Assembly: GCF_001999985.1 (NCBI RefSeq)
Contig: NZ_CP019645.1
Location: 1,364,001 to 1,428,000, forward strand
Direction: 5' to 3'
Source: Helicobacter bilis
GTDB lineage: Bacteria; Campylobacterota; Campylobacteria; Campylobacterales; Helicobacteraceae
Length of the DNA stretch: 64,000 nucleotides
This document shows, in pieces, positions 1 to 64,000 of this stretch; position 1 is the first letter of the stretch, and every line of letters begins with the position of its first letter. Below the pieces are notes generated by a model. That model was given only the letters and a program-made list of their open reading frames with translations, ran no database searches and was not told the origin of the DNA. The position numbers and the translations under genes were made by a program.

Positions 1-133
1 GACCGCATGCTGACTTTTCATGGGCTGGGGCTACGACCACAACGCGTGCAATATCACTTAAAGCGTTACGCAGGGCAATCAAGCCTTGACTAAAATAGCC
101 ATCATCATTTGTTAAAAAAATTGTTTTTTTCAT
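1..133 (-). CDS. surE: 5'/3'-nucleotidase SurE (N-terminal part, runs off window)
   Basis: Only the first 44 codons lie in the window; the gene continues beyond base 1. The visible N-terminus reads [18 protein letters not shown] followed by VVVVAP and a HEKSACG stretch. This is the SurE signature: the NDDG motif near the start holds the metal-binding Asp pair, and the VVAP(D/A)xxxSA motif follows about 25 residues later. SurE is a divalent-metal survival phosphatase that removes phosphate from nucleoside monophosphates in the cytoplasm. An AAGG ribosome site precedes the ATG on the minus strand. Identification rests on the two N-terminal motifs only. Confidence 0.85.
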
Positions 134-255
134 AAATTTACCTTAATTTATTGTTTAAAGGGCGTATTATATCTTATTTTATCGTTATCAAATAGCAAAT
201 AAGGCTATGTTAATGTAACAGAATCTAAGCTTTATATGGGTAATGTTTTTTAAGA

Positions 256-1122
256 TTATTTATAAAGCATTTCCAAAATACGCTCATACACTGCTATGTG
301 TTCTAGTTCTCTGTCAAGATCATCACCTATTTGTGATTTTTGGGCTATCATAGTTGATATTGCCTTGCCGTTATTTATAAGTTCTGTAATTGTGCTTGAT
401 ATGCTGTGAGATTGTTCTTGAATATCACACATGCCTTGATTTGTATTTTTCACACATTGATCGATAGTTTGCACATTTTCAATAACTGATTTTACCGAAG
501 TGTTTGTATCAACGAGACTTTTTTGTGTCCTTTCAGCTAGACTTCTCACCTCATCGGCTACGACTGCAAAGCCTCTGCCATGCTCTCCTGCCCTTGCTGC
601 TTCAATCGCTGCATTTAATGCTAATAAATTCGTTTGGTCTGCAATACCTGCGATAATATCTAAGATTCTATTTAAGTCATCAATGCCAGACAAAAGGCTT
701 TTAATATAATCTTCTAGATTCATATTTTCGCTATTTCTATCCATAGCAGAAGTTAAACCGCTTACAAAGCTATCAAAGCTCATATTTACATCATCAAGAT
801 TATTTTCTACACATTTAAAGTCTTCTGCAACATGGGCTAGAGTATCAGATACGCTTTTGAATGTCGGCACACTTGCTTTTAGCTGACTTAGCATTTTTTG
901 ATTGATATTATTAATAAGTTCTAATTTACGCATTTTCTTAGTAATAAAATATGTTTTATATTGTGCGTATTGTCTATGGAAAGAATCTACAAGGACATCA
1001 CTGAATACGCCATTTTCTTGCTTATAGAAAAATATAGCACTTAGAGTTTCATTGATATTCACACCAAGCAATTCTCCAAAAGTTGAGAACCCAACTACAG
1101 GAAAATCATTAAAAATTTGCAA
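256..1122 (-). CDS. 3' half of a frameshifted FIST-domain chemoreceptor: methyl-accepting signalling domain
   Basis: This 288-residue frame holds the last part of a FIST_C sensor domain ([14 protein letters not shown] near residue 10) and then a cytoplasmic chemotaxis signalling domain. The hairpin tip [20 protein letters not shown], followed by [13 protein letters not shown], is the CheA/CheW contact region and lies near residues 160-195. No membrane segment is visible, so the receptor would be a soluble transducer. The start codon of this frame is probably not used. It is the downstream half of the gene beginning at 2227: without one base of the A8 run at 1222-1229 the two halves read through as a single protein of 656 residues. 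Confidence 0.8.
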
Positions 1123-1195
1123 TGAAGAAAGTCTTTGCGTATTGTTTAGTCGCCTTAAAATACAATCATTAAATATCGCACCAAGCGGTTTTGGC

Positions 1196-2227
1196 TTATT
1201 TCTTGCAAACTCTTCGTAATCTTTTTTTTGTAGATTCTATAAAGTCAGTTCTTTTTAAAAGCAGAATCTCTTCTCCCTTATCAACATCGCAATAAAGACA
1301 TATTTTGCCATTTTCTATATCAAAATTTGCTACTGAACGCACATAGATTTCATCTTGTATTTTTACACCAAATGTGTATTCTTGCATATAAGTTGGGACT
1401 TTTTCAACAGGGCAGTTAAAATGTGTGGCAAGGGCTTGCAGGGCATTTACTTGCGTATAGGTTTTTGTGTCTAAAAAATCTGTAATAACGCGTGTTTTCA
1501 TATCAGCATCAAGCACTACAAAATGTGTATTTGTAGGTGCAAAATTTTGTGTTTTAAAGATTCCAAAACGATAACTTTCACGCAATTTGACATAGGTTAG
1601 CACCGCTACATTTTGCACAACGCTCGTGTTATTATAAATGTAGGTGTTTTTGAAATCAAGCTTTCCACCAGCACTTCCACCCACATAAAAACATGGCAAT
1701 TTACCTGCATTATAAATCGCTTCCATCAAGAAGCTCTCACTACCACTAAGCCCATCAACAAGCACATACCCTAGCGTATCTGTATGCGTGGCTTTAAAGG
1801 GTAAGTTCACCTTTCTTACTTCACTTTCAAGCTGTGAGATTTGTGCATTTATATCAGCAGAATCTTTATGCAGGGGCAGCGTATGCACATGTATATGCTC
1901 TATCATACCTTCGGCAAAAAGCATGATAGCAACACCATCACCCTCCATATCATTACCATAAAATTTATCACATGTTTTTAGCTCATCTTGACTGCATAAA
2001 AGCCCAGATGAACTTGCTAAAATCACAACGCAATCATGTGGTAATGTCTGTTTTATCTTATTTGCAATACTTGCAAAATCCATATTTGGCATAAGATAGC
2101 CAATGGCTAATTTTGGCTGAATGGTGAGATTATTAAGCCTTTCTTCTATCTCATGACTTTTAAGATATAGGCTTACTATATGTGTTGTAATTTGCTCTTT
2201 TTGTTGTTTTTTTCTAAAACCAAACAT
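1196..2227 (-). CDS. 5' half of a frameshifted FIST-domain chemoreceptor: FIST sensor domain
   Basis: The frame encodes 343 residues with a FIST_N and FIST_C arrangement: [12 protein letters not shown] near residue 40, then [20 protein letters not shown] and the glycine-rich [13 protein letters not shown] near residue 180. FIST domains sense small ligands, probably amino acids, in signal-transduction proteins. A strong AAAAGGAAAACT site precedes the ATG. The frame stops 11 codons after an A8 run on the coding strand (1222-1229). Reading with seven A gives [20 protein letters not shown] and continues into the signalling domain, which shows that the stop is caused by the slip. It may be phase variation, a recent mutation or a base-call error. 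Confidence 0.8.
1222..1229 (-). repeat. A8 homopolymer at the chemoreceptor frameshift
   Basis: Eight T on the plus strand (eight A in the coding strand) sit exactly where the two halves of the FIST chemoreceptor change frame. The span 2227 to 256 is 1972 bases; removing one gives 657 whole codons including the stop. A run of this length can slip during replication. Confidence 0.75.
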
Positions 2228-2480
2228 AGTTTTCCTTTTATCATCATAAAACTTAGAATCTTGTATATTGTTTATTCAATTAGATTCTATGAAACTATGC
2301 TTATTATAACTTTGTAGAATCTAAATTTTGCACCCCAATTACTAATTCTATAACAAAACAGAATTTTAACAATCTTTTGCATTAATATAGATTACATTGT
2401 GTATTTTTTATATAAATGATAAAATAAAGAGTTACTATTTTTTACATTAAAGATAAAATACATAAAGCACCACTCAAAGT

Positions 2481-3401
2481 CTAAGGTTTTAGACTCTTGT
2501 TTTTATACTTTTTATAGTCTTGTAAAAACACAGGCATAGCTATCAAAACACCAGATATGATAATGAGTGTAATGCCGCTTAATGTCATCATATTAGGCAG
2601 AGAATCTCCAAGCATTACTCCAAAAATCACACCCCATACAATACGCATATAATCAAGCGGGGATATAAGCCCAGCAGGGGCTAGTATGAAAGCCCTTGTT
2701 AGAAACATTTGTCCTAAAGTCCCAAGTATCCCTAAGATAAGGATACCTATCCATTCACGCACATTTGGTATGCTAAAGCCAGATAAATGTGGAATCTCAA
2801 TAAACATAAACACCCCACCAACGACAACCATAGTCATGGCAAAGCCCATAATCATACTTGATTCATTAAAATATTCTTTCAAGTCCTTTAAACTCATATA
2901 AGCTAATGCCATCATGATTCCATTAATAATACCTGCAATAATATTATCAATCCCTAGACTTTCAGTGCGTATATCACAGATACAAATCACCCCAACAAAG
3001 CCTATCATCGTTGCTAATATGATGGGTAATCTCACATGCTCTTTTGTAAAAAGCAGTGTAAATAACACAATATAAATAGGCATAGTCTGTGCAAAGGCTG
3101 AAGCAGTCCCAAGCGAGATAGTAGCGATATTATAAAACATAGCAAGCATAGCTAATCCACCTGTAAGAGAACGCATAAGTAATCTCAAATAGCCACCTTT
3201 TTTGCGTGGTTTAGAATCTGGCTTAAAAGGTGGATAAAAACACCACCAAATACCTATACAAACCACCGTGAAAACATGACGAAAAAATATAAGCTCCATA
3301 GAAGACATGGAATCTAAAAGCTTAACACACGCATTCATTAAAGAAAAAGTAAGTGAAGCAGCAAACATGAATAAAATGCCGCTCATAGCACTTTGACGCA
3401 T
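2481..3401 (-). CDS. EamA/DMT-family transporter
   Basis: A 306-residue, very hydrophobic protein with about ten predicted membrane segments in two homologous halves of five, the usual layout of the drug/metabolite transporter (EamA) family. The first half holds a conserved FRH(V/T) sequence near residue 40 and ATISLGTASAFAQTMPIYIV near residue 95. The second half ends with LISPLDYMRIVWGVIFG. Family members export or import metabolites across the inner membrane; the substrate cannot be told from sequence. An AAGGA site precedes the ATG. It stands alone, with intergenic gaps of about 200-250 bases on both sides. Confidence 0.85.
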   Translation of the reverse strand: MRQSAMSGILFMFAASLTFSLMNACVKLLDSMSSMELIFFRHVFTVVCIGIWWCFYPPFKPDSKPRKKGGYLRLLMRSLTGGLAMLAMFYNIATISLGTASAFAQTMPIYIVLFTLLFTKEHVRLPIILATMIGFVGVICICDIRTESLGIDNIIAGIINGIMMALAYMSLKDLKEYFNESSMIMGFAMTMVVVGGVFMFIEIPHLSGFSIPNVREWIGILILGILGTLGQMFLTRAFILAPAGLISPLDYMRIVWGVIFGVMLGDSLPNMMTLSGITLIIISGVLIAMPVFLQDYKKYKNKSLKP

Positions 3402-3630
3402 AATAATCCTTATCTAAACAAAGCCCTAATTATAGCAAATATAGCTAAAGCTTAGATTCTATGTCTCATCAATGTTTTTAGCTTGTTTCCTACAAGATAA
3501 TCTCATGGAATTTACATGTATTGCATAAAGCTTGTTAAAATTAGTATGCAAAAAATCTATATGCTGTTAAGAAAGAATACTTATTGCTATAATACAAAAG
3601 ATTCTAATGTTTAAAATAATAAGGACAGAT

Positions 3631-4839
3631 ATGAAACTCATAGGCACAAGCATAATGCTCCCTTGCGATGAAGTATGGGAGGTTGTAGAACATGGTGGTA
3701 TTATCATTGATTCTGGTATGATTAAAGAAGTTGGCGATTTTAATTCATTGAGACAAAAATATAGTAATTGCGATTTTGTGTTTTATAAAAATCATGTTAT
3801 GCTACCAGCTTTTATTAACTCTCATATACATTTTGAATTTAGCAAGAATGATACAAGTTTTTGTTATGGGGATTTTGATATATGGCTTGATAGCGTTATG
3901 GCAAATCGTGGTGAAGTCCTAAAGCACAATACACAGGCAATGCAGCAGGCTATAAGGACGCAAAAGCGTAGTGGCGTGGGCAGTGTCTGTGCGATTAGTA
4001 GCTATGATTTGGATTTAGAGTTATTATTAGATTCTAAACTCAAAGTGATTTATTGCCATGAAGTGTTGGGGGCAATGGAGAGTGATTTCACACAACAAGC
4101 CCTAAATATCTCAAATCGCCTTGAAAAGACTTTGTCTTTAAAAAATGCTACATTTACACCCGCATTAGCCTTGCACGCACCATATTCCATAAATCCAAAA
4201 ATAGCACATTATGTGGTTGAGCTTGCTATGCGTTATAACCTTTTGCTTTCAACACATTTTTTAGAATCTAGACAAGAGTTAGAATGGCTTAGTGAGAATA
4301 CAGGGTATTTTAAGGAATTTTATGCAAAGAATTTTCAGGTAAAAGATGCAAAGGCACATTTTAGCATAGATAGCTTTTTAGATTTATTAGGCGATATACA
4401 TACTCTTTTTGTGCATTGTTTGTATGCAGATTCTAACCTTAAAGAAAGACTATTAAAACAAGGGTCTATTATCTCTTGTCCTAGATCTAACCTTTTATTG
4501 CAAGGCAAAATGGGATTAAATCATATCATTGCTACTGATGGTAAAAGCTCGAATGCTGATGTTGATATTTTAGAAGAGATTCGTTACGCACTTTTTGCGA
4601 CACTTAGTCAAGATAAAGCACAAGATATAGAATCTTTAAGCAAGGATTTAATCTATTCTATCACGCGTAATAGCGCAAAAGCACTAGGTTTAAATAATGG
4701 CAGTCTTAAAGCAGGAAAATGTGCTGATATTGTGCTATTTAAATTGCCATTTAACCGCCTTGATAATATCGCTCAAAGCTTTATCTTGCATGCAAAACAA
4801 GCCGCAAGATTGCTTGTAAATGGGAATGATGTTTTATGA
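3631..4839 (+). CDS. mqnX: Aminodeoxyfutalosine deaminase MqnX (amidohydrolase)
   Basis: A 402-residue amidohydrolase of the HP0267 type. The product deaminates 6-amino-6-deoxyfutalosine to futalosine in the futalosine route to menaquinone, the route used by Helicobacter and Campylobacter. Metal and catalytic residues are visible in LPAFINSHIHFEFS (HxH), ALALHAPYS, LSTHFLES, FVHC and IATDGKSSN, in the expected order for a TIM-barrel deaminase. The ATG at 3631 is preferred over the in-frame ATG at 3607 because AAGGACAGAT directly precedes it and family members begin here. Function is assigned by family resemblance; a generic chlorohydrolase/deaminase label is the fallback. Confidence 0.8.
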   Translation: MKLIGTSIMLPCDEVWEVVEHGGIIIDSGMIKEVGDFNSLRQKYSNCDFVFYKNHVMLPAFINSHIHFEFSKNDTSFCYGDFDIWLDSVMANRGEVLKHNTQAMQQAIRTQKRSGVGSVCAISSYDLDLELLLDSKLKVIYCHEVLGAMESDFTQQALNISNRLEKTLSLKNATFTPALALHAPYSINPKIAHYVVELAMRYNLLLSTHFLESRQELEWLSENTGYFKEFYAKNFQVKDAKAHFSIDSFLDLLGDIHTLFVHCLYADSNLKERLLKQGSIISCPRSNLLLQGKMGLNHIIATDGKSSNADVDILEEIRYALFATLSQDKAQDIESLSKDLIYSITRNSAKALGLNNGSLKAGKCADIVLFKLPFNRLDNIAQSFILHAKQAARLLVNGNDVL

Positions 4840-4930
4840 TAATGCTTTAATAATATTGCGTGGTTTATATGTTTATCGTATTGTGTCTTTGAAAAGAGTA
4901 GAGAATCTTTTTTAGATTCTATACTTTAAA

Positions 4931-4957
4931 GATTTTTCGCTACGCTCAAAATGACAA
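4931..4957 (+). repeat. Half copy of a TGACA-ended dispersed repeat
   Basis: This intergenic stretch contains TTTCGCTACGCTCAAAATGACAA. It resembles the right half of elements that lie inside coding regions at 6571-6696 and 57561-57644 (TTTCG, then a GCTC, then ATGACAA). Only one end is recognisable here. Confidence 0.4.
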
Positions 4958-5000
4958 AAAAGTAGAAACTATTTTAAGTTATGTATATCGATATAGAATC

Positions 5001-5816
5001 TTATCTTAGATAAGTAAGTTTTGCTAACTTATACTGCTTACTACATTCAACGATTTTTCCATGAAACCTTGCCATAACTTGTGCTAATGGCATATCACCA
5101 TACAAATCACTTGCCCTATAAAGATTCTGTGTTAAAAAGTCTTGCATTGAGTGATAATCATCAAAAAGCAAACCGCAATGCCCAAGTAAGCGTTGTGTAT
5201 AGCTATCAACCACCATTTCTTCTCTTTTTAACGCATAGTTTAAAATACTTGATGCACTCTCAAGCCCAATGCCTTTTTGAGATAAAAGCCACTCTTTTGT
5301 AACATGTAGTGAGAAATTATGAAAAGTTTCAAAATCCTTTATAATATTTTTCGCTAGGGCGACTAAACGCGTTGCTTTTTGCTGATAGAATCCAGAGATT
5401 CTAATAAGAGGCATAATATCTTGTGGCAAAAGATTTGCAAGTTGCTTGAGTATCAAATCTTGATAATGTGGTTGGGCGATTTGTGTGAGTTGTGGATTAG
5501 GATAATTGCTATATAGATGTATATCATCATTTAGGTTTTTTGTAAGATTATTATAAAAAAACATGTAGAGATTACTAAGGCTAGTAGCAGCATATTCATA
5601 CTTTGTATTCTGTCCTAAAATAGCAGCAAAGCAAAGGCTTAAATCCATCTCAATCTGTGCTGCTCCATTTATCTCAATGCCATTTTCTACACGCAAAGAC
5701 AAGAAGCTAGGCCACCACCAGCTTTGCTTATCCCCGACATTATAATGTTGGCGTAAAATCACAAGCAAGTCAAATCCATCATTAATCTCTATATTTTGTA
5801 GAAAAGGTGGTAACAT
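5001..5816 (-). CDS. magIII: 3-methyladenine DNA glycosylase MagIII (endonuclease III superfamily)
   Basis: A 271-residue HhH-GPD base-excision enzyme. It resembles Helicobacter pylori MagIII (about 218 residues), which removes 3-methyladenine from alkylated DNA. Landmarks are QSWWWPSFLSLR near residue 30, the AAILGQNTKYEYA helix, the helix-hairpin-helix LLSQKGIGLESASSILNYAL and the catalytic Asp in MVVDSYTQRLLG. The protein ends with MARFHGKIVECSKQ, as in MagIII. It is longer than the H. pylori protein, mostly in the region between the first two motifs. AAAAGGAAACACT precedes the ATG. A broken copy of its 3' end lies at 44673-44819. Confidence 0.8.
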   Translation of the reverse strand: MLPPFLQNIEINDGFDLLVILRQHYNVGDKQSWWWPSFLSLRVENGIEINGAAQIEMDLSLCFAAILGQNTKYEYAATSLSNLYMFFYNNLTKNLNDDIHLYSNYPNPQLTQIAQPHYQDLILKQLANLLPQDIMPLIRISGFYQQKATRLVALAKNIIKDFETFHNFSLHVTKEWLLSQKGIGLESASSILNYALKREEMVVDSYTQRLLGHCGLLFDDYHSMQDFLTQNLYRASDLYGDMPLAQVMARFHGKIVECSKQYKLAKLTYLR

Positions 5817-5975
5817 AGTGTTTCCTTTTTTATTTTCTGTGTTTATTGTATGAGTATTATACTAAGCTTTGTGTGAGAATGTATATACCAGTTTCTGTGT
5901 AGTGCAATCTCAATGTGAGTTAAAATGGATGGTTGAATAAAATGTTGTAATACAAGGATATAGAGATTATTTTTA

Positions 5976-5984
5976 TGCTATAAT
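5976..5984 (+). promoter_or_regulatory. Extended -10 promoter of the first TupA-like gene
   Basis: TGCTATAAT matches an extended -10 element and lies 47 bases before the start codon. The same sequence precedes all three TupA-like genes, and the shared block begins only four bases upstream of it (5972), so copy 1 keeps its own -35 region. Confidence 0.6.
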
Positions 5985-6368
5985 ACCCCACACTTCACAA
6001 AAAACCACAAATTAACACAAAAGGATACACATGGGATTACGAAAACTTATAAGAAAAACTTCTTGGTATAAAAACTATCAAGCAAAGAAAGAATCAAAAA
6101 TGAGTGATGAAGAATACTTCATATACAGACATAAAAAAATCTTTGGCTATACACCAGATTTTAAAAATCCACAAACCTTTAATGAAAAAATCATTCATAG
6201 AATCTTATTTGATAGAAATCCAATATATACAGCCCTAGCAGATAAACTCAAAGCTAGAATCTATATAGCAACAATATTAAAAGACTTTAATGCTAACAAT
6301 ACACTAGACTCTAACAAAGATGCTAATACTCTAGTTTCTCATACAAATCATATAACTCATATAACTAC

Positions 6369-6381
6369 GGGGGGGGGGGGG
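6369..6381 (+). repeat. Poly-G tract, 13 G
   Basis: Thirteen G inside the coding region of TupA-like copy 1. The in-frame copy (35864-35875) has 12, so this copy is out of frame by +1. Poly-G tracts of this length are classic slipped-strand switches in Helicobacter and Campylobacter. Confidence 0.9.
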
Positions 6382-6570
6382 CAAATATAGCCTAAATCAA
6401 AACAACACAGATTTACAAAATAATCCTACTTTAAACACAACAACTTCTATTACCCCACAAACACAAAATAAAGAATATTGCAATCCAAATCAAAATAACA
6501 CAGAATCTAGCAATAAAACTTCACAAGCAACACAACATAAAGAAAATGAAAGTATAAATTCTACTTCCAT

Positions 6571-6696
6571 TTGTCATACTGAACCTTTAGGTGAAGTATC
6601 TAAAACTTTAGAATCCAAACAAGATTTAAGCAAAGATATTTCGTGCTTACACACTCGCACGAGCGAAGCTCTTGCCCACACTTGCAAATATGACAA
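6571..6696 (+). repeat. TTGTCAT...ATGACAA element inside TupA-like copy 1
   Basis: A 126-base segment (42 codons) bounded by the inverted ends TTGTCAT and ATGACAA, with an internal palindrome GAGCGAAGCTC. It is read as part of the linker of the TupA-like gene. A shorter relative with the same ends, 84 bases, lies in frame in the NuoF-GltD gene at 57561-57644. Confidence 0.55.
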
Positions 6697-7989
6697 GAAT
6701 CTAGATTCTAAAAATTATACCCTAAACCCCGCAGCCCACCCAAATTCAGCACAGAATCTAGAACCCACACCAACAGAGCACGCAAACAAAACTACAAATT
6801 CTAGCAGTTGTTCTGTGGCTTTGGAGACTTTGGCTGACTTAGGGGGTAGGAGTTATCTAAGCGATATGACTATCCATCACAATTCAGCCAATCGCCCAAA
6901 TTGCATAGACAAGGGAGTAAATTTAGAGAATCTAGAACCCACACAAAACACACCACAAAATCCTATACCTAACCAAGCAACACAGAATCTAAGCTCACTT
7001 CTTACTAAAGATTCCTTGCTTTTTAAGCCAATAGACACACTCACACAAGAACTCTTTAATACAAACTCTTGCCCTTATTTACCAAAACTCTATGGAATCT
7101 ATAAAAGTGTTAATGAGATTGATTTCTCTAAACTTCCACAAAGCTTTGTATTAAAGACAAATCACGATTGTGGTGGTGTAGTCTTAGTGAAAGATAAAGA
7201 CACTTTTTTAAAAGATTCTAAAAGCTTTAATGAAGCTATAACTAAACTCACAAATCATTTAAACACAAACTTTTACACACTTTATAGAGAATGGCATTAT
7301 AAAGATATAGAGCCTAGAATCTTTGCGGAGGAGATGTTGGGGGAGCAAGAGAGGGGTATAGAGGGTCAAATACTTTTGCCAAATATAGATACAACGGCAA
7401 TAAGTATTAATGTATTGGTGTATAGATTTTTTACTTTTGGTGAGACAAAATACATACAAGCGAGCGATATGGATGTTTATGGCACAAGATATTTTTATGA
7501 TGCAAACTGGAATTTTCAGCCGTTTAGCTACAATAATAAAATTTTGTCAGATGAGCTACCAAAGCCAAAAATATTGGAAGAATCTGTAATGATAGCCAAT
7601 ATGTTATCATATCTATTTAGTTTTGTAAGAGTTGATTTATATATTATGCCTCAAAAAGTAATTGTAGGGGAACTTACTTTTACCCCAGAAGGTGGCACAT
7701 GCAAATTCACCCCGAACGAATGGGATAGAAAACTAGGGGAGTTGTGGAAATAAGGTTGTTGGATTTTATCGTACTTTCATGTAGCAAATTCTTTATCATC
7801 TATGCATTGAAGCATATCTAATGGATGCGTTTAGGCATACAGGTTGAAAGAAATAAAAAATAGTTTATTTGTTTTTTACTCTATGCGAGATGGAAATGCT
7901 TTTTTATGATAAACAAAACTAAACTTAAAATCATAAAAATATCTTGACTTTATTGCAAAAATATCTTATAATCACTTCTTTTTTTGTGT

Positions 7990-8067
7990 CGGGGCGTAGC
8001 TCAGTCTGGTTAGAGTACTTGGTTTGGGACCAAGGGGTCGAAGGTTCGAATCCTTTCGCCCCGACCA
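7990..8067 (+). tRNA. tRNA-Pro (TGG)
   Basis: Cloverleaf with a CGGGGCG/CGCCCCG acceptor stem, D arm TAGCTCAG, anticodon TGG in the loop TTTGGGA, and T arm GGTTCGAATCC. The 3' CCA is encoded. It is first of four tRNA genes on the same strand. Confidence 0.95.
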
Positions 8068-8098
8068 TTTTCACTATAAGTTATTTCAGGATATCTAT

Positions 8099-8176
8099 GG
8101 TGGGTGTAGCTCAGTTGGTTAGAGCATCAGGTTGTGGCTCTGAGGGTCGTGGGTTCGAGCCCCATCATCCACCCCA
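8099..8176 (+). tRNA. tRNA-His (GTG)
   Basis: Cloverleaf with a GTGGGTG acceptor arm and the extra 5' G opposite discriminator C that is diagnostic for tRNA-His. The anticodon GTG sits in GTTGTGGCT, the T arm is GGTTCGAGCC and the CCA is encoded. Confidence 0.95.
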
Positions 8177-8219
8177 TATTTCTACATTGTTACAAAGCAT
8201 AATATAAGCGAAGCTTTAT

Positions 8220-8296
8220 GCGTCCATAGCTCAATTGGATAGAGCACCAGACTTCGGATCTGGGGGTTAGGGGTTCGACTCCCTTTGGGCGTACCA
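8220..8296 (+). tRNA. tRNA-Arg (TCG)
   Basis: Cloverleaf with an acceptor stem GCGTCCA/TGGGCGT, anticodon stem CCAGA/TCTGG and loop CTTCGGA giving anticodon TCG; the T arm GGTTCGACTCC and CCA are present. Confidence 0.93.
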
Positions 8297-8302
8297 CTTC
8301 AT

Positions 8303-8379
8303 GCGCTCATAGCTCAGCTGGATAGAGCAACGGCCTTCTAAGCCGTAGGTCAGAGGTTCGAATCCTCTTGGGCGTACCA
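8303..8379 (+). tRNA. tRNA-Arg (TCT)
   Basis: Cloverleaf with acceptor GCGCTCA/TGGGCGT, anticodon stem ACGGC/GCCGT and loop CTTCTAA giving anticodon TCT; the T arm is GGTTCGAATCC and CCA is encoded. Only six bases separate it from the preceding tRNA. Confidence 0.93.
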
Positions 8380-8532
8380 CTTCTTTCTGGATTTTCAATT
8401 AACCATACAAAGTATTTTTTCGCATGTTGCGTGGCGTTGCGGAGGTAATAATTTTATTATGCTGTAATGCTAACATCTTAACAAGATTAAGATAGAATAC
8501 CATTCATTTTAAATATATGAAAAAGGATATAC

Positions 8533-8787
8533 ATGGAACTAAAACTTGCTAAAGAAAGTCTCAAGGCAGATATCAAGGCAAACACCATTACATTTGAAGC
8601 AATGGCAAAAAAGGTGGAAGAAAGCGGTAGCAAAGGTGCAATATTTTATCTTGATAGAGAAAATGCGGAAAAAGATTTGAAAAAACTTGAGAGCTTTTTC
8701 AAAGGGAAAAATCATCACACGCTTATACGAGAATTGCGTTATAGCATGGATACAAAGGATTATATTTACGAAGTGCATATTTTATAA
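8533..8787 (+). CDS. Small conserved-looking hypothetical protein
   Basis: An 84-residue, highly charged protein beginning MELKLAKESLKADIKANTIT, with no signal peptide or membrane segment. It is probably mostly helical: EAMAKKVEESGSKG is followed by LDRENAEKDLKKLESFFKGK. A good AAAAAGGATATAC site places the ATG. I do not recognise the family. It stands alone downstream of the tRNA cluster; overlapping frames on both strands here look like shadows. Confidence 0.6.
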   Translation: MELKLAKESLKADIKANTITFEAMAKKVEESGSKGAIFYLDRENAEKDLKKLESFFKGKNHHTLIRELRYSMDTKDYIYEVHIL

Positions 8788-9001
8788 GCTAAATGTTGTT
8801 TCATATCGCCATGCGGTAATGAGTGTCTCATTTACCCTACATGCCAAAGAATCTAGGATGGTCCAGCAGGGTGGGACTACTTTATAAAGTCAAATAACTT
8901 TGATTATACATAGTTTGGGCTTTTGTGGAACAATGCATTTTGTTGCTTGGTTAATAATTTTTGGTTAAAATCTCGCAAATTCTTTATTATGAGGAGAAAT
9001 T

Positions 9002-9694
9002 ATGGGAATTTATGATAGAAATTACACTCAAAATACACAAGAAGTAGATTATCAATCTTCATATAGTGATACTGCTCTTGTGAATTTTGTAAAAACGACA
9101 TATAAATTTTTTGCAGGCAGTTTGCTTTTAGCGACAATAGGTGCATTGGTTGGGTTTTATGATCCTGTTTTGGTTGCACAATATAGAATTCCAATTTTTG
9201 TGCTTGAACTTGCACTGATTTTTGGTCTGGGTTTTGTGCAAGATAAGCCCGGTATTAATCTGGCTGTATTTGCCGCATTTGCTTTCATTAGTGGTTTGGC
9301 TTTGGTCCCGCTTTTATCGTTTGTGATGGCGAAAAATTCGGCGATTGTAGCTCAAGCTCTTGCTATGACTACTATTATTTTTGGTATCATGAGTATTTTT
9401 GCTTTGAAAACTAAAAAAGATTTGGCAAATATGGGGACTGCATTATTCTGGTCAGTGCTTGTGATTTTTGTATTTGGTCTTTTAAATATGTTTGTTTTCA
9501 AAAGCCCTATGTTTCAGTTTGCAATTGCAAGTGCAGTAGTGCTTATCTTTAGTTTGTATATCGCTTATGATACACAAAATATTGTAAGAGGTCGTTATGA
9601 TAATCCTATTATGGCGGCTATCTCTTTATACCTTGATGTGTTGAATATCTTTACTGCATTACTGCAGATATTAGGTCTTTCAAATAAGGATTAA
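9002..9694 (+). CDS. Bax inhibitor-1/YccA family membrane protein
   Basis: A 230-residue protein with about seven predicted membrane helices after a 30-residue soluble start. The helices end in SLYIAYDTQNIVRG and ISLYLDVLNIFTALLQILG, the conserved C-terminal signature of the BI-1 (TMBIM/YccA/YbhL) family, including the aspartates linked to pH-dependent ion leak. H. pylori has one such protein of this size. In bacteria its role is poorly known; YccA interacts with the FtsH protease. GAGGAG six bases before the ATG fixes the start. Single-gene transcription unit. Confidence 0.9.
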   Translation: MGIYDRNYTQNTQEVDYQSSYSDTALVNFVKTTYKFFAGSLLLATIGALVGFYDPVLVAQYRIPIFVLELALIFGLGFVQDKPGINLAVFAAFAFISGLALVPLLSFVMAKNSAIVAQALAMTTIIFGIMSIFALKTKKDLANMGTALFWSVLVIFVFGLLNMFVFKSPMFQFAIASAVVLIFSLYIAYDTQNIVRGRYDNPIMAAISLYLDVLNIFTALLQILGLSNKD

Positions 9695-9979
9695 TAGAAT
9701 CTAAGTTTTTGTTGAAGTTGCCATGTCGAGTGCAATGGAATATTTTCAAGTTTAGATTCTCTTGGGATATTTTTCCTATGATTCCGTGTGATGGATAAAA
9801 TCGCCTACTTATCGTAACTTGCAAAGCAGAGTGTATGTAGGGGTTAGATTTCCAACAATCTCTTGAATGGAGACTCTATCTGCGGTGCAATGTAACAAAA
9901 ATTTGTTCTACACTTAACAATGGATAGGACTCGCTGTGTGCGAATGCGTAAAACCTAATATAATAAATAAAGGACATTT
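9695..9979 (+). other. Intergenic region, nothing recognised
   Basis: A 285-base gap upstream of dprA. I see no ORF with a ribosome site and no known RNA fold; an AT-rich TAATATAATAAATAAAGGA just before the dprA start probably supplies its -10 region and ribosome site. Confidence 0.5.
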
Positions 9980-10852
9980 ATGCACACAATCATCACTCAA
10001 AGTGAATTTTTAGAATCTAGTGCGTTAGCCAAATATCTCTCAATGGATAAAATCGCTTTACTTGACGATTTAATACATAAGGCAAAAGAAAATAATCTCA
10101 AAAGCAAACATTTATACAAAGCATTTAATGGAGTCTTTGCGCATGGGAATCTATCCCTACTCAAAAAGCCAAAAGTAGCCATCATTGGCACAAGATCGCC
10201 AAATCAATATGCAAAACAAATGACTACACAACTAGCAAACACGCTTTCACAAAAAGGCTTTGTAATCGTTAGCGGTGGGGCTATTGGCATTGATTCTATC
10301 GCACATTTAAACGCGAATAATAACGCCATTCTTATTTTGCCCTGCGGTATTGATGCAATCTATCCCAAAGAAAATGCTACTTTGATTAATAATCTAGCAC
10401 AAAATGGGCTGGTTTTAAGCGAATATAGCGGCACCTATAAGCCCATGAAGCATACATTTTTAGAGAGAAATCGCTTGATAATTGCATGGAGTGATATCAT
10501 AATCATACCCCAAGCAGATATAAAAAGTGGCTCAAGCTCATCGGCAAATCTAGCCATAACCCTGCAAAAGCCCCTTTTTGTATTGCCCCATAGATTGCAC
10601 GAAAGTCGCGGCACACAAGAGTTGCTGCACGCACAGAAGGCGCAATGTATCTATGATATAGAATCTTTTGTAAAAAATGCTTGTGAGATTCACAATATCG
10701 CCTATATGCAAGAGATAAAAGACCCGCTTTTAGAGTTTGCATACAATAATGGATTGTTTGAAGATGCCTTAAAACTTTTTGGAGATTTAGTCTTTGCGTA
10801 TGAACTAGAGGGCAAGATTAAACGCAATGGTTTATATATTGTGCCTTGCTAA
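9980..10852 (+). CDS. dprA: DNA-processing protein DprA
   Basis: A 290-residue Rossmann-fold protein that loads RecA on incoming single-stranded DNA during natural transformation. Diagnostic motifs are VAIIGTRSPNQYA, VIVSGGAIGIDSIAH (canonical SGxAxGIDxxAH), LILPCGIDAIYPKEN, LSEY, and FLERNRLIIAWSD (RNRIIaxxS), then KSGSSSSANLA. The C-terminal part could form the small winged-helix domain seen in some DprA proteins. It lies directly upstream of the type I restriction operon, 111 bases before hsdM, a pairing of uptake and restriction functions that may be accidental. The sequence looks complete. Confidence 0.92.
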   Translation: MHTIITQSEFLESSALAKYLSMDKIALLDDLIHKAKENNLKSKHLYKAFNGVFAHGNLSLLKKPKVAIIGTRSPNQYAKQMTTQLANTLSQKGFVIVSGGAIGIDSIAHLNANNNAILILPCGIDAIYPKENATLINNLAQNGLVLSEYSGTYKPMKHTFLERNRLIIAWSDIIIIPQADIKSGSSSSANLAITLQKPLFVLPHRLHESRGTQELLHAQKAQCIYDIESFVKNACEIHNIAYMQEIKDPLLEFAYNNGLFEDALKLFGDLVFAYELEGKIKRNGLYIVPC

Positions 10853-10963
10853 TATATGCTAAGAATGACCTAAACATAATAGAATCTAGCCTTAAATCTC
10901 ATACACGGCTAGACAATTTAGTGATTATTTACTATCATTTCACAAAAAGAAAAGAGAGTATCT

Positions 10964-12886
10964 ATGCAAATCCATCAATTTCAGCCCATCATTAGTTTTA
11001 TTTGGAGTGTAGCAGATGATTTATTACGCGATGTGTATGTGAAAGGAAAATACCGCGATGTTATCCTGCCTATGACGATTTTAAGGCGACTAGATGTTAT
11101 CCTAGAGCCGACAAAAGATAAAGTCCTAGAAACCTATAACAAACATAAAGACAAGATAGACAAAGATACTCTAAATACTTTACTATGCAAAACAAGTGAA
11201 GCTACATTTTATAACCACTCAAATTTCACACTTAAAAAGCTCTTAGATGACCCCAAAAACATTAGAATCAATTTTGAAAACTACCTTGAAGGCTTTAGTG
11301 AAAATATCAAAGACATTATCACAAAGTTTAAATTTCAAAATCAGCTTGACACGCTAGAAGATGCAAAAATTCTTTATGGCGTTATAGAGAGATTCTGCTC
11401 TGCAAAAATAAATCTCTCTATGCACCCTATTTTCAACGATAAAAATGAGCTTATCCACAAAGGCTTAAGCAATCTTGGTATGGGCTATGTCTTTGAAGAG
11501 CTTATAAGAAGATTTAATGAAGAGAATAACGAAGAAGCTGGGGAACATTTCACGCCCAGAGAGCTTATAGAGCTTATGACACATTTAGTCTTTTTACCTA
11601 TAAAAGATAGAATCCAAAAAGGTGCTTTTACTATCTATGATAATGCGTGTGGAAGTGGCGGTATGCTTACAGAATCTAAAGAGTTTATCACAGATGAAAA
11701 AGGGCTTATCCAATCTAAAGCTACAATTTATCTCTACGGGCAGGAGATAAACCCAGAAACCTACGCCATTTGTAAAGCCGATATGCTGATAAAGGGCGAA
11801 AATCCCGACAATATCAAATACGGCTCAACCCTAAGCGAAGATAAGCTAAGCGGCGAAAAATTTGACTTTATGCTGACAAATCCCCCTTATGGCAAATCGT
11901 GGGAAAAAGACCAAAAAGAATTAGATGTCAGCAAAAAGGGCGGAATCACCACTTGCAATGACCCAAGATTTCAGGTAGGCATTACAAGTAAAAGCGATGG
12001 GCAGATGATGTTTTTACTTAACCAACTAAGCAAGATGAAAAAGCCAAGCGAGAATAATGGCGTAGGCTCTCGCATAGCCTCCGTGCATAATGGCAGCTCA
12101 CTTTTTAATAGCGATAGCGGTATGGTAGCTATCCGTAAATACATCATAGAAAACGACCTCCTAGAAGCCATCATCGCCTTGCCTACAAATATGTTTTATA
12201 ACACAGGCATTCCCACTTTTATATGGATTCTAACCAACAACAAAACAGAATCTAAAAAAGGCAAAGTCCAGCTCATAAACGCCACAAAAGAGACATATTA
12301 CACAAAGATGAAAAAGTCCTTAGGGCAAAAGCAAAATAATATGACAAAAGAGCATATAGACAAGATTACAAATCTTTTCTTAGCAAATAAAGAAAATGAT
12401 GATTGTAAAATTTATGATAACACCGAGTTTGGTTATGCTAAAATCACCATTGAGAGACCAAAAAGCATAGAAATTTTACTAAACGATGAGAAATTTCAAG
12501 CCCTAGAGCAAAAAGATGAGCTTGTATCAAAGCTTAAGGAGCTAGAGGCAAATCCGCAAGATTTCACAAGCAAAGAAGACTTTATAAACTTCCTTGATGT
12601 CAAACTCAAAAAAGCAGAGGAAAATTTACTCATAGATAGCGATAAGACAAACAACACAGAGAAAATCCCCCTAACACAAGATATAAAAAGCTACTATGAA
12701 ACCGAAGTAAAGCCCTATGTACCAAACTCGTGGATAGCGTGGGATACTCTAAACATAGGCTATGAGATTTTGTTTAACAAATATTTCTATACCTACACAG
12801 CCCCACGAAGCCTAGAATCTATCAATAAAGACTTACAAGACTTAGAGCAAGAAACGCAGGATTTATTAAAGCAGATTTTATGTTAG
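10964..12886 (+). CDS. hsdM: Type I restriction-modification methyltransferase subunit HsdM
   Basis: A 640-residue N6-adenine methyltransferase subunit. The N-terminal HsdM_N domain starts with FIWSVADDLLRDVYVKGKYR. The AdoMet-binding motif NACGSGGM is near residue 228 and the catalytic NPPY (LTNPPYGKSW) near 306. It also has GEHFTPRELIELM just before motif I and LPTNMFYNTGIPTFIWIL late. With HsdS it methylates one adenine in each half of a bipartite target and protects DNA from the HsdR subunit encoded 3 kb downstream. It is the first gene of the operon; AAAGAGAG precedes the ATG. The length is at the long end for HsdM, with a charged C-terminal tail. Confidence 0.95.
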   Translation: MQIHQFQPIISFIWSVADDLLRDVYVKGKYRDVILPMTILRRLDVILEPTKDKVLETYNKHKDKIDKDTLNTLLCKTSEATFYNHSNFTLKKLLDDPKNIRINFENYLEGFSENIKDIITKFKFQNQLDTLEDAKILYGVIERFCSAKINLSMHPIFNDKNELIHKGLSNLGMGYVFEELIRRFNEENNEEAGEHFTPRELIELMTHLVFLPIKDRIQKGAFTIYDNACGSGGMLTESKEFITDEKGLIQSKATIYLYGQEINPETYAICKADMLIKGENPDNIKYGSTLSEDKLSGEKFDFMLTNPPYGKSWEKDQKELDVSKKGGITTCNDPRFQVGITSKSDGQMMFLLNQLSKMKKPSENNGVGSRIASVHNGSSLFNSDSGMVAIRKYIIENDLLEAIIALPTNMFYNTGIPTFIWILTNNKTESKKGKVQLINATKETYYTKMKKSLGQKQNNMTKEHIDKITNLFLANKENDDCKIYDNTEFGYAKITIERPKSIEILLNDEKFQALEQKDELVSKLKELEANPQDFTSKEDFINFLDVKLKKAEENLLIDSDKTNNTEKIPLTQDIKSYYETEVKPYVPNSWIAWDTLNIGYEILFNKYFYTYTAPRSLESINKDLQDLEQETQDLLKQILC

Positions 12887-12934
12887 CAAATGACTTAAAG
12901 ATAATGTGCTAAAATTTACACAAAAGGAGCAAAA

Positions 12935-13132
12935 ATGACTTTGATACTAGAAAATGTCAAGCAAGAGTTTTTAGATGATTTTAAAGCCCTAGCAGATAAG
13001 GCGGGGGCGGGTTTAAGCATAGAGCAAACACAAACACAAACTGATGATTTTCAACAATTACGCGAAGCTATGCTACAAGATTTAAAAAAGCCAGAAAATA
13101 AAGCCGTGTTTGAAAGGCTTAAAGATAAATGA
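12935..13132 (+). CDS. Putative antitoxin of a Doc-type toxin-antitoxin pair
   Basis: A 65-residue acidic, Gln-rich protein starting MTLILENVKQEFLDDFKALA, with KPENKAVFERLKDK at the end. Its gene ends with ATGA overlapping the start of the Doc gene, the usual arrangement for antitoxin followed by toxin, and its size fits. I do not see a clear Phd/MazE DNA-binding fold, so the role is inferred from position. AAAAGGAGCAAAA places the start; 48 bases separate it from hsdM, so it is probably part of the same transcript. Confidence 0.65.
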   Translation: MTLILENVKQEFLDDFKALADKAGAGLSIEQTQTQTDDFQQLREAMLQDLKKPENKAVFERLKDK

Positions 13133-13512
13133 AATATCTAAGCTTACAAGAAGTGCAAATAATGCACGATGATATTATCAATGAAATAGGCGGACTAAGT
13201 GGGGCAAATCCTAAGCAAATCGCCCTTTTAGATTCTGCACTAACACAAATCCAAAACGATGATTACTACCCAAGCTTTATAGATAAGCTTACCCATTTAA
13301 TGTTTGCTTGTGTGAAGTTCCACCCCTTTGCAGATGGCAATAAACGCACCGCACTTTACATAGCAAAAGCCTTTATCAAGCTAAACCGCCCAGATTCTCT
13401 CCCTGCTGATTTCTACCAAAGGCTAGAAGATGTAATTGTAAGCGTAGCAAGTGGTGAGATAAGCAAAGATGAGTTGGCACAAATCTTAAGTGCTATGCTA
13501 AAAGGCAACTAA
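13129..13512 (+). CDS. doc: Doc/Fic-family toxin (death on curing)
   Basis: A 127-residue Fic-fold protein. The motif HPFADGNKRTALYIA at residues 65-79 is the Doc form of the Fic motif (HxFxDGNKR, Lys in place of the second Gly). In phage P1 Doc this version phosphorylates elongation factor Tu and stops translation. The N-terminal YLSLQEVQIMHDDII is also typical of Doc. All key residues are present, so it should be active. The gene overlaps its putative antitoxin by four bases and abuts hsdS (stop at 13510-13512, ATG at 13513), placing a toxin-antitoxin pair inside a restriction operon. Confidence 0.88.
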   Translation: MKYLSLQEVQIMHDDIINEIGGLSGANPKQIALLDSALTQIQNDDYYPSFIDKLTHLMFACVKFHPFADGNKRTALYIAKAFIKLNRPDSLPADFYQRLEDVIVSVASGEISKDELAQILSAMLKGN

Positions 13513-14853
13513 ATGAAAAAGCATACTCAATCCCCTTATGAAAGTAGCAAAGTGTCCTACAAACCTAGCGGGATAGAATGGCTTGGGGAGATTCCGCAAA
13601 GTTGGGAGATAAGGCGTTTAAAGCATTTAACCATTCTTTTTACAGGCGAGAGCATAAAGGACGCTGATAAGGACAAATATAGTATTGTTGAAAATGCTAT
13701 TCCTTATATTGCCACAAAAGATATAGGGCTAGATTCTAATGATGTAAATTACAACAATGGTATGTTTATACAAAATGATGATACAGGCTTTAAAAGAGCT
13801 TATAAAAATTCTACATTGCTTTGCTTAGAAGGTGCAAATGCGGGCAAGAAAATAGCTTTTTTGAATCAAGAAGTTTGTTTTGTAAATAAACTTTGTTGTA
13901 TTAGTAATAAGTCAAAAGAATTGGACTCAAAAGCATTGTTTTATTTTTTTCAAGGAAGTTTTTTCAAAAATACTTTTTTTTCAAATATCAGTGGTCTTAT
14001 AGGTGGAGTTACAACGACACAATTAGGAAATTTCAAAATCCCCTTACCGCCACTACAAGAGCAAAAAGAGATTGCGGAATTTTTAGATTCTAAGTGCGAG
14101 AAGATTCAAAACTATATAGATAAAAAGCAAAAGCTAATCACACTTTTACAAGAGAAAAAACAAGCCTTAATTAATGAGGCCGCTACAAAAGGACTTAATC
14201 CAAATATAGAATCTAAAAATAGCGATATAGAATATCTCGGGCTTATTCCACACCACTGGGAAGTGGTAAGAAGTGGATTGATTTATAAAAATATTAGCAG
14301 TGGAACGACACCACAAAGCGACAATGATGAGTATTATAAAAATGGTAATATTTTTTGGATTAACTCTGGGGATTTAAACGATTCTGTATTAACAAATAGC
14401 AAAAATAAAATTACACAAAAGGCAATGATGGCACACTCCGCGTTAAAAATTTTCCCCAAAGGCTCTTTGATTATAGCTATGTATGGAGCAACAATAGGGA
14501 AAGTATCTATTTTAGGAATTGATGCTTGCACAAATCAGGCGTGTTGTGTTTTATGTGAAAGTAAATATTTGAATACAAGATTTGTTTTTTATTATTTTGT
14601 TGCAAAAAGACAAGACCTTATTTCAATGGCATATGGTGGCGGACAACCCAATATTAGTCAAGATATTATCAAAAACTTCAAAATCCCCCTACCCCCACTA
14701 CAAGAGCAAGAAGAAATTGCGGCATTTTTAGATTCCAAAGTCGCACAAATAGATTCAGCTATAGAGAAAACAAAAAAGCAAATAGAACTTGTGAAAGAAT
14801 ACAAAAACACACTTATAAACGAAGCCGTTTGTGGTAGGATAAGAGTAAATTAA
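13513..14853 (+). CDS. hsdS: Type I restriction-modification specificity subunit HsdS
   Basis: A 446-residue specificity subunit with two target-recognition domains, each followed by a conserved helical spacer. TRD1 starts PSGIEWLGEIPQSWEIRRLK; the central spacer has IPLPPLQEQKEIAEFLDSK near residues 178-196. TRD2 starts IPHHWEVVRSGL, and the C-terminal spacer repeats IPLPPLQEQEEIAAFLDSK. TRD1 and TRD2 set the two halves of the DNA target. The two spacers share almost identical DNA, which can allow domain shuffling between hsdS genes. It begins one base after the doc stop, so translation is probably coupled. Confidence 0.95.
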   Translation: MKKHTQSPYESSKVSYKPSGIEWLGEIPQSWEIRRLKHLTILFTGESIKDADKDKYSIVENAIPYIATKDIGLDSNDVNYNNGMFIQNDDTGFKRAYKNSTLLCLEGANAGKKIAFLNQEVCFVNKLCCISNKSKELDSKALFYFFQGSFFKNTFFSNISGLIGGVTTTQLGNFKIPLPPLQEQKEIAEFLDSKCEKIQNYIDKKQKLITLLQEKKQALINEAATKGLNPNIESKNSDIEYLGLIPHHWEVVRSGLIYKNISSGTTPQSDNDEYYKNGNIFWINSGDLNDSVLTNSKNKITQKAMMAHSALKIFPKGSLIIAMYGATIGKVSILGIDACTNQACCVLCESKYLNTRFVFYYFVAKRQDLISMAYGGGQPNISQDIIKNFKIPLPPLQEQEEIAAFLDSKVAQIDSAIEKTKKQIELVKEYKNTLINEAVCGRIRVN

Positions 14854-14867
14854 AAAGGGGGTTATAT

Positions 14868-15824
14868 TTGGAACAAGATAAGTTAGAAATTGAAAAACAA
14901 CTTTTGCAAATCCATTATTATTTTACAGATGAGTCTCATTCAATGGACGCTTTTGTCCGCAATGCTATGGAAAAATATTTGCTCAATTTGATGAAAGAAA
15001 TTGCAAATATTTTAGATATAAAAATTAAAGTAGAAAATCAAGCAAGAGATGAGGGCGGACTGATAGAATCTTTGATTCTACATTTTGATTCTATTGCTAC
15101 TACATCAATTGCTATTGGCGTTGCAATATATTTGAAGGAATCTGTTAATAAAATTATAATCCATTATCTCACAGGAGCATACAAAAGAGAAAAGTTAGAA
15201 AATCTCTTAAAGAAAGAGCAAATCAAGGAATTACAGCTAAAAAATAATAATGATGTGCTGACCGAACTTAAAAAGATACTTCAAGGGTTTGATCGAAGTC
15301 CAAAAATTAGAAGGATAGTGTCAAATTTTTATAACAAAGCAGAAAAATATGAAAAAATTGAAAAAATAGGCTACAAAACCGAGAAGTCAAGCGAATTGCT
15401 TGTTAAAAGAGAACAATTTAAAACTTTCATTCTTACAGAAAATAAGGATATAGAACTTATAGAAAATGCTGAAATTGAAATTATATCCCCTGTATTAAAA
15501 GAAGATGAATACAAATGGAAAGGAATCTATAATGGAAATAAAATAGATTTCAGTATGGGTGATAGTAGCTTTAAGAATGATGTAATTACACAAAAATATA
15601 ATTTTATTAACGGAACAAGTATTATTTGTGATTTAGAAATTAGTAGAACTTTTGATGAATATGGAGAAGAAGTTAAAATATCTTATAGAGTTAAAAAAGT
15701 GGTTGGAACACGACTTGATGAAAAAATAGAGCTTACAAAATTTGGTCTAAAAAGGAAACGGCAGAAAGAAAAAGATTTGCAACCAAACTTATTTAATTAT
15801 CAAGAAAGGAGCAATAATGACTAA
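14868..15824 (+). CDS. Uncharacterised protein embedded between hsdS and hsdR
   Basis: A 318-residue protein that I cannot assign. The N-terminal 60 residues (YYFTDESHSMDAFVRNAMEK, then LDIKIKVENQARDEGGLIE) look like a conserved domain. A short hydrophobic stretch follows (SIATTSIAIGVAIYL near residue 80), then a Lys/Glu-rich probable coiled region, and a beta-rich C-terminal half from about residue 190. The start is TTG, supported by AAGGGGG six bases upstream; the first ATG in frame is 25 codons later and would cut the conserved start. It overlaps hsdR by eight bases. Position and coupling suggest an accessory defence or control protein, but no motif proves this. Confidence 0.75.
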   Translation: MEQDKLEIEKQLLQIHYYFTDESHSMDAFVRNAMEKYLLNLMKEIANILDIKIKVENQARDEGGLIESLILHFDSIATTSIAIGVAIYLKESVNKIIIHYLTGAYKREKLENLLKKEQIKELQLKNNNDVLTELKKILQGFDRSPKIRRIVSNFYNKAEKYEKIEKIGYKTEKSSELLVKREQFKTFILTENKDIELIENAEIEIISPVLKEDEYKWKGIYNGNKIDFSMGDSSFKNDVITQKYNFINGTSIICDLEISRTFDEYGEEVKISYRVKKVVGTRLDEKIELTKFGLKRKRQKEKDLQPNLFNYQERSNND

Positions 15825-18753
15825 CTACACAGAAAAAGATTTAGAAAACTTTATAGAATCTGCTTTATTAGAAAATGGCTATATCAAAAGAGAAAGCAAA
15901 GATTATGATAAAAATTTATGTGTGGATAAAGAGCTATTTGAACGCTTTTTGCAATCAACTCAAGCAAAAGCCCTGCAAGAATTAGCAAAACGAAATATAA
16001 AAGAGCAAGAGTTGCTAAAAAGAGTGGCTTCACAAATAAGCGAGAAAGGAATCTTAAAAGCCCTGCAATCGCATATAGAAATAATGGGCGTTAAACTCTT
16101 TCTTGCATACCCTAAGCCAAATTCAAGTGCTAATCCACAAGCCATAGAAAATTACAAGAAAAATATCTTTTCTATCACGCGTCAGCTTTATTATAGTGAG
16201 AAAAATAACAACTCTTTAGATATGGCGATTTTCCTAAATGGACTGCCCCTTATCACTATGGAGCTTAAAAATCCTTTCACATATCAAAATGCCCATAACG
16301 CCACAAAGCAGTATAAAACAGACAGAGACCCAAGAGAGCGTATATTTAAGCAAAGTGTGGTGTATTTTGCCCTTGATAGTGATGAAGTGTATATGAGCAC
16401 AAAGCTAGAGGGAATGGCTACAAGATTCCTACCCTTTAATCGTGGGCTAAATAATGGCAGTGGAGAAATAGGGTGTGAGTGTGGCAGTGGGAATCCGCTT
16501 GTTGCGAATAAAATGAAAACAAGCTATTTTTGGGAAGAGATTTTGCAAAAAGATAATGTGCTGAATCTGCTTTTTAACTTCGCACAAATTGTAAAAAAAG
16601 ACGCAACAGAATCTGTGATATTTCCTAGATTCCATCAATTTGATGTGGTGCGTAAGCTTTTAAAAGACGCAAAAGAAAAGGGCGTGGGGCAAAGGTATCT
16701 TATCCAGCATAGTGCAGGAAGTGGGAAAAGCAACTCAATAGCGTGGTTAGCCCATAATCTAGTAAGCTTACACAGAAAGCAAAATGATGAAGAAAAACCT
16801 GTCTTTGATAGCATTCTAGTCGTAACGGATAGAAAAGTGCTAGATAGACAAATACAAGAGAATGTCAAGTCTTTCACACAAGATAAAAACCTTGTAGAAT
16901 CTATCACAGATGGAAGCAGACAGCTAAAAGCCGCCATAGAAGAGGGTAAAAAAATCATCATCACAACGATACAAAAATTCCCCTATATCGCTGATGAAAT
17001 CACACATTTACAGAATAAAACCTTTGCAATAATCATAGATGAAGCACATTCAAGCCAAAGTGGCAAAAACGCACAAGAAATGGCGAAAGCCATAAGCAAT
17101 AAAGAATCTAATCACATAGATTCTAATGAAATAGACATAGAAGAAGAGCTGATAAAAATCATTGAAAATAAAAAGTTTCAAAAAAATGCAAGTTATTTTG
17201 CTTTCACTGCTACGCCTAAGCCAAAAACGCTAGAAATGTTTGGAATCCCTTGTGAGATAAATGGGGAGAGAAAGTTTATCCCCTTTCATCTCTACTCTAT
17301 GAAACAAGCCATAGAAGAGGGCTTTATCCTTGATGTATTAAAGGGCTATATCACTTATACAAGCTACTATAAAATCATCTCTAGCATAGATGATGATAAA
17401 GAATATGATAAAGCAAAAGCAAATGCGAAATTAAGAGCCTATGTAACAAATCACGATGAAACCATTGAGAAAAAAGCAAAAATAATGATAGAACACTTTT
17501 TTCAAAATATTTATAAAAAAATCGGCGGCAAGGCAAAGGCAATGGTCGTTACAAGCTCTAGGGAAAATGCGGTTAAATATTATCTTTTCTTTAGGGAGTA
17601 TTTGCAAGAGAATTATCCACAATATAAAGCCTTAGTGGCATTTTCAGGGGATAAGGAAATAGATGGGGAGAGTTATAGCGAAGCAGGTCTTAATGGCTTT
17701 AGTGAATCTATGCTAAAAGATGAGTTTAAAAAGGATAAGTATCGCTTTTTAATTGTCGCAGAGAAGTATCAAACAGGCTTTGATGAGCCGCTTTTACACA
17801 CAATGTATGTAGATAAAGCCTTAGAGGGCATAAGTGCGGTGCAGACACTCTCACGCCTTAATAGAATCTGTAAAAATAAAGAGGATACTTGTGTGCTAGA
17901 CTTTGCAAACACGCACGAAAAGATTGGGGAGTCTTTTAGCACTTTTTATGGGCAGACTTATCTCAAAGAGCCAAGCGATATTGAAAAGATTTTCACGCTT
18001 AAAAGTAATCTATTTGAATATGGAATCTATACGCAATATGAGCTAGATTCTTTTGTAGAAGCTATTTTACAAAGGCAAAGCGAGGATAGAATCCACTCTA
18101 AACTTGATACTATGGTAAAGGAATATAACGCAAAAAGCGATGATGAAAAGACAGAGTTTTACACAAAAGCAAAGGCGTATTTGAGAGAATACTCCTTTCT
18201 CGCACAGATTCTGCCCTTTAATGATACAGAGCTTGAAAAGCTACATATCTTGCTAAAAATGCTTATCACTAAGATTGCCCCACCAAGCACGGAGGACTTA
18301 GCAAAGGGGATAGTAAATAATGTAGATTTAGAGAGCATACGCATAATACTTACAGACACAAAGGACATAGAGCTAGAAGAGGGCAAAGGCGGGGTTAAAC
18401 CATCAAGTGCTGATGGTTCTAGCAAGAAAGAAGTAGAGTTTGAACGACTATTAAATATCGTTAAGGCATTTAATGATAAATTTGGCAATGTAGAATTTGG
18501 AGCAGATGAAAAGATAGCAAAAGAACTTATGGATTTAAAAGATGATATTGCAAAGGAGCAGACTTTTAGAGATTCTCTAGGCGATGAGCAAAATGCACGC
18601 AGGTTATTTGCGGATATTTTTAAAAATAAATATTTAGATTTTTACTTAGAAAACTCGCCATTTTTAGAACAGCTAGGGGACAAACAAGCGGAGTTTAAAG
18701 AAAAAGTTTCTGGCGTGATATTTGAGATGATTTGGGCGGATAAAAGCAAGTAG
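15817..18753 (+). CDS. hsdR: Type I restriction enzyme subunit HsdR
   Basis: A 978-residue restriction and translocation subunit. The N-terminal nuclease domain has the ENYKKNIFSITRQLYYSE region and SLDMAIFLNGLPLITMELKN, with the D...ExK residues of the PD-(D/E)xK fold. The SF2 motor follows: Walker A QHSAGSGKSNSIAWL near residue 300, DEAH (IIIDEAHSSQSGK) near 408, FAFTATPKPKT (motif III) and LSRLNRICKNK (motif VI). It cleaves unmethylated DNA after ATP-driven translocation, in complex with HsdM and HsdS. No frameshift is visible, so the whole system appears intact. It is the last gene of the operon. Confidence 0.95.
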   Translation: MTNYTEKDLENFIESALLENGYIKRESKDYDKNLCVDKELFERFLQSTQAKALQELAKRNIKEQELLKRVASQISEKGILKALQSHIEIMGVKLFLAYPKPNSSANPQAIENYKKNIFSITRQLYYSEKNNNSLDMAIFLNGLPLITMELKNPFTYQNAHNATKQYKTDRDPRERIFKQSVVYFALDSDEVYMSTKLEGMATRFLPFNRGLNNGSGEIGCECGSGNPLVANKMKTSYFWEEILQKDNVLNLLFNFAQIVKKDATESVIFPRFHQFDVVRKLLKDAKEKGVGQRYLIQHSAGSGKSNSIAWLAHNLVSLHRKQNDEEKPVFDSILVVTDRKVLDRQIQENVKSFTQDKNLVESITDGSRQLKAAIEEGKKIIITTIQKFPYIADEITHLQNKTFAIIIDEAHSSQSGKNAQEMAKAISNKESNHIDSNEIDIEEELIKIIENKKFQKNASYFAFTATPKPKTLEMFGIPCEINGERKFIPFHLYSMKQAIEEGFILDVLKGYITYTSYYKIISSIDDDKEYDKAKANAKLRAYVTNHDETIEKKAKIMIEHFFQNIYKKIGGKAKAMVVTSSRENAVKYYLFFREYLQENYPQYKALVAFSGDKEIDGESYSEAGLNGFSESMLKDEFKKDKYRFLIVAEKYQTGFDEPLLHTMYVDKALEGISAVQTLSRLNRICKNKEDTCVLDFANTHEKIGESFSTFYGQTYLKEPSDIEKIFTLKSNLFEYGIYTQYELDSFVEAILQRQSEDRIHSKLDTMVKEYNAKSDDEKTEFYTKAKAYLREYSFLAQILPFNDTELEKLHILLKMLITKIAPPSTEDLAKGIVNNVDLESIRIILTDTKDIELEEGKGGVKPSSADGSSKKEVEFERLLNIVKAFNDKFGNVEFGADEKIAKELMDLKDDIAKEQTFRDSLGDEQNARRLFADIFKNKYLDFYLENSPFLEQLGDKQAEFKEKVSGVIFEMIWADKSK

Positions 18754-18989
18754 ATTGCCGTGTGATATGCGTTTATGTAAAGTTTAAGTAGGATTATTTA
18801 TAAAAAGATTCTAATCTTTTAGTGGCTTTAATGTGTGAAATTGTAATTCATTGAATTTATAAATTTTTGTTATTAAAGTATAGTCATGCTTAGTTTTTTA
18901 TAATAAATAGTGATTTTGTGCTATCACCCTATATATGCTTATTCTACATACAATGAGTGATTTTTCAAAGTGTTATTATCATGCTATTT

Positions 18990-19301
18990 TTATAGCACTT
19001 GTTGCACGACTTTTTCAATCTCTGCTTGACTTTTTGGCTCGACTAGTCGTTCTGCGACTTCTTTGCCATTTTTGTAGAAAATGAGTGTTGGGATTCTTCT
19101 AATTTGTAGTGAATCTTTGAGTTGCTCTTCTGTGTCAAAATTGACTTTAAAAAAGCGGATTCTATCTTTATATTCATTTTCTAATGCTGTCATGATCGGC
19201 TCAATGCGTTTGCAGTCAGGACACCAGCTAGCCCCAACATTGACTATTGCCACACCTTCACTTGTCATACTCGAAAAATTGCTATGATTTAACTCTTGCA
19301 T
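18990..19301 (-). CDS. trx2: Thioredoxin, Trx2 type (CPDC active site)
   Basis: A 103-residue thioredoxin with active site VNVGASWCPDCKRIEP (Cys27 and Cys30) in place of the usual WCGPC, the cis-Pro loop IRRIPTLIFYKNGKEV and the final helix. The CPDC site and NVGASW lead match the second thioredoxin of H. pylori, a thiol reductant linked to peroxide defence and alkyl hydroperoxide reductase. A palindrome TGCTAT-TTTT-ATAGCA overlaps its stop codon. The gene stands alone, divergent from trpCF and separated from it by about 200 bases. Confidence 0.9.
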   Translation of the reverse strand: MQELNHSNFSSMTSEGVAIVNVGASWCPDCKRIEPIMTALENEYKDRIRFFKVNFDTEEQLKDSLQIRRIPTLIFYKNGKEVAERLVEPKSQAEIEKVVQQVL

Positions 19302-19507
19302 ATATCTCTCCTAATAATTATAAACATTTGTAGCCCAATCACAGATGTATCATACAAACATGATGATACGGGCTACATGCTAAGATTATAACAAAATACT
19401 TTTAATTGTGATTTGTGTGAATAAAATATATAGTGTTAGTTGCATTTACAAACGAAGTTTGTGTAAAATTTTGTTTCAAGATTTCTATTATACATGCAAA
19501 GGATTAC

Positions 19508-21304
19508 ATGCAACCACAAATTGATGGCATTGAGATTCTCACTCAAATATGCGAAACAAAAAAGAGAAAAATGCAAGAAAAGGGCATATCGCTTGGATAT
19601 GATTTACCGCAAAAAAGGGAGTTTCCACTGATTTGCCCTACTTTGCTTAATGATAGAACTGCTCCATTTGTCATTGCTGAAGTGAAGCGAAAAAGCCCTA
19701 CAAAAGGACATATCAGCACCATCACAGAGCCAACAAAACTTGCACAGATATATATAAATCAAGGGGCAAATGCAATTTCTGTGCTTTGTGAGGAAGACTA
19801 TTTTCAAGGAAGTTTGCAGGATTTATATGCGATTAAAAGGGCATTTCCACAGGCTTGTATCTTGCGTAAAGATTTCATTTTACATAAAGATGAAGCAAGA
19901 GTTAGCTATCTCTTTGGGGCGGATATGGTGCTGCTTATAGTGGCACTTTTTGTTGATGATATGGAATCTTTTTGTGCTATATATGATGAACTCTTAGCCT
20001 ATAATCTCACACCATTAATAGAGATTCACACACTTGCTGAATACAATCTGATTAAGGACTTAAATCTTGAAAAAGCTATTGTAGGCATTAATACGCGGAA
20101 TCTCAAAACCTTTCAAATCAATAAAATGGAGGCGATGAAATTACGCGCACAGATTCCAAAGCATATACCTGTTATCTTTGAATCTGGCATACAATCAGAG
20201 TATGATAGCTTTATGGCTGGGAGTGGTGGATTTCAAGGGATTTTATGCGGCAGTTTTTTAGTAGAGCAGCTTGATAAAAAAGAAGCTTTTTTAGAATCTA
20301 GTGGGGATTTAGTTTTGTCTTATGTAGAATCTAAAAAATCCAAAATGCCCACTGCGGAAGTATTTTTAGACAATTTCAAGGGTTGTGCAGATTCTTGTGC
20401 GAGGAGTTTATTAGACATAAATGACGAAGCACAAGAAGCAAACTCACTTGAAAGTGCTAAAAAGACAACGCAGATTCCAGCATCTAAACATATACCACAC
20501 CACAGCATCATACATGGATTAAAACAAGCACTCAGTATCGGTGCAAATAAGGCTATATTTGCTACTTTACTGCAAAGATTCTATACAAAAAATCACTCAA
20601 TGCAAAAAGAGTGCTATAAACCACTCATTAAAGTATGCGGTATTAATGATTTAGAGTTTTTAAAAGAGAGTGTGAAATACGCTGATATGCTAGGCTTTAT
20701 CCTAACGCCAGAGAGTATGCGTTATGTGGGTAGAAAGTTTCTACAAGAAGCACAAAAAGCGTTTAACACACATAAAGATTCTATGCCTTTAAGGGTCGGT
20801 GTAGTTACGCATGAGTGCGTTGAGGTCGGTGTAAAATATTTAGAAGAAGGACTTATTGACTGCTTGCAACTGCATGATATGCCTATATCATTTTGCATTG
20901 AAAGTGAGATTGTAAAAGATATTGAATCTTTTTATGGACCATATCCCCTGCATACACTTTATGCGAGATTAAATGCAGGGCTTTTACCCTTTTATCCATC
21001 CATCAACTATAAGGAACTATTGCATGTAGAAAAAGGATTGCAAACACATTTTGCCTTATGGGATAGTAGTGCGGGTAGTGGGTGTGATATAGATATTGTG
21101 GCTATGCAAGATTTTCTAGCAAAACACAAAACTTTGCAGGGGAACTTATGGTTAGCAGGTGGAATCTCTGCTAAAAATTTACAGACTATACTCACACTCA
21201 AACCCATGTTGCTTGATATATGTTCTGGTTTTGAAAGCCAAAAAGGCAAAAAAAGTATTCCATCTTTAAAAGAATTTTTTGATCTGTTAGATAGTCTATT
21301 TTAA
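19508..21304 (+). CDS. trpCF: Bifunctional indole-3-glycerol-phosphate synthase / phosphoribosylanthranilate isomerase
   Basis: A 598-residue fusion that carries out two consecutive steps of tryptophan synthesis. TrpC occupies about residues 1-265: FVIAEVKRKSPTKG, ISVLCEEDYFQGS, CILRKDFI, VGINTRNLKTF and VIFESGIQ. TrpF follows from about residue 375: PLIKVCGINDLEF, GFILTPES, CLQLHD and NLWLAGGISAKNL. Between them are about 100 extra residues holding an in-frame repeat element (20340-20480). The ATG at 19508 has AAAGGATTAC before it; an upstream in-frame ATG at 19433 lacks a ribosome site. It is separate from any trp operon in the window. Confidence 0.92.
   Translation: MQPQIDGIEILTQICETKKRKMQEKGISLGYDLPQKREFPLICPTLLNDRTAPFVIAEVKRKSPTKGHISTITEPTKLAQIYINQGANAISVLCEEDYFQGSLQDLYAIKRAFPQACILRKDFILHKDEARVSYLFGADMVLLIVALFVDDMESFCAIYDELLAYNLTPLIEIHTLAEYNLIKDLNLEKAIVGINTRNLKTFQINKMEAMKLRAQIPKHIPVIFESGIQSEYDSFMAGSGGFQGILCGSFLVEQLDKKEAFLESSGDLVLSYVESKKSKMPTAEVFLDNFKGCADSCARSLLDINDEAQEANSLESAKKTTQIPASKHIPHHSIIHGLKQALSIGANKAIFATLLQRFYTKNHSMQKECYKPLIKVCGINDLEFLKESVKYADMLGFILTPESMRYVGRKFLQEAQKAFNTHKDSMPLRVGVVTHECVEVGVKYLEEGLIDCLQLHDMPISFCIESEIVKDIESFYGPYPLHTLYARLNAGLLPFYPSINYKELLHVEKGLQTHFALWDSSAGSGCDIDIVAMQDFLAKHKTLQGNLWLAGGISAKNLQTILTLKPMLLDICSGFESQKGKKSIPSLKEFFDLLDSLF
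20340..20480 (+). repeat. In-frame repeat element in the TrpC-TrpF linker
   Basis: The segment starts with CCAAAATGCCCACTGCGGAA, continues with a TTTAGACAATTT block and GGAGTTTATTAGACATAAA, and ends near AAAAAGACAACGCA. The same blocks in the same order and same reading frame occur at 57664-57802, and the second half again at 48858-48933. Here it encodes SKMPTAEVFLDNF, RSLLDINDEA and KKTTQ. It lies between two enzyme domains and keeps the frame open. Confidence 0.65.
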
Positions 21305-21488
21305 GTTTTACAAAAAGTAAAGTTGTGTTATTGTCTTTAAGAATCTATAACTAGATAATGTTTCCATAAAAAGAAGTGTCTATCATCGGCATATCTTGAT
21401 TTTTAACATTTTTTAGGGTAGAATACATACTTTTAATTTTTATCAGTCTAGTGATGACTGATGAATATTTGTGAATTAAAGGGAAGTT

Positions 21489-21902
21489 ATGGAACAAACA
21501 CTATCTATTATTAAACCAGATGCGGTGAAAAAGAATGTTATCGGTAAGATTATCACAAGATTTGAAGACAATGGTTTGCGTATCGCGGCAGCAAAAAAAG
21601 TGCAGTTAAGCAAATGCGAAGCAAAAGAGTTTTATGCAGTGCATAAAGACCGCCCTTTTTATAATGATCTTGTGGAGTTTATGATAAGTGGTCCTGTGGT
21701 TGTTATGGTGTTAGAGGGAGATAATGCGATTGCGAAAAATAGGGAGCTGATGGGTGCTACAAATCCTAAAGAAGCAGCACCCGGGACTATACGTGCTGAT
21801 TTTGCAGATAGCATTGATGCAAATGCAGTGCATGGGAGCGATTCTAAAGAAAATGCGGCTATTGAGATAGCCTTTTTCTTCGCAAAAAGTAAGATACTAT
21901 AA
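21489..21902 (+). CDS. ndk: Nucleoside diphosphate kinase
   Basis: A 137-residue enzyme that moves the gamma phosphate between nucleoside triphosphates and diphosphates. It begins [20 protein letters not shown], the NDK opening with the KPD motif, and has the phospho-accepting His115 in NAVHGSDS and the APGTIRADF loop. Length and sequence are standard. It is first of a run of genes in the order ndk-yceD-rpmF-plsX-fabH that is conserved in Helicobacter and Campylobacter; yceD starts 35 bases after its stop. AAAGGGAAGTT precedes the ATG. Confidence 0.97.
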
Positions 21903-21936
21903 GGTATTGTAGCATATTGGCAAATAGGCGGTTTTT

Positions 21937-22323
21937 GTGCGGATTGAGTTTAGAAAAATCACAGAAAAGCCAAAGCAAATCCATTTAATACTTGATAAAA
22001 AGCAAAGTGAAGTTATATTTGAAAACGAACATATAGAATTGCAAGGCGAGATTATGCGGCAAGATTCTAAACTTGCGGTATTTCGTGGTAATATTAAGGG
22101 GAATTTGCAGCTTATTTGCTCTTTGAGTGGAAATGAGTTTAGTGCTGAAATTGATGAATCGTTGGTTTTGTATTTTTCAGATGGAATCTGGGAGGCACAA
22201 AGCCAATCAAAAGTCATCAATTCACTTGATGTGATTGAGTTTTTTGATGGTTTCATAGATTTTGATTTTGTTTTAGCGAGCGAGATAGAATCTATACGAT
22301 TAGATTATAATATTGAGGAGTAA
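21937..22323 (+). CDS. yceD: YceD/DUF177 family protein
   Basis: A 128-residue protein with the position and pattern of the DUF177 (YceD) family, which lies just upstream of rpmF in most bacteria and is linked to 23S rRNA processing or folding. Visible features are the GEIMRQDSKLAVFRGNIKG strand region, LICSLSGNEF (the CxxCxxxF-type motif reduced to a single Cys here) and the acidic C-terminus. The start codon is GTG with AGGCGG upstream. Only three bases separate it from rpmF. Sequence similarity is weak, so assignment leans on gene order. Confidence 0.75.
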   Translation: MRIEFRKITEKPKQIHLILDKKQSEVIFENEHIELQGEIMRQDSKLAVFRGNIKGNLQLICSLSGNEFSAEIDESLVLYFSDGIWEAQSQSKVINSLDVIEFFDGFIDFDFVLASEIESIRLDYNIEE

Positions 22324-22326
22324 GTC

Positions 22327-22476
22327 ATGGCTGTTCCTAAGCGAAGAGTGAGTAAAACTAGAGCGGCAAAGAGAAGAACGCACTACAAAGTAAGACTAGC
22401 AACACCGGTAAAAGATAAAGATGGTAGCTGGAAACTACCGCACCATATTAATAAATTTACACAATCTTATAGTTAG
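22327..22476 (+). CDS. rpmF: 50S ribosomal protein L32
   Basis: A 49-residue basic protein: [20 protein letters not shown] opens it, matching L32 from many bacteria, and it ends [10 protein letters not shown]. The family's zinc-binding cysteines are absent, as in the Cys-minus form of L32. It sits between yceD and plsX, its near-universal neighbours, with three and six bases of spacing, so the genes are surely cotranscribed. Confidence 0.95.
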
Positions 22477-22482
22477 GGCATT

Positions 22483-23487
22483 ATGTTACAGATTGCATTA
22501 GATGCAATGGGTGCTGACAATGGCGTTGAGCCTGTCGTGTGTGGTTTGTTGCAAGCATTGCAAAATAGAAATTTTAAGGCATATTTAGTAGGCGATACTG
22601 CGTTGCTAAAAACTTCTTTAGATTCTAAGAATCTCTCAAGTGATATATTGCAACGCATTGAGTTATTGCATACTGATGACTATGTGCGTATGGAAGAGAA
22701 AGCAAGCGATGCGAACAAACGCACAACCACTTCTATATATCATGCCATTGGGCTTGTAAAGAATGATGAAGCAGTCGCATGTGTCAGCGCAGGACATAGT
22801 GGTGCTACAATGAGTTTAGCCACCTTGCAAATTGGGCGGATAAAGGGCGTTTCTCGTCCCGCTATATGCACTTGTATGCCAACGATAGAGAATCGATGCA
22901 GCATTATACTTGATGCAGGTGCAAATACAGATTGTAAGCCTGAATATCTTGTCGATTTTGCATTAATGGGTTTTCATTACGCAAAACATGTTTTGCACTA
23001 TGAAACACCTAGCGTTGGACTCTTATCAAATGGCGAGGAAGATTCTAAAGGCAATGAACTCACAAAGCAAACCTTTCAATTATTGAGAGAATATAACTTT
23101 TTCAAAGGCAATGTTGAAGGATCAGACATATTCAATGGCTCTGTTGATGTTATCGTGTGTGATGGCTTTATGGGGAATCTTGTGCTAAAAGCAAGTGAGG
23201 GTGTCGCAAGCTCTATTAGCACGATATTAAAGGCTGAGATTAAAAAGTCTTTTATGAGTTCTTTAGGCTATCTTTTTGCAAAGTCAGCATTCAAAGCGTT
23301 GAAAACAAAGATTGATTATGCAGAATATGGCGGTGCTCCCCTGCTTGGCATTAAAAAGCCTGTAATTATTAGTCATGGCAAGAGTAATGCTAGGGCTATG
23401 GAATGTGCAATTTATCAGGCTATTGAAGCGTGTGATTCAAAAATATGTGATAAAATTGCAGAAGCGTTTCAGTCTATGCAACGATAA
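22483..23487 (+). CDS. plsX: Phosphate acyltransferase PlsX
   Basis: A 334-residue enzyme that makes acyl-phosphate from acyl-ACP, the acyl donor for PlsY in phospholipid synthesis. Markers are the start [68 protein letters not shown] and [18 protein letters not shown]. It is peripheral to the inner membrane in other bacteria. It is coupled to rpmF (six bases) and followed by fabH, with a TATAAT-like element in the 103-base gap between them that may drive fabH separately. Confidence 0.97.
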
Positions 23488-23590
23488 AAAGTGATAATAT
23501 AATGGCTATTGTTTTAAAGCCCATTGTGTTGTAAGCATTTCATTTTTTGCTTCAATATGTATCGTTACAAGTGTTTTTAAGGAAGAAGAT

Positions 23591-24601
23591 ATGTTCTATG
23601 CCTCTATCAAGTCTATCGCCTCTTATGTCCCTAGCAATTGTGTCCCAAATGATTTTTTTACGCAATTCTTAGATACTAATGATGAGTGGATTACACAACG
23701 CACAGGGATAAAAACACGCTATTTTGCAGATAAAGAACAGATGAGTAGTGATTTAGGTGTGGAAGCCGCTAAGATTGCTATTAAGAGAGCAAATCTTAGT
23801 CTAAAAGATATTGATTTAATCCTTTGTGCGACCATTAATCCAGACTTTTTCGCCATGCCCTCAACCGCTTGTATTATCGCTACAAAGCTTGGCATTGCTG
23901 ATGTCCCTGCATTTGATATAACTGCAGCTTGCACGGGTTTTGTGTATGCCTTATCTGCAGCCAAAGGATATGTAGAAAGCGGAATGTATAAAAATGTCCT
24001 TATAATAGGTGCTGAAAAGACGAGCGCTGTGCTTGATTTTACCGATAGAACAACCTGCGTTTTATTTGGTGATGGGGCTGGGGCTTGTGTCGTTGGGAGA
24101 GGGGATAAAGTCGGCATTAAAGATATTCACATTTCTTCTGATGGGCAGTTTTCACACCTGCTTTGCACTCCAAAAAGATTCAATACTTTCACACAAAACG
24201 AAGCTCTAAGCATGTTTAGCATAGATGAAGAAGAGAGTAAAAATCAAGTCTTAAAAATGAAAGGCAATGAAGTATTTAAGGTAGCAGTAAGGACAATCGC
24301 AAAGGACGCACAAGATATTTTAGCACACAATAATATGAGCGCATTAGACCTAGATTATTTCGTGCCACATCAAGCGAATTTACGCATTATACAATCGGTC
24401 GCAAATACGCTTAACCTCCCTGATGAAAAGATTATCCTAACCGTGCAAAAATATGGCAACACTTCTGCAGCAAGCATTCCTATGGCACTTGATGATGCTT
24501 ATACAAGTGGTAAGTTTAAGCACAGAGATTTATTATTGCTTGATGCCTTTGGCTCTGGTTTCACATGGGGAAGTGCGTTAGTGTATGCTGATTTTGCATA
24601 G
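23591..24601 (+). CDS. fabH: 3-oxoacyl-ACP synthase III
   Basis: A 336-residue condensing enzyme that starts fatty-acid chains from acetyl-CoA and malonyl-ACP. The catalytic triad is visible: Cys114 in [17 protein letters not shown], His in [10 protein letters not shown] and Asn in [10 protein letters not shown]. The substrate-binding start [13 protein letters not shown] and the C-terminal [14 protein letters not shown] are also typical. GGAAGAAGAT precedes the ATG. It completes the lipid block with plsX. Confidence 0.97.
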
Positions 24602-24686
24602 ATTCTTTTGTGAGATTCTGTGCAATAAAGATTCTATGATTGTGTCATTTTTTGTGGTTTTTAAGGTAAAAATTAGAAAATGATAG

Positions 24687-24692
24687 TATAAT
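24687..24692 (+). promoter_or_regulatory. -10 element of the rplU-rpmA operon
   Basis: TATAAT 29 bases upstream of the rplU start, preceded by a T-rich region in the style of Helicobacter sigma-80 promoters, which often lack a clear -35 box. Confidence 0.6.
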
Positions 24693-24721
24693 AGCGGTTT
24701 TACATTTTTTAAAGGATAGCT

Positions 24722-25033
24722 ATGCAAGTTATATTTAAGAACGGAGGCAAGCAATACAAGGCACAAGTGGGAGATATACTTCTGCTTGATAAATTGAGCC
24801 TTGAGCCGAAGTCAAAGCTAGAAATTAGTGAAGTCCTTGCTATCGTAAATGGTGAGGATTTGGTCGTAGGGAATCCATTTATTGCAAATGCAAAAGTGGA
24901 ATTAGAGGTTATTAATGAAGGTAGAGGCAAAAAGGTTATTACCTTTAAGAAAAGAAGGCGTAAAGACAGCAAAACAAAACGAGGTTTTAGACGAGACTTT
25001 ACACGCGTAAAAGTAACAAATATCATTAAGTAA
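24722..25033 (+). CDS. rplU: 50S ribosomal protein L21
   Basis: A 103-residue basic protein starting [20 protein letters not shown], with the [16 protein letters not shown] region and the closing FTRVKVTNI, as in bacterial L21. It binds 23S rRNA. It is followed 10 bases later by rpmA (L27), the pair found together across bacteria. AAAGGATAGCT precedes the start. Confidence 0.97.
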
Positions 25034-25043
25034 GGAATGTTAG

Positions 25044-25304
25044 ATGGCACACAAGAAAGGTCAGGGTAGTACGCAGAATAATAGAGATTCTGCAGGAAGA
25101 AGGTTGGGCGTTAAAAAATTTGGTTCTCAATTTGTAAGAGCAGGGAATATTATCGTGCGACAAAGAGGCACAAAGGTGCATGCAGGAAATAATGTCGGCA
25201 TGGGCAAAGACCATACGCTTTATGCGCTTCTCGATGGTATTGTGAGTTTCCAACAAAAAGATAAATACAGAAAAAAAGTTTCTGTTATCCCCTCTAACAG
25301 CTAA
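25044..25304 (+). CDS. rpmA: 50S ribosomal protein L27
   Basis: An 86-residue protein beginning [20 protein letters not shown] and continuing [20 protein letters not shown], both hallmarks of L27, whose N-terminal tail reaches the peptidyl-transferase centre. No N-terminal cleavage extension of the Firmicutes kind is present. It is the second gene of the rplU operon and is followed by a clear terminator. Confidence 0.97.
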
Positions 25305-25330
25305 TATATAATTAGCTCTTTCAAATCTTT

Positions 25331-25357
25331 GCGACATGTTTTAATGTCGCTCTTTTT
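25331..25357 (+). terminator. Rho-independent terminator of rplU-rpmA
   Basis: A perfect seven-pair stem GCGACAT/ATGTCGC with a six-base loop is followed directly by TCTTTTT, 27 bases after the rpmA stop. Confidence 0.85.
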
Positions 25358-25528
25358 AGACTTTATATTCGTCAGTCTTTTTATTAATAATGAATATTTC
25401 AATATTGTTTGTAATGGCAATAAGATCGTGCTTAGATGTAAAGTATAGTGTATAACAAATTTTATCTTGATTTAATATCATAGAAAATTGTAACAAATAA
25501 ATTTGAAGTCAAAAAAGGGGATAATGAA

Positions 25529-25603
25529 TGGCTCCGGATGCAGGATTCGAACCTGCGACCAAGTGGTTAACAGCCACCTACTCTACCGCTGAGCTAATCC
25601 GGA
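25529..25603 (-). tRNA. tRNA-Asn (GTT)
   Basis: Minus-strand cloverleaf with acceptor TCCGGAT/ATCCGGA, D arm TAGCTCAGCGGTAGAGTA, anticodon GTT in CTGTTAA, T arm AGGTTCGAATCCT and encoded CCA. It is antisense to its neighbours and isolated. Confidence 0.95.
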
Positions 25604-25701
25604 ATGAAGTAAAAATAAAGATATAATTATATAGAAAATTTTATTAATAGTCAAGACTTAATGATAAAATTTTATAGATTCTAGTAATGATAAGGAATTT
25701 T

Positions 25702-26478
25702 ATGCAATATAACAGGAAACTAAAACAATTCCTAGACGCACAATACTCTCTTTTTAACGCACAAATATACCTGCATTCACACCCAGACCCATTGCAAATA
25801 GCCCACAAACATAGAGATTTTATATATTTTGATGAATTGTGCTTGATCTGTGCTTTATATGCCTATGGTAACGCACAAATGATTGTAAAAAATCTCTCTT
25901 ATACGCCCTTTTCTTGCTTGATTGACGCAGATTCTATAAAAGATATGCCACTAGATTTGTTTCCATATTACAGATTCCAAACACGAGAAGATACTAAAAA
26001 TTGTTTTCTCATCATTGCTGATTTTATTAAAAAAGGCGGTATTAAATCGCTATTTTTAGAATCTTATACAAAACATTTTGATATTTTACATGCCATCAAT
26101 CGTATTGAAAAACTAGCAAATGACTATATAAACGCACACAAGATTCAGAGTTATGGATTGCAATTTTTATTTGGTAACCCCTGCAATATGCAATCCACAC
26201 GCAAACGATACAATATGTTTTTACGATGGCTAATCCGCAAGGATAACCTTGACTTTGGGCTATGGCACGAAGTAGATACATCGCATTTGCTTTTACCTCT
26301 TGATACTCATACTTTTAAGATCTCAAAGCAACTTGGACTCTGTAAAACTAAATCTTATAATCTAAAGGCAGTAAAAGAAATCACGCATACACTAAAATCC
26401 TTTGATTCTAAAGACCCAATAAAGTATGACTTTGCTTTGTATCGTATTGGACAATTAGGTTTGGATATTGTGTTTTAA
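25702..26478 (+). CDS. TIGR02757/DUF2400 family protein
   Basis: A 258-residue protein matching the TIGR02757 (DUF2400) family by YFDELCLICALYAYGNAQMI near residue 50, the central NMFLRWLIRKDNLDFGLW and the ending LLLPLDTHTFKISKQLGL...PIKYDFALYRIGQLG. The fold is predicted to be an HhH-type all-helical protein, and the closing region resembles DNA glycosylases, but no activity is established. AAGGA lies six bases before the ATG at 25702, so this start is favoured over the in-frame ATG at 25687. Single gene between tRNA-Asn and prfA. Confidence 0.8.
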   Translation: MQYNRKLKQFLDAQYSLFNAQIYLHSHPDPLQIAHKHRDFIYFDELCLICALYAYGNAQMIVKNLSYTPFSCLIDADSIKDMPLDLFPYYRFQTREDTKNCFLIIADFIKKGGIKSLFLESYTKHFDILHAINRIEKLANDYINAHKIQSYGLQFLFGNPCNMQSTRKRYNMFLRWLIRKDNLDFGLWHEVDTSHLLLPLDTHTFKISKQLGLCKTKSYNLKAVKEITHTLKSFDSKDPIKYDFALYRIGQLGLDIVF

Positions 26479-26869
26479 TCTAATTTATAGTGCATAGAAG
26501 AAACTATAAGACTTATATGTAAGTCACAAGATTTGAATCCATCGTGTTCTCTGATCTTTAAGGGTATTAAAGTCCTACATTTATCTAGATGGCAAGTCTC
26601 AACCCCAATTATCAATCGCTGTGTCAAAAATAAATATGATTCAAGTGTGTTTATCTCAAGCAATATTGCTATTGAAAAAGATAATTCGCTTAATATGACA
26701 ATAATTCTTTTCAATGCTAAAAGCATTTTTTTTGAAAATGTAGTTACCCTTGCAAAATCATATTTAATATCCAGCTTAGGATCTGCAAAATCATTAAAGT
26801 TACGATAATTGTTAGATTTAAGATAGAATCCATCTTTTATAATACAATATTTTACAAGCAAAGGCATTC
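26479..26869. other. Intergenic region before prfA, possible decayed gene
   Basis: There is no convincing gene here. Frames of 130 residues (minus strand, 26475-26867) and 91 residues (plus strand) lie across each other, and neither has a ribosome site or a domain I recognise. The minus frame holds LLALKRIIVILSELSFSIAI, which could be a membrane helix of a decayed protein. A TATAAT at about 26839 probably serves prfA. Confidence 0.4.
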
Positions 26870-27940
26870 ATGTTAGTTGATAGATTAAAACCAATTATTG
26901 AGCGAAATGACGCATTAGCAGCCATGTTAAGCACTGAAGAAGTCATAAATGACATTGCGAAACTCACCGCATTAAGCAAGGAAAAAAGTGAAAGCGATGA
27001 GATAGTCGCGAAGGCAAAAGAGTATCTAAAAGTCCTTGATGACATTACTAGCAACAAGGCGTTATTAGAGGACAAAGAGCTAGGAGAGTTAGCCAAAGAG
27101 GAGCTAAAAGAGCTTGAAATGGCACAAAAAAACCTTGAAGATGAGATTAAGATTCTATTAATCCCAAAAGATCCAAATGATAAAAAGAATATCTATCTTG
27201 AGATTCGGGCTGGGACAGGCGGCGATGAAGCGGGGATTTTTGTGGGCGATTTGTTTAGTGCGTATTGTCGTTACGCAGATTCTAAGCAGTGGAAAGTAGA
27301 GATTATTAGCAGCAGTGAAAATTCAGTCGGCGGCTATAAAGAGATGATTGCCTTAGTGAAAGGTGATGGTGCATACTCAAGGCTAAAATATGAGGGTGGC
27401 ACACATAGGGTGCAGCGCGTCCCAAAGACAGAATCACAAGGCAGAATCCACACTTCCGCAATAACTGTTGCTATCATGCCAGAAGTCGATTCACTAGAGA
27501 TAAATATTAATCCAAATGATTTAAAAATCGATGTATTCCGCAGCGGTGGACATGGCGGACAAAGTGTTAATACAACTGATTCTGCTGTGCGTATCACGCA
27601 TATTCCAACGGGTATCAGTGTGTCTATGCAAGACGAAAAGTCTCAACATAAAAATAAGGATAAAGCCCTAAAGATATTGCAGGCAAGGTTGTATGAAGCC
27701 GAGCTTGAAGCACAAAATGCACAAAATAGAGAATCAAGGAAAAACCAAGTCGGTAGTGGCGATAGAAGTGAGAGAATACGCACCTATAACTATCCACAAA
27801 ACCGCATGAGTGATCATCGCATAAACCTTACATTATATAGCCTTGAAGAGATTATGTTAAGTGGCGATTTAGATAAAGTGATAGACCCACTTATCGCACA
27901 TGCACAAAGCCTTGCTTTATCGAACGCAAATGAAGCGTAG
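26870..27940 (+). CDS. prfA: Peptide chain release factor 1
   Basis: A complete 356-residue class I release factor that ends translation at UAA and UAG. The GGQ motif ([20 protein letters not shown]) sits near residue 230, followed by the conserved [13 protein letters not shown]. The AAGG ribosome site precedes the ATG. The last 417 bases of the gene, from 27524 on, are duplicated in inverted orientation at 36345-36761, and the duplication continues without a break into the TupA-like gene downstream. Because only the shared end is repeated, inversion between the repeats would leave this gene intact. Confidence 0.96.
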
Positions 27941-28019
27941 GTGATTTGGCAGCAAACTTGCTTTAGCATAAGAAATGTTGTCTTTAAGCATTAATGCCAT
28001 TGTTTTTTGTAATTTATGC

Positions 28020-28025
28020 TATAAT
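28020..28025 (+). promoter_or_regulatory. -10 element of the second TupA-like gene
   Basis: TATAAT in the same TGCTATAATACCCCACAC context as the other two copies, 47 bases before the start codon and 80 bases after the prfA stop. Confidence 0.6.
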
Positions 28026-28409
28026 ACCCCACACTTCACAAAAAACCACAAATTAACACAAAAGGATACACATGGGATTACGAAAACTTATAAGAAAAAC
28101 TTCTTGGTATAAAAACTATCAAGCAAAGAAAGAATCAAGAATGAGTGATGAAGAATACTTCATATACAGACATAAAAAAATCTTTGGCTATACACCAGAT
28201 TTTAAAAATCCACAAACCTTTAATGAAAAAATCATTCATAGAATCTTATTTGATAGAAATCCAATATATACAGCCCTAGCAGATAAACTCAAAGCTAGAA
28301 TCTATATAGCAACAATATTAAAAGACTTTAATGCTAACAATACACTAGACTCTAACAAAGATGCTAATACTCTAGTTTCTCATACAAATCATATAACTCA
28401 TATAACTAC

Positions 28410-28423
28410 GGGGGGGGGGGGGG
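28410..28423 (+). repeat. Poly-G tract, 14 G
   Basis: Fourteen G in TupA-like copy 2, two more than the in-frame 12 of copy 3. Loss of two, or gain of one, would restore the reading frame. Confidence 0.9.
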
Positions 28424-28612
28424 CAAATATAGCCTAAATCAAAACAACACAGATTTACAAAATAATCCTACTTTAAACACAACAACTTCTATTACCCCAC
28501 AAACACAAAATAAAGAATATTGCAATCCAAATCAAAATAACACAGAATCTAGCAATAAAACTTCACAAGCAACACAACATAAAGAAAATGAAAGTATAAA
28601 TTCTACTTCCAT

Positions 28613-28738
28613 TTGTCATACTGAACCTTTAGGTGAAGTATCTAAAACTTTAGAATCCAAACAAGATTTAAGCAAAGATATTTCGTGCTTACACACTCGC
28701 ACGAGCGAAGCTCTTGCCCACACTTGCAAATATGACAA
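28613..28738 (+). repeat. TTGTCAT...ATGACAA element inside TupA-like copy 2
   Basis: Same 126-base in-frame element as at 6571-6696, carried along in the duplicated block. Confidence 0.5.
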
Positions 28739-30019
28739 GAATCTAGATTCTAAAAATTATACCCTAAACCCCGCAGCCCACCCAAATTCAGCACAGAATC
28801 TAGAACCCACACCAACAGAGCACGCAAACAAAACTACAAATTCTAGCAGTTGTTCTGTGGCTTTGGAGACTTTGGCTGACTTAGGGGGTAGGAGTTATCT
28901 AAGCGATATGACTATCCATCACAATTCAGCCAATCGCCCAAATTGCATAGACAAGGGAGTAAATTTAGAGAATCTAGAACCCACACAAAACACACCACAA
29001 AATCCTATACCTAACCAAGCAACACAGAATCTAAGCTCACTTCTTACTAAAGATTCCTTGCTTTTTAAGCCAATAGACACACTCACACAAGAACTCTTTA
29101 ATACAAACTCTTGCTCCTACTTACCAAAACTCTATGGAATCTATAAAAGTGTTAATGAGATTGATTTCTCTAAACTTCCACAAAGCTTTGTATTAAAGAC
29201 AAATCACGATTGTGGTGGTGTAGTCTTAGTGAAAGATAAAGACACTTTTTTAAAAGATTCTAAAAGCTTTAATGAAGCTATAACTAAACTCACAAATCAT
29301 TTAAACACAAATTTTTACACACTTTATAGAGAATGGCATTATAAAGATATAGAGCCTAGAATCTTTGCGGAGGAGATGTTGCTTGAGACTAACGCAAATG
29401 GGGAAGCTAAAGTGCCAAGTGATTATAAAATCCACTGCTTTGATAAAACACAATGCATACAAGTGGATACTGATAGATTTGTGGAGCATACAAGAAGTAT
29501 TTTTGATGAGAGTTGGAGTGTTATGCCGATGAAATATCTTTATCAGCTTCCAAATATTATTCCAAATAAGCCCGAACACCTTAACATTATGCTTGAGATT
29601 GCCCGTATATTAATAATGTCGCCTTATCTAAGAGTTGATTTATACAATATTCAAGGTAGAATTGTGGTTGGGGAACTTACTTTTACCCCAGAAGGCGGCA
29701 CGGGCAGATTCACACCACAAGAATGGGATAAAAAGTTTGGGGATATGTGGAAACCAAATCCAAATTGGTTTTCAGTGGCCAAGCCCTGAATAATCAGTCA
29801 TCACATCGAAAACAAAAGCTATGCAACTTTGCCAAGATTCATTAGAGAAAAATCTTGAGTTTTTAAACACAAAAGATGCCTGTTAAATTATCACAAGTAA
29901 AAAGTAGATACAACTTGGATGTCAAAACCCCCAATATAAAAGATACAGCATGTTAATATTGCTTGTGTATTGCTTATACAATGAAACATGTTTTTAATAT
30001 AAATCACACCTTATCCAAC

Positions 30020-30769
30020 TTATCCTCTCTGTAAATTATAAACAATTGGAATCTCAACATATACATTTTCATCTGGTTTTGGGAAATGCTTACACGCTCT
30101 TTTTAAGGTCTTAATCGCGGCTTTATCAAGCAAAGCATGTGGTGAACGCCTTACAATCTCAAAGTGAGAAACCTTTCCATTTATATCGATATAGAATTTT
30201 ACAAGCACCTCTCCTTCATATCCTCTTTGCAATGCAAGCGGCGGATAGATATGTCGCTTCTCTACCGCACGATGTATGGCTTGTAGAAACTCGTTTTCAT
30301 TGCCATCAGAGAAACGCATAATCTTGATATTTTCTTGTGCGAACGCTTCATTATTGGGCTTTGCTGTCGTAGTGGCTTTTGTCGCCTCTGTCTCTTGTGC
30401 GACTTCTTTTGGAGATTCTGGAATCTTTTCTGCAACCTCTTTTTGTGGCTCCTCCATAGCTTGTAATGGCGTAGGTTCTGGCTTTGGCGGGGCTTGTATC
30501 ATCTCTTTTTTTGGTTTGTGTATTTGTGGCTTATGCACCTTTTTTGGCTGCTCTACTCTCTCTGCTATGGGGTCTTTGCTTGGAGGGGCAAAGGCTGAAA
30601 GCTGAATGGTTATAAATTGGTCGCCATTCTCTTTTTCTGTAAAAATATTTGTGCTACTATATATGCTATAGCTAAAGATTCCCACCGCACCTATAAATGC
30701 GAATGCAACACCATAAAAGCTTGGATTCTTAATTACGCTGCGTATCGATTCTAAATTTATCATGATCAT
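30020..30769 (-). CDS. tonB: TonB energy transducer
   Basis: A 249-residue protein with one N-terminal membrane anchor (FYGVAFAFIGAVGIFSYSIY), a long Pro/Lys/Glu-rich periplasmic spacer (KPQIHKPKKEMIQAPPKPEP and similar) and a C-terminal TonB domain: HIYPPLALQRGYEGEVLVKF, DINGKVSHFEIVRRSP, LDKAAIKTL. It passes proton-motive energy to outer-membrane receptors for iron, nickel or cobalamin. The start overlaps the end of exbD by about 40 bases; ATGs at 30769 and 30763 are both possible. It is last of the exbB-exbD-tonB operon, inside the segment flanked by inverted repeats. Confidence 0.93.
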   Translation of the reverse strand: MIMINLESIRSVIKNPSFYGVAFAFIGAVGIFSYSIYSSTNIFTEKENGDQFITIQLSAFAPPSKDPIAERVEQPKKVHKPQIHKPKKEMIQAPPKPEPTPLQAMEEPQKEVAEKIPESPKEVAQETEATKATTTAKPNNEAFAQENIKIMRFSDGNENEFLQAIHRAVEKRHIYPPLALQRGYEGEVLVKFYIDINGKVSHFEIVRRSPHALLDKAAIKTLKRACKHFPKPDENVYVEIPIVYNLQRG

Positions 30770-31121
30770 GCCCCTTTTTTGTGAGCTGGTCTATCACAAA
30801 CACTAATCGCTCAAGACTAGAATTCTTATCACCTTTAAAATGCACCATAGAATCATTTGGTATCGTGCTTATAAAAGATTCAAAGTCATCTATATTTATT
30901 TCCTTATCATCTACATATATATTATTGTCCGCATTAACTACAATTACAATGGGTTTTTTATCATCTTTTTTTTCCTGTTCTGTGCTGCTTGCATTTGGCA
31001 CTTCCACTTTTATTTTTCCTTGTGAAACAAAGGTAGAGATTGATAATACAAGTGCGAGTAGGACAAGCATAATGTCGATAAAAGGAACAATATTTAATCC
31101 ATCTCCGCGTTTAATCTTCAT
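30729..31121 (-). CDS. exbD: Biopolymer transport protein ExbD
   Basis: A 130-residue protein with the ExbD layout: short cytoplasmic start, a single membrane helix containing the essential Asp (LNIVPFIDIMLVLLALVLSI), and a periplasmic domain with KPIVIVVNADNNIYVDDKEI. It forms the proton channel with ExbB that drives TonB. Ten bases separate it from exbB, and it overlaps tonB. The sequence is complete. Confidence 0.95.
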   Translation of the reverse strand: MKIKRGDGLNIVPFIDIMLVLLALVLSISTFVSQGKIKVEVPNASSTEQEKKDDKKPIVIVVNADNNIYVDDKEINIDDFESFISTIPNDSMVHFKGDKNSSLERLVFVIDQLTKKGHDHDKFRIDTQRN

Positions 31122-31130
31122 GTAATGCCC

Positions 31131-31589
31131 CTAGTCTGTGTGTTTCTTATTTAGAATCTTGAAGCGATTTACCTTTGTGTCTGCCACACGCAAAAACGCA
31201 TTATAAATCATTAAAGTAGGAATGGCGACTACAAGCCCAAGTGCTGTTGCTTTCAATGCCATAGATAGCCCAAGTGTTATGCTTTTTACATCAATGTTAC
31301 CACTACCACCCATATCATAAAACACAATCATAATGCCTACCACCGTGCCTAAAAGCCCAACATAAGGTGCATTAGAATACACGATATATAAAAGTGTGAG
31401 ATTCTTGCTCACATCTTCTTCTAACTCTTTTACATCGGTGTATTTCTCAAACTGCAAACGAGTAAAAAACATAAATCTTTCGATACTAAAATATACAACA
31501 AGCAATGCCATAAAACCCAAAATACTAAATACAAGCGGATCAAGATAGATTTTCAAAAACTCCATAATACCTTGCAAAATAAACTCCAT
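31131..31589 (-). CDS. exbB: Biopolymer transport protein ExbB
   Basis: About 150 residues with three predicted membrane helices. The conserved SNAPYVGLLGTVVGIMIVFYD and MALKATALGLVVAIPTLMIYN are the two helices that line the ExbB/TolQ/MotA proton path. The start is uncertain. The ATG at 31589 is listed; a TTG at 31595 lacks support, while an ATG at 31565 has AAGG five bases upstream and may be the true start. First gene of the operon with exbD and tonB; the region upstream (31590-31680) should hold its promoter, but no clear Fur-box could be made out by eye. Confidence 0.9.
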   Translation of the reverse strand: MEFILQGIMEFLKIYLDPLVFSILGFMALLVVYFSIERFMFFTRLQFEKYTDVKELEEDVSKNLTLLYIVYSNAPYVGLLGTVVGIMIVFYDMGGSGNIDVKSITLGLSMALKATALGLVVAIPTLMIYNAFLRVADTKVNRFKILNKKHTD

Positions 31590-31679
31590 ATTCAATTTTA
31601 TATGATTTGCAATAATAGCATAATAAGATTAATTTTTACTTTTAGTAATATTAAAATATTAATTTTTGATAAGCTTTGT

Positions 31680-31972
31680 TATCCTATAGGTAAGGATTAC
31701 TGCACGAGAGAAACAAAGATCCGTCCTACTGAAAAGTTTGTAAAAAGTCTATGCAAAGATAAGTTTAGAGTAGCTGCACTCATTGGCTATACGCATAATG
31801 AAGTAGAGAATGGCGGGTAAGTCATTTAGATTATGCAATAACAAAATATCCACTGCATGAGTGGAAGTGGAATGAAAAAGAAGTAAGCGGGTTTAAAAGA
31901 GAAGCAAAGCAAATATTATTATTTCATGACAATGAGTTTAGCGAATATGAAACTTGCTTTTATAGGAGGTGA
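31680..31972 (+). pseudogene. Frameshifted accessory gene remnant, unrecognised
   Basis: Two adjacent frames look like parts of one protein: KDYCTRETKIRPTEKFVKSL ... IGYTHNEVENGG ends at a stop at 31818-31820, and a second frame continues HLDYAITKYPLHEWKWNEKE ... SEYETCFYRR to 31972. One extra base at GGCGGG would join them. No family is recognised. The reading runs straight into the next small gene, with an AGGAGGT site at the end, which suggests a former operon of small accessory or phage genes. Confidence 0.45.
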
Positions 31973-31975
31973 TAC

Positions 31976-32068
31976 ATGAATATTACAGAATATGATTACA
32001 TAGAATACAGACATACAAGTTTAGATTTTATGGAAAGAAAATTAGATGTGCTAAAGGATAAAGAATGA
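31976..32068 (+). CDS. Very small ORF (30 aa) with strong ribosome site
   Basis: MNITEYDYIEYRHTSLDFME begins a 30-residue protein preceded by AGGAGGT, one of the strongest ribosome sites in the window, at good spacing. Its stop overlaps the next ATG (ATGA), which indicates translational coupling. It is acidic and has no recognisable fold. It may be a real small protein of an accessory element or a leftover of one. Confidence 0.45.
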   Translation: MNITEYDYIEYRHTSLDFMERKLDVLKDKE

Positions 32069-32289
32069 AATTTTGCACAAAAATATTTTATATAAATAGA
32101 GAAGATAAGAAAACTTATTTCGTTTATGATATTGTTGTTTATAAGTCTGGCGACACTGATTTTACATGCGTTATATATGCTTCTTGCAGTGTTGGCAACA
32201 ATAAAAGCGTAGTTTTTATAAGAAAAGGTAGGAATGAGTGTTTAGATTGCTACAACCTGCAAGTAAGTCCAGTGCATGATAGAAAATAA
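32065..32289 (+). CDS. Small hypothetical protein, accessory
   Basis: A 74-residue protein, MKFCTKIFYINREDKKTYFV then YDIVVYKSGDTDFTCVIYAS, probably all beta strand, with five cysteines. It is coupled to the preceding 30-residue ORF through an ATGA overlap. I do not recognise it. Together with the remnant upstream and the palindrome downstream it forms a patch of about 1 kb without core genes between exbB and the HAD phosphatase. Confidence 0.5.
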   Translation: MKFCTKIFYINREDKKTYFVYDIVVYKSGDTDFTCVIYASCSVGNNKSVVFIRKGRNECLDCYNLQVSPVHDRK

Positions 32290-32293
32290 CAAC

Positions 32294-32355
32294 AAGGGTT
32301 AGAAGTTGGCAATGATAAAGACTATCATTTTGCAAGTATGAAAAAATCTAACCTT
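32294..32355. repeat. Imperfect palindrome
   Basis: AAGGGTTAGA at the left end pairs with TCTAACCTT at the right, and inside them TTGGCAATGATA faces TATCATTTTGCAA. The 62-base unit could fold into a long hairpin. The following bases (GTGTTTCGCCTAAAGGCTCAAC) resemble the repeat inside the NuoF-GltD gene. Confidence 0.45.
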
Positions 32356-32412
32356 TCGTGTAAAAGAGGTGTTTCGCCTAAAGGCTCAACAAAACAATCT
32401 TTAACTTTGTTA

Positions 32413-32514
32413 TTATTGACTGCACTTTACATACCGCATATGCACAATTTTTGCAAACTCTTTTTTACTTAAACCACTTTCTTTTAATCTCTTGTCACGC
32501 CCTGTATAAAACAT
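32413..32514 (-). pseudogene. Possible fragment of a helix-turn-helix regulator
   Basis: A 33-residue minus-strand frame, MFYTGRDKRLKESGLSKKEF then AKIVHMRY, resembles the first helices of an XRE-type DNA-binding domain and then stops. It could be the broken end of a phage or plasmid regulator. Evidence is thin. Confidence 0.25.
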
Positions 32515-32718
32515 AAAAACCCCTTAGGTTGGCGTTTCGCAAACATAAAACACTAAGAAATGAATCGCTTTAATAAAGTCTGAAAGCTTGTTTTTATTTT
32601 GCAATGAATGTAAGATATAAGCACATTAATCAAATTATAAAAGATGTTTAATATGGGGCCTTTGTTGGTGCTAATGTGTGGTTAAGTTGTGTTAGGGCTG
32701 GTAGTTCAAGCAAAAATC

Positions 32719-33414
32719 CTAAACAATCTCAAATCCTAAAATCTTCGCCCATTCTATATCTTTCCCGCATTCTACAACAATGCCATTGCCCACTAAACTT
32801 AGCAAAGGAATATCACTAGGGCAATCACTATACGCATAGCTTTGTGCTAAATCATACATTGATAGATCAAGTGTTTGTGATAACTTATAAAGCTTTCTAT
32901 GCTCCATCGTATGAATACCTGCCATATTGCCGCTTAAAACCCCCTCACTACTCTCCAGCGAAACCGCCACAACATATTGAATCCCAAAATGCTTTGCAAA
33001 AATGCGAATATATATCTCAAAGCCACCTGATACAATCGCTATGGTGTGCCCCAACTTTTGATGATAACGCACACGCTCCATAATGCGTTCATTAACACGC
33101 AAAAGCAATTCTTTTTCAAAGAAATCTTGTGCGATATTTTCTGCTTCTTTTAGACTTAATCCCCGCAAAACTTCAAAATTAACAGGTTTTTGAATAAACT
33201 TATTGCGATATGATTTAGGTAAAACTTTTTGAATCCTCTTGCCTACTTTACGCTTCAATTTAGCACACACTCTATGTCCCAGATCTTGTTTCATATTGTA
33301 GCCACGATAATTTGCGACAATCTCTAAATATCTTGCTGCACTTTGAAAATCTACAAGCGTTTCACAAAAATCAAATAATGCTAAAACTCTGTTGTTCTGC
33401 TCTCTTGTCTGCAT
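32719..33414 (-). CDS. HAD-IB family phosphatase-like protein
   Basis: A 231-residue HAD-superfamily subfamily IB protein related to phosphoserine phosphatase. Motif I is FDFCETLVDFQSA: the nucleophile Asp is present but the usual second Asp of DxDxT is Cys. Motif II is IVSGGFEIYI, the Lys motif lies in the MEHRKLYKL region and motif III is AYSDCPSDIPLL. HAD proteins with DFC at this site occur in Campylobacter capsule clusters (Cj1435c type). The ATG at 33414 has GGAG upstream; a GTG at 33429 is the alternative. It directly follows the aminotransferase gene and is probably translated with it. The substrate is unproven; serinol phosphate is a reasonable guess. Confidence 0.75.
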   Translation of the reverse strand: MQTREQNNRVLALFDFCETLVDFQSAARYLEIVANYRGYNMKQDLGHRVCAKLKRKVGKRIQKVLPKSYRNKFIQKPVNFEVLRGLSLKEAENIAQDFFEKELLLRVNERIMERVRYHQKLGHTIAIVSGGFEIYIRIFAKHFGIQYVVAVSLESSEGVLSGNMAGIHTMEHRKLYKLSQTLDLSMYDLAQSYAYSDCPSDIPLLSLVGNGIVVECGKDIEWAKILGFEIV

Positions 33415-33425
33415 ATTTTCTCCAA

Positions 33426-34499
33426 TCACTCATTGCAAAATCTCTTTATTTCTCTAACAACACACTGCATTTGCTCTCTTGTGCCTATGCTAATACGACA
33501 ATGCTTATCTACAATATGCGAATAATCTCGTATAAAAATATTCCTTTTTTCTAAAAACATTTTTAATCCATTTATATCCCTATGCTGAATAAAAACAAAA
33601 TTAGCATTTGATGGATAAAGTTTAAACTCTCGCATAGAATCTAACGCATTTATAAAAAACTCTCTTGCCAATATGACCTCTTTTACATAAGATTCCATAT
33701 ATTCTTTATCTTTTATTGCTGCAATAGCTGCTACTTGTGAGAGATGAGTAATATTTTTTGCATTACGAAGTAAATTTAATGCAGCAATGTTTTGCGCAGA
33801 ACTTAAGCAATAGCCTATACGAAATGATGCTAAGCCAAATGCCTTTGAAAAAGTCCTTGTGATGATAAGGTTCTGCATTGTTGGCAACAAATACGCCACA
33901 CTTTTACCACAAAACTCATAATACGCCTCATCTATAATAAACAGAATATCGCCATATTTTGTGATAAGTAATTCTAGATTCAATATATCGTGCAATGTGC
34001 CAGTTGGATTGTTGGGATTACATAGATACACGATTTTTGGTTGTGTATTTGCAAGAAAATTATCAAGCAAATTAAAATCAATATTGCCCTTTTCATCTGT
34101 GTGAAAAAATACACTTTGAAGCCCTATGCCATCAGCCCTTGAGCGGAAATTATCATAAGTTGGTGCAACAATACACACATTATCGCCAACACTCCCAAAG
34201 ACTTGCAAAATAAACTCGTGCGAACAATCAGAGCTTGCAAAAATCTCTATACATTCACTTGGCACATTTGCATACTTACTCAAAAGGGCTAATAACTCTG
34301 CATTGTGCGTATTTGGATACCAGTGCAAGTTATCATTTAAAATGGCTTGTTGCAAGGCGGTTAGGACTTTTGGCGATGGCGGCATACTAGATTCATTCCA
34401 ATCAAGCTTTAGAATCTCTTCTTTTTTTGAAATCTCCCATACCTTATGTGCGATAGGGATATAGGGCTTAAGATTTTGTATAAAACTATTTGCCTTCAT
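33426..34499 (-). CDS. HisC-like PLP aminotransferase (class I/II)
   Basis: A 357-residue fold-type I PLP enzyme like histidinol-phosphate aminotransferase. KLDWNESSMPPSP, WYPNTHNAELLALLSKY, YLCNPNNPTG, FIIDEAYYEF and the Schiff-base Lys in TRTFSKAFGLASFRIGY are all present. Its place between a TupA-like gene and a HAD phosphatase, with no his genes nearby, suggests a sugar-modification role like the Cj1437c aminotransferase (dihydroxyacetone phosphate to serinol phosphate) rather than histidine synthesis. The start at 34499 has AGGGGGAGTG upstream and lies inside the end of the TupA-like gene (14-base overlap), so translation is coupled to that phase-variable gene. An in-frame start 13 codons upstream is possible. 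Confidence 0.8.
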   Translation of the reverse strand: MKANSFIQNLKPYIPIAHKVWEISKKEEILKLDWNESSMPPSPKVLTALQQAILNDNLHWYPNTHNAELLALLSKYANVPSECIEIFASSDCSHEFILQVFGSVGDNVCIVAPTYDNFRSRADGIGLQSVFFHTDEKGNIDFNLLDNFLANTQPKIVYLCNPNNPTGTLHDILNLELLITKYGDILFIIDEAYYEFCGKSVAYLLPTMQNLIITRTFSKAFGLASFRIGYCLSSAQNIAALNLLRNAKNITHLSQVAAIAAIKDKEYMESYVKEVILAREFFINALDSMREFKLYPSNANFVFIQHRDINGLKMFLEKRNIFIRDYSHIVDKHCRISIGTREQMQCVVREIKRFCNE

Positions 34500-36213
34500 C
34501 ACTCCCCCTATTATATGAAGTGTGCTTCCACATATCACCTAGTTTTTTATCCCAAGATTCTGGGACAAGCCTTTCTGTCCCACAAGCGTGCGTAAAAGTT
34601 AGCTCCCCCACAACGATTTTTTGCCCCTTAGCAAATGGCATATAGTATAAATCCACACGCACATAATCAAACATTTGGGAAAGCATAAAGGCTAGTCTTT
34701 TAAGATGCTCTAACTCACTAGGCTTTGGCGGAATGGGATTATTTGTATTATCATAAAGAAAACCAAATGGGGCAAGCTGCCAATCTTTATCTAAAATCGT
34801 GCGTTTATAATTTGTGAATCTATCGGCAGTAAGCTGGATATAATGATCTTCTAAACCTTGAAAAATATGAAATTTATAGGTATCTGGATCTTTTGTCCCA
34901 TCTAACAACATCTCCTCCGCAAAGATTCTAGGCTCTATATCTTTATAATGCCATTCTCTATAAAGTGTGTAAAAATTTGTGTTTAAATGATTTGTGAGTT
35001 TAGTTATAGCTTCATTAAAGCTTTTAGAATCTTTTAAAAAAGTGTCTTTATCTTTCACTAAGACTACACCACCACAATCGTGATTTGTCTTTAATACAAA
35101 GCTTTGTGGAAGTTTAGAGAAATCAATCTCATTAACACTTTTATAGATTCCATAGAGTTTTGGTAAGTAGGAGCAAGAGTTTGTATTAAAGAGTTCTTGT
35201 GTGAGTGTGTCTATTGGCTTAAAAAGCAAGGAATCTTTAGTAAGAAGTGAGCTTAGATTCTGTGTTGCTTGGTTAGGTATAGGATTTTGTGGTGTGTTTT
35301 GTGTGGGTTCTAGATTCTCTAAATTTACTCCCTTGTCTATGCAATTTGGGCGATTGGCTGAATTGTGATGGATAGTCATATCGCTTAGATAACTCCTACC
35401 CCCTAAGTCAGCCAAAGTCTCCAAAGCCACAGAACAACTGCTAGAATTTGTAGTTTTGTTTGCGTGCTCTGTTGGTGTGGGTTCTAGATTCTGTGCTGAA
35501 TTTGGGTGGGCTGCGGGGTTTAGGGTATAATTTTTAGAATCTAGATTCTTGTCATATTTGCAAGTGTGGGCAAGAGCTTCGCTCGTGCGAGTGTGTAAGC
35601 ACGAAATATCTTTGCTTAAATCTTGTTTGGATTCTAAAGTTTTAGATACTTCACCTAAAGGTTCAGTATGACAAATGGAAGTAGAATTTATACTTTCATT
35701 TTCTTTATGTTGTGTTGCTTGTGAAGTTTTATTGCTAGATTCTGTGTTATTTTGATTTGGATTGCAATATTCTTTATTTTGTGTTTGTGGGGTAATAGAA
35801 GTTGTTGTGTTTAAAGTAGGATTATTTTGTAAATCTGTGTTGTTTTGATTTAGGCTATATTTGCCCCCCCCCCCCGTAGTTATATGAGTTATATGATTTG
35901 TATGAGAAACTAGAGTATTAGCATCTTTGTTAGAGTCTAGTGTATTGTTAGCATTAAAGTCTTTTAATATTGTTGCTATATAGATTCTAGCTTTGAGTTT
36001 ATCTGCTAGGGCTGTATATATTGGATTTCTATCAAATAAGATTCTATGAATGATTTTTTCATTAAAGGTTTGTGGATTTTTAAAATCTGGTGTATAGCCA
36101 AAGATTTTTTTATGTCTGTATATGAAGTATTCTTCATCACTCATTTTTGATTCTTTCTTTGCTTGATAGTTTTTATACCAAGAAGTTTTTCTTATAAGTT
36201 TTCGTAATCCCAT
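34486..36213 (-). CDS. TupA-like ATP-grasp protein, copy 3 (phase ON, G12)
   Basis: A complete 575-residue version of the switching gene. Residues 1-90 and about 348-575 make up the TupA-like ATP-grasp fold; residues 91-347 are a low-complexity linker that contains four Gly from the 12-G tract. The constant part ends at IFAEEML. The unique C-terminus has PDTYKFHIFQGLEDHYIQL, TADRFTNYKRTILDKDW, YVRVDLYYMPFAKGQK, IVVGELTFTHACGTERL and SWDKKLGDMWK. Here the usual TPEGGT after GELTF is replaced by THACGT. The family is thought to ligate an amino acid to a surface polysaccharide; the substrate is unknown. The stop overlaps the aminotransferase start, so ON/OFF switching should also affect the two downstream genes. 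Confidence 0.88.
   Translation of the reverse strand: MGLRKLIRKTSWYKNYQAKKESKMSDEEYFIYRHKKIFGYTPDFKNPQTFNEKIIHRILFDRNPIYTALADKLKARIYIATILKDFNANNTLDSNKDANTLVSHTNHITHITTGGGGKYSLNQNNTDLQNNPTLNTTTSITPQTQNKEYCNPNQNNTESSNKTSQATQHKENESINSTSICHTEPLGEVSKTLESKQDLSKDISCLHTRTSEALAHTCKYDKNLDSKNYTLNPAAHPNSAQNLEPTPTEHANKTTNSSSCSVALETLADLGGRSYLSDMTIHHNSANRPNCIDKGVNLENLEPTQNTPQNPIPNQATQNLSSLLTKDSLLFKPIDTLTQELFNTNSCSYLPKLYGIYKSVNEIDFSKLPQSFVLKTNHDCGGVVLVKDKDTFLKDSKSFNEAITKLTNHLNTNFYTLYREWHYKDIEPRIFAEEMLLDGTKDPDTYKFHIFQGLEDHYIQLTADRFTNYKRTILDKDWQLAPFGFLYDNTNNPIPPKPSELEHLKRLAFMLSQMFDYVRVDLYYMPFAKGQKIVVGELTFTHACGTERLVPESWDKKLGDMWKHTSYNRGSDEGK
35549..35674 (-). repeat. TTGTCAT...ATGACAA element inside TupA-like copy 3
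   Basis: The same 126-base element as at 6571-6696, here translated in frame as part of the linker of the ON copy. Confidence 0.5.
35864..35875 (-). repeat. Poly-G tract, 12 G (12 C on plus strand)
   Basis: Twelve G in the coding strand of TupA-like copy 3 leave the frame open (TGGGGKYSLN). This sets 12 (or 9, 15) as the ON length for all three copies. Confidence 0.92.
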
Positions 36214-36259
36214 GTGTATCCTTTTGTGTTAATTTGTGGTTTTTTGTGAAGTGTGGGGT

Positions 36260-36265
36260 ATTATA
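36260..36265 (-). promoter_or_regulatory. -10 element of the third TupA-like gene
   Basis: TATAAT on the minus strand, at the position equivalent to 28020-28025 in the left repeat arm; it should drive TupA copy 3, the aminotransferase and the HAD gene. Confidence 0.6.
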
Positions 36266-36344
36266 GCATAAATTACAAAAAACAATGGCATTAATGCTTA
36301 AAGACAACATTTCTTATGCTAAAGCAAGTTTGCTGCCAAATCAC

Positions 36345-36761
36345 CTACGCTTCATTTGCGTTCGATAAAGCAAGGCTTTGTGCATGTGCGATAAGTGGGT
36401 CTATCACTTTATCTAAATCGCCACTTAACATAATCTCTTCAAGGCTATATAATGTAAGGTTTATGCGATGATCACTCATGCGGTTTTGTGGATAGTTATA
36501 GGTGCGTATTCTCTCACTTCTATCGCCACTACCGACTTGGTTTTTCCTTGATTCTCTATTTTGTGCATTTTGTGCTTCAAGCTCGGCTTCATACAACCTT
36601 GCCTGCAATATCTTTAGGGCTTTATCCTTATTTTTATGTTGAGACTTTTCGTCTTGCATAGACACACTGATACCCGTTGGAATATGCGTGATACGCACAG
36701 CAGAATCAGTTGTATTAACACTTTGTCCGCCATGTCCACCGCTGCGGAATACATCGATTTT
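36345..36761 (-). pseudogene. 3' fragment of prfA (duplicate)
   Basis: The last 417 bases of prfA in inverted orientation. The GGQ region and everything after it are present; the first 650 or so bases are missing. Its start is cut at 36761, in the codons just before [10 protein letters not shown]. It has no own start signal and is best seen as the outer part of the repeat arm that came along with the TupA-like gene. It keeps the true prfA intact if the segment inverts. Confidence 0.9.
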
Positions 36762-36993
36762 GGGATATAAAATCCCTCTGAATCTAGCATTTCTCTAAGT
36801 TTTTACTTCTGCCCTCCTATACCTTTAGATCTGTCACATGAGAGAGATTTAGAGATTCTATATCTCTTTGGTTTAGGACTTTAGATAAAGCCCGCGCCTT
36901 TATTCTCATGCCTCGGTGGCATTATGTTTGTAAAAAGGATAATACATTGCATGAGACTAAATTATAAAATAAGGAAATAGGGGAAGTTAAAAA
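36762..36993. other. Junction region, no gene seen
   Basis: About 230 bases between the prfA fragment and the repressor remnant. No frame with a ribosome site is present. An AAGGAAATAGGGGAAG stretch just before 36990 may be the ribosome site of the decayed repressor. Confidence 0.4.
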
Positions 36994-37604
36994 TGAACTC
37001 AAGAAGACTTATCAGAAGTAAGTGGTGTATCTTTGCAAAGTATTAAACGATATGAATCTGTAAAAGACAATAATATTACATTAGATGGTTTCAATAAACA
37101 TAGAAGTTAATGTGAAATTATTTGTTATGAGAGATATGTCTTATAGTCATGCCTCTGGGTTGTCTCCCAGTAATTCGTTAGTGTCTCTCAGTCAAAACAA
37201 CACTCAATCAAATGATTCTGTAAAAATTCCAGTATATGATGAAGTCTATGCAAGTGCAGGGCAAGGCTTTATAAACGATAAGCATATCACGCGACACATA
37301 GAGCTAGACAAGGACTTTTTACGCTCATATTTTGGGCTTACTTCATTCCTAGATCTATCCATTATCACAGCCAGAGTGGACTCCATGCTACCAGCCGTGC
37401 CTGAAAACTGCCAGATTATCGTGCAGAAAGGCACACCACGAGGGGGACAAATATGTGCTACCCGCACAGATGAACTCTATGTAAAAAGATTGCAAAAATG
37501 CCCCAAATATAAGCTTATAAGCGAGTTATGATGACATAGAGCTAGAAGATAGAGAAGATGGGATACTAGGCATTGTTGTAGGCTTATTCCAAAAGATTCC
37601 TTAA
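36994..37604 (+). pseudogene. Phage-type S24 (LexA/CI-like) repressor, frameshifted
   Basis: Three frames add up to one regulator. An N-terminal helix-turn-helix (EDLSEVSGVSLQSIKRYESV, then NNITLDGFNKH) stops at 37110. The next frame has the peptidase domain: the Ala-Gly self-cleavage site YASAGQGF, the catalytic Ser in RVDSMLPA and the catalytic Lys in ELYVKRLQ. The last frame (YDDIELEDREDGILGIVVGL) ends at 37604. Repressors of this class are cleaved when RecA filaments form and release prophage genes. At least two frame changes make it inactive. It marks a former phage or mobile region at the edge of the inverted duplication. Confidence 0.75.
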
Positions 37605-37965
37605 TTCCCGCGCATTAGCCTTTAAACTCGCATTAAACATCTTAAACGTATAGTTAAACCCCAGCTACATGCGCATTTTACATATTTTTATAGAAATCTA
37701 TATGCCTATATCCACAAACAACAACACAAAAACCTTTAATCTTTTAAATACCCCTTTAAACTCCATAATTTATGCTATCCCGCACAATGTATAAAAATAG
37801 GTAGGAATGTATAGAATTCTTTTGAATCTGTATAAATTTTTTCTCTTACTTTGATTTATGCAAAACTGCACAGCTTTGAACGCTAAATAAAGTCGGTATT
37901 TAAAAGTTTAAAACATTAAGCAACAATATGTTGCTATGGAAAATTAAATCAGTTATTAAAACTTC
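37605..37965. other. AT-rich intergenic region, no gene seen
   Basis: A 361-base gap between the repressor remnant and kdsB with frequent stops in all frames. Nothing recognisable; it may be further decayed mobile DNA. Confidence 0.5.
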
Positions 37966-38679
37966 TTAAAACCCATACTTATTTCTTGCATTTTCCAAAT
38001 CTTCTTCTGTGTCAATGCCTATGCTTTCACTCTCTACATGCGCAATTTTAATGGGTTTGTTGTAGTAAATTGCACGGAGTTGTTCTAGCTTTTCAATTTG
38101 TTCTAGCTTTGTTTCTGGCAAATTTGCGTATTCTTCAAGTGTTGCTTTAAAGAATCCATATAAGCCTAAATGCCCTAGATAATTTATAGGTATAGATTCA
38201 TTGCGATCTCTGCAAAATGGTATCGCTGTGCGAGAGAAATATATAGCATGTTGTAAGTGATTGGTTATCACTTTTACTAGATTCGGATTTTGTGCTTGCT
38301 CGGCCGTTATGCCCTTCGCACAAGTTGCCATAAAAATGTCAGGCTGCATACAATCTTTTAACGCTTGTATCACATGGTGTTCTAAAAATGGCTCATCTGC
38401 TTGTAGATTTATAATCATGCAATCATCATTTAGCCCTAAGATTCTAGCAGCTTCAAGCACACGGAGACTGCCATTTGGAATGTCTGGGTGAGTTAGGACT
38501 GCCTTTATCTTATACTGCTTTGCGATATTGTATGTTTCAGTGGAATCTAGGGCTAGGACGACTTCATCGATTGCTTGTGCGTTTTGTGCGCTTTTAATAA
38601 ACATGGGCACACCGCCTATATCACATAAAATCTTATTTGGAAACCTTGAGCTGGCAAGTCGTGCTGGAATAATAATCAT
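37966..38679 (-). CDS. kdsB: 3-deoxy-manno-octulosonate cytidylyltransferase (CMP-KDO synthetase)
   Basis: A 237-residue enzyme that activates KDO with CTP for attachment to lipid A. It opens MIIIPARLASSRFPNKIL, the nucleotide-binding start of KdsB, and contains NLQADEPFLE (metal-binding Asp), YFSRTAIPFCRDR and the ending QLRAIYYNKPIKIAHVESES with GIDTEEDL. It acts in the cytoplasm in lipopolysaccharide inner-core synthesis. The gene is divergent from rpsA and unlinked to other KDO genes in the window. Confidence 0.96.
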   Translation of the reverse strand: MIIIPARLASSRFPNKILCDIGGVPMFIKSAQNAQAIDEVVLALDSTETYNIAKQYKIKAVLTHPDIPNGSLRVLEAARILGLNDDCMIINLQADEPFLEHHVIQALKDCMQPDIFMATCAKGITAEQAQNPNLVKVITNHLQHAIYFSRTAIPFCRDRNESIPINYLGHLGLYGFFKATLEEYANLPETKLEQIEKLEQLRAIYYNKPIKIAHVESESIGIDTEEDLENARNKYGF

Positions 38680-38891
38680 AATATAGCCTTATATGAAAAT
38701 ATTATATTCTAATATAAAATTAACAAAATTTAGAATGTTATGAAATAGCATAAAACAATATTTAAATCAAATTTGCGTAAAACTTTGCAATAACTCTACT
38801 TTAAAAAAATCGTTTTTTGTAGATTTTTATCGCATTTTCACTGAAAATATACTAAAATAACAAAATCTATAGATTTCAAAAAAGGTATCCG

Positions 38892-40580
38892 ATGAAAATT
38901 AGTCCAGAAAAAATCGATGAAATGTTTCCAAATGAAGGAGAAGATTTTGCAACAATGTTAAGCCGTTCAGAACAATCTGAAGATAATGTTTTGAGAGAAG
39001 GAAAAATCGTAAAGATTGATGATGAAAGCGTTATGATTGATGTGCAAGACAAAAAAGAAGGTCGCATGAGTATCGATGAGATAAAAGATTCTAATGGGAA
39101 TCTTTTGTTTAAGCAAGGCGATAGCATTCTTGTGCATGTGTCAAAAAAAGGTGGTCTTAGAGTATCTTACAAAAAAGCCATTAAGTATGAAAAAGTTGTA
39201 AATGAGATCAAGGCTCTTGGCACTGATTATAAGGATAAAGTGGTAGAGGGTGTAATACGAGGGAAAAATAAAGGTGGCTATATTGTAGAATCTGCAAATG
39301 GTGTTGAATATTTCATGCCAAGGCATTATTCAGCTCTAAGCCGTGATAAAGATGATTCTAAAGTGGTTGGAAAGCCCATAAAAGCTTGTATAGTTGATAT
39401 ACGACCAAATGGCAACTCCATTGTAATTTCAAGAAAGCGTTATCTTGACACACATACTGCCGCACAAAAAGAGAATGCAAAAAAGATTCTTGATAGCGGT
39501 TTGGCTTATGAAGGTGTTGTAAAAAATGTTACAAAATTTGGTTTATTTGTTGAAATAGGTTCTGTTGATGGACTCGTGCATTTTACAGAGATTAGTCATA
39601 GGGGACCTGTGAATCCTGAAAAGCACTATAAAGTCGGCGATAAGGTGCAAGTAAAACCACTTGAATATAATGAAGAGAAAAATAGACTATCACTTTCTAT
39701 ACGTGCTCTTTTTGATGACCCATGGAAAGAGATTAAAGATGAGATTAAAGTTGGCTATGTTATACGCGTTACGGTAAGTAATATTGAAGATTATGGTGCG
39801 TTTGTAGATTTAGGCAATGATGTTGAGGGCTTTTTACATATCTCTGAAATGTCGTGGGATAAGAACATTAAACAACCTAGCGATTGCTTAAAAGTAGGCG
39901 AAGAGATTAATGTTGAGGTTATAGAGATTGACCCTGATAATAGACGCTTACGAGTAAGTTTAAAGAAGCTACAAGATAAACCTTTTGTGCGATTTACAAA
40001 AGAGCATAAGGTAGGCGATGTGATAAAAGGTAAGGTTGCGACTATTACAAATTTTGGTGCGTTTGTGAATCTTGGCTCTGTTGATGGACTATTACATAAT
40101 GAAGACGCATTTTGGGATAAGTCTAAGAAATGTGCCGATGAGTTTAAGGTTGGAGATTCTATTGAAGTAAAAATTGATAAGATTGATACTACCAATGAGA
40201 AAATTTCACTTAATAGACGCTATCTTGTAGAATCGCCTAGTGAGCAGTTTGCAAAAAAATACGCTATTGATGATGAGATTTCTGGGCAGGTTATTGATAT
40301 TAAAGACTTTGGTGTATTTATCAAGGTAGAGAATGAAAATATTGACGCACTTATTCGCAATGAAGATTTAGGCAATATTGCTAGAGACAGCATTAAGGTG
40401 GGCGATACTATCAAGGGAGCATTAGTGCAGGTTGATAGAAAGGCAAATCGTGTGCGGTTATCTGTGCGTAGATTACAAAAGAAAAAAGAGCGTCAAGAAT
40501 TAAATGATTATAATTCTGATGAGAAGGTTACATTAGGCGATACATTAGGCGATAAGTTTAAGAATCTCGGTAAAAAATAA
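38892..40580 (+). CDS. rpsA: 30S ribosomal protein S1
   Basis: A 562-residue protein made of six S1 OB-fold repeats. The repeated VxxGxVxxIxxFGAFVxLG pattern appears as GVVKNVTKFGLFVEIGSVDG, RVTVSNIEDYGAFVDLGND, KGKVATITNFGAFVNLGSVD and SGQVIDIKDFGVFIKVENEN. It binds mRNA at initiation on the small subunit. The charged tail DYNSDEKVTLGDTLGDKFKN closes it. A TATACT element lies near 38848, with AAAAAAGG before the start. The gene after it and serA follow closely, so they may be cotranscribed. Confidence 0.97.
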   Translation: MKISPEKIDEMFPNEGEDFATMLSRSEQSEDNVLREGKIVKIDDESVMIDVQDKKEGRMSIDEIKDSNGNLLFKQGDSILVHVSKKGGLRVSYKKAIKYEKVVNEIKALGTDYKDKVVEGVIRGKNKGGYIVESANGVEYFMPRHYSALSRDKDDSKVVGKPIKACIVDIRPNGNSIVISRKRYLDTHTAAQKENAKKILDSGLAYEGVVKNVTKFGLFVEIGSVDGLVHFTEISHRGPVNPEKHYKVGDKVQVKPLEYNEEKNRLSLSIRALFDDPWKEIKDEIKVGYVIRVTVSNIEDYGAFVDLGNDVEGFLHISEMSWDKNIKQPSDCLKVGEEINVEVIEIDPDNRRLRVSLKKLQDKPFVRFTKEHKVGDVIKGKVATITNFGAFVNLGSVDGLLHNEDAFWDKSKKCADEFKVGDSIEVKIDKIDTTNEKISLNRRYLVESPSEQFAKKYAIDDEISGQVIDIKDFGVFIKVENENIDALIRNEDLGNIARDSIKVGDTIKGALVQVDRKANRVRLSVRRLQKKKERQELNDYNSDEKVTLGDTLGDKFKNLGKK

Positions 40581-40603
40581 TATCTTTGTGTGTAGGGTTT
40601 TGA

Positions 40604-41104
40604 ATGATAAGGGGCATAATTGCTGGGCTTATACTTATTGTTGTGCTTGGTGGTGGCTATGTTTTATATGCGTTTTATCAAAAAATGCAAAATGCTGATG
40701 TGCAAGTGGAAGAGTCCGTTGCCAAGATCCCACAAAAGCAGGTAATAAAAAATATCCCAAAAATGGAAACCATACAAGATGATGTATGGATTAGCAATGC
40801 AAATGAAAAAGCAATTGCCACTACTTATCAGTTTCCTTCAAATGTGCTAGATATTAATATTGAAGTCAAACGCTATGAAGACTTAAAGACAGATTATACA
40901 AAGGTGCTAGTCAAAAATCTTGATGACTATAAGTTTTTCTGTTTGAATGAGATTTTGCGACAAAAGCATATTGACTTTTCTTATTTTAAGCATAAAGATA
41001 CGCTTGACTTATTGCTATTTATGCCAAATGAAGCGCAACGAGAAATGATTCTAAATGATTTTAAGTATTATGGTATAGAGTATGAAATTAGTTTGAAAAA
41101 ATAG
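40604..41104 (+). CDS. Single-pass membrane protein, unknown function (rpsA-serA interval)
   Basis: A 166-residue protein with an N-terminal membrane anchor (GIIAGLILIVVLGGGYVLYA, residues 4-23) and a soluble domain of about 130 residues. The domain has LDINIEVKRYEDLKTDYTKV and LNEILRQKHIDFSYF, ending FKYYGIEYEISLKK. There is no Cys or signal cleavage site, so the domain faces the periplasm on a tether. Helicobacter genomes carry a protein of this size between rpsA and serA (HP0398 position); its job is unknown. It starts 24 bases after rpsA and ends 31 bases before serA. Confidence 0.75.
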   Translation: MIRGIIAGLILIVVLGGGYVLYAFYQKMQNADVQVEESVAKIPQKQVIKNIPKMETIQDDVWISNANEKAIATTYQFPSNVLDINIEVKRYEDLKTDYTKVLVKNLDDYKFFCLNEILRQKHIDFSYFKHKDTLDLLLFMPNEAQREMILNDFKYYGIEYEISLKK

Positions 41105-41134
41105 ATTCTATCTCAATGATTTTAAAGGAATGAC

Positions 41135-42742
41135 ATGAAAAAACATATTATAGTATGCGATCATATCCATGATGAAGGTTTAAAGATTCTAAGCACACAA
41201 GATGATATTTCTATGGAGAATCTAGCACATTTACCAAAAGATGAGCTACTCACTCATTTACATAAAGCCGATGTGCTTATCACTAGAAGCTCAACTGGAG
41301 TTAATGGAAGGCTTTTGGAATCTGCATATAAAGATTCTAAAAAGCTGAAAGCTATCGTGCGTGCTGGCGTGGGTGTGGATAATGTCGATATTGATGCGTG
41401 TTCTTATAGAGGTGTTGTGGTTATGAATGTGCCTACTGCAAATACGATTGCTGCAGTAGAGCTGACAATGACTCATCTTTTAAGTGCTATCCGCAGATTC
41501 CCAAGCGCACATACACAGCTTAAAGTTGAGCGTAAATGGAAGAGAGAAGATTGGTATGGTATTGAGCTAAAGGATAAAAAGCTTGGTGTGATTGGCTTTG
41601 GCAATATCGGTAGCCGTGTTGGAATCCGTGCAAAAGCCTTTGACATGCAAGTAATCGCCTATGATCCATACATTAATCCAAATAAAGCTCTCGATTTAGG
41701 TATAGAATATACAACGAATTTTGATGACATTCTAGCCTGTGATATTATCACTATCCATACGCCAAAGAATAAGCAAACTACAAATATGATCACAAGTAAA
41801 GAAATCGCAAAAATGAAAGATGGCGTGATACTCATCAATTGTGCGCGTGGTGGCTTGTATAATGAAAATGACCTTTATGAGGGATTAAAATCAAAAAAAA
41901 TCGCATGGGCTGGACTTGATGTATTTGATTCTGAACCTGCTACAAATAACAAACTTTTAGATTTAGACAATATTTATGTAACGCCACACATTGGAGCAAA
42001 TACGCTTGAAAGTCAAGAAAAAATAGCAATAGAAGCTGCACATGCCGCCATTTCAGCAGCAAGAGGATCAGCCTTTCCAAATGCACTCAATCTCCCAACC
42101 AAAACGCAGGATATGCCAGATTCTATCATCGCATATCTTGAGCTTACACAAAAGCTTGCCTATTTTGCCGCACAAGCAATTGATGGGGCAATCAGTGCAT
42201 TGCATGTGTATATTAATGGCGTTGAGCTTGAGAAATACAAAGACGCATTTTTAACATTTGGACTTGTTGGAGCATTAAAGCCTTCCCTTGATGATAAAAT
42301 CAATTATGTAAATGCCCCATTTGTTGCGACTGAAAGGGGCGTGCAAAGCAGTGTAGAAGTCAAACATAATGCAGGACCTTATAAGAATCTTGTAAAAATT
42401 ACTCTCAATACTGCTAAAGAAAGCATGAGTGTAAGCGGCACAATCTATGATGGACATATTGTGAGATTCAATAATATTAATGGTTTTGGCATGGATTTAG
42501 AGCCCAATGGCAATATGATTCTTGTGCGAAATACAGATGTCCCGGGCGTTATAGGTAGCATAGGACATACAATCGCAAAGCATAAGGTAAATATTGCGGA
42601 CTTTAGACTCGGCAGAAAAACAGATTCTAGTGAAAGAAATGCATTAGCTTTAATACTTGTTGATAGTGCGGTATCTACCCAGCTATTAGATGATTTAAAA
42701 GCCATACCAGAATGCTTAAGTGTGCGTAATGTGCTTATGTGA
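41135..42742 (+). CDS. serA: D-3-phosphoglycerate dehydrogenase
   Basis: A 535-residue enzyme for the first step of serine synthesis. It is the long form with an ACT domain. The substrate domain has AIVRAGVGVDNVDIDACSYR and NVPTANTIAAVELTMTHLL. The NAD-binding domain has GVIGFGNIGSRVG and GVILINCARGG with the catalytic Arg, Glu and His region (DVFDSEPA, VTPHIGANT). An intervening domain follows and the C-terminal ACT fold (MILVRNTDVPGVIGSIGHTI) probably binds serine for feedback. AAAGGAATGAC precedes the ATG. It is third of the rpsA run. Confidence 0.96.
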   Translation: MKKHIIVCDHIHDEGLKILSTQDDISMENLAHLPKDELLTHLHKADVLITRSSTGVNGRLLESAYKDSKKLKAIVRAGVGVDNVDIDACSYRGVVVMNVPTANTIAAVELTMTHLLSAIRRFPSAHTQLKVERKWKREDWYGIELKDKKLGVIGFGNIGSRVGIRAKAFDMQVIAYDPYINPNKALDLGIEYTTNFDDILACDIITIHTPKNKQTTNMITSKEIAKMKDGVILINCARGGLYNENDLYEGLKSKKIAWAGLDVFDSEPATNNKLLDLDNIYVTPHIGANTLESQEKIAIEAAHAAISAARGSAFPNALNLPTKTQDMPDSIIAYLELTQKLAYFAAQAIDGAISALHVYINGVELEKYKDAFLTFGLVGALKPSLDDKINYVNAPFVATERGVQSSVEVKHNAGPYKNLVKITLNTAKESMSVSGTIYDGHIVRFNNINGFGMDLEPNGNMILVRNTDVPGVIGSIGHTIAKHKVNIADFRLGRKTDSSERNALALILVDSAVSTQLLDDLKAIPECLSVRNVLM

Positions 42743-42758
42743 TTAAAGAATAAAAATC

Positions 42759-43874
42759 ATGAATATAGGGAAGTTAGCACAGCCAAAACCTATTTTATAC
42801 ATTCTATTTTGCATTATATATGCCTTTTTTAGTGCCTGTGCTAAGAAGGAAGTCCCACCCAAACAAGATATAAAAACACAAGTTAAAACAAACCAGCCAA
42901 GCATACCATTTGCCACAAATAAAGCAGAAAGTAATAAATGGTATAAAGAGCAGTTTCTACCCATTCTCAAACAATCATCAAGCAAAAAAGGTGCAGAAGA
43001 ATACGAGCAGTTTGCAAAGCTTTATTTCGCAGATTTAAGTCAAATGCGAGATTATGATAAGCGCATTCCACAAGATAAACTTTTGCAATCTGTTAGCTTT
43101 ACACTCTTTGCACAGGATTTATTTAGAGAGTTTTTATTCTTGCAGGAAAGGGGTTTAATAGTTGCCCCATGGGAAGCCTTTGCAAGTGATATTGAGTTTA
43201 GCAATCATATCTTAAGTGCTAGTTTTGTAGCAAATATAGCCGCAGAGATAGAAGAACTTGAAAATGAAAGCTATGAGAATCTCAATAACATCGTATTAGC
43301 ACACAACCTTTTATATCTCACACAAAAATACACCTATGCCACACAAACTAGCAAAGAAACACAAAAAATCACTGAAACAACACAATATGTATTGCCAGAT
43401 TCCCTATACTCTTTTTTATTTTATAGAATCTTATATGCCAAATATATGGAAAAATTTCAAAGCAATTCCATATTGCATGTAATGTCAAGGCAATTCCCAG
43501 ATTCTACACTAAAAGCTAGCAATAAGATCTTATACACACAGCAAAAACACAGCAATGTAAAGACCATGCAAAAACACTTTTCCTTTACACCTTTTGAGCC
43601 TACAAATCCCACAGCTATCATGCAGTGCAAAGCAGGAAATACACACTATCCAGCACAAAAGAAGTGCATACAAACCACCTTTATATCATGGTTGGTTTAT
43701 TTGCAATCTAGTTTAAAACGACATAATTCCACTTATGTGCTACCCATTTTTACAGATTCTAAACTCTGTTTGCTACTGACACAAGATGACATTATTATCT
43801 ATCCACATAATGAAAGTAACTTTTGTAAGAATCTTATTACCACATGGCAGAGTTATAGGGCTAAATCAAAATAG
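42759..43874 (+). CDS. Putative lipoprotein, unknown function
   Basis: A 371-residue protein with a lipoprotein signal: PILYILFCIIYAFFSACAKK ends in a lipobox-like FSAC, with Cys27 as the likely lipid-bearing residue. The mature part is helical, rich in Lys, Tyr and Gln, without a motif I know. RGLIVAPWEAFASDIEFSNH sits centrally, and the C-terminal third has PSNPTAIMQC-like FEPTNPTAIMQCKAGNTHYP. It starts 17 bases after serA, so it is probably transcribed with it. It may be a lineage-specific envelope protein. Confidence 0.7.
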   Translation: MNIGKLAQPKPILYILFCIIYAFFSACAKKEVPPKQDIKTQVKTNQPSIPFATNKAESNKWYKEQFLPILKQSSSKKGAEEYEQFAKLYFADLSQMRDYDKRIPQDKLLQSVSFTLFAQDLFREFLFLQERGLIVAPWEAFASDIEFSNHILSASFVANIAAEIEELENESYENLNNIVLAHNLLYLTQKYTYATQTSKETQKITETTQYVLPDSLYSFLFYRILYAKYMEKFQSNSILHVMSRQFPDSTLKASNKILYTQQKHSNVKTMQKHFSFTPFEPTNPTAIMQCKAGNTHYPAQKKCIQTTFISWLVYLQSSLKRHNSTYVLPIFTDSKLCLLLTQDDIIIYPHNESNFCKNLITTWQSYRAKSK

Positions 43875-43976
43875 ATTCTAGGCTTAAAATGCTTTCACTT
43901 GATTTGTTTTTTTTGTAAAATCCTTTTGCGTTTTATTGTTTGTGATAAGACTGAATACATTATGGGAGAAGTTAGT

Positions 43977-44585
43977 ATGAGTTTTAGAAAAAAGATTTCA
44001 CTTAGTGTTATAAGTGCAGCTTGCGTGTTTGCTTTTATAGCGTGTGGAAATAATACAAGCACACCAAAATGCGGCGATAAAGATGTGCAAGAAAAACTTA
44101 CCGAAATTTTAAAATCACACATGGAAGATACTCCATTTACTAGGGACATAGGACTGGAAAAAATCGTAAAAGGCACGAAATTTCAAAATTTCATTACAGA
44201 TGAAGTGAATGACACAAGAAAAAAGGTTACTTGTAAAGCACATGTGAAAATCGATGTCAATGCGGCAAAAGATTTTATGTATCTAATAGGCAGAGTAGAA
44301 CTTAAAGATACTTTAGAGTTTAAGTCCGGCGAGGAGATAACAGAGAAAAATATTGAAGAAATTTTTATAAGAACCGCTGAAAAAAACAAGATCAGCGATA
44401 ATATGTCTAAGGCACAAAAAGAGAAGATAATAAACGAGGCAAAGAAAAAGGCAAAAGAATTTAAAGAAGAGATGTCTAGGGGTGCAGAAGAAATGGCAGC
44501 AGAAGAGAAAGAGATAAAATACACTGCCCAAAGAACAGATGATGGCAACCTTATAGTAAAAGAAATAGAAGACTATTATGAGTAA
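43977..44585 (+). CDS. Small acidic lipoprotein, unknown function
   Basis: A 202-residue protein. The start at 43977 gives MSFRKKISLSVISAACVFAF and then IACGNN, a classical lipoprotein signal with lipid-bearing Cys24 (lipobox FIAC). GGGAGAA upstream supports this start; an in-frame ATG 78 bases earlier would destroy the signal peptide. The mature part has two Cys (KCGDKD, VTCKAH), a domain of about 100 residues and a long Lys/Glu-rich helix (KAQKEKIINEAKKKAKEFKE) that may be a coiled coil. I do not recognise the family. Confidence 0.7.
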   Translation: MSFRKKISLSVISAACVFAFIACGNNTSTPKCGDKDVQEKLTEILKSHMEDTPFTRDIGLEKIVKGTKFQNFITDEVNDTRKKVTCKAHVKIDVNAAKDFMYLIGRVELKDTLEFKSGEEITEKNIEEIFIRTAEKNKISDNMSKAQKEKIINEAKKKAKEFKEEMSRGAEEMAAEEKEIKYTAQRTDDGNLIVKEIEDYYE

Positions 44586-44672
44586 ATGCAGGTTTTATTT
44601 TTTTTAGATTCTATGTTTCAGAACACAGCTTTGATTGCTAGGTACTTTTTGACGATTAGTGCCTTATACAGA

Positions 44673-44819
44673 ATTTTTTAACACAGAATCTTAATAAAGC
44701 AAGTGGTTTATATGGTGATATGTCATTAGCACAAATTATGGCAAGGTTGCATGGAAAAATCGTTGAATGTAGTAGCAATATAAGTTGGCAAAGATCACTT
44801 ATTAAGATGAGATCCTATA
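44673..44819 (+). pseudogene. Fragment of magIII 3' end
   Basis: About 147 bases clearly derived from the end of the glycosylase gene at 5001-5816: LTQNL, LYGDM, LAQ, MARLHGKIVECSSNISW can be read against LTQNLYRASDLYGDMPLAQV and MARFHGKIVECSKQYKLA. It has diverged by several substitutions and lost its frame near the end. It is in opposite orientation to the intact gene 40 kb away. Confidence 0.8.
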
Positions 44820-44917
44820 AGATTATTTTGATATTGTAAGTAAAAATTAGAATCTGCTTTTAACATAGCAGTAGTTAGTAATTATATAATCTACTTTTTA
44901 GATATAGCACTATTTCG

Positions 44918-45038
44918 TATTTTCACTAGCCATTCTTGCAAGGTCTTTTCAAAGCCGATGTTTTTAAGGAATACATACTTTTTTCTATGATGATAGATTT
45001 GTTTTACAAAGCTACCAAAATCATGCGGGTATTTATAG
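44918..45038 (-). pseudogene. Fragment of rarA 3' end
   Basis: About 120 bases matching the last codons of rarA at 50603-50723, from TATTTTCACTAGCCATTCTT to the TATTTATAG region, with roughly seven substitutions and no indel seen. Orientation is the same as the intact gene. It lies about 100 bases from the magIII fragment, 3' end facing 3' end. Confidence 0.85.
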
Positions 45039-45125
45039 TTTTATAGCAAGAACTAAACATAATTGGTCAGATGTGTTATAATAGTGGAATAATTTGCTAG
45101 TAAATAATAATCAAAAGAAAAAACA

Positions 45126-46889
45126 ATGATGACACGAGAAATTGAACGCTTTATGCTTGAGGCAAAGGAATATTTTAAGGATAGAATTTGTATCAATCTT
45201 TACTCTATCGCTATAAAAATCTTGCTCTGTGTGATGCTATGGGTCTGTGTGGGGAATGCAGCAGATTCTACACAAAGAAGCTTATACCAAGAACAATATT
45301 ATACTTTTCCAGATGAAAGCACAGAAGCTATGCTTTTACAAAAAACAAAAGCTCTTATCCCAAGATTTTTGCACTCCCAGCCAGAATCTTATATCTTTGC
45401 CAAAGATTTTAGCCAAGAGCAAAAGCAATGGTATAAGGAAGTTTTGCATCTGCTTGATGATGGGAGATTTGAGGTAGAAAAAAATGATGTTAAAAAGGGC
45501 TTAAATGCACTTAGTTTAGCGTGTGAAAGGGGCTTAGAGGTGGCTTGCCTTGAGAAAATTAAGACACAATATAAGTTTATTGAATATGCAAGAATCTATG
45601 CAAAGACGGCAAGAGAGGATTCAGCTCCAAGGGTATTTGAAGATAAGGAATATATAAAACATCTCAACAAGTTACAGGCTCGTTGTATGGCTAAAAAAGC
45701 ACATATAGATAGCGGCTTTTCTTGTGTGGCTTTAAATAAGTTTTTTAGAGAAAAGGACTTTGAGCGATTTAATGATACCTATAAAGACTTAGTCAAAGAG
45801 GTTGAAAAACTTCAGCCCTCTGGTTTGCCGCAATTTAGTGTGCGGACATATCTTAATACTAGGGCTTGTGAGCTAGGTGAGCCTACGGGCTGTGTGAGAT
45901 TGTATTATAGCTTTATGGATTTGAAAAAGAGTGAGCATAAAGTTATTGCAGATAATAACGATGTGTTGGCTGCGATTTTTGAGCAACGCATAGATACGAT
46001 GACGGCACAACTTTTTCAAAGTGCTTGTTTGCAGGGATTTGGGCTATATTGTGCGATGTTTGCAGATGAGTTTTACGGAGCAAGGACTTGGTTTAAGTTT
46101 GCGATAATGGGGATTAGCAACTACTATGATAATTCACAGCAAAAAGCCTCACAGAAAAAAGTCTGTGAGTTTTTGCAGAATGGTTGTTTGCTACAAAGTG
46201 CAAATGCCTGTTATTACACTACTGCCTATCAATGTAGTCAAGCAGATGTAGGCAAATCTAAAAAGCCAAAATCAAAAAAGGGACTACCCTACTTTCCGCA
46301 AAATAGAGATGAGCTTGTGGAGCTTATCAATGATAAACGCGTAAATCTCGCAAAGATTGACACCAGTGCCATTACAGATATGAGCTTTTTATTTGCAAAT
46401 CACTTGAGAAATCAATACTATCCTGTATATGATGATCCTGAAGGTAGGGGTAGCTGGGGGAAAGACTGGCTACCCGGCGAGTTGTGTGAAGGGTATCAAG
46501 ATCATCGGGAAGTTTTTCTTATGGATTGGCTATATGATGATTGGCTATATTATGAAGGGAAAATAAATGAGATTCGGCGTAACAATTTTAAGCAATGGGA
46601 TATTATAATGTTTCAATGCTACAAAGAAAATGGCGGTAAAAGAAAAAATCTAGCAGGTATAGAATCTTGGGATACAAGTAATGTTAAGGATATGAGGTTT
46701 ATGTTTTATCGGCGTGAAGATTTTAACCTAGATATTACCAAGTGGGATACAAGTAGCTTAAAATATAATGCAGGTATGGCTTATAAAGCCAAAGAGCTAG
46801 AAAAGATTATGGAACAAAATGCAGAGAAATGGGACAAAAATGGGGTGATAGACCACCAACAAGTCATCATAGATGAACCCAACTATTAA
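45126..46889 (+). CDS. Cys-rich exported protein with BspA-type (DUF285) repeat
   Basis: A 587-residue protein. A hydrophobic stretch at about residues 24-42 (IAIKILLCVMLWVCVGNAAD) looks like a signal peptide, but 23 charged residues precede it; the real start may be a later codon. The middle is Cys-rich in a spaced pattern (NALSLACERGLEVACLEK, RACELGEPTGCVRLY, QSACLQGFGLYCAMF, EFLQNGCLLQSANACYY), reminiscent of the paired-Cys, Sel1-like proteins of Helicobacter. The end carries a BspA/DUF285 motif, GIESWDTSNVKDMRFMFYRR then ITKWDTSSL. It is probably secreted or periplasmic. The first 23 residues resemble the start of the lactate dehydrogenase downstream. Confidence 0.7.
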   Translation: MMTREIERFMLEAKEYFKDRICINLYSIAIKILLCVMLWVCVGNAADSTQRSLYQEQYYTFPDESTEAMLLQKTKALIPRFLHSQPESYIFAKDFSQEQKQWYKEVLHLLDDGRFEVEKNDVKKGLNALSLACERGLEVACLEKIKTQYKFIEYARIYAKTAREDSAPRVFEDKEYIKHLNKLQARCMAKKAHIDSGFSCVALNKFFREKDFERFNDTYKDLVKEVEKLQPSGLPQFSVRTYLNTRACELGEPTGCVRLYYSFMDLKKSEHKVIADNNDVLAAIFEQRIDTMTAQLFQSACLQGFGLYCAMFADEFYGARTWFKFAIMGISNYYDNSQQKASQKKVCEFLQNGCLLQSANACYYTTAYQCSQADVGKSKKPKSKKGLPYFPQNRDELVELINDKRVNLAKIDTSAITDMSFLFANHLRNQYYPVYDDPEGRGSWGKDWLPGELCEGYQDHREVFLMDWLYDDWLYYEGKINEIRRNNFKQWDIIMFQCYKENGGKRKNLAGIESWDTSNVKDMRFMFYRREDFNLDITKWDTSSLKYNAGMAYKAKELEKIMEQNAEKWDKNGVIDHQQVIIDEPNY

Positions 46890-46904
46890 GCCAAAGGAGT
46901 AAAA

Positions 46905-49900
46905 ATGACAACACAATATAGAGACTTTGAAGGCTTTATCGCCCAAGCTAAAGAAATATTTAAAGATAGAATCTACACAGATTATCTCCGCCGCTTTGCC
47001 TATGGGATTGATGCCTCTTGCTATGCGTATGTGCCGCGTGTGGTGGTAAGAGCGGTGAATGAAAATGAAATCATCACGCTTTTTACACTTAGTCAAAAAT
47101 ATAATACCCCACTCACATTTAGAGCCGCGGGGACGAGTTTAAGCGGACAGGCGTGTAGTGACTTTGTGCTTGTATTAGCCAATGCGTTTTGGCAGGATAT
47201 TGAGATTGTGGGGAATGCGGAGAGTATAAAATGTAGCTGTGGCGTGATTGGGGTAGAAGCGAATGAAGCCCTAAAACCCTATGGCAAAAAGATAGGACCA
47301 GACCCAGCGACTATCAATAACGCAATGATTGGTGGAATCTTTTCAAACAACTCTAGCGGTATGTGCTGTGGCGTGAAGCAAAATAGCTACAACACCATAA
47401 AATCCGCACGATTTATCCTATTTGATGGCACTATACTTGATACAAGTGAGAATGCCAAGCCAAATGAAAGCATAGAATCTTTTTTGCAAAAACATAAAGA
47501 TAAGGCAGATTCACTTCTAGCCTTGCGTAAAGAGATTTTGCAAGATAAAGATCTTTGCAAACTCATTAAAAGAAAATTTGCTATCAAAAATACAACCGGT
47601 TATAGTATCAACGCCCTGCTAGATTTTAGTGAAATTAAAGATATTATCAATCATCTTTTTATCGGTGCGGAGGGGACTTTGGGCTTTGTGTCTTCTGTGG
47701 AGTATGAATGCGTAGAAGACTATGCTTACAAAGCGTGTGCTTTGCTTTTTTATGAGAATTTAGCTCTTGGGGCAAAGGCGGTGGAGATTCTAGCGGCAAA
47801 TGAAAGCCTTGTGAGTGCGGCGGAGATTATGGACTATGCGTGTTTAGATTCTGCTAAAGGCTTGGAAAACGCACCGCGTGAGCTAGGGCAAATAGAGAGT
47901 GGGGCTTGTGCGATTTTAGTGCAGTTAGAATCTAGCACACAAAAGGAGCTAGATTCTAAAATCGCTTTTATAAGCAAGGAGCTAGAATCTGTGCCAAGCC
48001 TTTTTGGCGTGCGTTTTAGCAGTGATGAAAAGACTATGGCATCTTGGTGGAAAATCCGCAAAGCCCTTTTGCCCCTTGCAGCGGGAAGTCGCCCAAGTGG
48101 GAGCATAGTCATCACTGAAGATATTTGCTTCCCTATTCACACTTTCGCACAAGGCATAGATTCTATTACTAAGCTTTTTGAGAAGTTTAACTTTCAAGGC
48201 ATTATCTTTGGACACGCTTTAAGTGGGAATGTGCATTTTATCATCACGCCTAATCTTAATGATGAGAAAGAAAGCCAAGCCTTTGGGGCGTTTATGGAAG
48301 CGATGGTAGATTCTGTTATCTCCTTGCAGGGTAGCACAAAGGCAGAGCACGGCACAGGGCGTATGATAGCCCCCTTTGTGGAAAAAGAGTGGGGTGCGAA
48401 AGCCTATGCTATAAATCGCAGGATAAAAGAGATTTTTGATCCGCACGCCCTTATCAATCTTGATGTTATCATTAGTGATAATCCCCAAATCCACACGCAA
48501 AATCTCAAACAAAGCAGCGAGGTAGAGGACTTTATCAATCAATGTATGGAATGTGGATTTTGCGAAAAGGTTTGCCCTAGCAGAGAGCTTACTTTGACGC
48601 CAAGGCAGAGAATAGCGGTGCGAAAAGAAATCACAAGGCTAGAGGCTTTGCTTAATGGGGCGGATTCTATGGATTCTAAAGGTGTTATAGAATCTGGTGT
48701 GGAGACACGAAGCGAAGCAATCGCTGATTTAAGAACCAAGCCACAAAAATCAATCACTACAAATGCGGAAACTACAAACGCAGAAAAAGGGGGAGAATGT
48801 GGGACAAAGTGCGGCAGTATTTTTGAGCTAAAATCTTTGTTTTTAAGTGAGCCAACAAGGAGTTTATTAAACATAAATGACGCAGTTGGCGAACGCCAAA
48901 TCAAAGATTTTAGCAAAAAAGACAACGCACAAAAACTAAAAGAGTTAAAACAAAGCTATCAATACTTTGGTGTGGAAACCTGTGCCACCTGCTCTATGTG
49001 TTCCCTCTCCTGCCCCCTAGAAATTGATAGCGGTAAAATCGCCTCCAAACTTAGCCCTGCCGCAAAAGGCACATTTTCACGCTTTGTTGCTACACAGAGT
49101 GCCAAGCATTTTAGCACCACTCTTAGCCTTGCTAAAGGGGGCTTACGCATAGCAAACTTTAGCTCTAATATGTTGGGTAAAAATACACTCAGTAATTTAA
49201 GCAAAAAGATGAGTTTCCTGCCCTATATCCCCCATTCACTGCCTAGGGCAAATGCTTACAGACTAGAATCTAAAGATTCTAACGCACAATCCCAAGTAGC
49301 AATCATATATTTTAGCACTTGTATCAATCGCTCCTTTGCCCCACAATCAAGCTTGAAAGATACAAGAGCCTTGCAAGAAGTCTTTGAATCCTTGTGTAAG
49401 AAAGCTAATGTGAGTGTGGTATATCCGCAAAATCTTAGTAATCTTTGCTGTGGCAAGGCGTATAAAGACTATCCACAAAGTGCCAAGCTTAAACGCAAGG
49501 AAGTGTATAGGGCGTTAGAATCTAGTGTGAAAGAGTTGCAAAGCAAAGGTGTGAAGCAAATCCATATTGTGTGCGATCATAGCGCGTGTAGCTATGAGCT
49601 AAAAAATGGCTTAAAGGAGCTAGATTCTACTCTCACTATTTTAGATATGCCAGAATGTATAGAATCTACTCTTTTGCCACGATTACATATCACGCCTTTA
49701 GATGAAGATATTGCGCTTTATGCGATGTGCTCTACAAGAAAGGGCAAATGGGATAAGTCTCTAGAATCTATTGCCAAAACTTGCACGAGTGGCGAAGTTA
49801 TAGTGCATTCTAAAACGCAGTGCTGTGGCTTTGCTGGGAATAAGGGCTTTATTTGCAGCGAGCTAAATGCTTTAGCTTTGCGGGAGCTAAGCGAGTTTTA

Positions 49901-50132
49901 CGCAGATAAGCAAAAAAGGGATTCAGCTTGCGGGCTAGAATCTAAAATAGAGAGTGAAAAAGTGGATTCTAGCGTAGAATCCACTACGCAAAATAACACA
50001 CAAAGGCATAAAAAACTACGCCTTGGCTTTTCAAGCTCTAGCACTTGTGAAATAGGGCTAAATGACAAAACAAATATCATTTGGCAAAATCTTATTTATC
50101 TTGTAGATTCTGTGAGTGAAAGCAAGGTTTAA
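46905..50132 (+). CDS. dld: FAD/Fe-S D-lactate dehydrogenase (GlcD-GlpC-type)
   Basis: A 1075-residue membrane-associated flavoprotein like H. pylori HP1222 (about 950 residues). It has a PCMH-type FAD domain at the start (PLTFRAAGTSLSGQACSDFV, KIGPDPATINNAMIGGIFSN, TTGYSINALLDF), a FAD-linked oxidase C-terminal domain (HALSGNVHFIITPNL, KAEHGTGRMIAPF), and two 4Fe-4S motifs, CMECGFCEKVCPSREL near 547 and CATCSMCSLSCPLEID near 692. Two CCG-type domains follow (NLCCGKAY, TQCCGFAGNKG). D-lactate is oxidised and electrons go to the quinone pool. About 90 extra residues between the Fe-S motifs hold an in-frame repeat. The AAAGGAGTAAAA site gives the start. Confidence 0.88.
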   Translation: MTTQYRDFEGFIAQAKEIFKDRIYTDYLRRFAYGIDASCYAYVPRVVVRAVNENEIITLFTLSQKYNTPLTFRAAGTSLSGQACSDFVLVLANAFWQDIEIVGNAESIKCSCGVIGVEANEALKPYGKKIGPDPATINNAMIGGIFSNNSSGMCCGVKQNSYNTIKSARFILFDGTILDTSENAKPNESIESFLQKHKDKADSLLALRKEILQDKDLCKLIKRKFAIKNTTGYSINALLDFSEIKDIINHLFIGAEGTLGFVSSVEYECVEDYAYKACALLFYENLALGAKAVEILAANESLVSAAEIMDYACLDSAKGLENAPRELGQIESGACAILVQLESSTQKELDSKIAFISKELESVPSLFGVRFSSDEKTMASWWKIRKALLPLAAGSRPSGSIVITEDICFPIHTFAQGIDSITKLFEKFNFQGIIFGHALSGNVHFIITPNLNDEKESQAFGAFMEAMVDSVISLQGSTKAEHGTGRMIAPFVEKEWGAKAYAINRRIKEIFDPHALINLDVIISDNPQIHTQNLKQSSEVEDFINQCMECGFCEKVCPSRELTLTPRQRIAVRKEITRLEALLNGADSMDSKGVIESGVETRSEAIADLRTKPQKSITTNAETTNAEKGGECGTKCGSIFELKSLFLSEPTRSLLNINDAVGERQIKDFSKKDNAQKLKELKQSYQYFGVETCATCSMCSLSCPLEIDSGKIASKLSPAAKGTFSRFVATQSAKHFSTTLSLAKGGLRIANFSSNMLGKNTLSNLSKKMSFLPYIPHSLPRANAYRLESKDSNAQSQVAIIYFSTCINRSFAPQSSLKDTRALQEVFESLCKKANVSVVYPQNLSNLCCGKAYKDYPQSAKLKRKEVYRALESSVKELQSKGVKQIHIVCDHSACSYELKNGLKELDSTLTILDMPECIESTLLPRLHITPLDEDIALYAMCSTRKGKWDKSLESIAKTCTSGEVIVHSKTQCCGFAGNKGFICSELNALALRELSEFYADKQKRDSACGLESKIESEKVDSSVESTTQNNTQRHKKLRLGFSSSSTCEIGLNDKTNIIWQNLIYLVDSVSESKV
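48858..48933 (+). repeat. In-frame repeat element in the lactate dehydrogenase
   Basis: The block AGGAGTTTATTAAACATAAA, then TGACGCAG, and the closing AAAAAAGACAACGCA matches the second half of the elements at 20340-20480 and 57664-57802 in the same frame (RSLLNINDA here). It sits between the two 4Fe-4S motifs, where the H. pylori protein has no insertion of this kind as far as I know. Confidence 0.55.
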
Positions 50133-50598
50133 AGCATAAAGTTGAAATATTCTCAATACTTAAAAGTTTTATTATCAAATAAAATAACAAGATTTTTAAT
50201 CATAAAGTGTTTATACTCTTTATAACAATATATAGTTATAAGCTTTAATTAGATAGGGGAGTGAAGTTATAATGATATACATTCTTTGTAACTTATGAAC
50301 TATGATATCACATAATAAATACTTGTTTTTAAAATAATTTTCATATTTTTGTTATGCTAAATTATTTTAATGCCTTAATATGCGACAAAGTATTATGCAA
50401 TATATTGTTTCTCTGCGATATTTTATTTAACAAATTTATGGCTTTGTGCTTAATTGCAAGTCAATATTCATATCGTTTAGCTCATTTATAATATAATCAC
50501 TATTAGATGATTAAAAAACAACAATGTTACAAAAAAATGATGAATTAAAACTTATGGTTTGAAAGTTAAAACTAAATTATATTGTTTTCACTAAATAA
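50133..50598. other. AT-rich intergenic region between convergent genes
   Basis: 466 very AT-rich bases between dld and rarA, with no open frame of note, no tRNA and no clear terminator hairpin. Confidence 0.5.
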
Positions 50599-51789
50599 TT
50601 ATTTTCTTATTTTCACTAGCCATTCTTGCAAGGTCTTTTCAAAGCCGATGTTTTTAAGGAATACATACTTTTTTCCATGATGATAGATTTGCTTTACAAA
50701 GCCACCAAAGTCATGTGGATATTTATAGCCTTTTGCGTCTGTCTTTAGATAGCTTGGCACAGATTCTAAGCGGATTTTTGTATCTTCTAGGGCGTGATTT
50801 ATCGCTGTGTATGCGGTGTTACTTTTTGGAGAGCATGCTAGATAAATCACGCATTGAGAGAGAATGATCCTTGCTTCTGGATAGCCGATTTTACTTACTG
50901 CTTGCATTGTGCTTACACTAAGATTGAGTGCATTTGGGTTTGCATTGCCTATATCTTCACTTGCTAGAATGACTAGTCTGCGTGCTATAAACTCTGGATT
51001 TTCCCCTGCTTGTATAAGACATGCGAGATAATATAATGCTGCATTCTCATCGCTGCCCCGTATGGATTTAATAAGGGCTGATATGTAGTCATAATGTGTA
51101 TTTTGTGACTTTACTCCCTGTGCGTTTTGGACTAGAGATTGAAGCATAGATACACTGACTTCTTGTTTGGAATCTATATCAAGGGCAATATCAAGTAGAT
51201 TCAAAAACGCACGACAATCGCCATTGTGATGGCTTAAAAGCCATGACTTTATTGAATCAAAGCTATGCTTTGGTGGATAGGCTTTTAATACTCTGTTATA
51301 AAGCTCTTCAAAATCTTGTGTTTGCAAGGCTTTTAACTCAAAAAGAAAGGATCTACTTCTTAGGGCTGGGCTTAGGGTAAAGAAAGGATTCTCTGTGCTA
51401 GCCCCAATGAATGCGACTTGTCCTTTTTCTAAAATAGGTAGTAAAAACTCTTGTTGTGCTATGTTTAGCCTATGGACTTCATCGATAAATAAAAGCGGCT
51501 TATTCATTGTGTGTTCATACAAGCTTAATTCTTTTTTTAGGGAATCTAGCTTAAAATTTGTTGCATTAAAGGATAAAAAGGTTTTTTTGCTAAGTGTTGC
51601 GATGATGTGGGCTAGGCTTGTTTTGCCACTGCCCGGTGGTCCAAAAAATAAAAGATTTGGTAGCATATTAGAATCTTGTATGTTTTTCTCGATGATTATT
51701 CTTAGCGGTGCATCTTGTGCTAATAAATGTTTTTGTCCTATGAAGTTTTCAAGTGTTGTAGGGCGAAATTTATAGGCTAGATTTCGCAT
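50599..51789 (-). CDS. rarA: Replication-associated recombination protein A (RarA/MgsA)
   Basis: A 396-residue AAA+ ATPase that acts at stalled replication forks. It opens LAYKFRPTTLENFIGQKHLL, with Walker A in FFGPPGSGKTSLAHIIA near residue 50, Walker B in LLFIDEVHRLN, sensor 1 in GASTENPFFTLSPALRSRS and the C-terminal MgsA region (YISALIKSIRGSDENAALYY, RLVILASEDIGNANP, KTDAKGYKYPHDFGGFVKQ). It is somewhat shorter than E. coli RarA but complete. The gene lies two bases after fcl on the same strand. A decayed copy of its 3' end is at 44918-45038. Confidence 0.95.
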   Translation of the reverse strand: MRNLAYKFRPTTLENFIGQKHLLAQDAPLRIIIEKNIQDSNMLPNLLFFGPPGSGKTSLAHIIATLSKKTFLSFNATNFKLDSLKKELSLYEHTMNKPLLFIDEVHRLNIAQQEFLLPILEKGQVAFIGASTENPFFTLSPALRSRSFLFELKALQTQDFEELYNRVLKAYPPKHSFDSIKSWLLSHHNGDCRAFLNLLDIALDIDSKQEVSVSMLQSLVQNAQGVKSQNTHYDYISALIKSIRGSDENAALYYLACLIQAGENPEFIARRLVILASEDIGNANPNALNLSVSTMQAVSKIGYPEARIILSQCVIYLACSPKSNTAYTAINHALEDTKIRLESVPSYLKTDAKGYKYPHDFGGFVKQIYHHGKKYVFLKNIGFEKTLQEWLVKIRK

Positions 51790-51791
51790 GA

Positions 51792-52868
51792 TTATCCATT
51801 GTATTTTTGCAAATAGTGTTGATAGACGCTTGCTATGCCTTCTTCTAGTGAGATTTTAGGTTTAAATCCAAGTGAGTTTAGCTTACTTGAATCCATAAGC
51901 TTTTGAAATGTGCCATCAGGCTTAGTCGTATCAAAGACAATCTCGCCACTATAACCTATAATGCTTTTTACAAGATTTGCAAGTTCTTTTATGCTGATAT
52001 CGCTTCCATAGCCCACATTAATATGTGTATTACGCACATTTTCACCTTTTGCTAAATCGGAGAAATCAACATTTTGCATGATATATACACTTGCATCTGC
52101 CATGTCCTTGCTGTGTAGAAACTCTCTTCTAGGCTTCCCACTACCCCATATCCCAACAGAATCTTTTGTGATTAAAAGTTGTTTTAAAAGGGCTTCGCAT
52201 TCACTCTCACTCTTAACACAATCTTGCATGAGATTTTTATATACTAAATCTTTTTTATTCTCGCTTAGTAGCTTTGCAAGGTGGAATTTACGGATTAAAG
52301 CGGGTAATACATGAGAGTTTAAAAGATTAAAATTATCATTATTTCCATATAAATTTGTCGGGGCAATCGCAAGAAAATTCGTTCCATATTGTAGGTTAAA
52401 ACTCTCACACATATTAAATCCTGCGATCTTTGCGATAGCATAGGGCTCATTTGTATATTCTAACTCCCCTGTAAGCAAGTGGTCTTCTCTCATAGGTTGA
52501 GGTGAGTTTTTTGGATAGATACATGAGCTACCCAAAAATAAAAGCTTTTTTACATTGAATTTGTATGCGTTGAAGATAATATTATTTTGTATTACAAGAT
52601 TTTCATAAATAAAGTCCGCACGATAAGTGTTATTCGCTAAAATCCCGCCAACTTTAGCTGCTGCTAAAAATACAAACTCTATGTTTTGCGTAGCAAAGAA
52701 ATTCTCCACTGCCACAGAATCTAACAAGTTAAGTTCAGCCCTAGTGCGACATATAATATTATGGAATCCTTGCTCTTTAAGGCTTGTTACAATAGAGCTG
52801 CCAACAAGCCCATTATGCCCAGCAACAAAGATTTTAGAATTTTTTGTCATAGTAGTTTTTGTAGTCAT
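51792..52868 (-). CDS. fcl: GDP-L-fucose synthase (GDP-4-keto-6-deoxymannose epimerase/reductase)
   Basis: A 358-residue short-chain dehydrogenase that makes GDP-L-fucose with NADPH for O-antigen or Lewis-type glycans. The Rossmann start is KIFVAGHNGLVGSSIV (GxxGxxG), followed by VFLAAAKVGGI, FLGSSCIYPKNSPQPM with the catalytic Ser, and the YAIAK (YxxxK) pair near residue 142. EFLHSKDMADA and INVGYGSDISIKEL lie late. A start at the second ATG (codon 7) is equally possible. No gmd gene is in the window, so its substrate comes from elsewhere. It is cotranscribed with rarA. Confidence 0.95.
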   Translation of the reverse strand: MTTKTTMTKNSKIFVAGHNGLVGSSIVTSLKEQGFHNIICRTRAELNLLDSVAVENFFATQNIEFVFLAAAKVGGILANNTYRADFIYENLVIQNNIIFNAYKFNVKKLLFLGSSCIYPKNSPQPMREDHLLTGELEYTNEPYAIAKIAGFNMCESFNLQYGTNFLAIAPTNLYGNNDNFNLLNSHVLPALIRKFHLAKLLSENKKDLVYKNLMQDCVKSESECEALLKQLLITKDSVGIWGSGKPRREFLHSKDMADASVYIMQNVDFSDLAKGENVRNTHINVGYGSDISIKELANLVKSIIGYSGEIVFDTTKPDGTFQKLMDSSKLNSLGFKPKISLEEGIASVYQHYLQKYNG

Positions 52869-53260
52869 TATAATCCTTAGTAGTTGTGAATAAATTTAGA
52901 ATCCCAAATGCTTAGTATTATAACATAAAGTCCTACAAATTTAGGAAGGCTTAAGAGTTTAAGCAGCATAATAGTTTCTAAAAAGATTAAAGCTAGATTC
53001 TATATTAAATATGCCTTAGTGGGTTTAGATTAATAAAGCATATTTAAGTCTATGAAAATAATCTTAAAATTATTTAATATATAATTTTATGTATATAAAA
53101 TAACAGATTCTATAATAAGTGGATATATGTATAGATAAAATCTTTGAGTAACATTTTGTAACTTGTATAACAATAAAATGACGCATTGAAATTAAGTTTA
53201 AATTATTTTTTATTAATTTGAAATTAGAATTACATACAAAATTGAAAGTGAAGGAAGAAT
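52869..53260. other. Divergent intergenic region upstream of nuoA
   Basis: 392 AT-rich bases between fcl (leftward) and nuoA (rightward), with no gene. It should hold both promoters; several TATAAT-like strings occur (for example near 53115) and none can be singled out. Confidence 0.45.
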
Positions 53261-53659
53261 ATGCCCAAAACGCTAGAGCCTATGTTGGCACACCCATATT
53301 TTGGTGCATTTGTTATGTTTGTTTTAACGCTTGTTGCCTTTCAAGCAACTTTCTTTTTACAAAGACTTGTATCAAGAAAGATAGCACAGAAAAAGGGCGA
53401 TAAACTTAAGATGGCACCCTATGAATGCGGACCTATCCCTATCAAGCAAGAAAATAAAATCTCACACCAATTCTACATTATAGCTGTGCTATTTGTGCTT
53501 TTTGATGTAGAGGTTATTTTTATGATTCCATGGGCACTAGAGTATCGTAATCTTGGAATGTTAGGATTTATTGAAATGCTTGCATTTATTGGCTTACTTG
53601 TAGTTGGCTTTTTGTTTGCGTGGAAAAGGGGGGCATTGTCATGGCAACACATGAGGTAG
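53261..53659 (+). CDS. nuoA: NADH-quinone oxidoreductase subunit A
   Basis: A 132-residue inner-membrane subunit of complex I with three predicted helices. The loop [20 protein letters not shown] holds the conserved ECG, followed by [17 protein letters not shown], the signature of NuoA/ND3. GAAGGAAG precedes the ATG. It is first of the nuo operon; its end overlaps nuoB by 19 bases. Confidence 0.97.
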
Positions 53660-54150
53660 GTGAGCTTAGCCCAAGGGGTATGCCTGTCGCACTTGGAAGT
53701 GTGGATAAGATTCTAAACTGGGGGCGAAGTAACTCTCTTTGGCCCCTTACTTATGGGCTTGCATGTTGTGCTATTGAGATGATGGCAACGGGTGGTTCAA
53801 GGTTTGATTTCGATAGATTTGGAATCATTTTTCGTGCTAGTCCTAGACAAAGCGATGTTATGATTATCGCAGGGACATTGACGAAGAAGCACGCAGAATT
53901 TACAAGAAGATTGTATGATCAAATGCCTGAACCAAAATGGGTTGTGTCTATGGGAAGCTGTGCAAATACTGGAGGCATGTTTAATACCTATGCTACAGTG
54001 CAGGGTGTAGATAGGATTATCCCTGTAGATATTTATCTGCCCGGTTGTGCGCCTAGACCAGAGACGCTGCAGTATGCTATGATGGTATTGCAGCAAAAGA
54101 TTCGCTCTGAAAAGGCGATTAAAACTGAAGCACCAAAAAGGCTTGTGTAG
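53641..54150 (+). CDS. nuoB: NADH-quinone oxidoreductase subunit B
   Basis: A 169-residue peripheral-arm subunit that carries cluster N2, the last Fe-S centre before quinone. The four ligands are visible: adjacent Cys in [12 protein letters not shown], a Cys in [12 protein letters not shown] and one in [12 protein letters not shown]. The ATG at 53641 follows AAAGGGGGG and lies inside nuoA; an in-frame start upstream is less likely. An unusual gap of 310 bases separates it from nuoC. Confidence 0.97.
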
Positions 54151-54224
54151 AGAAGTTTATATAAGGTAGATTCTAGTCAAAGAATTAGGTATAGATTGGA
54201 ATGAGAATCTAAAAAGGATTTGGA

Positions 54225-54410
54225 ATGCAGGACATGTCATATAGGAATGCAAAAAGAGCGTGTTTATGTAAATATCCTTTATATAAATATAGAAAAACCT
54301 TGCATCGTATAGATTTTATAAGACAAATTGCATTTACAAGTTTTAATATGGCGTTTAGATTCTACAAGCAGTTAAGTAAAACTTTGTTTTATAGAGGATT
54401 TAGAATCTAG
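54225..54410 (+). CDS. Possible small ORF in the nuoB-nuoC gap
   Basis: A 61-residue basic frame (MQDMSYRNAKRACLCKYPLY at the start, FNMAFRFYKQL later) preceded by AAAAGGATTTGGA. Nothing in it is recognised, and complex I operons normally have no gene here. The gap 54151-54460 could instead be inserted non-coding DNA. It is listed as a candidate only. Confidence 0.25.
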   Translation: MQDMSYRNAKRACLCKYPLYKYRKTLHRIDFIRQIAFTSFNMAFRFYKQLSKTLFYRGFRI

Positions 54411-54460
54411 TAAAAACTCAAATCTAGGAAAGTTTGAATAAAGGAAGATAAGGATACAAC

Positions 54461-55267
54461 ATGATACGCAGAAAAGCACAAAAACAAGATGTCCAAAAAA
54501 AAGTCTATCATACAGATAGATTCTATCAGCCTATAACAACCCCAAAAATAGAGACTATAAACTCAAACTATAAAGAAGTTTTAGAATCCCTGCAAAAAGA
54601 AGTTAATATATTAAATAGCTATGTAGAGATTAATCAAGCAGTATTTTATGTCCCAAAAGAAGATGTTTGCAGGGCGTTAGAGATTCTAAAATCTATGAAA
54701 TACAACATTATGTCTGAAATGAGTGCGATTGATAATCTTGCAAGTGATGGGACATTTGAGCTTTTCTATCAGCTTACTTCACATGAAAAATCACATAAAG
54801 ACCGCCGTAGATTGCGTGTAAAATGTGCTTTAAAAGAAAATGAGGCTATGCCTAGTGTGAGTGGCATTTTTGCTTGTGCGAATTGGAGTGAGAGAGAATG
54901 CTATGATATGTTTGGTATAAAGTTTCTCAATCACCCATTTTTGAAGCGAATCCTTATGCCTATTGATTGGGTAGGCAATCCTTTATTAAAAACCTATCCA
55001 TTAAAAGGCGATGAGTTTGCCTCATGGTATGAAGTCGATAAGATTTTTGGCAGAGAATATAGAGATGTTGTAGGACCAGAGCAAAGAGATAGTGCAAGGA
55101 TTGATAGAAATGATAGTATCAATTTCTCACGCATAGGGAAAGAAGTGCCAAAGGGTGCAACGCCAAGCGATATGGTGCATGAGATAAGCTATCAAGAGAC
55201 AAATAAACCACCGATTCTACAAAAGTTTCCAAACACACAACCAAAAGTGCGTGAAAAACGAGTATAG
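54461..55267 (+). CDS. nuoC: NADH-quinone oxidoreductase subunit C
   Basis: A 268-residue peripheral-arm subunit. The 30-kDa signature is visible in [21 protein letters not shown], followed by the conserved [20 protein letters not shown] and YPLKGDEF. A basic N-terminal stretch of about 30 residues and a long C-terminal tail are extra relative to E. coli-type NuoC domains. It is separate from nuoD, eight bases apart, as in Helicobacter and not fused as in E. coli. Confidence 0.96.
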
Positions 55268-55275
55268 GGGTAGAT

Positions 55276-56505
55276 ATGGCACAATATTTTAATAAGCTGC
55301 AAACGCAATTTGAAAATGTTTTATTTGAGCAAGATGAAGGCAAAATGGTTGTAAATCTAGGTCCGCAGCATCCAAGCGCACACGGACAATTGCGACTGAT
55401 TCTAGAGCTTGATGGAGAGATGGTAAAAAAGGCATATCCTGATATTGGTTACTTGCACAGAGGGATTGAAAAGTTGGCAGAAAATATGATTTATAATGAA
55501 TTTATGCCAACAACAGATAGAATGGATTATACCGCTGCAAGTAGTAATAATCACGCCTTTGCCTATGGTGTAGAAACGCTTTTAGGGGTAGAAGTGCCAA
55601 GAAGGGCTAAGGTTATACGCACAATCATTTTAGAGCTTAATCGCATTATCTCACATTTTCTTTTTATGGCTACACATGCCCTTGATGTTGGAGCTATGAG
55701 TGTATTTTTATATGCATTTAAGGGTAGGGAATATGTGCTTGACATGATAGAGGATTATTGTGGGGCAAGATTAACGCATAATTCTATCCGCATAGGTGGT
55801 GTGCCACTTGATATTCCGCATAATTGGTTTGAAAATATAGAATCTTGTTTAAATGAAGTTACAAAGACAATTAATCTCATAAAAGGACTTTTAGATAAGA
55901 ATAGAATCTGGCGTATGAGATTAGAAGGTGTAGGTAAAATCAGCAAAGAGATGGCACAAGATTATGGGCTTAGCGGTGTTATGCTTCGTGGGTCTGGTAT
56001 CCCTTATGATATTAGAAAAGAAGAGCCTTATGAAATCTATGATGAGTTAGACTTTAGCGTGCCTTTTACAGATAGTGGCGATTGCTATGGTCGCTATGTG
56101 CTTTACACTGAAGAAGTGTTTCAATCATGCTCCATTATTAGACAAGCAATGAAACTCTATAAAGATACAGATACAGCTCTTATGGCACACGCACCACAAT
56201 ATATCTCCGCACCAAAAGAAGATGTGATGACACAAAACTATTCTTTAATGCAGCATTTTGTGCTTGTAACACAAGGTATGAGACCGCCAAAGGGTGAAGT
56301 CTATGCTCCCACTGAATCTCCAAAAGGTGAATTAGGCTTTTTTATAAGCTCTTTAGGGAATCCATATCCACACAGAGTAAAGATAAAAGCCCCAAGCTTT
56401 TATCATTTACAAGTATTAGAGGCAATGCTGCCCGGACATTACTTAGCCGATGTTATTACGATTATAGGTAATAGTAATATTATCTTAGGCGAAATAGATA
56501 GATAG
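55276..56505 (+). CDS. nuoD: NADH-quinone oxidoreductase subunit D
   Basis: A 409-residue 49-kDa subunit that lines the quinone site with NuoB. Typical sequences are [20 protein letters not shown], the [15 protein letters not shown] segment, the [18 protein letters not shown] region and [20 protein letters not shown] followed by GEIDR at the very end. The length is standard. AGGGGTAGAT precedes the ATG. It is followed 20 bases later by the NuoE-like gene. Confidence 0.97.
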
Positions 56506-56525
56506 AGATTCTAAAAGGGTAGGGC

Positions 56526-56753
56526 ATGAAACGATTTGATTTACGACATTTAAAAAGTGAATTTTACGACAAAATGGGCGAGCTGATTGAAACGCAATTA
56601 GAGAGTGGGGAAGTAGGCATTTTTCTCTTTGAAAAGGGAGAGCATGAAAATGTCGCAAAGAGTGCAAACTATGTGAAAGAAAGGGGACATACACTTATGA
56701 ACTCTTTGCAGTTTAATCATGTTGATTGGACAATAGTTGTAAAAAAAGCATAG
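56526..56753 (+). CDS. nuoE: NuoE-like small complex I protein (HP1264 type)
   Basis: A 75-residue protein at the place of nuoE: MKFDLRHLKS-like MKRFDLRHLKSEFYDKMGEL starts it, and ANYVKERGHTLMNSLQFNHV with DWTIVVKK closes it. It matches the size and position of H. pylori HP1264, which replaces the true 24-kDa NuoE subunit. It has no cysteines, so it cannot hold the [2Fe-2S] centre N1a of normal NuoE. It probably helps dock a non-NADH electron donor. The ribosome site is AGGGTAGGGC. Confidence 0.75.
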   Translation: MKRFDLRHLKSEFYDKMGELIETQLESGEVGIFLFEKGEHENVAKSANYVKERGHTLMNSLQFNHVDWTIVVKKA

Positions 56754-56772
56754 GACATATAAGGGTTGCGTA

Positions 56773-59502
56773 ATGGTAAAGAAAACAAATCCAAACATTC
56801 CATATAGCTTAAGTGATTTTCCTAAAGTTTTACCGCAAGTAAAGTTTTTTACAAAAGAGCCTATTGAAACCACACAAAAAGAGATAAAAGCATTTGTCGG
56901 TTGGGATGGGATAGTAATCTTTGATCCTTCCCTAGATATTTTACAAACATTAAAAATCTATGCAAAGCAATATCAAAACTACGCACAATCATGTGGGAGA
57001 TGCACGCCGGGTAAATATGGTGGCAAAGTGCTTTATGAGCTTTTAGAAAAGCTACAAAATTATAACTATGCAAGTGATTGTGAGGCATTAAAGGATATTG
57101 AGAAGCTAAAGGAAGTATGTGAGTTAATGAAAGCTACTTCAAAATGTGAAGTCGGTAAAACCACACCAAATCCTATTCTTCAAATTTTAAAAGAAAAACC
57201 AGAAGTCTTTGCAAAAGCCCTGCCTTTATCAAAACAAAAAGATTCTAATTTAGAGAATAGCACGCAAAGTCTAAATGACTTAACAGAGCAATTAAAACAA
57301 AGCACAAAGAAACTGCAAGATGCAAGAGATTTTGTAGATAAAGTGCAGCAAAGCATTGAAAGCGGAGTTACCCCAGCTTCCTTAGTCCATGATGTTATGC
57401 AAAGAATGGAGAATATAAAGGCTACACAAGAAAAAGAGGATTTAGAAAGCATAATGATAGAATCTGCTAGAAAGATAGCAAGAGAGAATGTAGATTCTAG
57501 CCTAAATGAGCGGACACAAGGTGCAGGGGTGCAAAATGATAGGAATGCAGATTCTAAAAATTGTCATATTGAGGCGTGTGCTGAAATATCTAGTATAGAA
57601 TCTAACAAAGATGTTTCGCCTTTTTCAACGGCTCAACATGACAAGATTTCAGATTCTAAAGAATCCAAAATGCCCACTGCGGAAGTATCTTTAGACAATT
57701 TTGCGGGTTATCAAGGTGGAGGCGAAGGGAGTGTATTAAACATACATGACCGAGCCGACACCATAGATTCCCGCAAAAGTGGCAAAAATACAACGCAAGA
57801 GATAAAAACTCACACGCTTATGCCTGTAGCTTATAATATTACGAGAGACAATTCCGCTGAAAATACTTTTGAATCTTTAGAGCGATATAAAAGTGCAATC
57901 ACAACAAGGATAAATAACCTAGAATATATATCAAAAATCACCGCACCATGCACTGATGAGTGTCCATCTCGTGTGGATATTCCAGCCTATATTGAGGGTG
58001 TGAAAGATATGCGATATCTTGATTCACTAAGTAGCACAAGGGGGAGTATGCCACTAGCTCAAGTGTGTGGTCGTGTATGTCCGCATCCTTGTGAGAATGC
58101 GTGTCGCAGGGCTATTTTAGATGATCCTATTAGCATTATGGAGTTAAAGCGAATTGGTGCAAACATTGAGTTTAGCAAGAAGCAGACAAGCAAATGGCAG
58201 GGCTATTCTCACCCAAATAATATAGAGACAAGAGAGTTTGCTAATAAGTCAGTAGGTGTTATTGGAGCAGGTCCAGCAGGGCTTAGCAGTGCGTATTACA
58301 TGGCATTAAGGGGGATTAAGGTCGATGTGTATGAAGCCTTGCCTGTTTTAGGTGGTGAGGTAGCTGTGGGTGTGCCAAACTATCGTATGCCAATTAATGA
58401 ATATAATCATGATATAGAATCTTTAAAGTCTTTAGGTGTTATTTTTCATACAAATTTCTTAGTAGATTCTAAAAATATTAGTGAATTAGAATCTAAGCAT
58501 AATGCTTTAGTGATAGCAGTAGGCACAAGGGCTAGTAAAAAGCTTGGCTGTAAGAATGAAAATACAACTCTAAGTGGCTACTTACCAGCGATTAAATTTA
58601 TGGATTCTGTAAATCTAGCACAAAAATTTAATATCGGCGAGTTACCAAACTTAGCGGGTAAAAAAGTGGTATGCGTTGGTGGTGGTTTCACTTCTATGGA
58701 TGTTGTGAGATGTTGCGTGCGGCTTGGGGCTTCTAGTGTGATTATGCTTTATCGCAGAGATGAGGCAACTATCATTAAAAACACTTCAAAAGAAGAGTAT
58801 CATGAGGCATGTGAAGAGGGCGTTGTATTCCAGTTTTTAAGTGCAGTAGATGAGATAATAGAAGAAGATTCTAGAATCAAAGCCTTGAAAATAAATCGCT
58901 ATGAGTTAATAAAAAGTGATACAAGTCCAAAGGGCGAGTTAAAACTCATTGAAGATGGCGGGGTTATGCTAGAGTGTGATATTTTAATCCCAGCGGTTAG
59001 TCAAGAGATGGATTTCCCTTTAGATTCTAGCTTTGGTGTGGAGATAAGTAAATGGAAAACAATTGCTGTTGATGATGCAAGTTTTTCAACAACAAAAAAG
59101 GGGATCTTTGCCGCAGGAGATTGCGTAAGCGGTCCCTTAACGATTGTAAATGCAGTAGGGCAGGGCAGGAGAGTAGCAAGCGTTGTAGCTAATTTCCTAC
59201 AAACAGGCGAGGTAGCGATTAATGATGATGAGAGAATGGAGGATTTATTAAAGCAAATTGGTGTATTTGATAAGAATAGAGAGATTAAGGGCTTTTTATC
59301 AGGCAATACGCGGGCAGTAAGTGATAAATTGCAGCCAGAATATAGGGCAGGTAATTTTGAGGAAGTTAATCTAGGTTTTGATAATGAAATGGCAATAGCT
59401 GAGGCACAACGATGTATGCGGTGCTATTATATTAGCATGTGTGTTGTAGGCTGTGATACAGATTCTAAAGACAAAGAAGCTTTGCAAAAGGAGACAACAT
59501 GA
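56773..59502 (+). CDS. NuoF remnant fused to GltD-like FAD/NAD(P)H oxidoreductase
   Basis: A 909-residue fusion. Residues 1-140 resemble the end of NuoF: SCGRCTPGKYGGKVLYELLE and KCEVGKTTPN stand for the N3 cluster site, but one of the usual Cys (CTPC) is Gly. Residues about 150-345 are a low-complexity insert with two repeat elements. From about 370 on it is GltD-like: CTDECPSRVDIPAYI and QVCGRVCPHPCENACRR (Fe-S ligands), GVIGAGPAGLSSAYYMA (FAD), GGGFTSMDVVRC with MLYRRDE (NADPH-type site) and FAAGDCVSGPLTIVNAVGQG. This suggests NADPH or a related donor feeds the complex. The FMN/NADH-binding front of true NuoF is missing. The end overlaps nuoG by four bases. Confidence 0.85.
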   Translation: MVKKTNPNIPYSLSDFPKVLPQVKFFTKEPIETTQKEIKAFVGWDGIVIFDPSLDILQTLKIYAKQYQNYAQSCGRCTPGKYGGKVLYELLEKLQNYNYASDCEALKDIEKLKEVCELMKATSKCEVGKTTPNPILQILKEKPEVFAKALPLSKQKDSNLENSTQSLNDLTEQLKQSTKKLQDARDFVDKVQQSIESGVTPASLVHDVMQRMENIKATQEKEDLESIMIESARKIARENVDSSLNERTQGAGVQNDRNADSKNCHIEACAEISSIESNKDVSPFSTAQHDKISDSKESKMPTAEVSLDNFAGYQGGGEGSVLNIHDRADTIDSRKSGKNTTQEIKTHTLMPVAYNITRDNSAENTFESLERYKSAITTRINNLEYISKITAPCTDECPSRVDIPAYIEGVKDMRYLDSLSSTRGSMPLAQVCGRVCPHPCENACRRAILDDPISIMELKRIGANIEFSKKQTSKWQGYSHPNNIETREFANKSVGVIGAGPAGLSSAYYMALRGIKVDVYEALPVLGGEVAVGVPNYRMPINEYNHDIESLKSLGVIFHTNFLVDSKNISELESKHNALVIAVGTRASKKLGCKNENTTLSGYLPAIKFMDSVNLAQKFNIGELPNLAGKKVVCVGGGFTSMDVVRCCVRLGASSVIMLYRRDEATIIKNTSKEEYHEACEEGVVFQFLSAVDEIIEEDSRIKALKINRYELIKSDTSPKGELKLIEDGGVMLECDILIPAVSQEMDFPLDSSFGVEISKWKTIAVDDASFSTTKKGIFAAGDCVSGPLTIVNAVGQGRRVASVVANFLQTGEVAINDDERMEDLLKQIGVFDKNREIKGFLSGNTRAVSDKLQPEYRAGNFEEVNLGFDNEMAIAEAQRCMRCYYISMCVVGCDTDSKDKEALQKETT
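57561..57644 (+). repeat. TTGTCAT...ATGACAA element in the NuoF-GltD gene
   Basis: 84 bases (28 codons) with inverted ends TTGTCAT and ATGACAA, in frame inside the linker of the fusion gene. The internal TTTCGCC and GGCTCAAC blocks match the intergenic half copies at 4931-4957 and about 32367-32390. Confidence 0.55.
57664..57802 (+). repeat. In-frame repeat element in the NuoF-GltD linker
   Basis: Starts with CCAAAATGCCCACTGCGGAA, has a TTTAGACAATTT block, GGGAGTGTATTAAACATACA and the closing AAAAATACAACGCAAGAG. It matches 20340-20480 in the trpCF gene block for block and in the same frame (SKMPTAEVSLDNF, GSVLNIHDRA, KNTTQ). Confidence 0.65.
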
Positions 59503-61925
59503 CACAAGCAGGTATTGCTATAAAGCATGAAGATTCTAAGACAGAGCGTATCCAAGTATTTATCGATGATAAGGAATGCTATGCAAAAAAAGGGGAGAGT
59601 TTATTAAGCGTAGCAAGGAATAATGGTATAAATATCCCTACACTTTGTGATCTTAAAAAGCTTACGCCAACGGGTGCATGTCGCATGTGTGTGGTAGAAG
59701 AGGATAATGGCAATATTATTGCAAGTTGTAAAAGCTATGTAGCAAAGCCACTTAGAATCTACACACAAACTGAGAAGTTGCAAAAATATCGCAATCAAAT
59801 TATGAGCTTTTTATGTATCAATCACCCTTTAGAATGCGGTGTATGTGATAAAAGCGGTGAGTGTGAATTGCAGGATAAAGTGTTAGAATCTAAGGTTGCA
59901 ATCCAGCCCTTTTTTGCCATTCAAAAGCAAAATGACTATGTGCATTTTCACAATAAAGTCTATAATGAAGCCTTATGTATCATGTGTGAGAGATGTGCTA
60001 GAACTTGTAATGAATATGTGGGAAATAGTGTATTATCTGTGCTTGCAGGGGGCTTTCACTCAAAGATTGGTGTAGATTTTAATGCTTATTGTGAAGATTG
60101 TGATGAATGCGTGAGTGTGTGTCCAACGGGTGCTATGTTTTCTACGCGTTTTACTTATACAAGTAATGCTTGGGAGTTAGAGAAAGCTAAATCACATTGT
60201 ATCCATTGTAGTTTGCACTGCCCTTTGCATTATGAAGTAAAGCATAATATAGATTCTAAAAAAGAAGTCTATCGCATTAAAAATGAAGCCCATATCATGC
60301 AGTTATGCCATGCTGGAAGACATAACTTTTTACGCAAAAACTTACAAGATTCTACAACTAATAATTTTAGTTTAAATGAGACTTTATCAAAAGCAAATGC
60401 CCTGCGTCTTGGGACAAATCTAACAAATGAAGAAATCTATATCGCAAATCTTTTAGCACAAAAAGCAAATAAAAAGCTGTATTGCAACGAGGCTTTATCC
60501 TATAAAGAATTTAATGCGATTTGTAATACATACACAGAAGTAGAGAATCTAAACGCAATAAAAGACTTACAACATAATGGCGTTGTGATTATCTTAGGCA
60601 GTTATCTCTATGATGAAATGCCCGTATTGCGTAGTGATCTCTCAAAGCTATCACTCAAAAAAGGGGTGAAAAATATTTGGATAAGCCCTATTGCTGAAGA
60701 GAGATTTCAAAGTGATTTAGCAATTACTTATGAAGTATCAAGTGAGCTTGCTATTAGCACGCTACTTTTAAGCCTATTTACAAAGCAAATACAAGCTACA
60801 ATCAGCACTTTAGAAACTAGCCAAGCCCTAAATAATAGCTCACAGAATCTAGCCTTATTAAAAAATACTCTAAAATGGCTACAAGCACAAGATTTAGCCT
60901 ATCTTATGGCAGAAAGCAATGTAAGTGAAGCTGAATTAGCCCTTTTAGATTCTATGTGTAATTATAATAAGCCTTTAGAATCTCATATCACTCAAACTTC
61001 TCACATAAAGATTCTAATAGGACAAGATTTCTATCTCTCTAAGCATTATAAGCTTATCGCACAGATTTTATCTGCTATTTCTCTTTGCAATAAGAATTGC
61101 TCTATTATCCCGCTTTGCTATGATAATATCCATGCGATTGGTTTGTTATGCGATTTAGCGTATGATGATGGTAGTTATAATAATATCTTAGGTATCCGCT
61201 CTAATGCAGAGTTTAGCATTGCACCCATGCCCTTCAAACTAGATTCTAAAATAGAATCTAAGAATACACACAAACATGTATCCATTATGCCAATGCAGTT
61301 TATGGAAGGAAGTGTAATTGATATGTATGGGAATCTAGTAAAGCTTTATCCAAGCTTTAGAGATGATGATATTTTTAGTAGCACGAAAGATTCTATACAA
61401 AGAGATTTGCTTGATATAAGTAAGGATTATTTAGGGCTTGATTGTGAATATATGATAGATATTACAAGTGAAGTTCCTTTTTTAAGTGAGTTTTTACAAG
61501 AAAAAAATATTAAAGATTTTGACTCTTTAGAATCTAAAATGCGTTTAGATTCTAAAAGTTTGAAGCTTACTTTAGATAATATAGCTTTGCTTGAATATCC
61601 AGAAATTGTAATGAGTGAGGGCAGTGGTATTTTTATCTATAAAGCGGCTTTAAGTGGCAATTTAAGCTTTTATCGCAATGAATACAGAAGTGAAAATCTA
61701 GTCTATAATAGTAAAGAATTGCATGGAATCTTAAAGGTATCAAAGCAGTTTTGCATTGCTACAAAATTGCAGGATAATGAGATTATCAATCTACAAGTAG
61801 GCGATGTTATCCTTAGTGTGAGAGTTATGCAGACTTCATTTATGAAAGGCATGGTAGCAGTCCTTGCAAGTGATTATGTAATAACTTCTACAAAATATTT
61901 TGATTATAAAACATTAAAGGCATAG
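59499..61925 (+). CDS. nuoG: NADH-quinone oxidoreductase subunit G, paralogue 1
   Basis: An 808-residue Fe-S subunit of complex I. The [2Fe-2S] N-terminal domain has TLCDLKKLTPTGACRMCVVE and SCKS; then HPLECGVCDKSGECELQD (His-Cys3 cluster N5), CIMCERCARTCNEYVG and CEDCDECVSVCPTGAM (two 4Fe-4S), and CIHCSLHCPLHYEV, the site of the extra cluster N7. The rest is a degenerate molybdopterin-oxidoreductase fold. It differs from the H. pylori NuoG more than the next gene does, so it is the likely extra paralogue. Starts inside the end of the NuoF-GltD gene and ends one base before the second nuoG. Confidence 0.88.
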   Translation: MTQAGIAIKHEDSKTERIQVFIDDKECYAKKGESLLSVARNNGINIPTLCDLKKLTPTGACRMCVVEEDNGNIIASCKSYVAKPLRIYTQTEKLQKYRNQIMSFLCINHPLECGVCDKSGECELQDKVLESKVAIQPFFAIQKQNDYVHFHNKVYNEALCIMCERCARTCNEYVGNSVLSVLAGGFHSKIGVDFNAYCEDCDECVSVCPTGAMFSTRFTYTSNAWELEKAKSHCIHCSLHCPLHYEVKHNIDSKKEVYRIKNEAHIMQLCHAGRHNFLRKNLQDSTTNNFSLNETLSKANALRLGTNLTNEEIYIANLLAQKANKKLYCNEALSYKEFNAICNTYTEVENLNAIKDLQHNGVVIILGSYLYDEMPVLRSDLSKLSLKKGVKNIWISPIAEERFQSDLAITYEVSSELAISTLLLSLFTKQIQATISTLETSQALNNSSQNLALLKNTLKWLQAQDLAYLMAESNVSEAELALLDSMCNYNKPLESHITQTSHIKILIGQDFYLSKHYKLIAQILSAISLCNKNCSIIPLCYDNIHAIGLLCDLAYDDGSYNNILGIRSNAEFSIAPMPFKLDSKIESKNTHKHVSIMPMQFMEGSVIDMYGNLVKLYPSFRDDDIFSSTKDSIQRDLLDISKDYLGLDCEYMIDITSEVPFLSEFLQEKNIKDFDSLESKMRLDSKSLKLTLDNIALLEYPEIVMSEGSGIFIYKAALSGNLSFYRNEYRSENLVYNSKELHGILKVSKQFCIATKLQDNEIINLQVGDVILSVRVMQTSFMKGMVAVLASDYVITSTKYFDYKTLKA

Positions 61926-61926
61926 T

Positions 61927-64000
61927 ATGAATATTACGATTGAAGGGCAAGTGCTTCAAGCAAATGATGGGGATACAATCCTTGATGTTGCAAGACGCAA
62001 TAATATACAGATTCCTACCATTTGTTTTTTAAGCGGTTGTAGCCCGACTTTAGCATGTAAAATGTGTATGGTGGAAGTCAATGGTAAAAGGGTGTATAGC
62101 TGTAATGCGAAAGTAAAAGATGGCATGGAAGTTGTAGTCCATAATGAAGAGTTACAAAAAGATAGAAATGAGATTATGACTACCTATTGTGTGAATCACC
62201 CTTTAGAATGTGGCGTGTGTGATAAAAGTGGGGAGTGTGAATTGCAAGATTTCACGCTTTATACAAAGGTTGATACGCAACAATTTGGCTTACAAGAGGC
62301 AGATAAAAAGTCATATAGTTTTGCTCAAAGCTTTTATGACCCAGCATTATGTATCATGTGTGAAAGGTGCGTTACCACTTGCAAGGATAATATTGGGGAA
62401 GCAAACTTGAAAGCAGGTAAAGCAAATCTCTTCACGCCAGATAATTATAAAGATTCTATGGGTAAAGATCCCTATTCTGTATGGGCGAAAAGACAAAAAG
62501 GCTTGATTGAGTTTGTGGGTAAAAATGAATGCAAAGATTGTGGAGAGTGTATCTCTGTATGTCCTGTCGGGGCTATGACTTATAAAGATTTTACCTATAC
62601 AAGTAATGCGTGGGAGTTAGAAAAGATTCATTCTACTTGCACGCATTGTGCGGGTGGTTGTGAGCTTATATATAATGTAAAGCATTTAGATGTAAAGGGT
62701 GATTTACAAAAAGTCTATCGCGTGCAAAATGACTTTTTATATAATCCTATTTGTGGGGCAGGGCGGTTTGCCTTTGATATGGTATCTCTTGGATCTCGTA
62801 ATACAACGGCATTGCACCAAGCATTCCAAAGGGCAGATTCTATATTTATAGGCAGTGATGTGAGTAATGAAGAAGCTTTTCTTGCCGACCTGATTGCTAA
62901 AAAGCTAGAGATTCCATTAATAAATCATGAAGCCTATTGTTTGCAGCATTTTGAAAATTACTTTTTGCAAGCAAGAAAGCTTTATGCAACACAATTTAGC
63001 ACAGAATCTAAACACAATATCTTTGCTACTTTTGAAGACTTTAAAACAAGCCCTAGCTTTATAGCATTACATACTTATTTTAAACATGACGCACCAATTG
63101 TTCGCTACAAGCTAAACAATAATCTCAAAATGCAGAAAAACTCACAAGTGATAAGCATAACTCTCTTTAAAGATACACTTTTAGAATCTCTTGGCAAAAA
63201 TGTTACACAAATACAAGGTGATAATGCGAATGTTTCACTTATGGGGATACTTGGCTTAGTATTTGCAAATGATTTAATTGATGATTTTGAAGAATGCTTT
63301 CCTAATAGCTTAAGTGCATTTATGAAAAAGGAAGTCCAAAAGGTAGAAGGATTCTATATCCAAAAAGAAGCTGAAGAGACTTTGACACAAGATTCTAAAG
63401 AGAGTTTAGAATCTAAAGACTCTCAAGTTGAAAATCAAGTGGAAGTAAATCAAGCAGAAAATAAGCAAAATGAAAATCAAGCAGAAGAGAAACAAGCAGA
63501 CACAAAAAGCGAAGTTGATAATCTAAGTCCCTATGATATAAACATAATCGCAAACGCATTAAATATCACTGATCTAAGTAGCTTAAAGCTTACTAAAAAA
63601 GATGGAATCTTAATGATCTCACAATATGTTTTTGATGAGTTTTTAGCGCATGATTTTACAAGTAGTGAAGGCTATGGATTGCAATCACATTTTACAGATA
63701 AAAATCCCCCCACAATAGAAAATGCAGTGGCAACAGCGATTATGGAGGGCATTACAGAATCTGTGCGACATGATATTATGGATAATGGCGTAAAACTGCA
63801 GATTCTAGCTCATTTAATCGCCTTTGTATGCAATAGGCTAAATCTTTCCCTGCTTTATATCCCAAAAGGCACAAATACAATTGGCGTAGCAAATCTTTGT
63901 GCTTTAAGCCCAAGTGATAGTATAGAATCTAAATATAGCATAGGTATCCGCACAAATGGAAGCTTCACTCTAGATTCTAATCTCCCTACTATAAAGCCAA
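61927..64000 (+). CDS. nuoG: NADH-quinone oxidoreductase subunit G, paralogue 2 (partial, runs off window)
   Basis: An open frame of 691 codons that continues past the window end. It begins MNITIEGQVLQANDGDTILD and has ICFLSGCSPTLACKMCMVEV with VYSC ([2Fe-2S]), HPLECGVCDKSGECELQD (N5), CIMCERCVTTCKDNIG and CKDCGECISVCPVGAM, CTHCAGGCELIYNV and PICGAGRF. These match the single NuoG of H. pylori closely. A Glu/Gln/Asn-rich low-complexity stretch of about 50 residues lies near 480-530. It starts one base after paralogue 1 stops, so both are translated from the same transcript. Confidence 0.9.
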   Translation, partial: MNITIEGQVLQANDGDTILDVARRNNIQIPTICFLSGCSPTLACKMCMVEVNGKRVYSCNAKVKDGMEVVVHNEELQKDRNEIMTTYCVNHPLECGVCDKSGECELQDFTLYTKVDTQQFGLQEADKKSYSFAQSFYDPALCIMCERCVTTCKDNIGEANLKAGKANLFTPDNYKDSMGKDPYSVWAKRQKGLIEFVGKNECKDCGECISVCPVGAMTYKDFTYTSNAWELEKIHSTCTHCAGGCELIYNVKHLDVKGDLQKVYRVQNDFLYNPICGAGRFAFDMVSLGSRNTTALHQAFQRADSIFIGSDVSNEEAFLADLIAKKLEIPLINHEAYCLQHFENYFLQARKLYATQFSTESKHNIFATFEDFKTSPSFIALHTYFKHDAPIVRYKLNNNLKMQKNSQVISITLFKDTLLESLGKNVTQIQGDNANVSLMGILGLVFANDLIDDFEECFPNSLSAFMKKEVQKVEGFYIQKEAEETLTQDSKESLESKDSQVENQVEVNQAENKQNENQAEEKQADTKSEVDNLSPYDINIIANALNITDLSSLKLTKKDGILMISQYVFDEFLAHDFTSSEGYGLQSHFTDKNPPTIENAVATAIMEGITESVRHDIMDNGVKLQILAHLIAFVCNRLNLSLLYIPKGTNTIGVANLCALSPSDSIESKYSIGIRTNGSFTLDSNLPTIKP

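Follow-up and report, generated by a model that had tools for sequence, protein, structure and literature searches.

The nuo operon of Helicobacter bilis encodes a protein in which a remnant of NuoF, lacking the NADH/FMN domain, is fused in frame to a GltD-type module with intact cofactor motifs. The gene lies among those for the subunits of complex I and occurs together with a full-length NuoG paralogue, NuoG1 (Table 1; coordinates refer to the window, the whole stretch of 64,000 nucleotides that was analysed). We consider it probable that electrons enter a Campylobacterales-type complex I through the fusion, as the subunit that makes this complex an oxidase of NADPH rather than NADH.

The donor of complex I in the Campylobacterota has been under debate, with flavodoxin or ferredoxin usually named on the strength of work in C. 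jejuni, and about half of the sampled genomes of the order carry this conserved NADPH-type input module instead. The question thereby becomes directly testable in tractable non-pathogens. The module may link respiration to NADPH or, in autotrophs of vents, allow NADPH to be made, and it illustrates modular swapping at the input end of complex I. An epsilon-type complex I in which NuoEF is replaced is already known (PMC6682613, PMC4585668, PMC4178425), as is the kind of module concerned (StnC, SfrAB and NsoC, PMC7483475; GltD-like hydrogenase partners, PMC5037454). In the searchable literature, outside which most subscription papers lie, we found no description of a GltD fusion in complex I or of the relation between HP1265 and NuoG1 reported below, and no biochemical, proteomic or structural evidence for a fusion-type complex.

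Table 1. Features of the fusion protein and of the surrounding nuo operon, with window coordinates, strand and basis.
Feature	Position	Strand	Basis or remark
nuoA	53261..53659	+	homologous to NuoA in syntenic loci
nuoB	53620..54150	+	ORF at its longest begins with GTG; the real start may lie downstream
nuoC	54461..55267	+	Pfam Complex1_30kDa, E 4.8e-36
nuoD	55276..56505	+	Pfam Complex1_49kDa, E 8.9e-103
nuoE' (HP1264-type), 75 aa	56526..56753	+	Pfam PF16514, E 2.5e-34; PDB 2lxr, E 9e-24
NuoF'-GltD fusion	56773..59502	+	909 aa; Pfam and alignment of 23 homologues
NuoF C-terminal (N3) domain, aa 36-150	56878..57222	+	NADH_4Fe-4S; matches C-terminal part of NuoF/HydB chains
N3 motif SCGRCTPG, aa 73-80 (C74, C77; Gly80 at place of third Cys)	56989..57012	+	C74, C77, Gly80 invariant, n=23
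C125, remaining N3 ligand	57145..57147	+	invariant, n=23
Variable linker, aa 151-375	57223..57897	+	nearly absent in other genera; two in-frame dispersed repeats
Fer4_20 domain, aa 376-485 (Cys 393, 397, 432, 436, 440, 444; K459 = StnC K170)	57898..58227	+	Pfam, alignment, PMC10482914
FAD and NADP(H) two-dinucleotide-binding domain, aa 486-815	58228..59217	+	Pyr_redox_2; motifs conserved
Y660-R661-R662, NADP(H) phosphate motif	58750..58758	+	invariant, n=23; role from PMC7596348
C-terminal RCMRC (C881, C884)	59410..59424	+	invariant; HMMER aligns segment to N-terminus of 4ylf_B
nuoG1	59499..61925	+	start overlaps fusion stop (ATGA); ligand sets N1b, N5, two Fer4-type clusters, N7
nuoG2	61927..64000	+	continues past window end; NCBIfam PRK08493, 624 bits, over cut-off

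A NuoF stub joined to a GltD-type module

The reading frame of the fusion has no internal stops, and its product matches three Pfam families, namely NADH_4Fe-4S (residues 71-146, E 1.8e-14), Fer4_20, the Fe-S domain of dihydropyrimidine dehydrogenase and GltD (residues 390-468, E 1.5e-21), and Pyr_redox_2 (residues 493-798, E 1.6e-27). The latter two, with their FAD and NADP(H) motifs, place the protein in the GltD/NfnB/StnC superfamily. Complex1_51K, which represents the NADH/FMN domain of NuoF, was absent both from the protein and from the entire genome, a single contig of 2,620,399 bases (2.62 Mb), and the domain is thus really missing. Canonical NuoF, as in E. coli and Thermus, shares the C-terminal N3 domain with the fusion but also has the NADH/FMN domain and the third N3 cysteine, where the fusion has glycine. 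The original prediction, which had described the loss of this domain, a glycine in place of one N3 ligand and the in-frame attachment of a complete GltD-type module with Fe-S motifs, FAD site and YRR, was borne out in all three respects.

Conservation was assessed in 23 fusion sequences from a wide range of families. The N3 cysteines C74, C77 and C125 are invariant while the position of the third N3 ligand is glycine in 23 of 23, so that Gly80 is a character of the family and not a sign of decay. Since this leaves three cysteines at the N3-like site, not the four of canonical NDH-1, the cluster of the NuoF stub may be altered or absent. In the GltD part, eight cysteines (393, 397, 432, 436, 440, 444, 881 and 884), K459 and the YRR at 660-662 are likewise invariant, and the GxGPxGL (FAD) and GGGFTSxD signatures show little or no variation. 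C881 and C884 are predicted, by analogy with NfnB, to complete the distal [4Fe-4S] cluster of the GltD part; the two cysteines with which the Nfn-type chain begins this domain are C-terminal here, as they are in StnC-type proteins and in a homologue from Collinsella.

Among named relatives, Helicobacter 'rappini' and H. bilis show 87-97% identity (best segment). Relative to H. trogontum, codon position 3 changes 5-6 times as often as positions 1 and 2 in both the NuoF and the GltD parts, which argues that both are under selection at the protein level. The linker is fast-evolving in the same comparison and contains no invariant residue in the alignment. An AlphaFold model of the homologue with the shortest linker (L044; 10 sequences in the alignment) reached a pLDDT of 47.5 and a pTM of 0.37, the N3 domain alone being moderately confident, and as the model was this poor neither inter-cluster distances nor a fold search were based on it.

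Two dispersed palindromic DNA repeats lie in frame inside the linker (57549-57659 and 57651-57800). A DNA search placed them at 50 other sites in the genome (69-97% identity), most of which match the first element and some of which fall within other ORFs. The repeats resemble palindromic elements known from genes of Rickettsia.

Among solved structures the best relatives are 9bov_A, NfnA (9n5u), 4ylf and StnC (8oh5). K459 aligns with K170 of StnC, where the Nfn-type chain 4ylf_B has glutamate, and this conserved position of a lysine cluster ligand makes the fusion StnC-like. The lysine at the proximal [4Fe-4S] cluster and the RCxxC behind the dinucleotide domain are both features of the StnC-type subgroup, and exchange of K170 in StnC for Ala or Cys strongly lowered or abolished activity (PMC10482914). 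StnC, from the Sporomusa-type transhydrogenase StnABC (PDB 8oh5; near relative 9bov), likewise has a GltD-like NADPH-FAD domain with two [4Fe-4S] clusters leading to NuoG-type clusters, and shares the lysine, the YRR and the RCxxC with the fusion. However, its GltD domain lies inside a NuoG-like chain and feeds an FMN-containing bifurcating module, whereas here it sits on a NuoF stub, NuoG1 is encoded by a separate gene, no NADH domain of HydB or NuoF was found in the genome, and the proposed acceptor is the rest of complex I. The GGGFTS of the NADP site and the residues after YRR (DEATII) also deviate from the pattern of StnC and Nfn, which counts against the proposed reading.

The domain make-up, FAD site and Fe-S domain of the fusion are found in NfnB/NfnL and GltD too, and NfnB also has YRR. 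Nfn bifurcates and carries a glutamate ligand at its proximal cluster in the position where the fusion has lysine; GltD serves GOGAT. The two-domain architecture itself recurs in Collinsella (L187; 33% identity in the GltD part). There the N3 site has all four cysteines, the third position being Cys in HydB as well, and the partner is a hydrogenase instead of complex I. The Collinsella gene adjoins a group A [FeFe] hydrogenase (L187:6863-10500) in a layout like that of the GltD-linked group A2 in HydDB, where GltD-like partners of group A2 are described and the role of the group is left undetermined (PMC5037454). The Collinsella system is likely an NADPH-linked hydrogenase and an example of GltD-partnered group A2.

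The nuo operon and the nature of HP1265

The operon is of the epsilon type, with a PF16514 NuoE' in place of NuoE and no NADH domain of NuoF. The nuoE' product contains no cysteines and is not the thioredoxin-type NuoE with [2Fe-2S] cluster N1a found in canonical NDH-1. Its H. pylori counterpart HP1264 is reported to bind FMN in vitro (PMC6269979), so that the complex may contain a second flavin. Two complete tandem NuoG paralogues (59499-64000) occupy the same operon, an arrangement conserved together with the fusion across the order, and the ligand sets of NuoG1 for a [2Fe-2S] cluster, N5, two Fer4-type clusters and N7 are kept in 18 of 19 sequences. Among 17 fusion loci drawn from a range of families, 16 have nuoD followed by the order nuoE'-fusion-nuoG1-nuoG2 (with nuoABCD as far as the loci reach); the contig of the 17th ends inside nuoG1.

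Two loci depart from this picture in detail. NuoG1 of genome G310 (L141) is without four Fer4 cysteines that are otherwise invariant and has therefore probably lost one cluster. The second nuoG of genome G120 consists of two overlapping ORFs of 309 and 537 aa (L138:7681-10051), which a frameshift or an error in the sequence could explain.

In an H. pylori-type genome, the gene after that for the NuoE-like protein (P0005) is, from its position, presumably HP1265. The original prediction had taken HP1265 for the front part of NuoF that H. pylori retains, and this must be discarded: P0005 matches the second half of NuoG1 by BLAST (31% over 157 residues), and comparison of profiles by hhalign gave the HP1265 family a probability of 100% against the C-terminal half of NuoG1 (E 5e-48) and 99.1% against NuoG2, versus 0.1% against the fusion. 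HP1265 is thus not a remnant of NuoF but, judged by its sequence, the relic of a NuoG1, reduced to the C-terminal half. Its counterpart in C. jejuni, Cj1574c, has been reported to be functional in complex I (review, PMC4178425), which indicates that NuoG1 belongs to complex I. The flavodoxin-type complex I of Campylobacter and H. pylori (NuoX/NuoY, HP1264/HP1265) has the same nuo genes and NuoE' as the operon described here but neither the fusion nor the Fe-S half of NuoG1.

Electron donor, path and direction

YRR holds the phosphate of NADP in NfnB, and a tested DsrL-2 with YRR is strictly NADP(H)-dependent (PMC7596348). In StnC, which is itself non-bifurcating, electrons pass from NADPH to FAD and through the GltD clusters into NuoG-type clusters (PMC10482914). 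The YRR motif points to NADPH specificity and, together with the precedent of StnC, makes NADPH the most likely donor. Of the donors named in the original prediction, NADPH has accordingly gained support, while nothing here specifically favours entry by ferredoxin or flavodoxin.

As the StnC structure displays this chain, we propose a similar one, whose route and direction are inferred, as are the occupancy of the cofactor sites and the assembly of the protein into complex I. NADPH would reduce the FAD of the StnC-like domain, and electrons would then pass singly through the two [4Fe-4S] clusters of the GltD part, the one nearest to FAD probably being ligated by K459. They would reach NuoG1 either directly, as in StnC, or by way of the three-cysteine N3-like site of the NuoF stub, which may serve to dock the GltD module on the complex. 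NuoG2, NuoI and NuoB would then carry them to menaquinone, with proton pumping.

Given a proton motive force and a reduced quinone pool, such an enzyme could also run backwards and make NADPH, as would suit the autotrophs of the order. That the same module and complex work mainly in this direction, with quinol electrons driven uphill to NADP+ by the proton motive force to supply NADPH for biosynthesis, is an unlikely alternative. The fusion is widespread in Campylobacterales outside the family of host-associated genera, reverse electron flow through a partial complex I was proposed as the source of NAD(P)H when the Nautilia genome was published (PMC2628731), and DsrL-2, which shares YRR, works both ways (PMC7596348). 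However, the organism of the window is a Helicobacter with flavodoxin and presumably organic donors, and direction is not a property that sequence can give.

Somewhat more doubtful is the view that flavodoxin or ferredoxin is the true donor and that the GltD module merely equilibrates it with NADP(H) on the complex. The donor of epsilonproteobacterial complexes with NuoEF replaced is given as ferredoxin or flavodoxin (PMC4585668, PMC6682613, PMC4178425): complex I of C. jejuni is reported to use flavodoxin (reviews, PMC6682613, PMC4178425), and ferredoxin is assigned to the epsilon-type complex of S. multivorans (PMC4585668). The flavodoxin FldA is also encoded in the genome studied here. Yet the evidence from C. 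jejuni concerns a complex with Cj1574c/Cj1575c in place of NuoEF, the assignment in S. multivorans was made by analogy, and in the 23 lineages compared the NADP(H) site has been kept no less strictly than the ligands of the Fe-S clusters. A further reading, in which several entry points (the FAD of GltD, the FMN of NuoE' and the clusters of NuoG1) allow NADPH and reduced flavodoxin or ferredoxin to be confurcated into quinone, or in reverse the electrons of quinol to be split between both, would amount to a proton-coupled bifurcating complex I and appears improbable. NCBIfam and PDB searches gave no firm identity for L133, a candidate for an FqrB-like protein, or for L131, a candidate for an NDH-2-like one, and neither is given weight here.

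It seems improbable, too, that the nuo operon merely houses the genes of a soluble enzyme, an NADPH oxidoreductase of the SfrAB or Stn type made up of the fusion and NuoG1 and distinct from complex I, which would be left with NuoG2 and another donor. Soluble NADPH oxidoreductases are indeed built from pairs or fusions of NuoG-like and GltD-like proteins (SfrAB, NsoC, StnC; PMC7483475), and genomes without the fusion and NuoG1 retain nuoG2 and other nuo genes. SfrAB, the NADPH:Fe(III) oxidoreductase of Geobacter, combines a GltD-like with a NuoG-like protein to oxidise NADPH, as proposed here (compared by description, PMC7483475). SfrAB is soluble, unlike the complex I role that we propose for the fusion. 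We know of no report of a nuo operon with SfrAB. Three points argue against such a separate enzyme: all fusion loci readable there have the fusion and nuoG1 between nuoE' and nuoG2, HP1265/Cj1574c, as the remnant of NuoG1, has been assigned to complex I, and outside that complex a NuoF stub has no obvious use.

Finally, an origin of the GltD part as the small subunit of a glutamate synthase, captured by fusion, can be dismissed: it scores against GltD-type NCBIfam models, but its best matches are PRK12771, PRK12814 and StnC-type chains, all NCBIfam scores lie under the curated cut-offs, the genome contains no GOGAT large subunit (the single Glu_synthase match, L156, reads as IMP dehydrogenase) and no GltD besides the fusion, and genus-mates carry a separate, clearly different GltD with ERS in place of YRR and without the lysine.

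Distribution and ancestry

The fusion was found in 195 of 399 sampled Campylobacterales genomes and in 52 of 88 genera, and is therefore no peculiarity of Helicobacter bilis. A survey within the genus, as the original prediction had suggested, recovered it from 10 of the 12 members in which the NuoE-like gene is retained. In three more genera of the family the sampled members also have it, while the loci read from seven others, the H. pylori-type genus g2 as well as g3, g4, g5, g6, g11 and g12, are without it. Full-length NuoG1 and the fusion co-occur, and at loci lacking the fusion we found only an HP1265-like remnant, or neither that nor NuoG1. This joint retention or loss, the frequency of the fusion in the order and the second complete NuoG in the operon go beyond what had been foreseen.

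On a NuoD tree of 68 rows, the distribution of the fusion requires at least three changes; how many losses there were varies with the placing of the root and with whether the fusion is permitted to be regained. The presence of the fusion both in other families and in nested genera of the Helicobacteraceae fits an ancestral fusion followed by repeated loss. The fusion is thus probably ancestral in Campylobacterales, and the reduced complex I of H. pylori and its relatives appears to have come from the fusion form by loss of parts.

Two members of the window's own genus that lack the fusion, G004 and G007, are also missing NuoG1, with nuoG2 and the NuoE-like gene kept. Their nuo operons are broken up (L164 and L165, with L075 and L076): nuoG2 is without adjoining nuoABCD, and the NuoE-like gene stands alone elsewhere.
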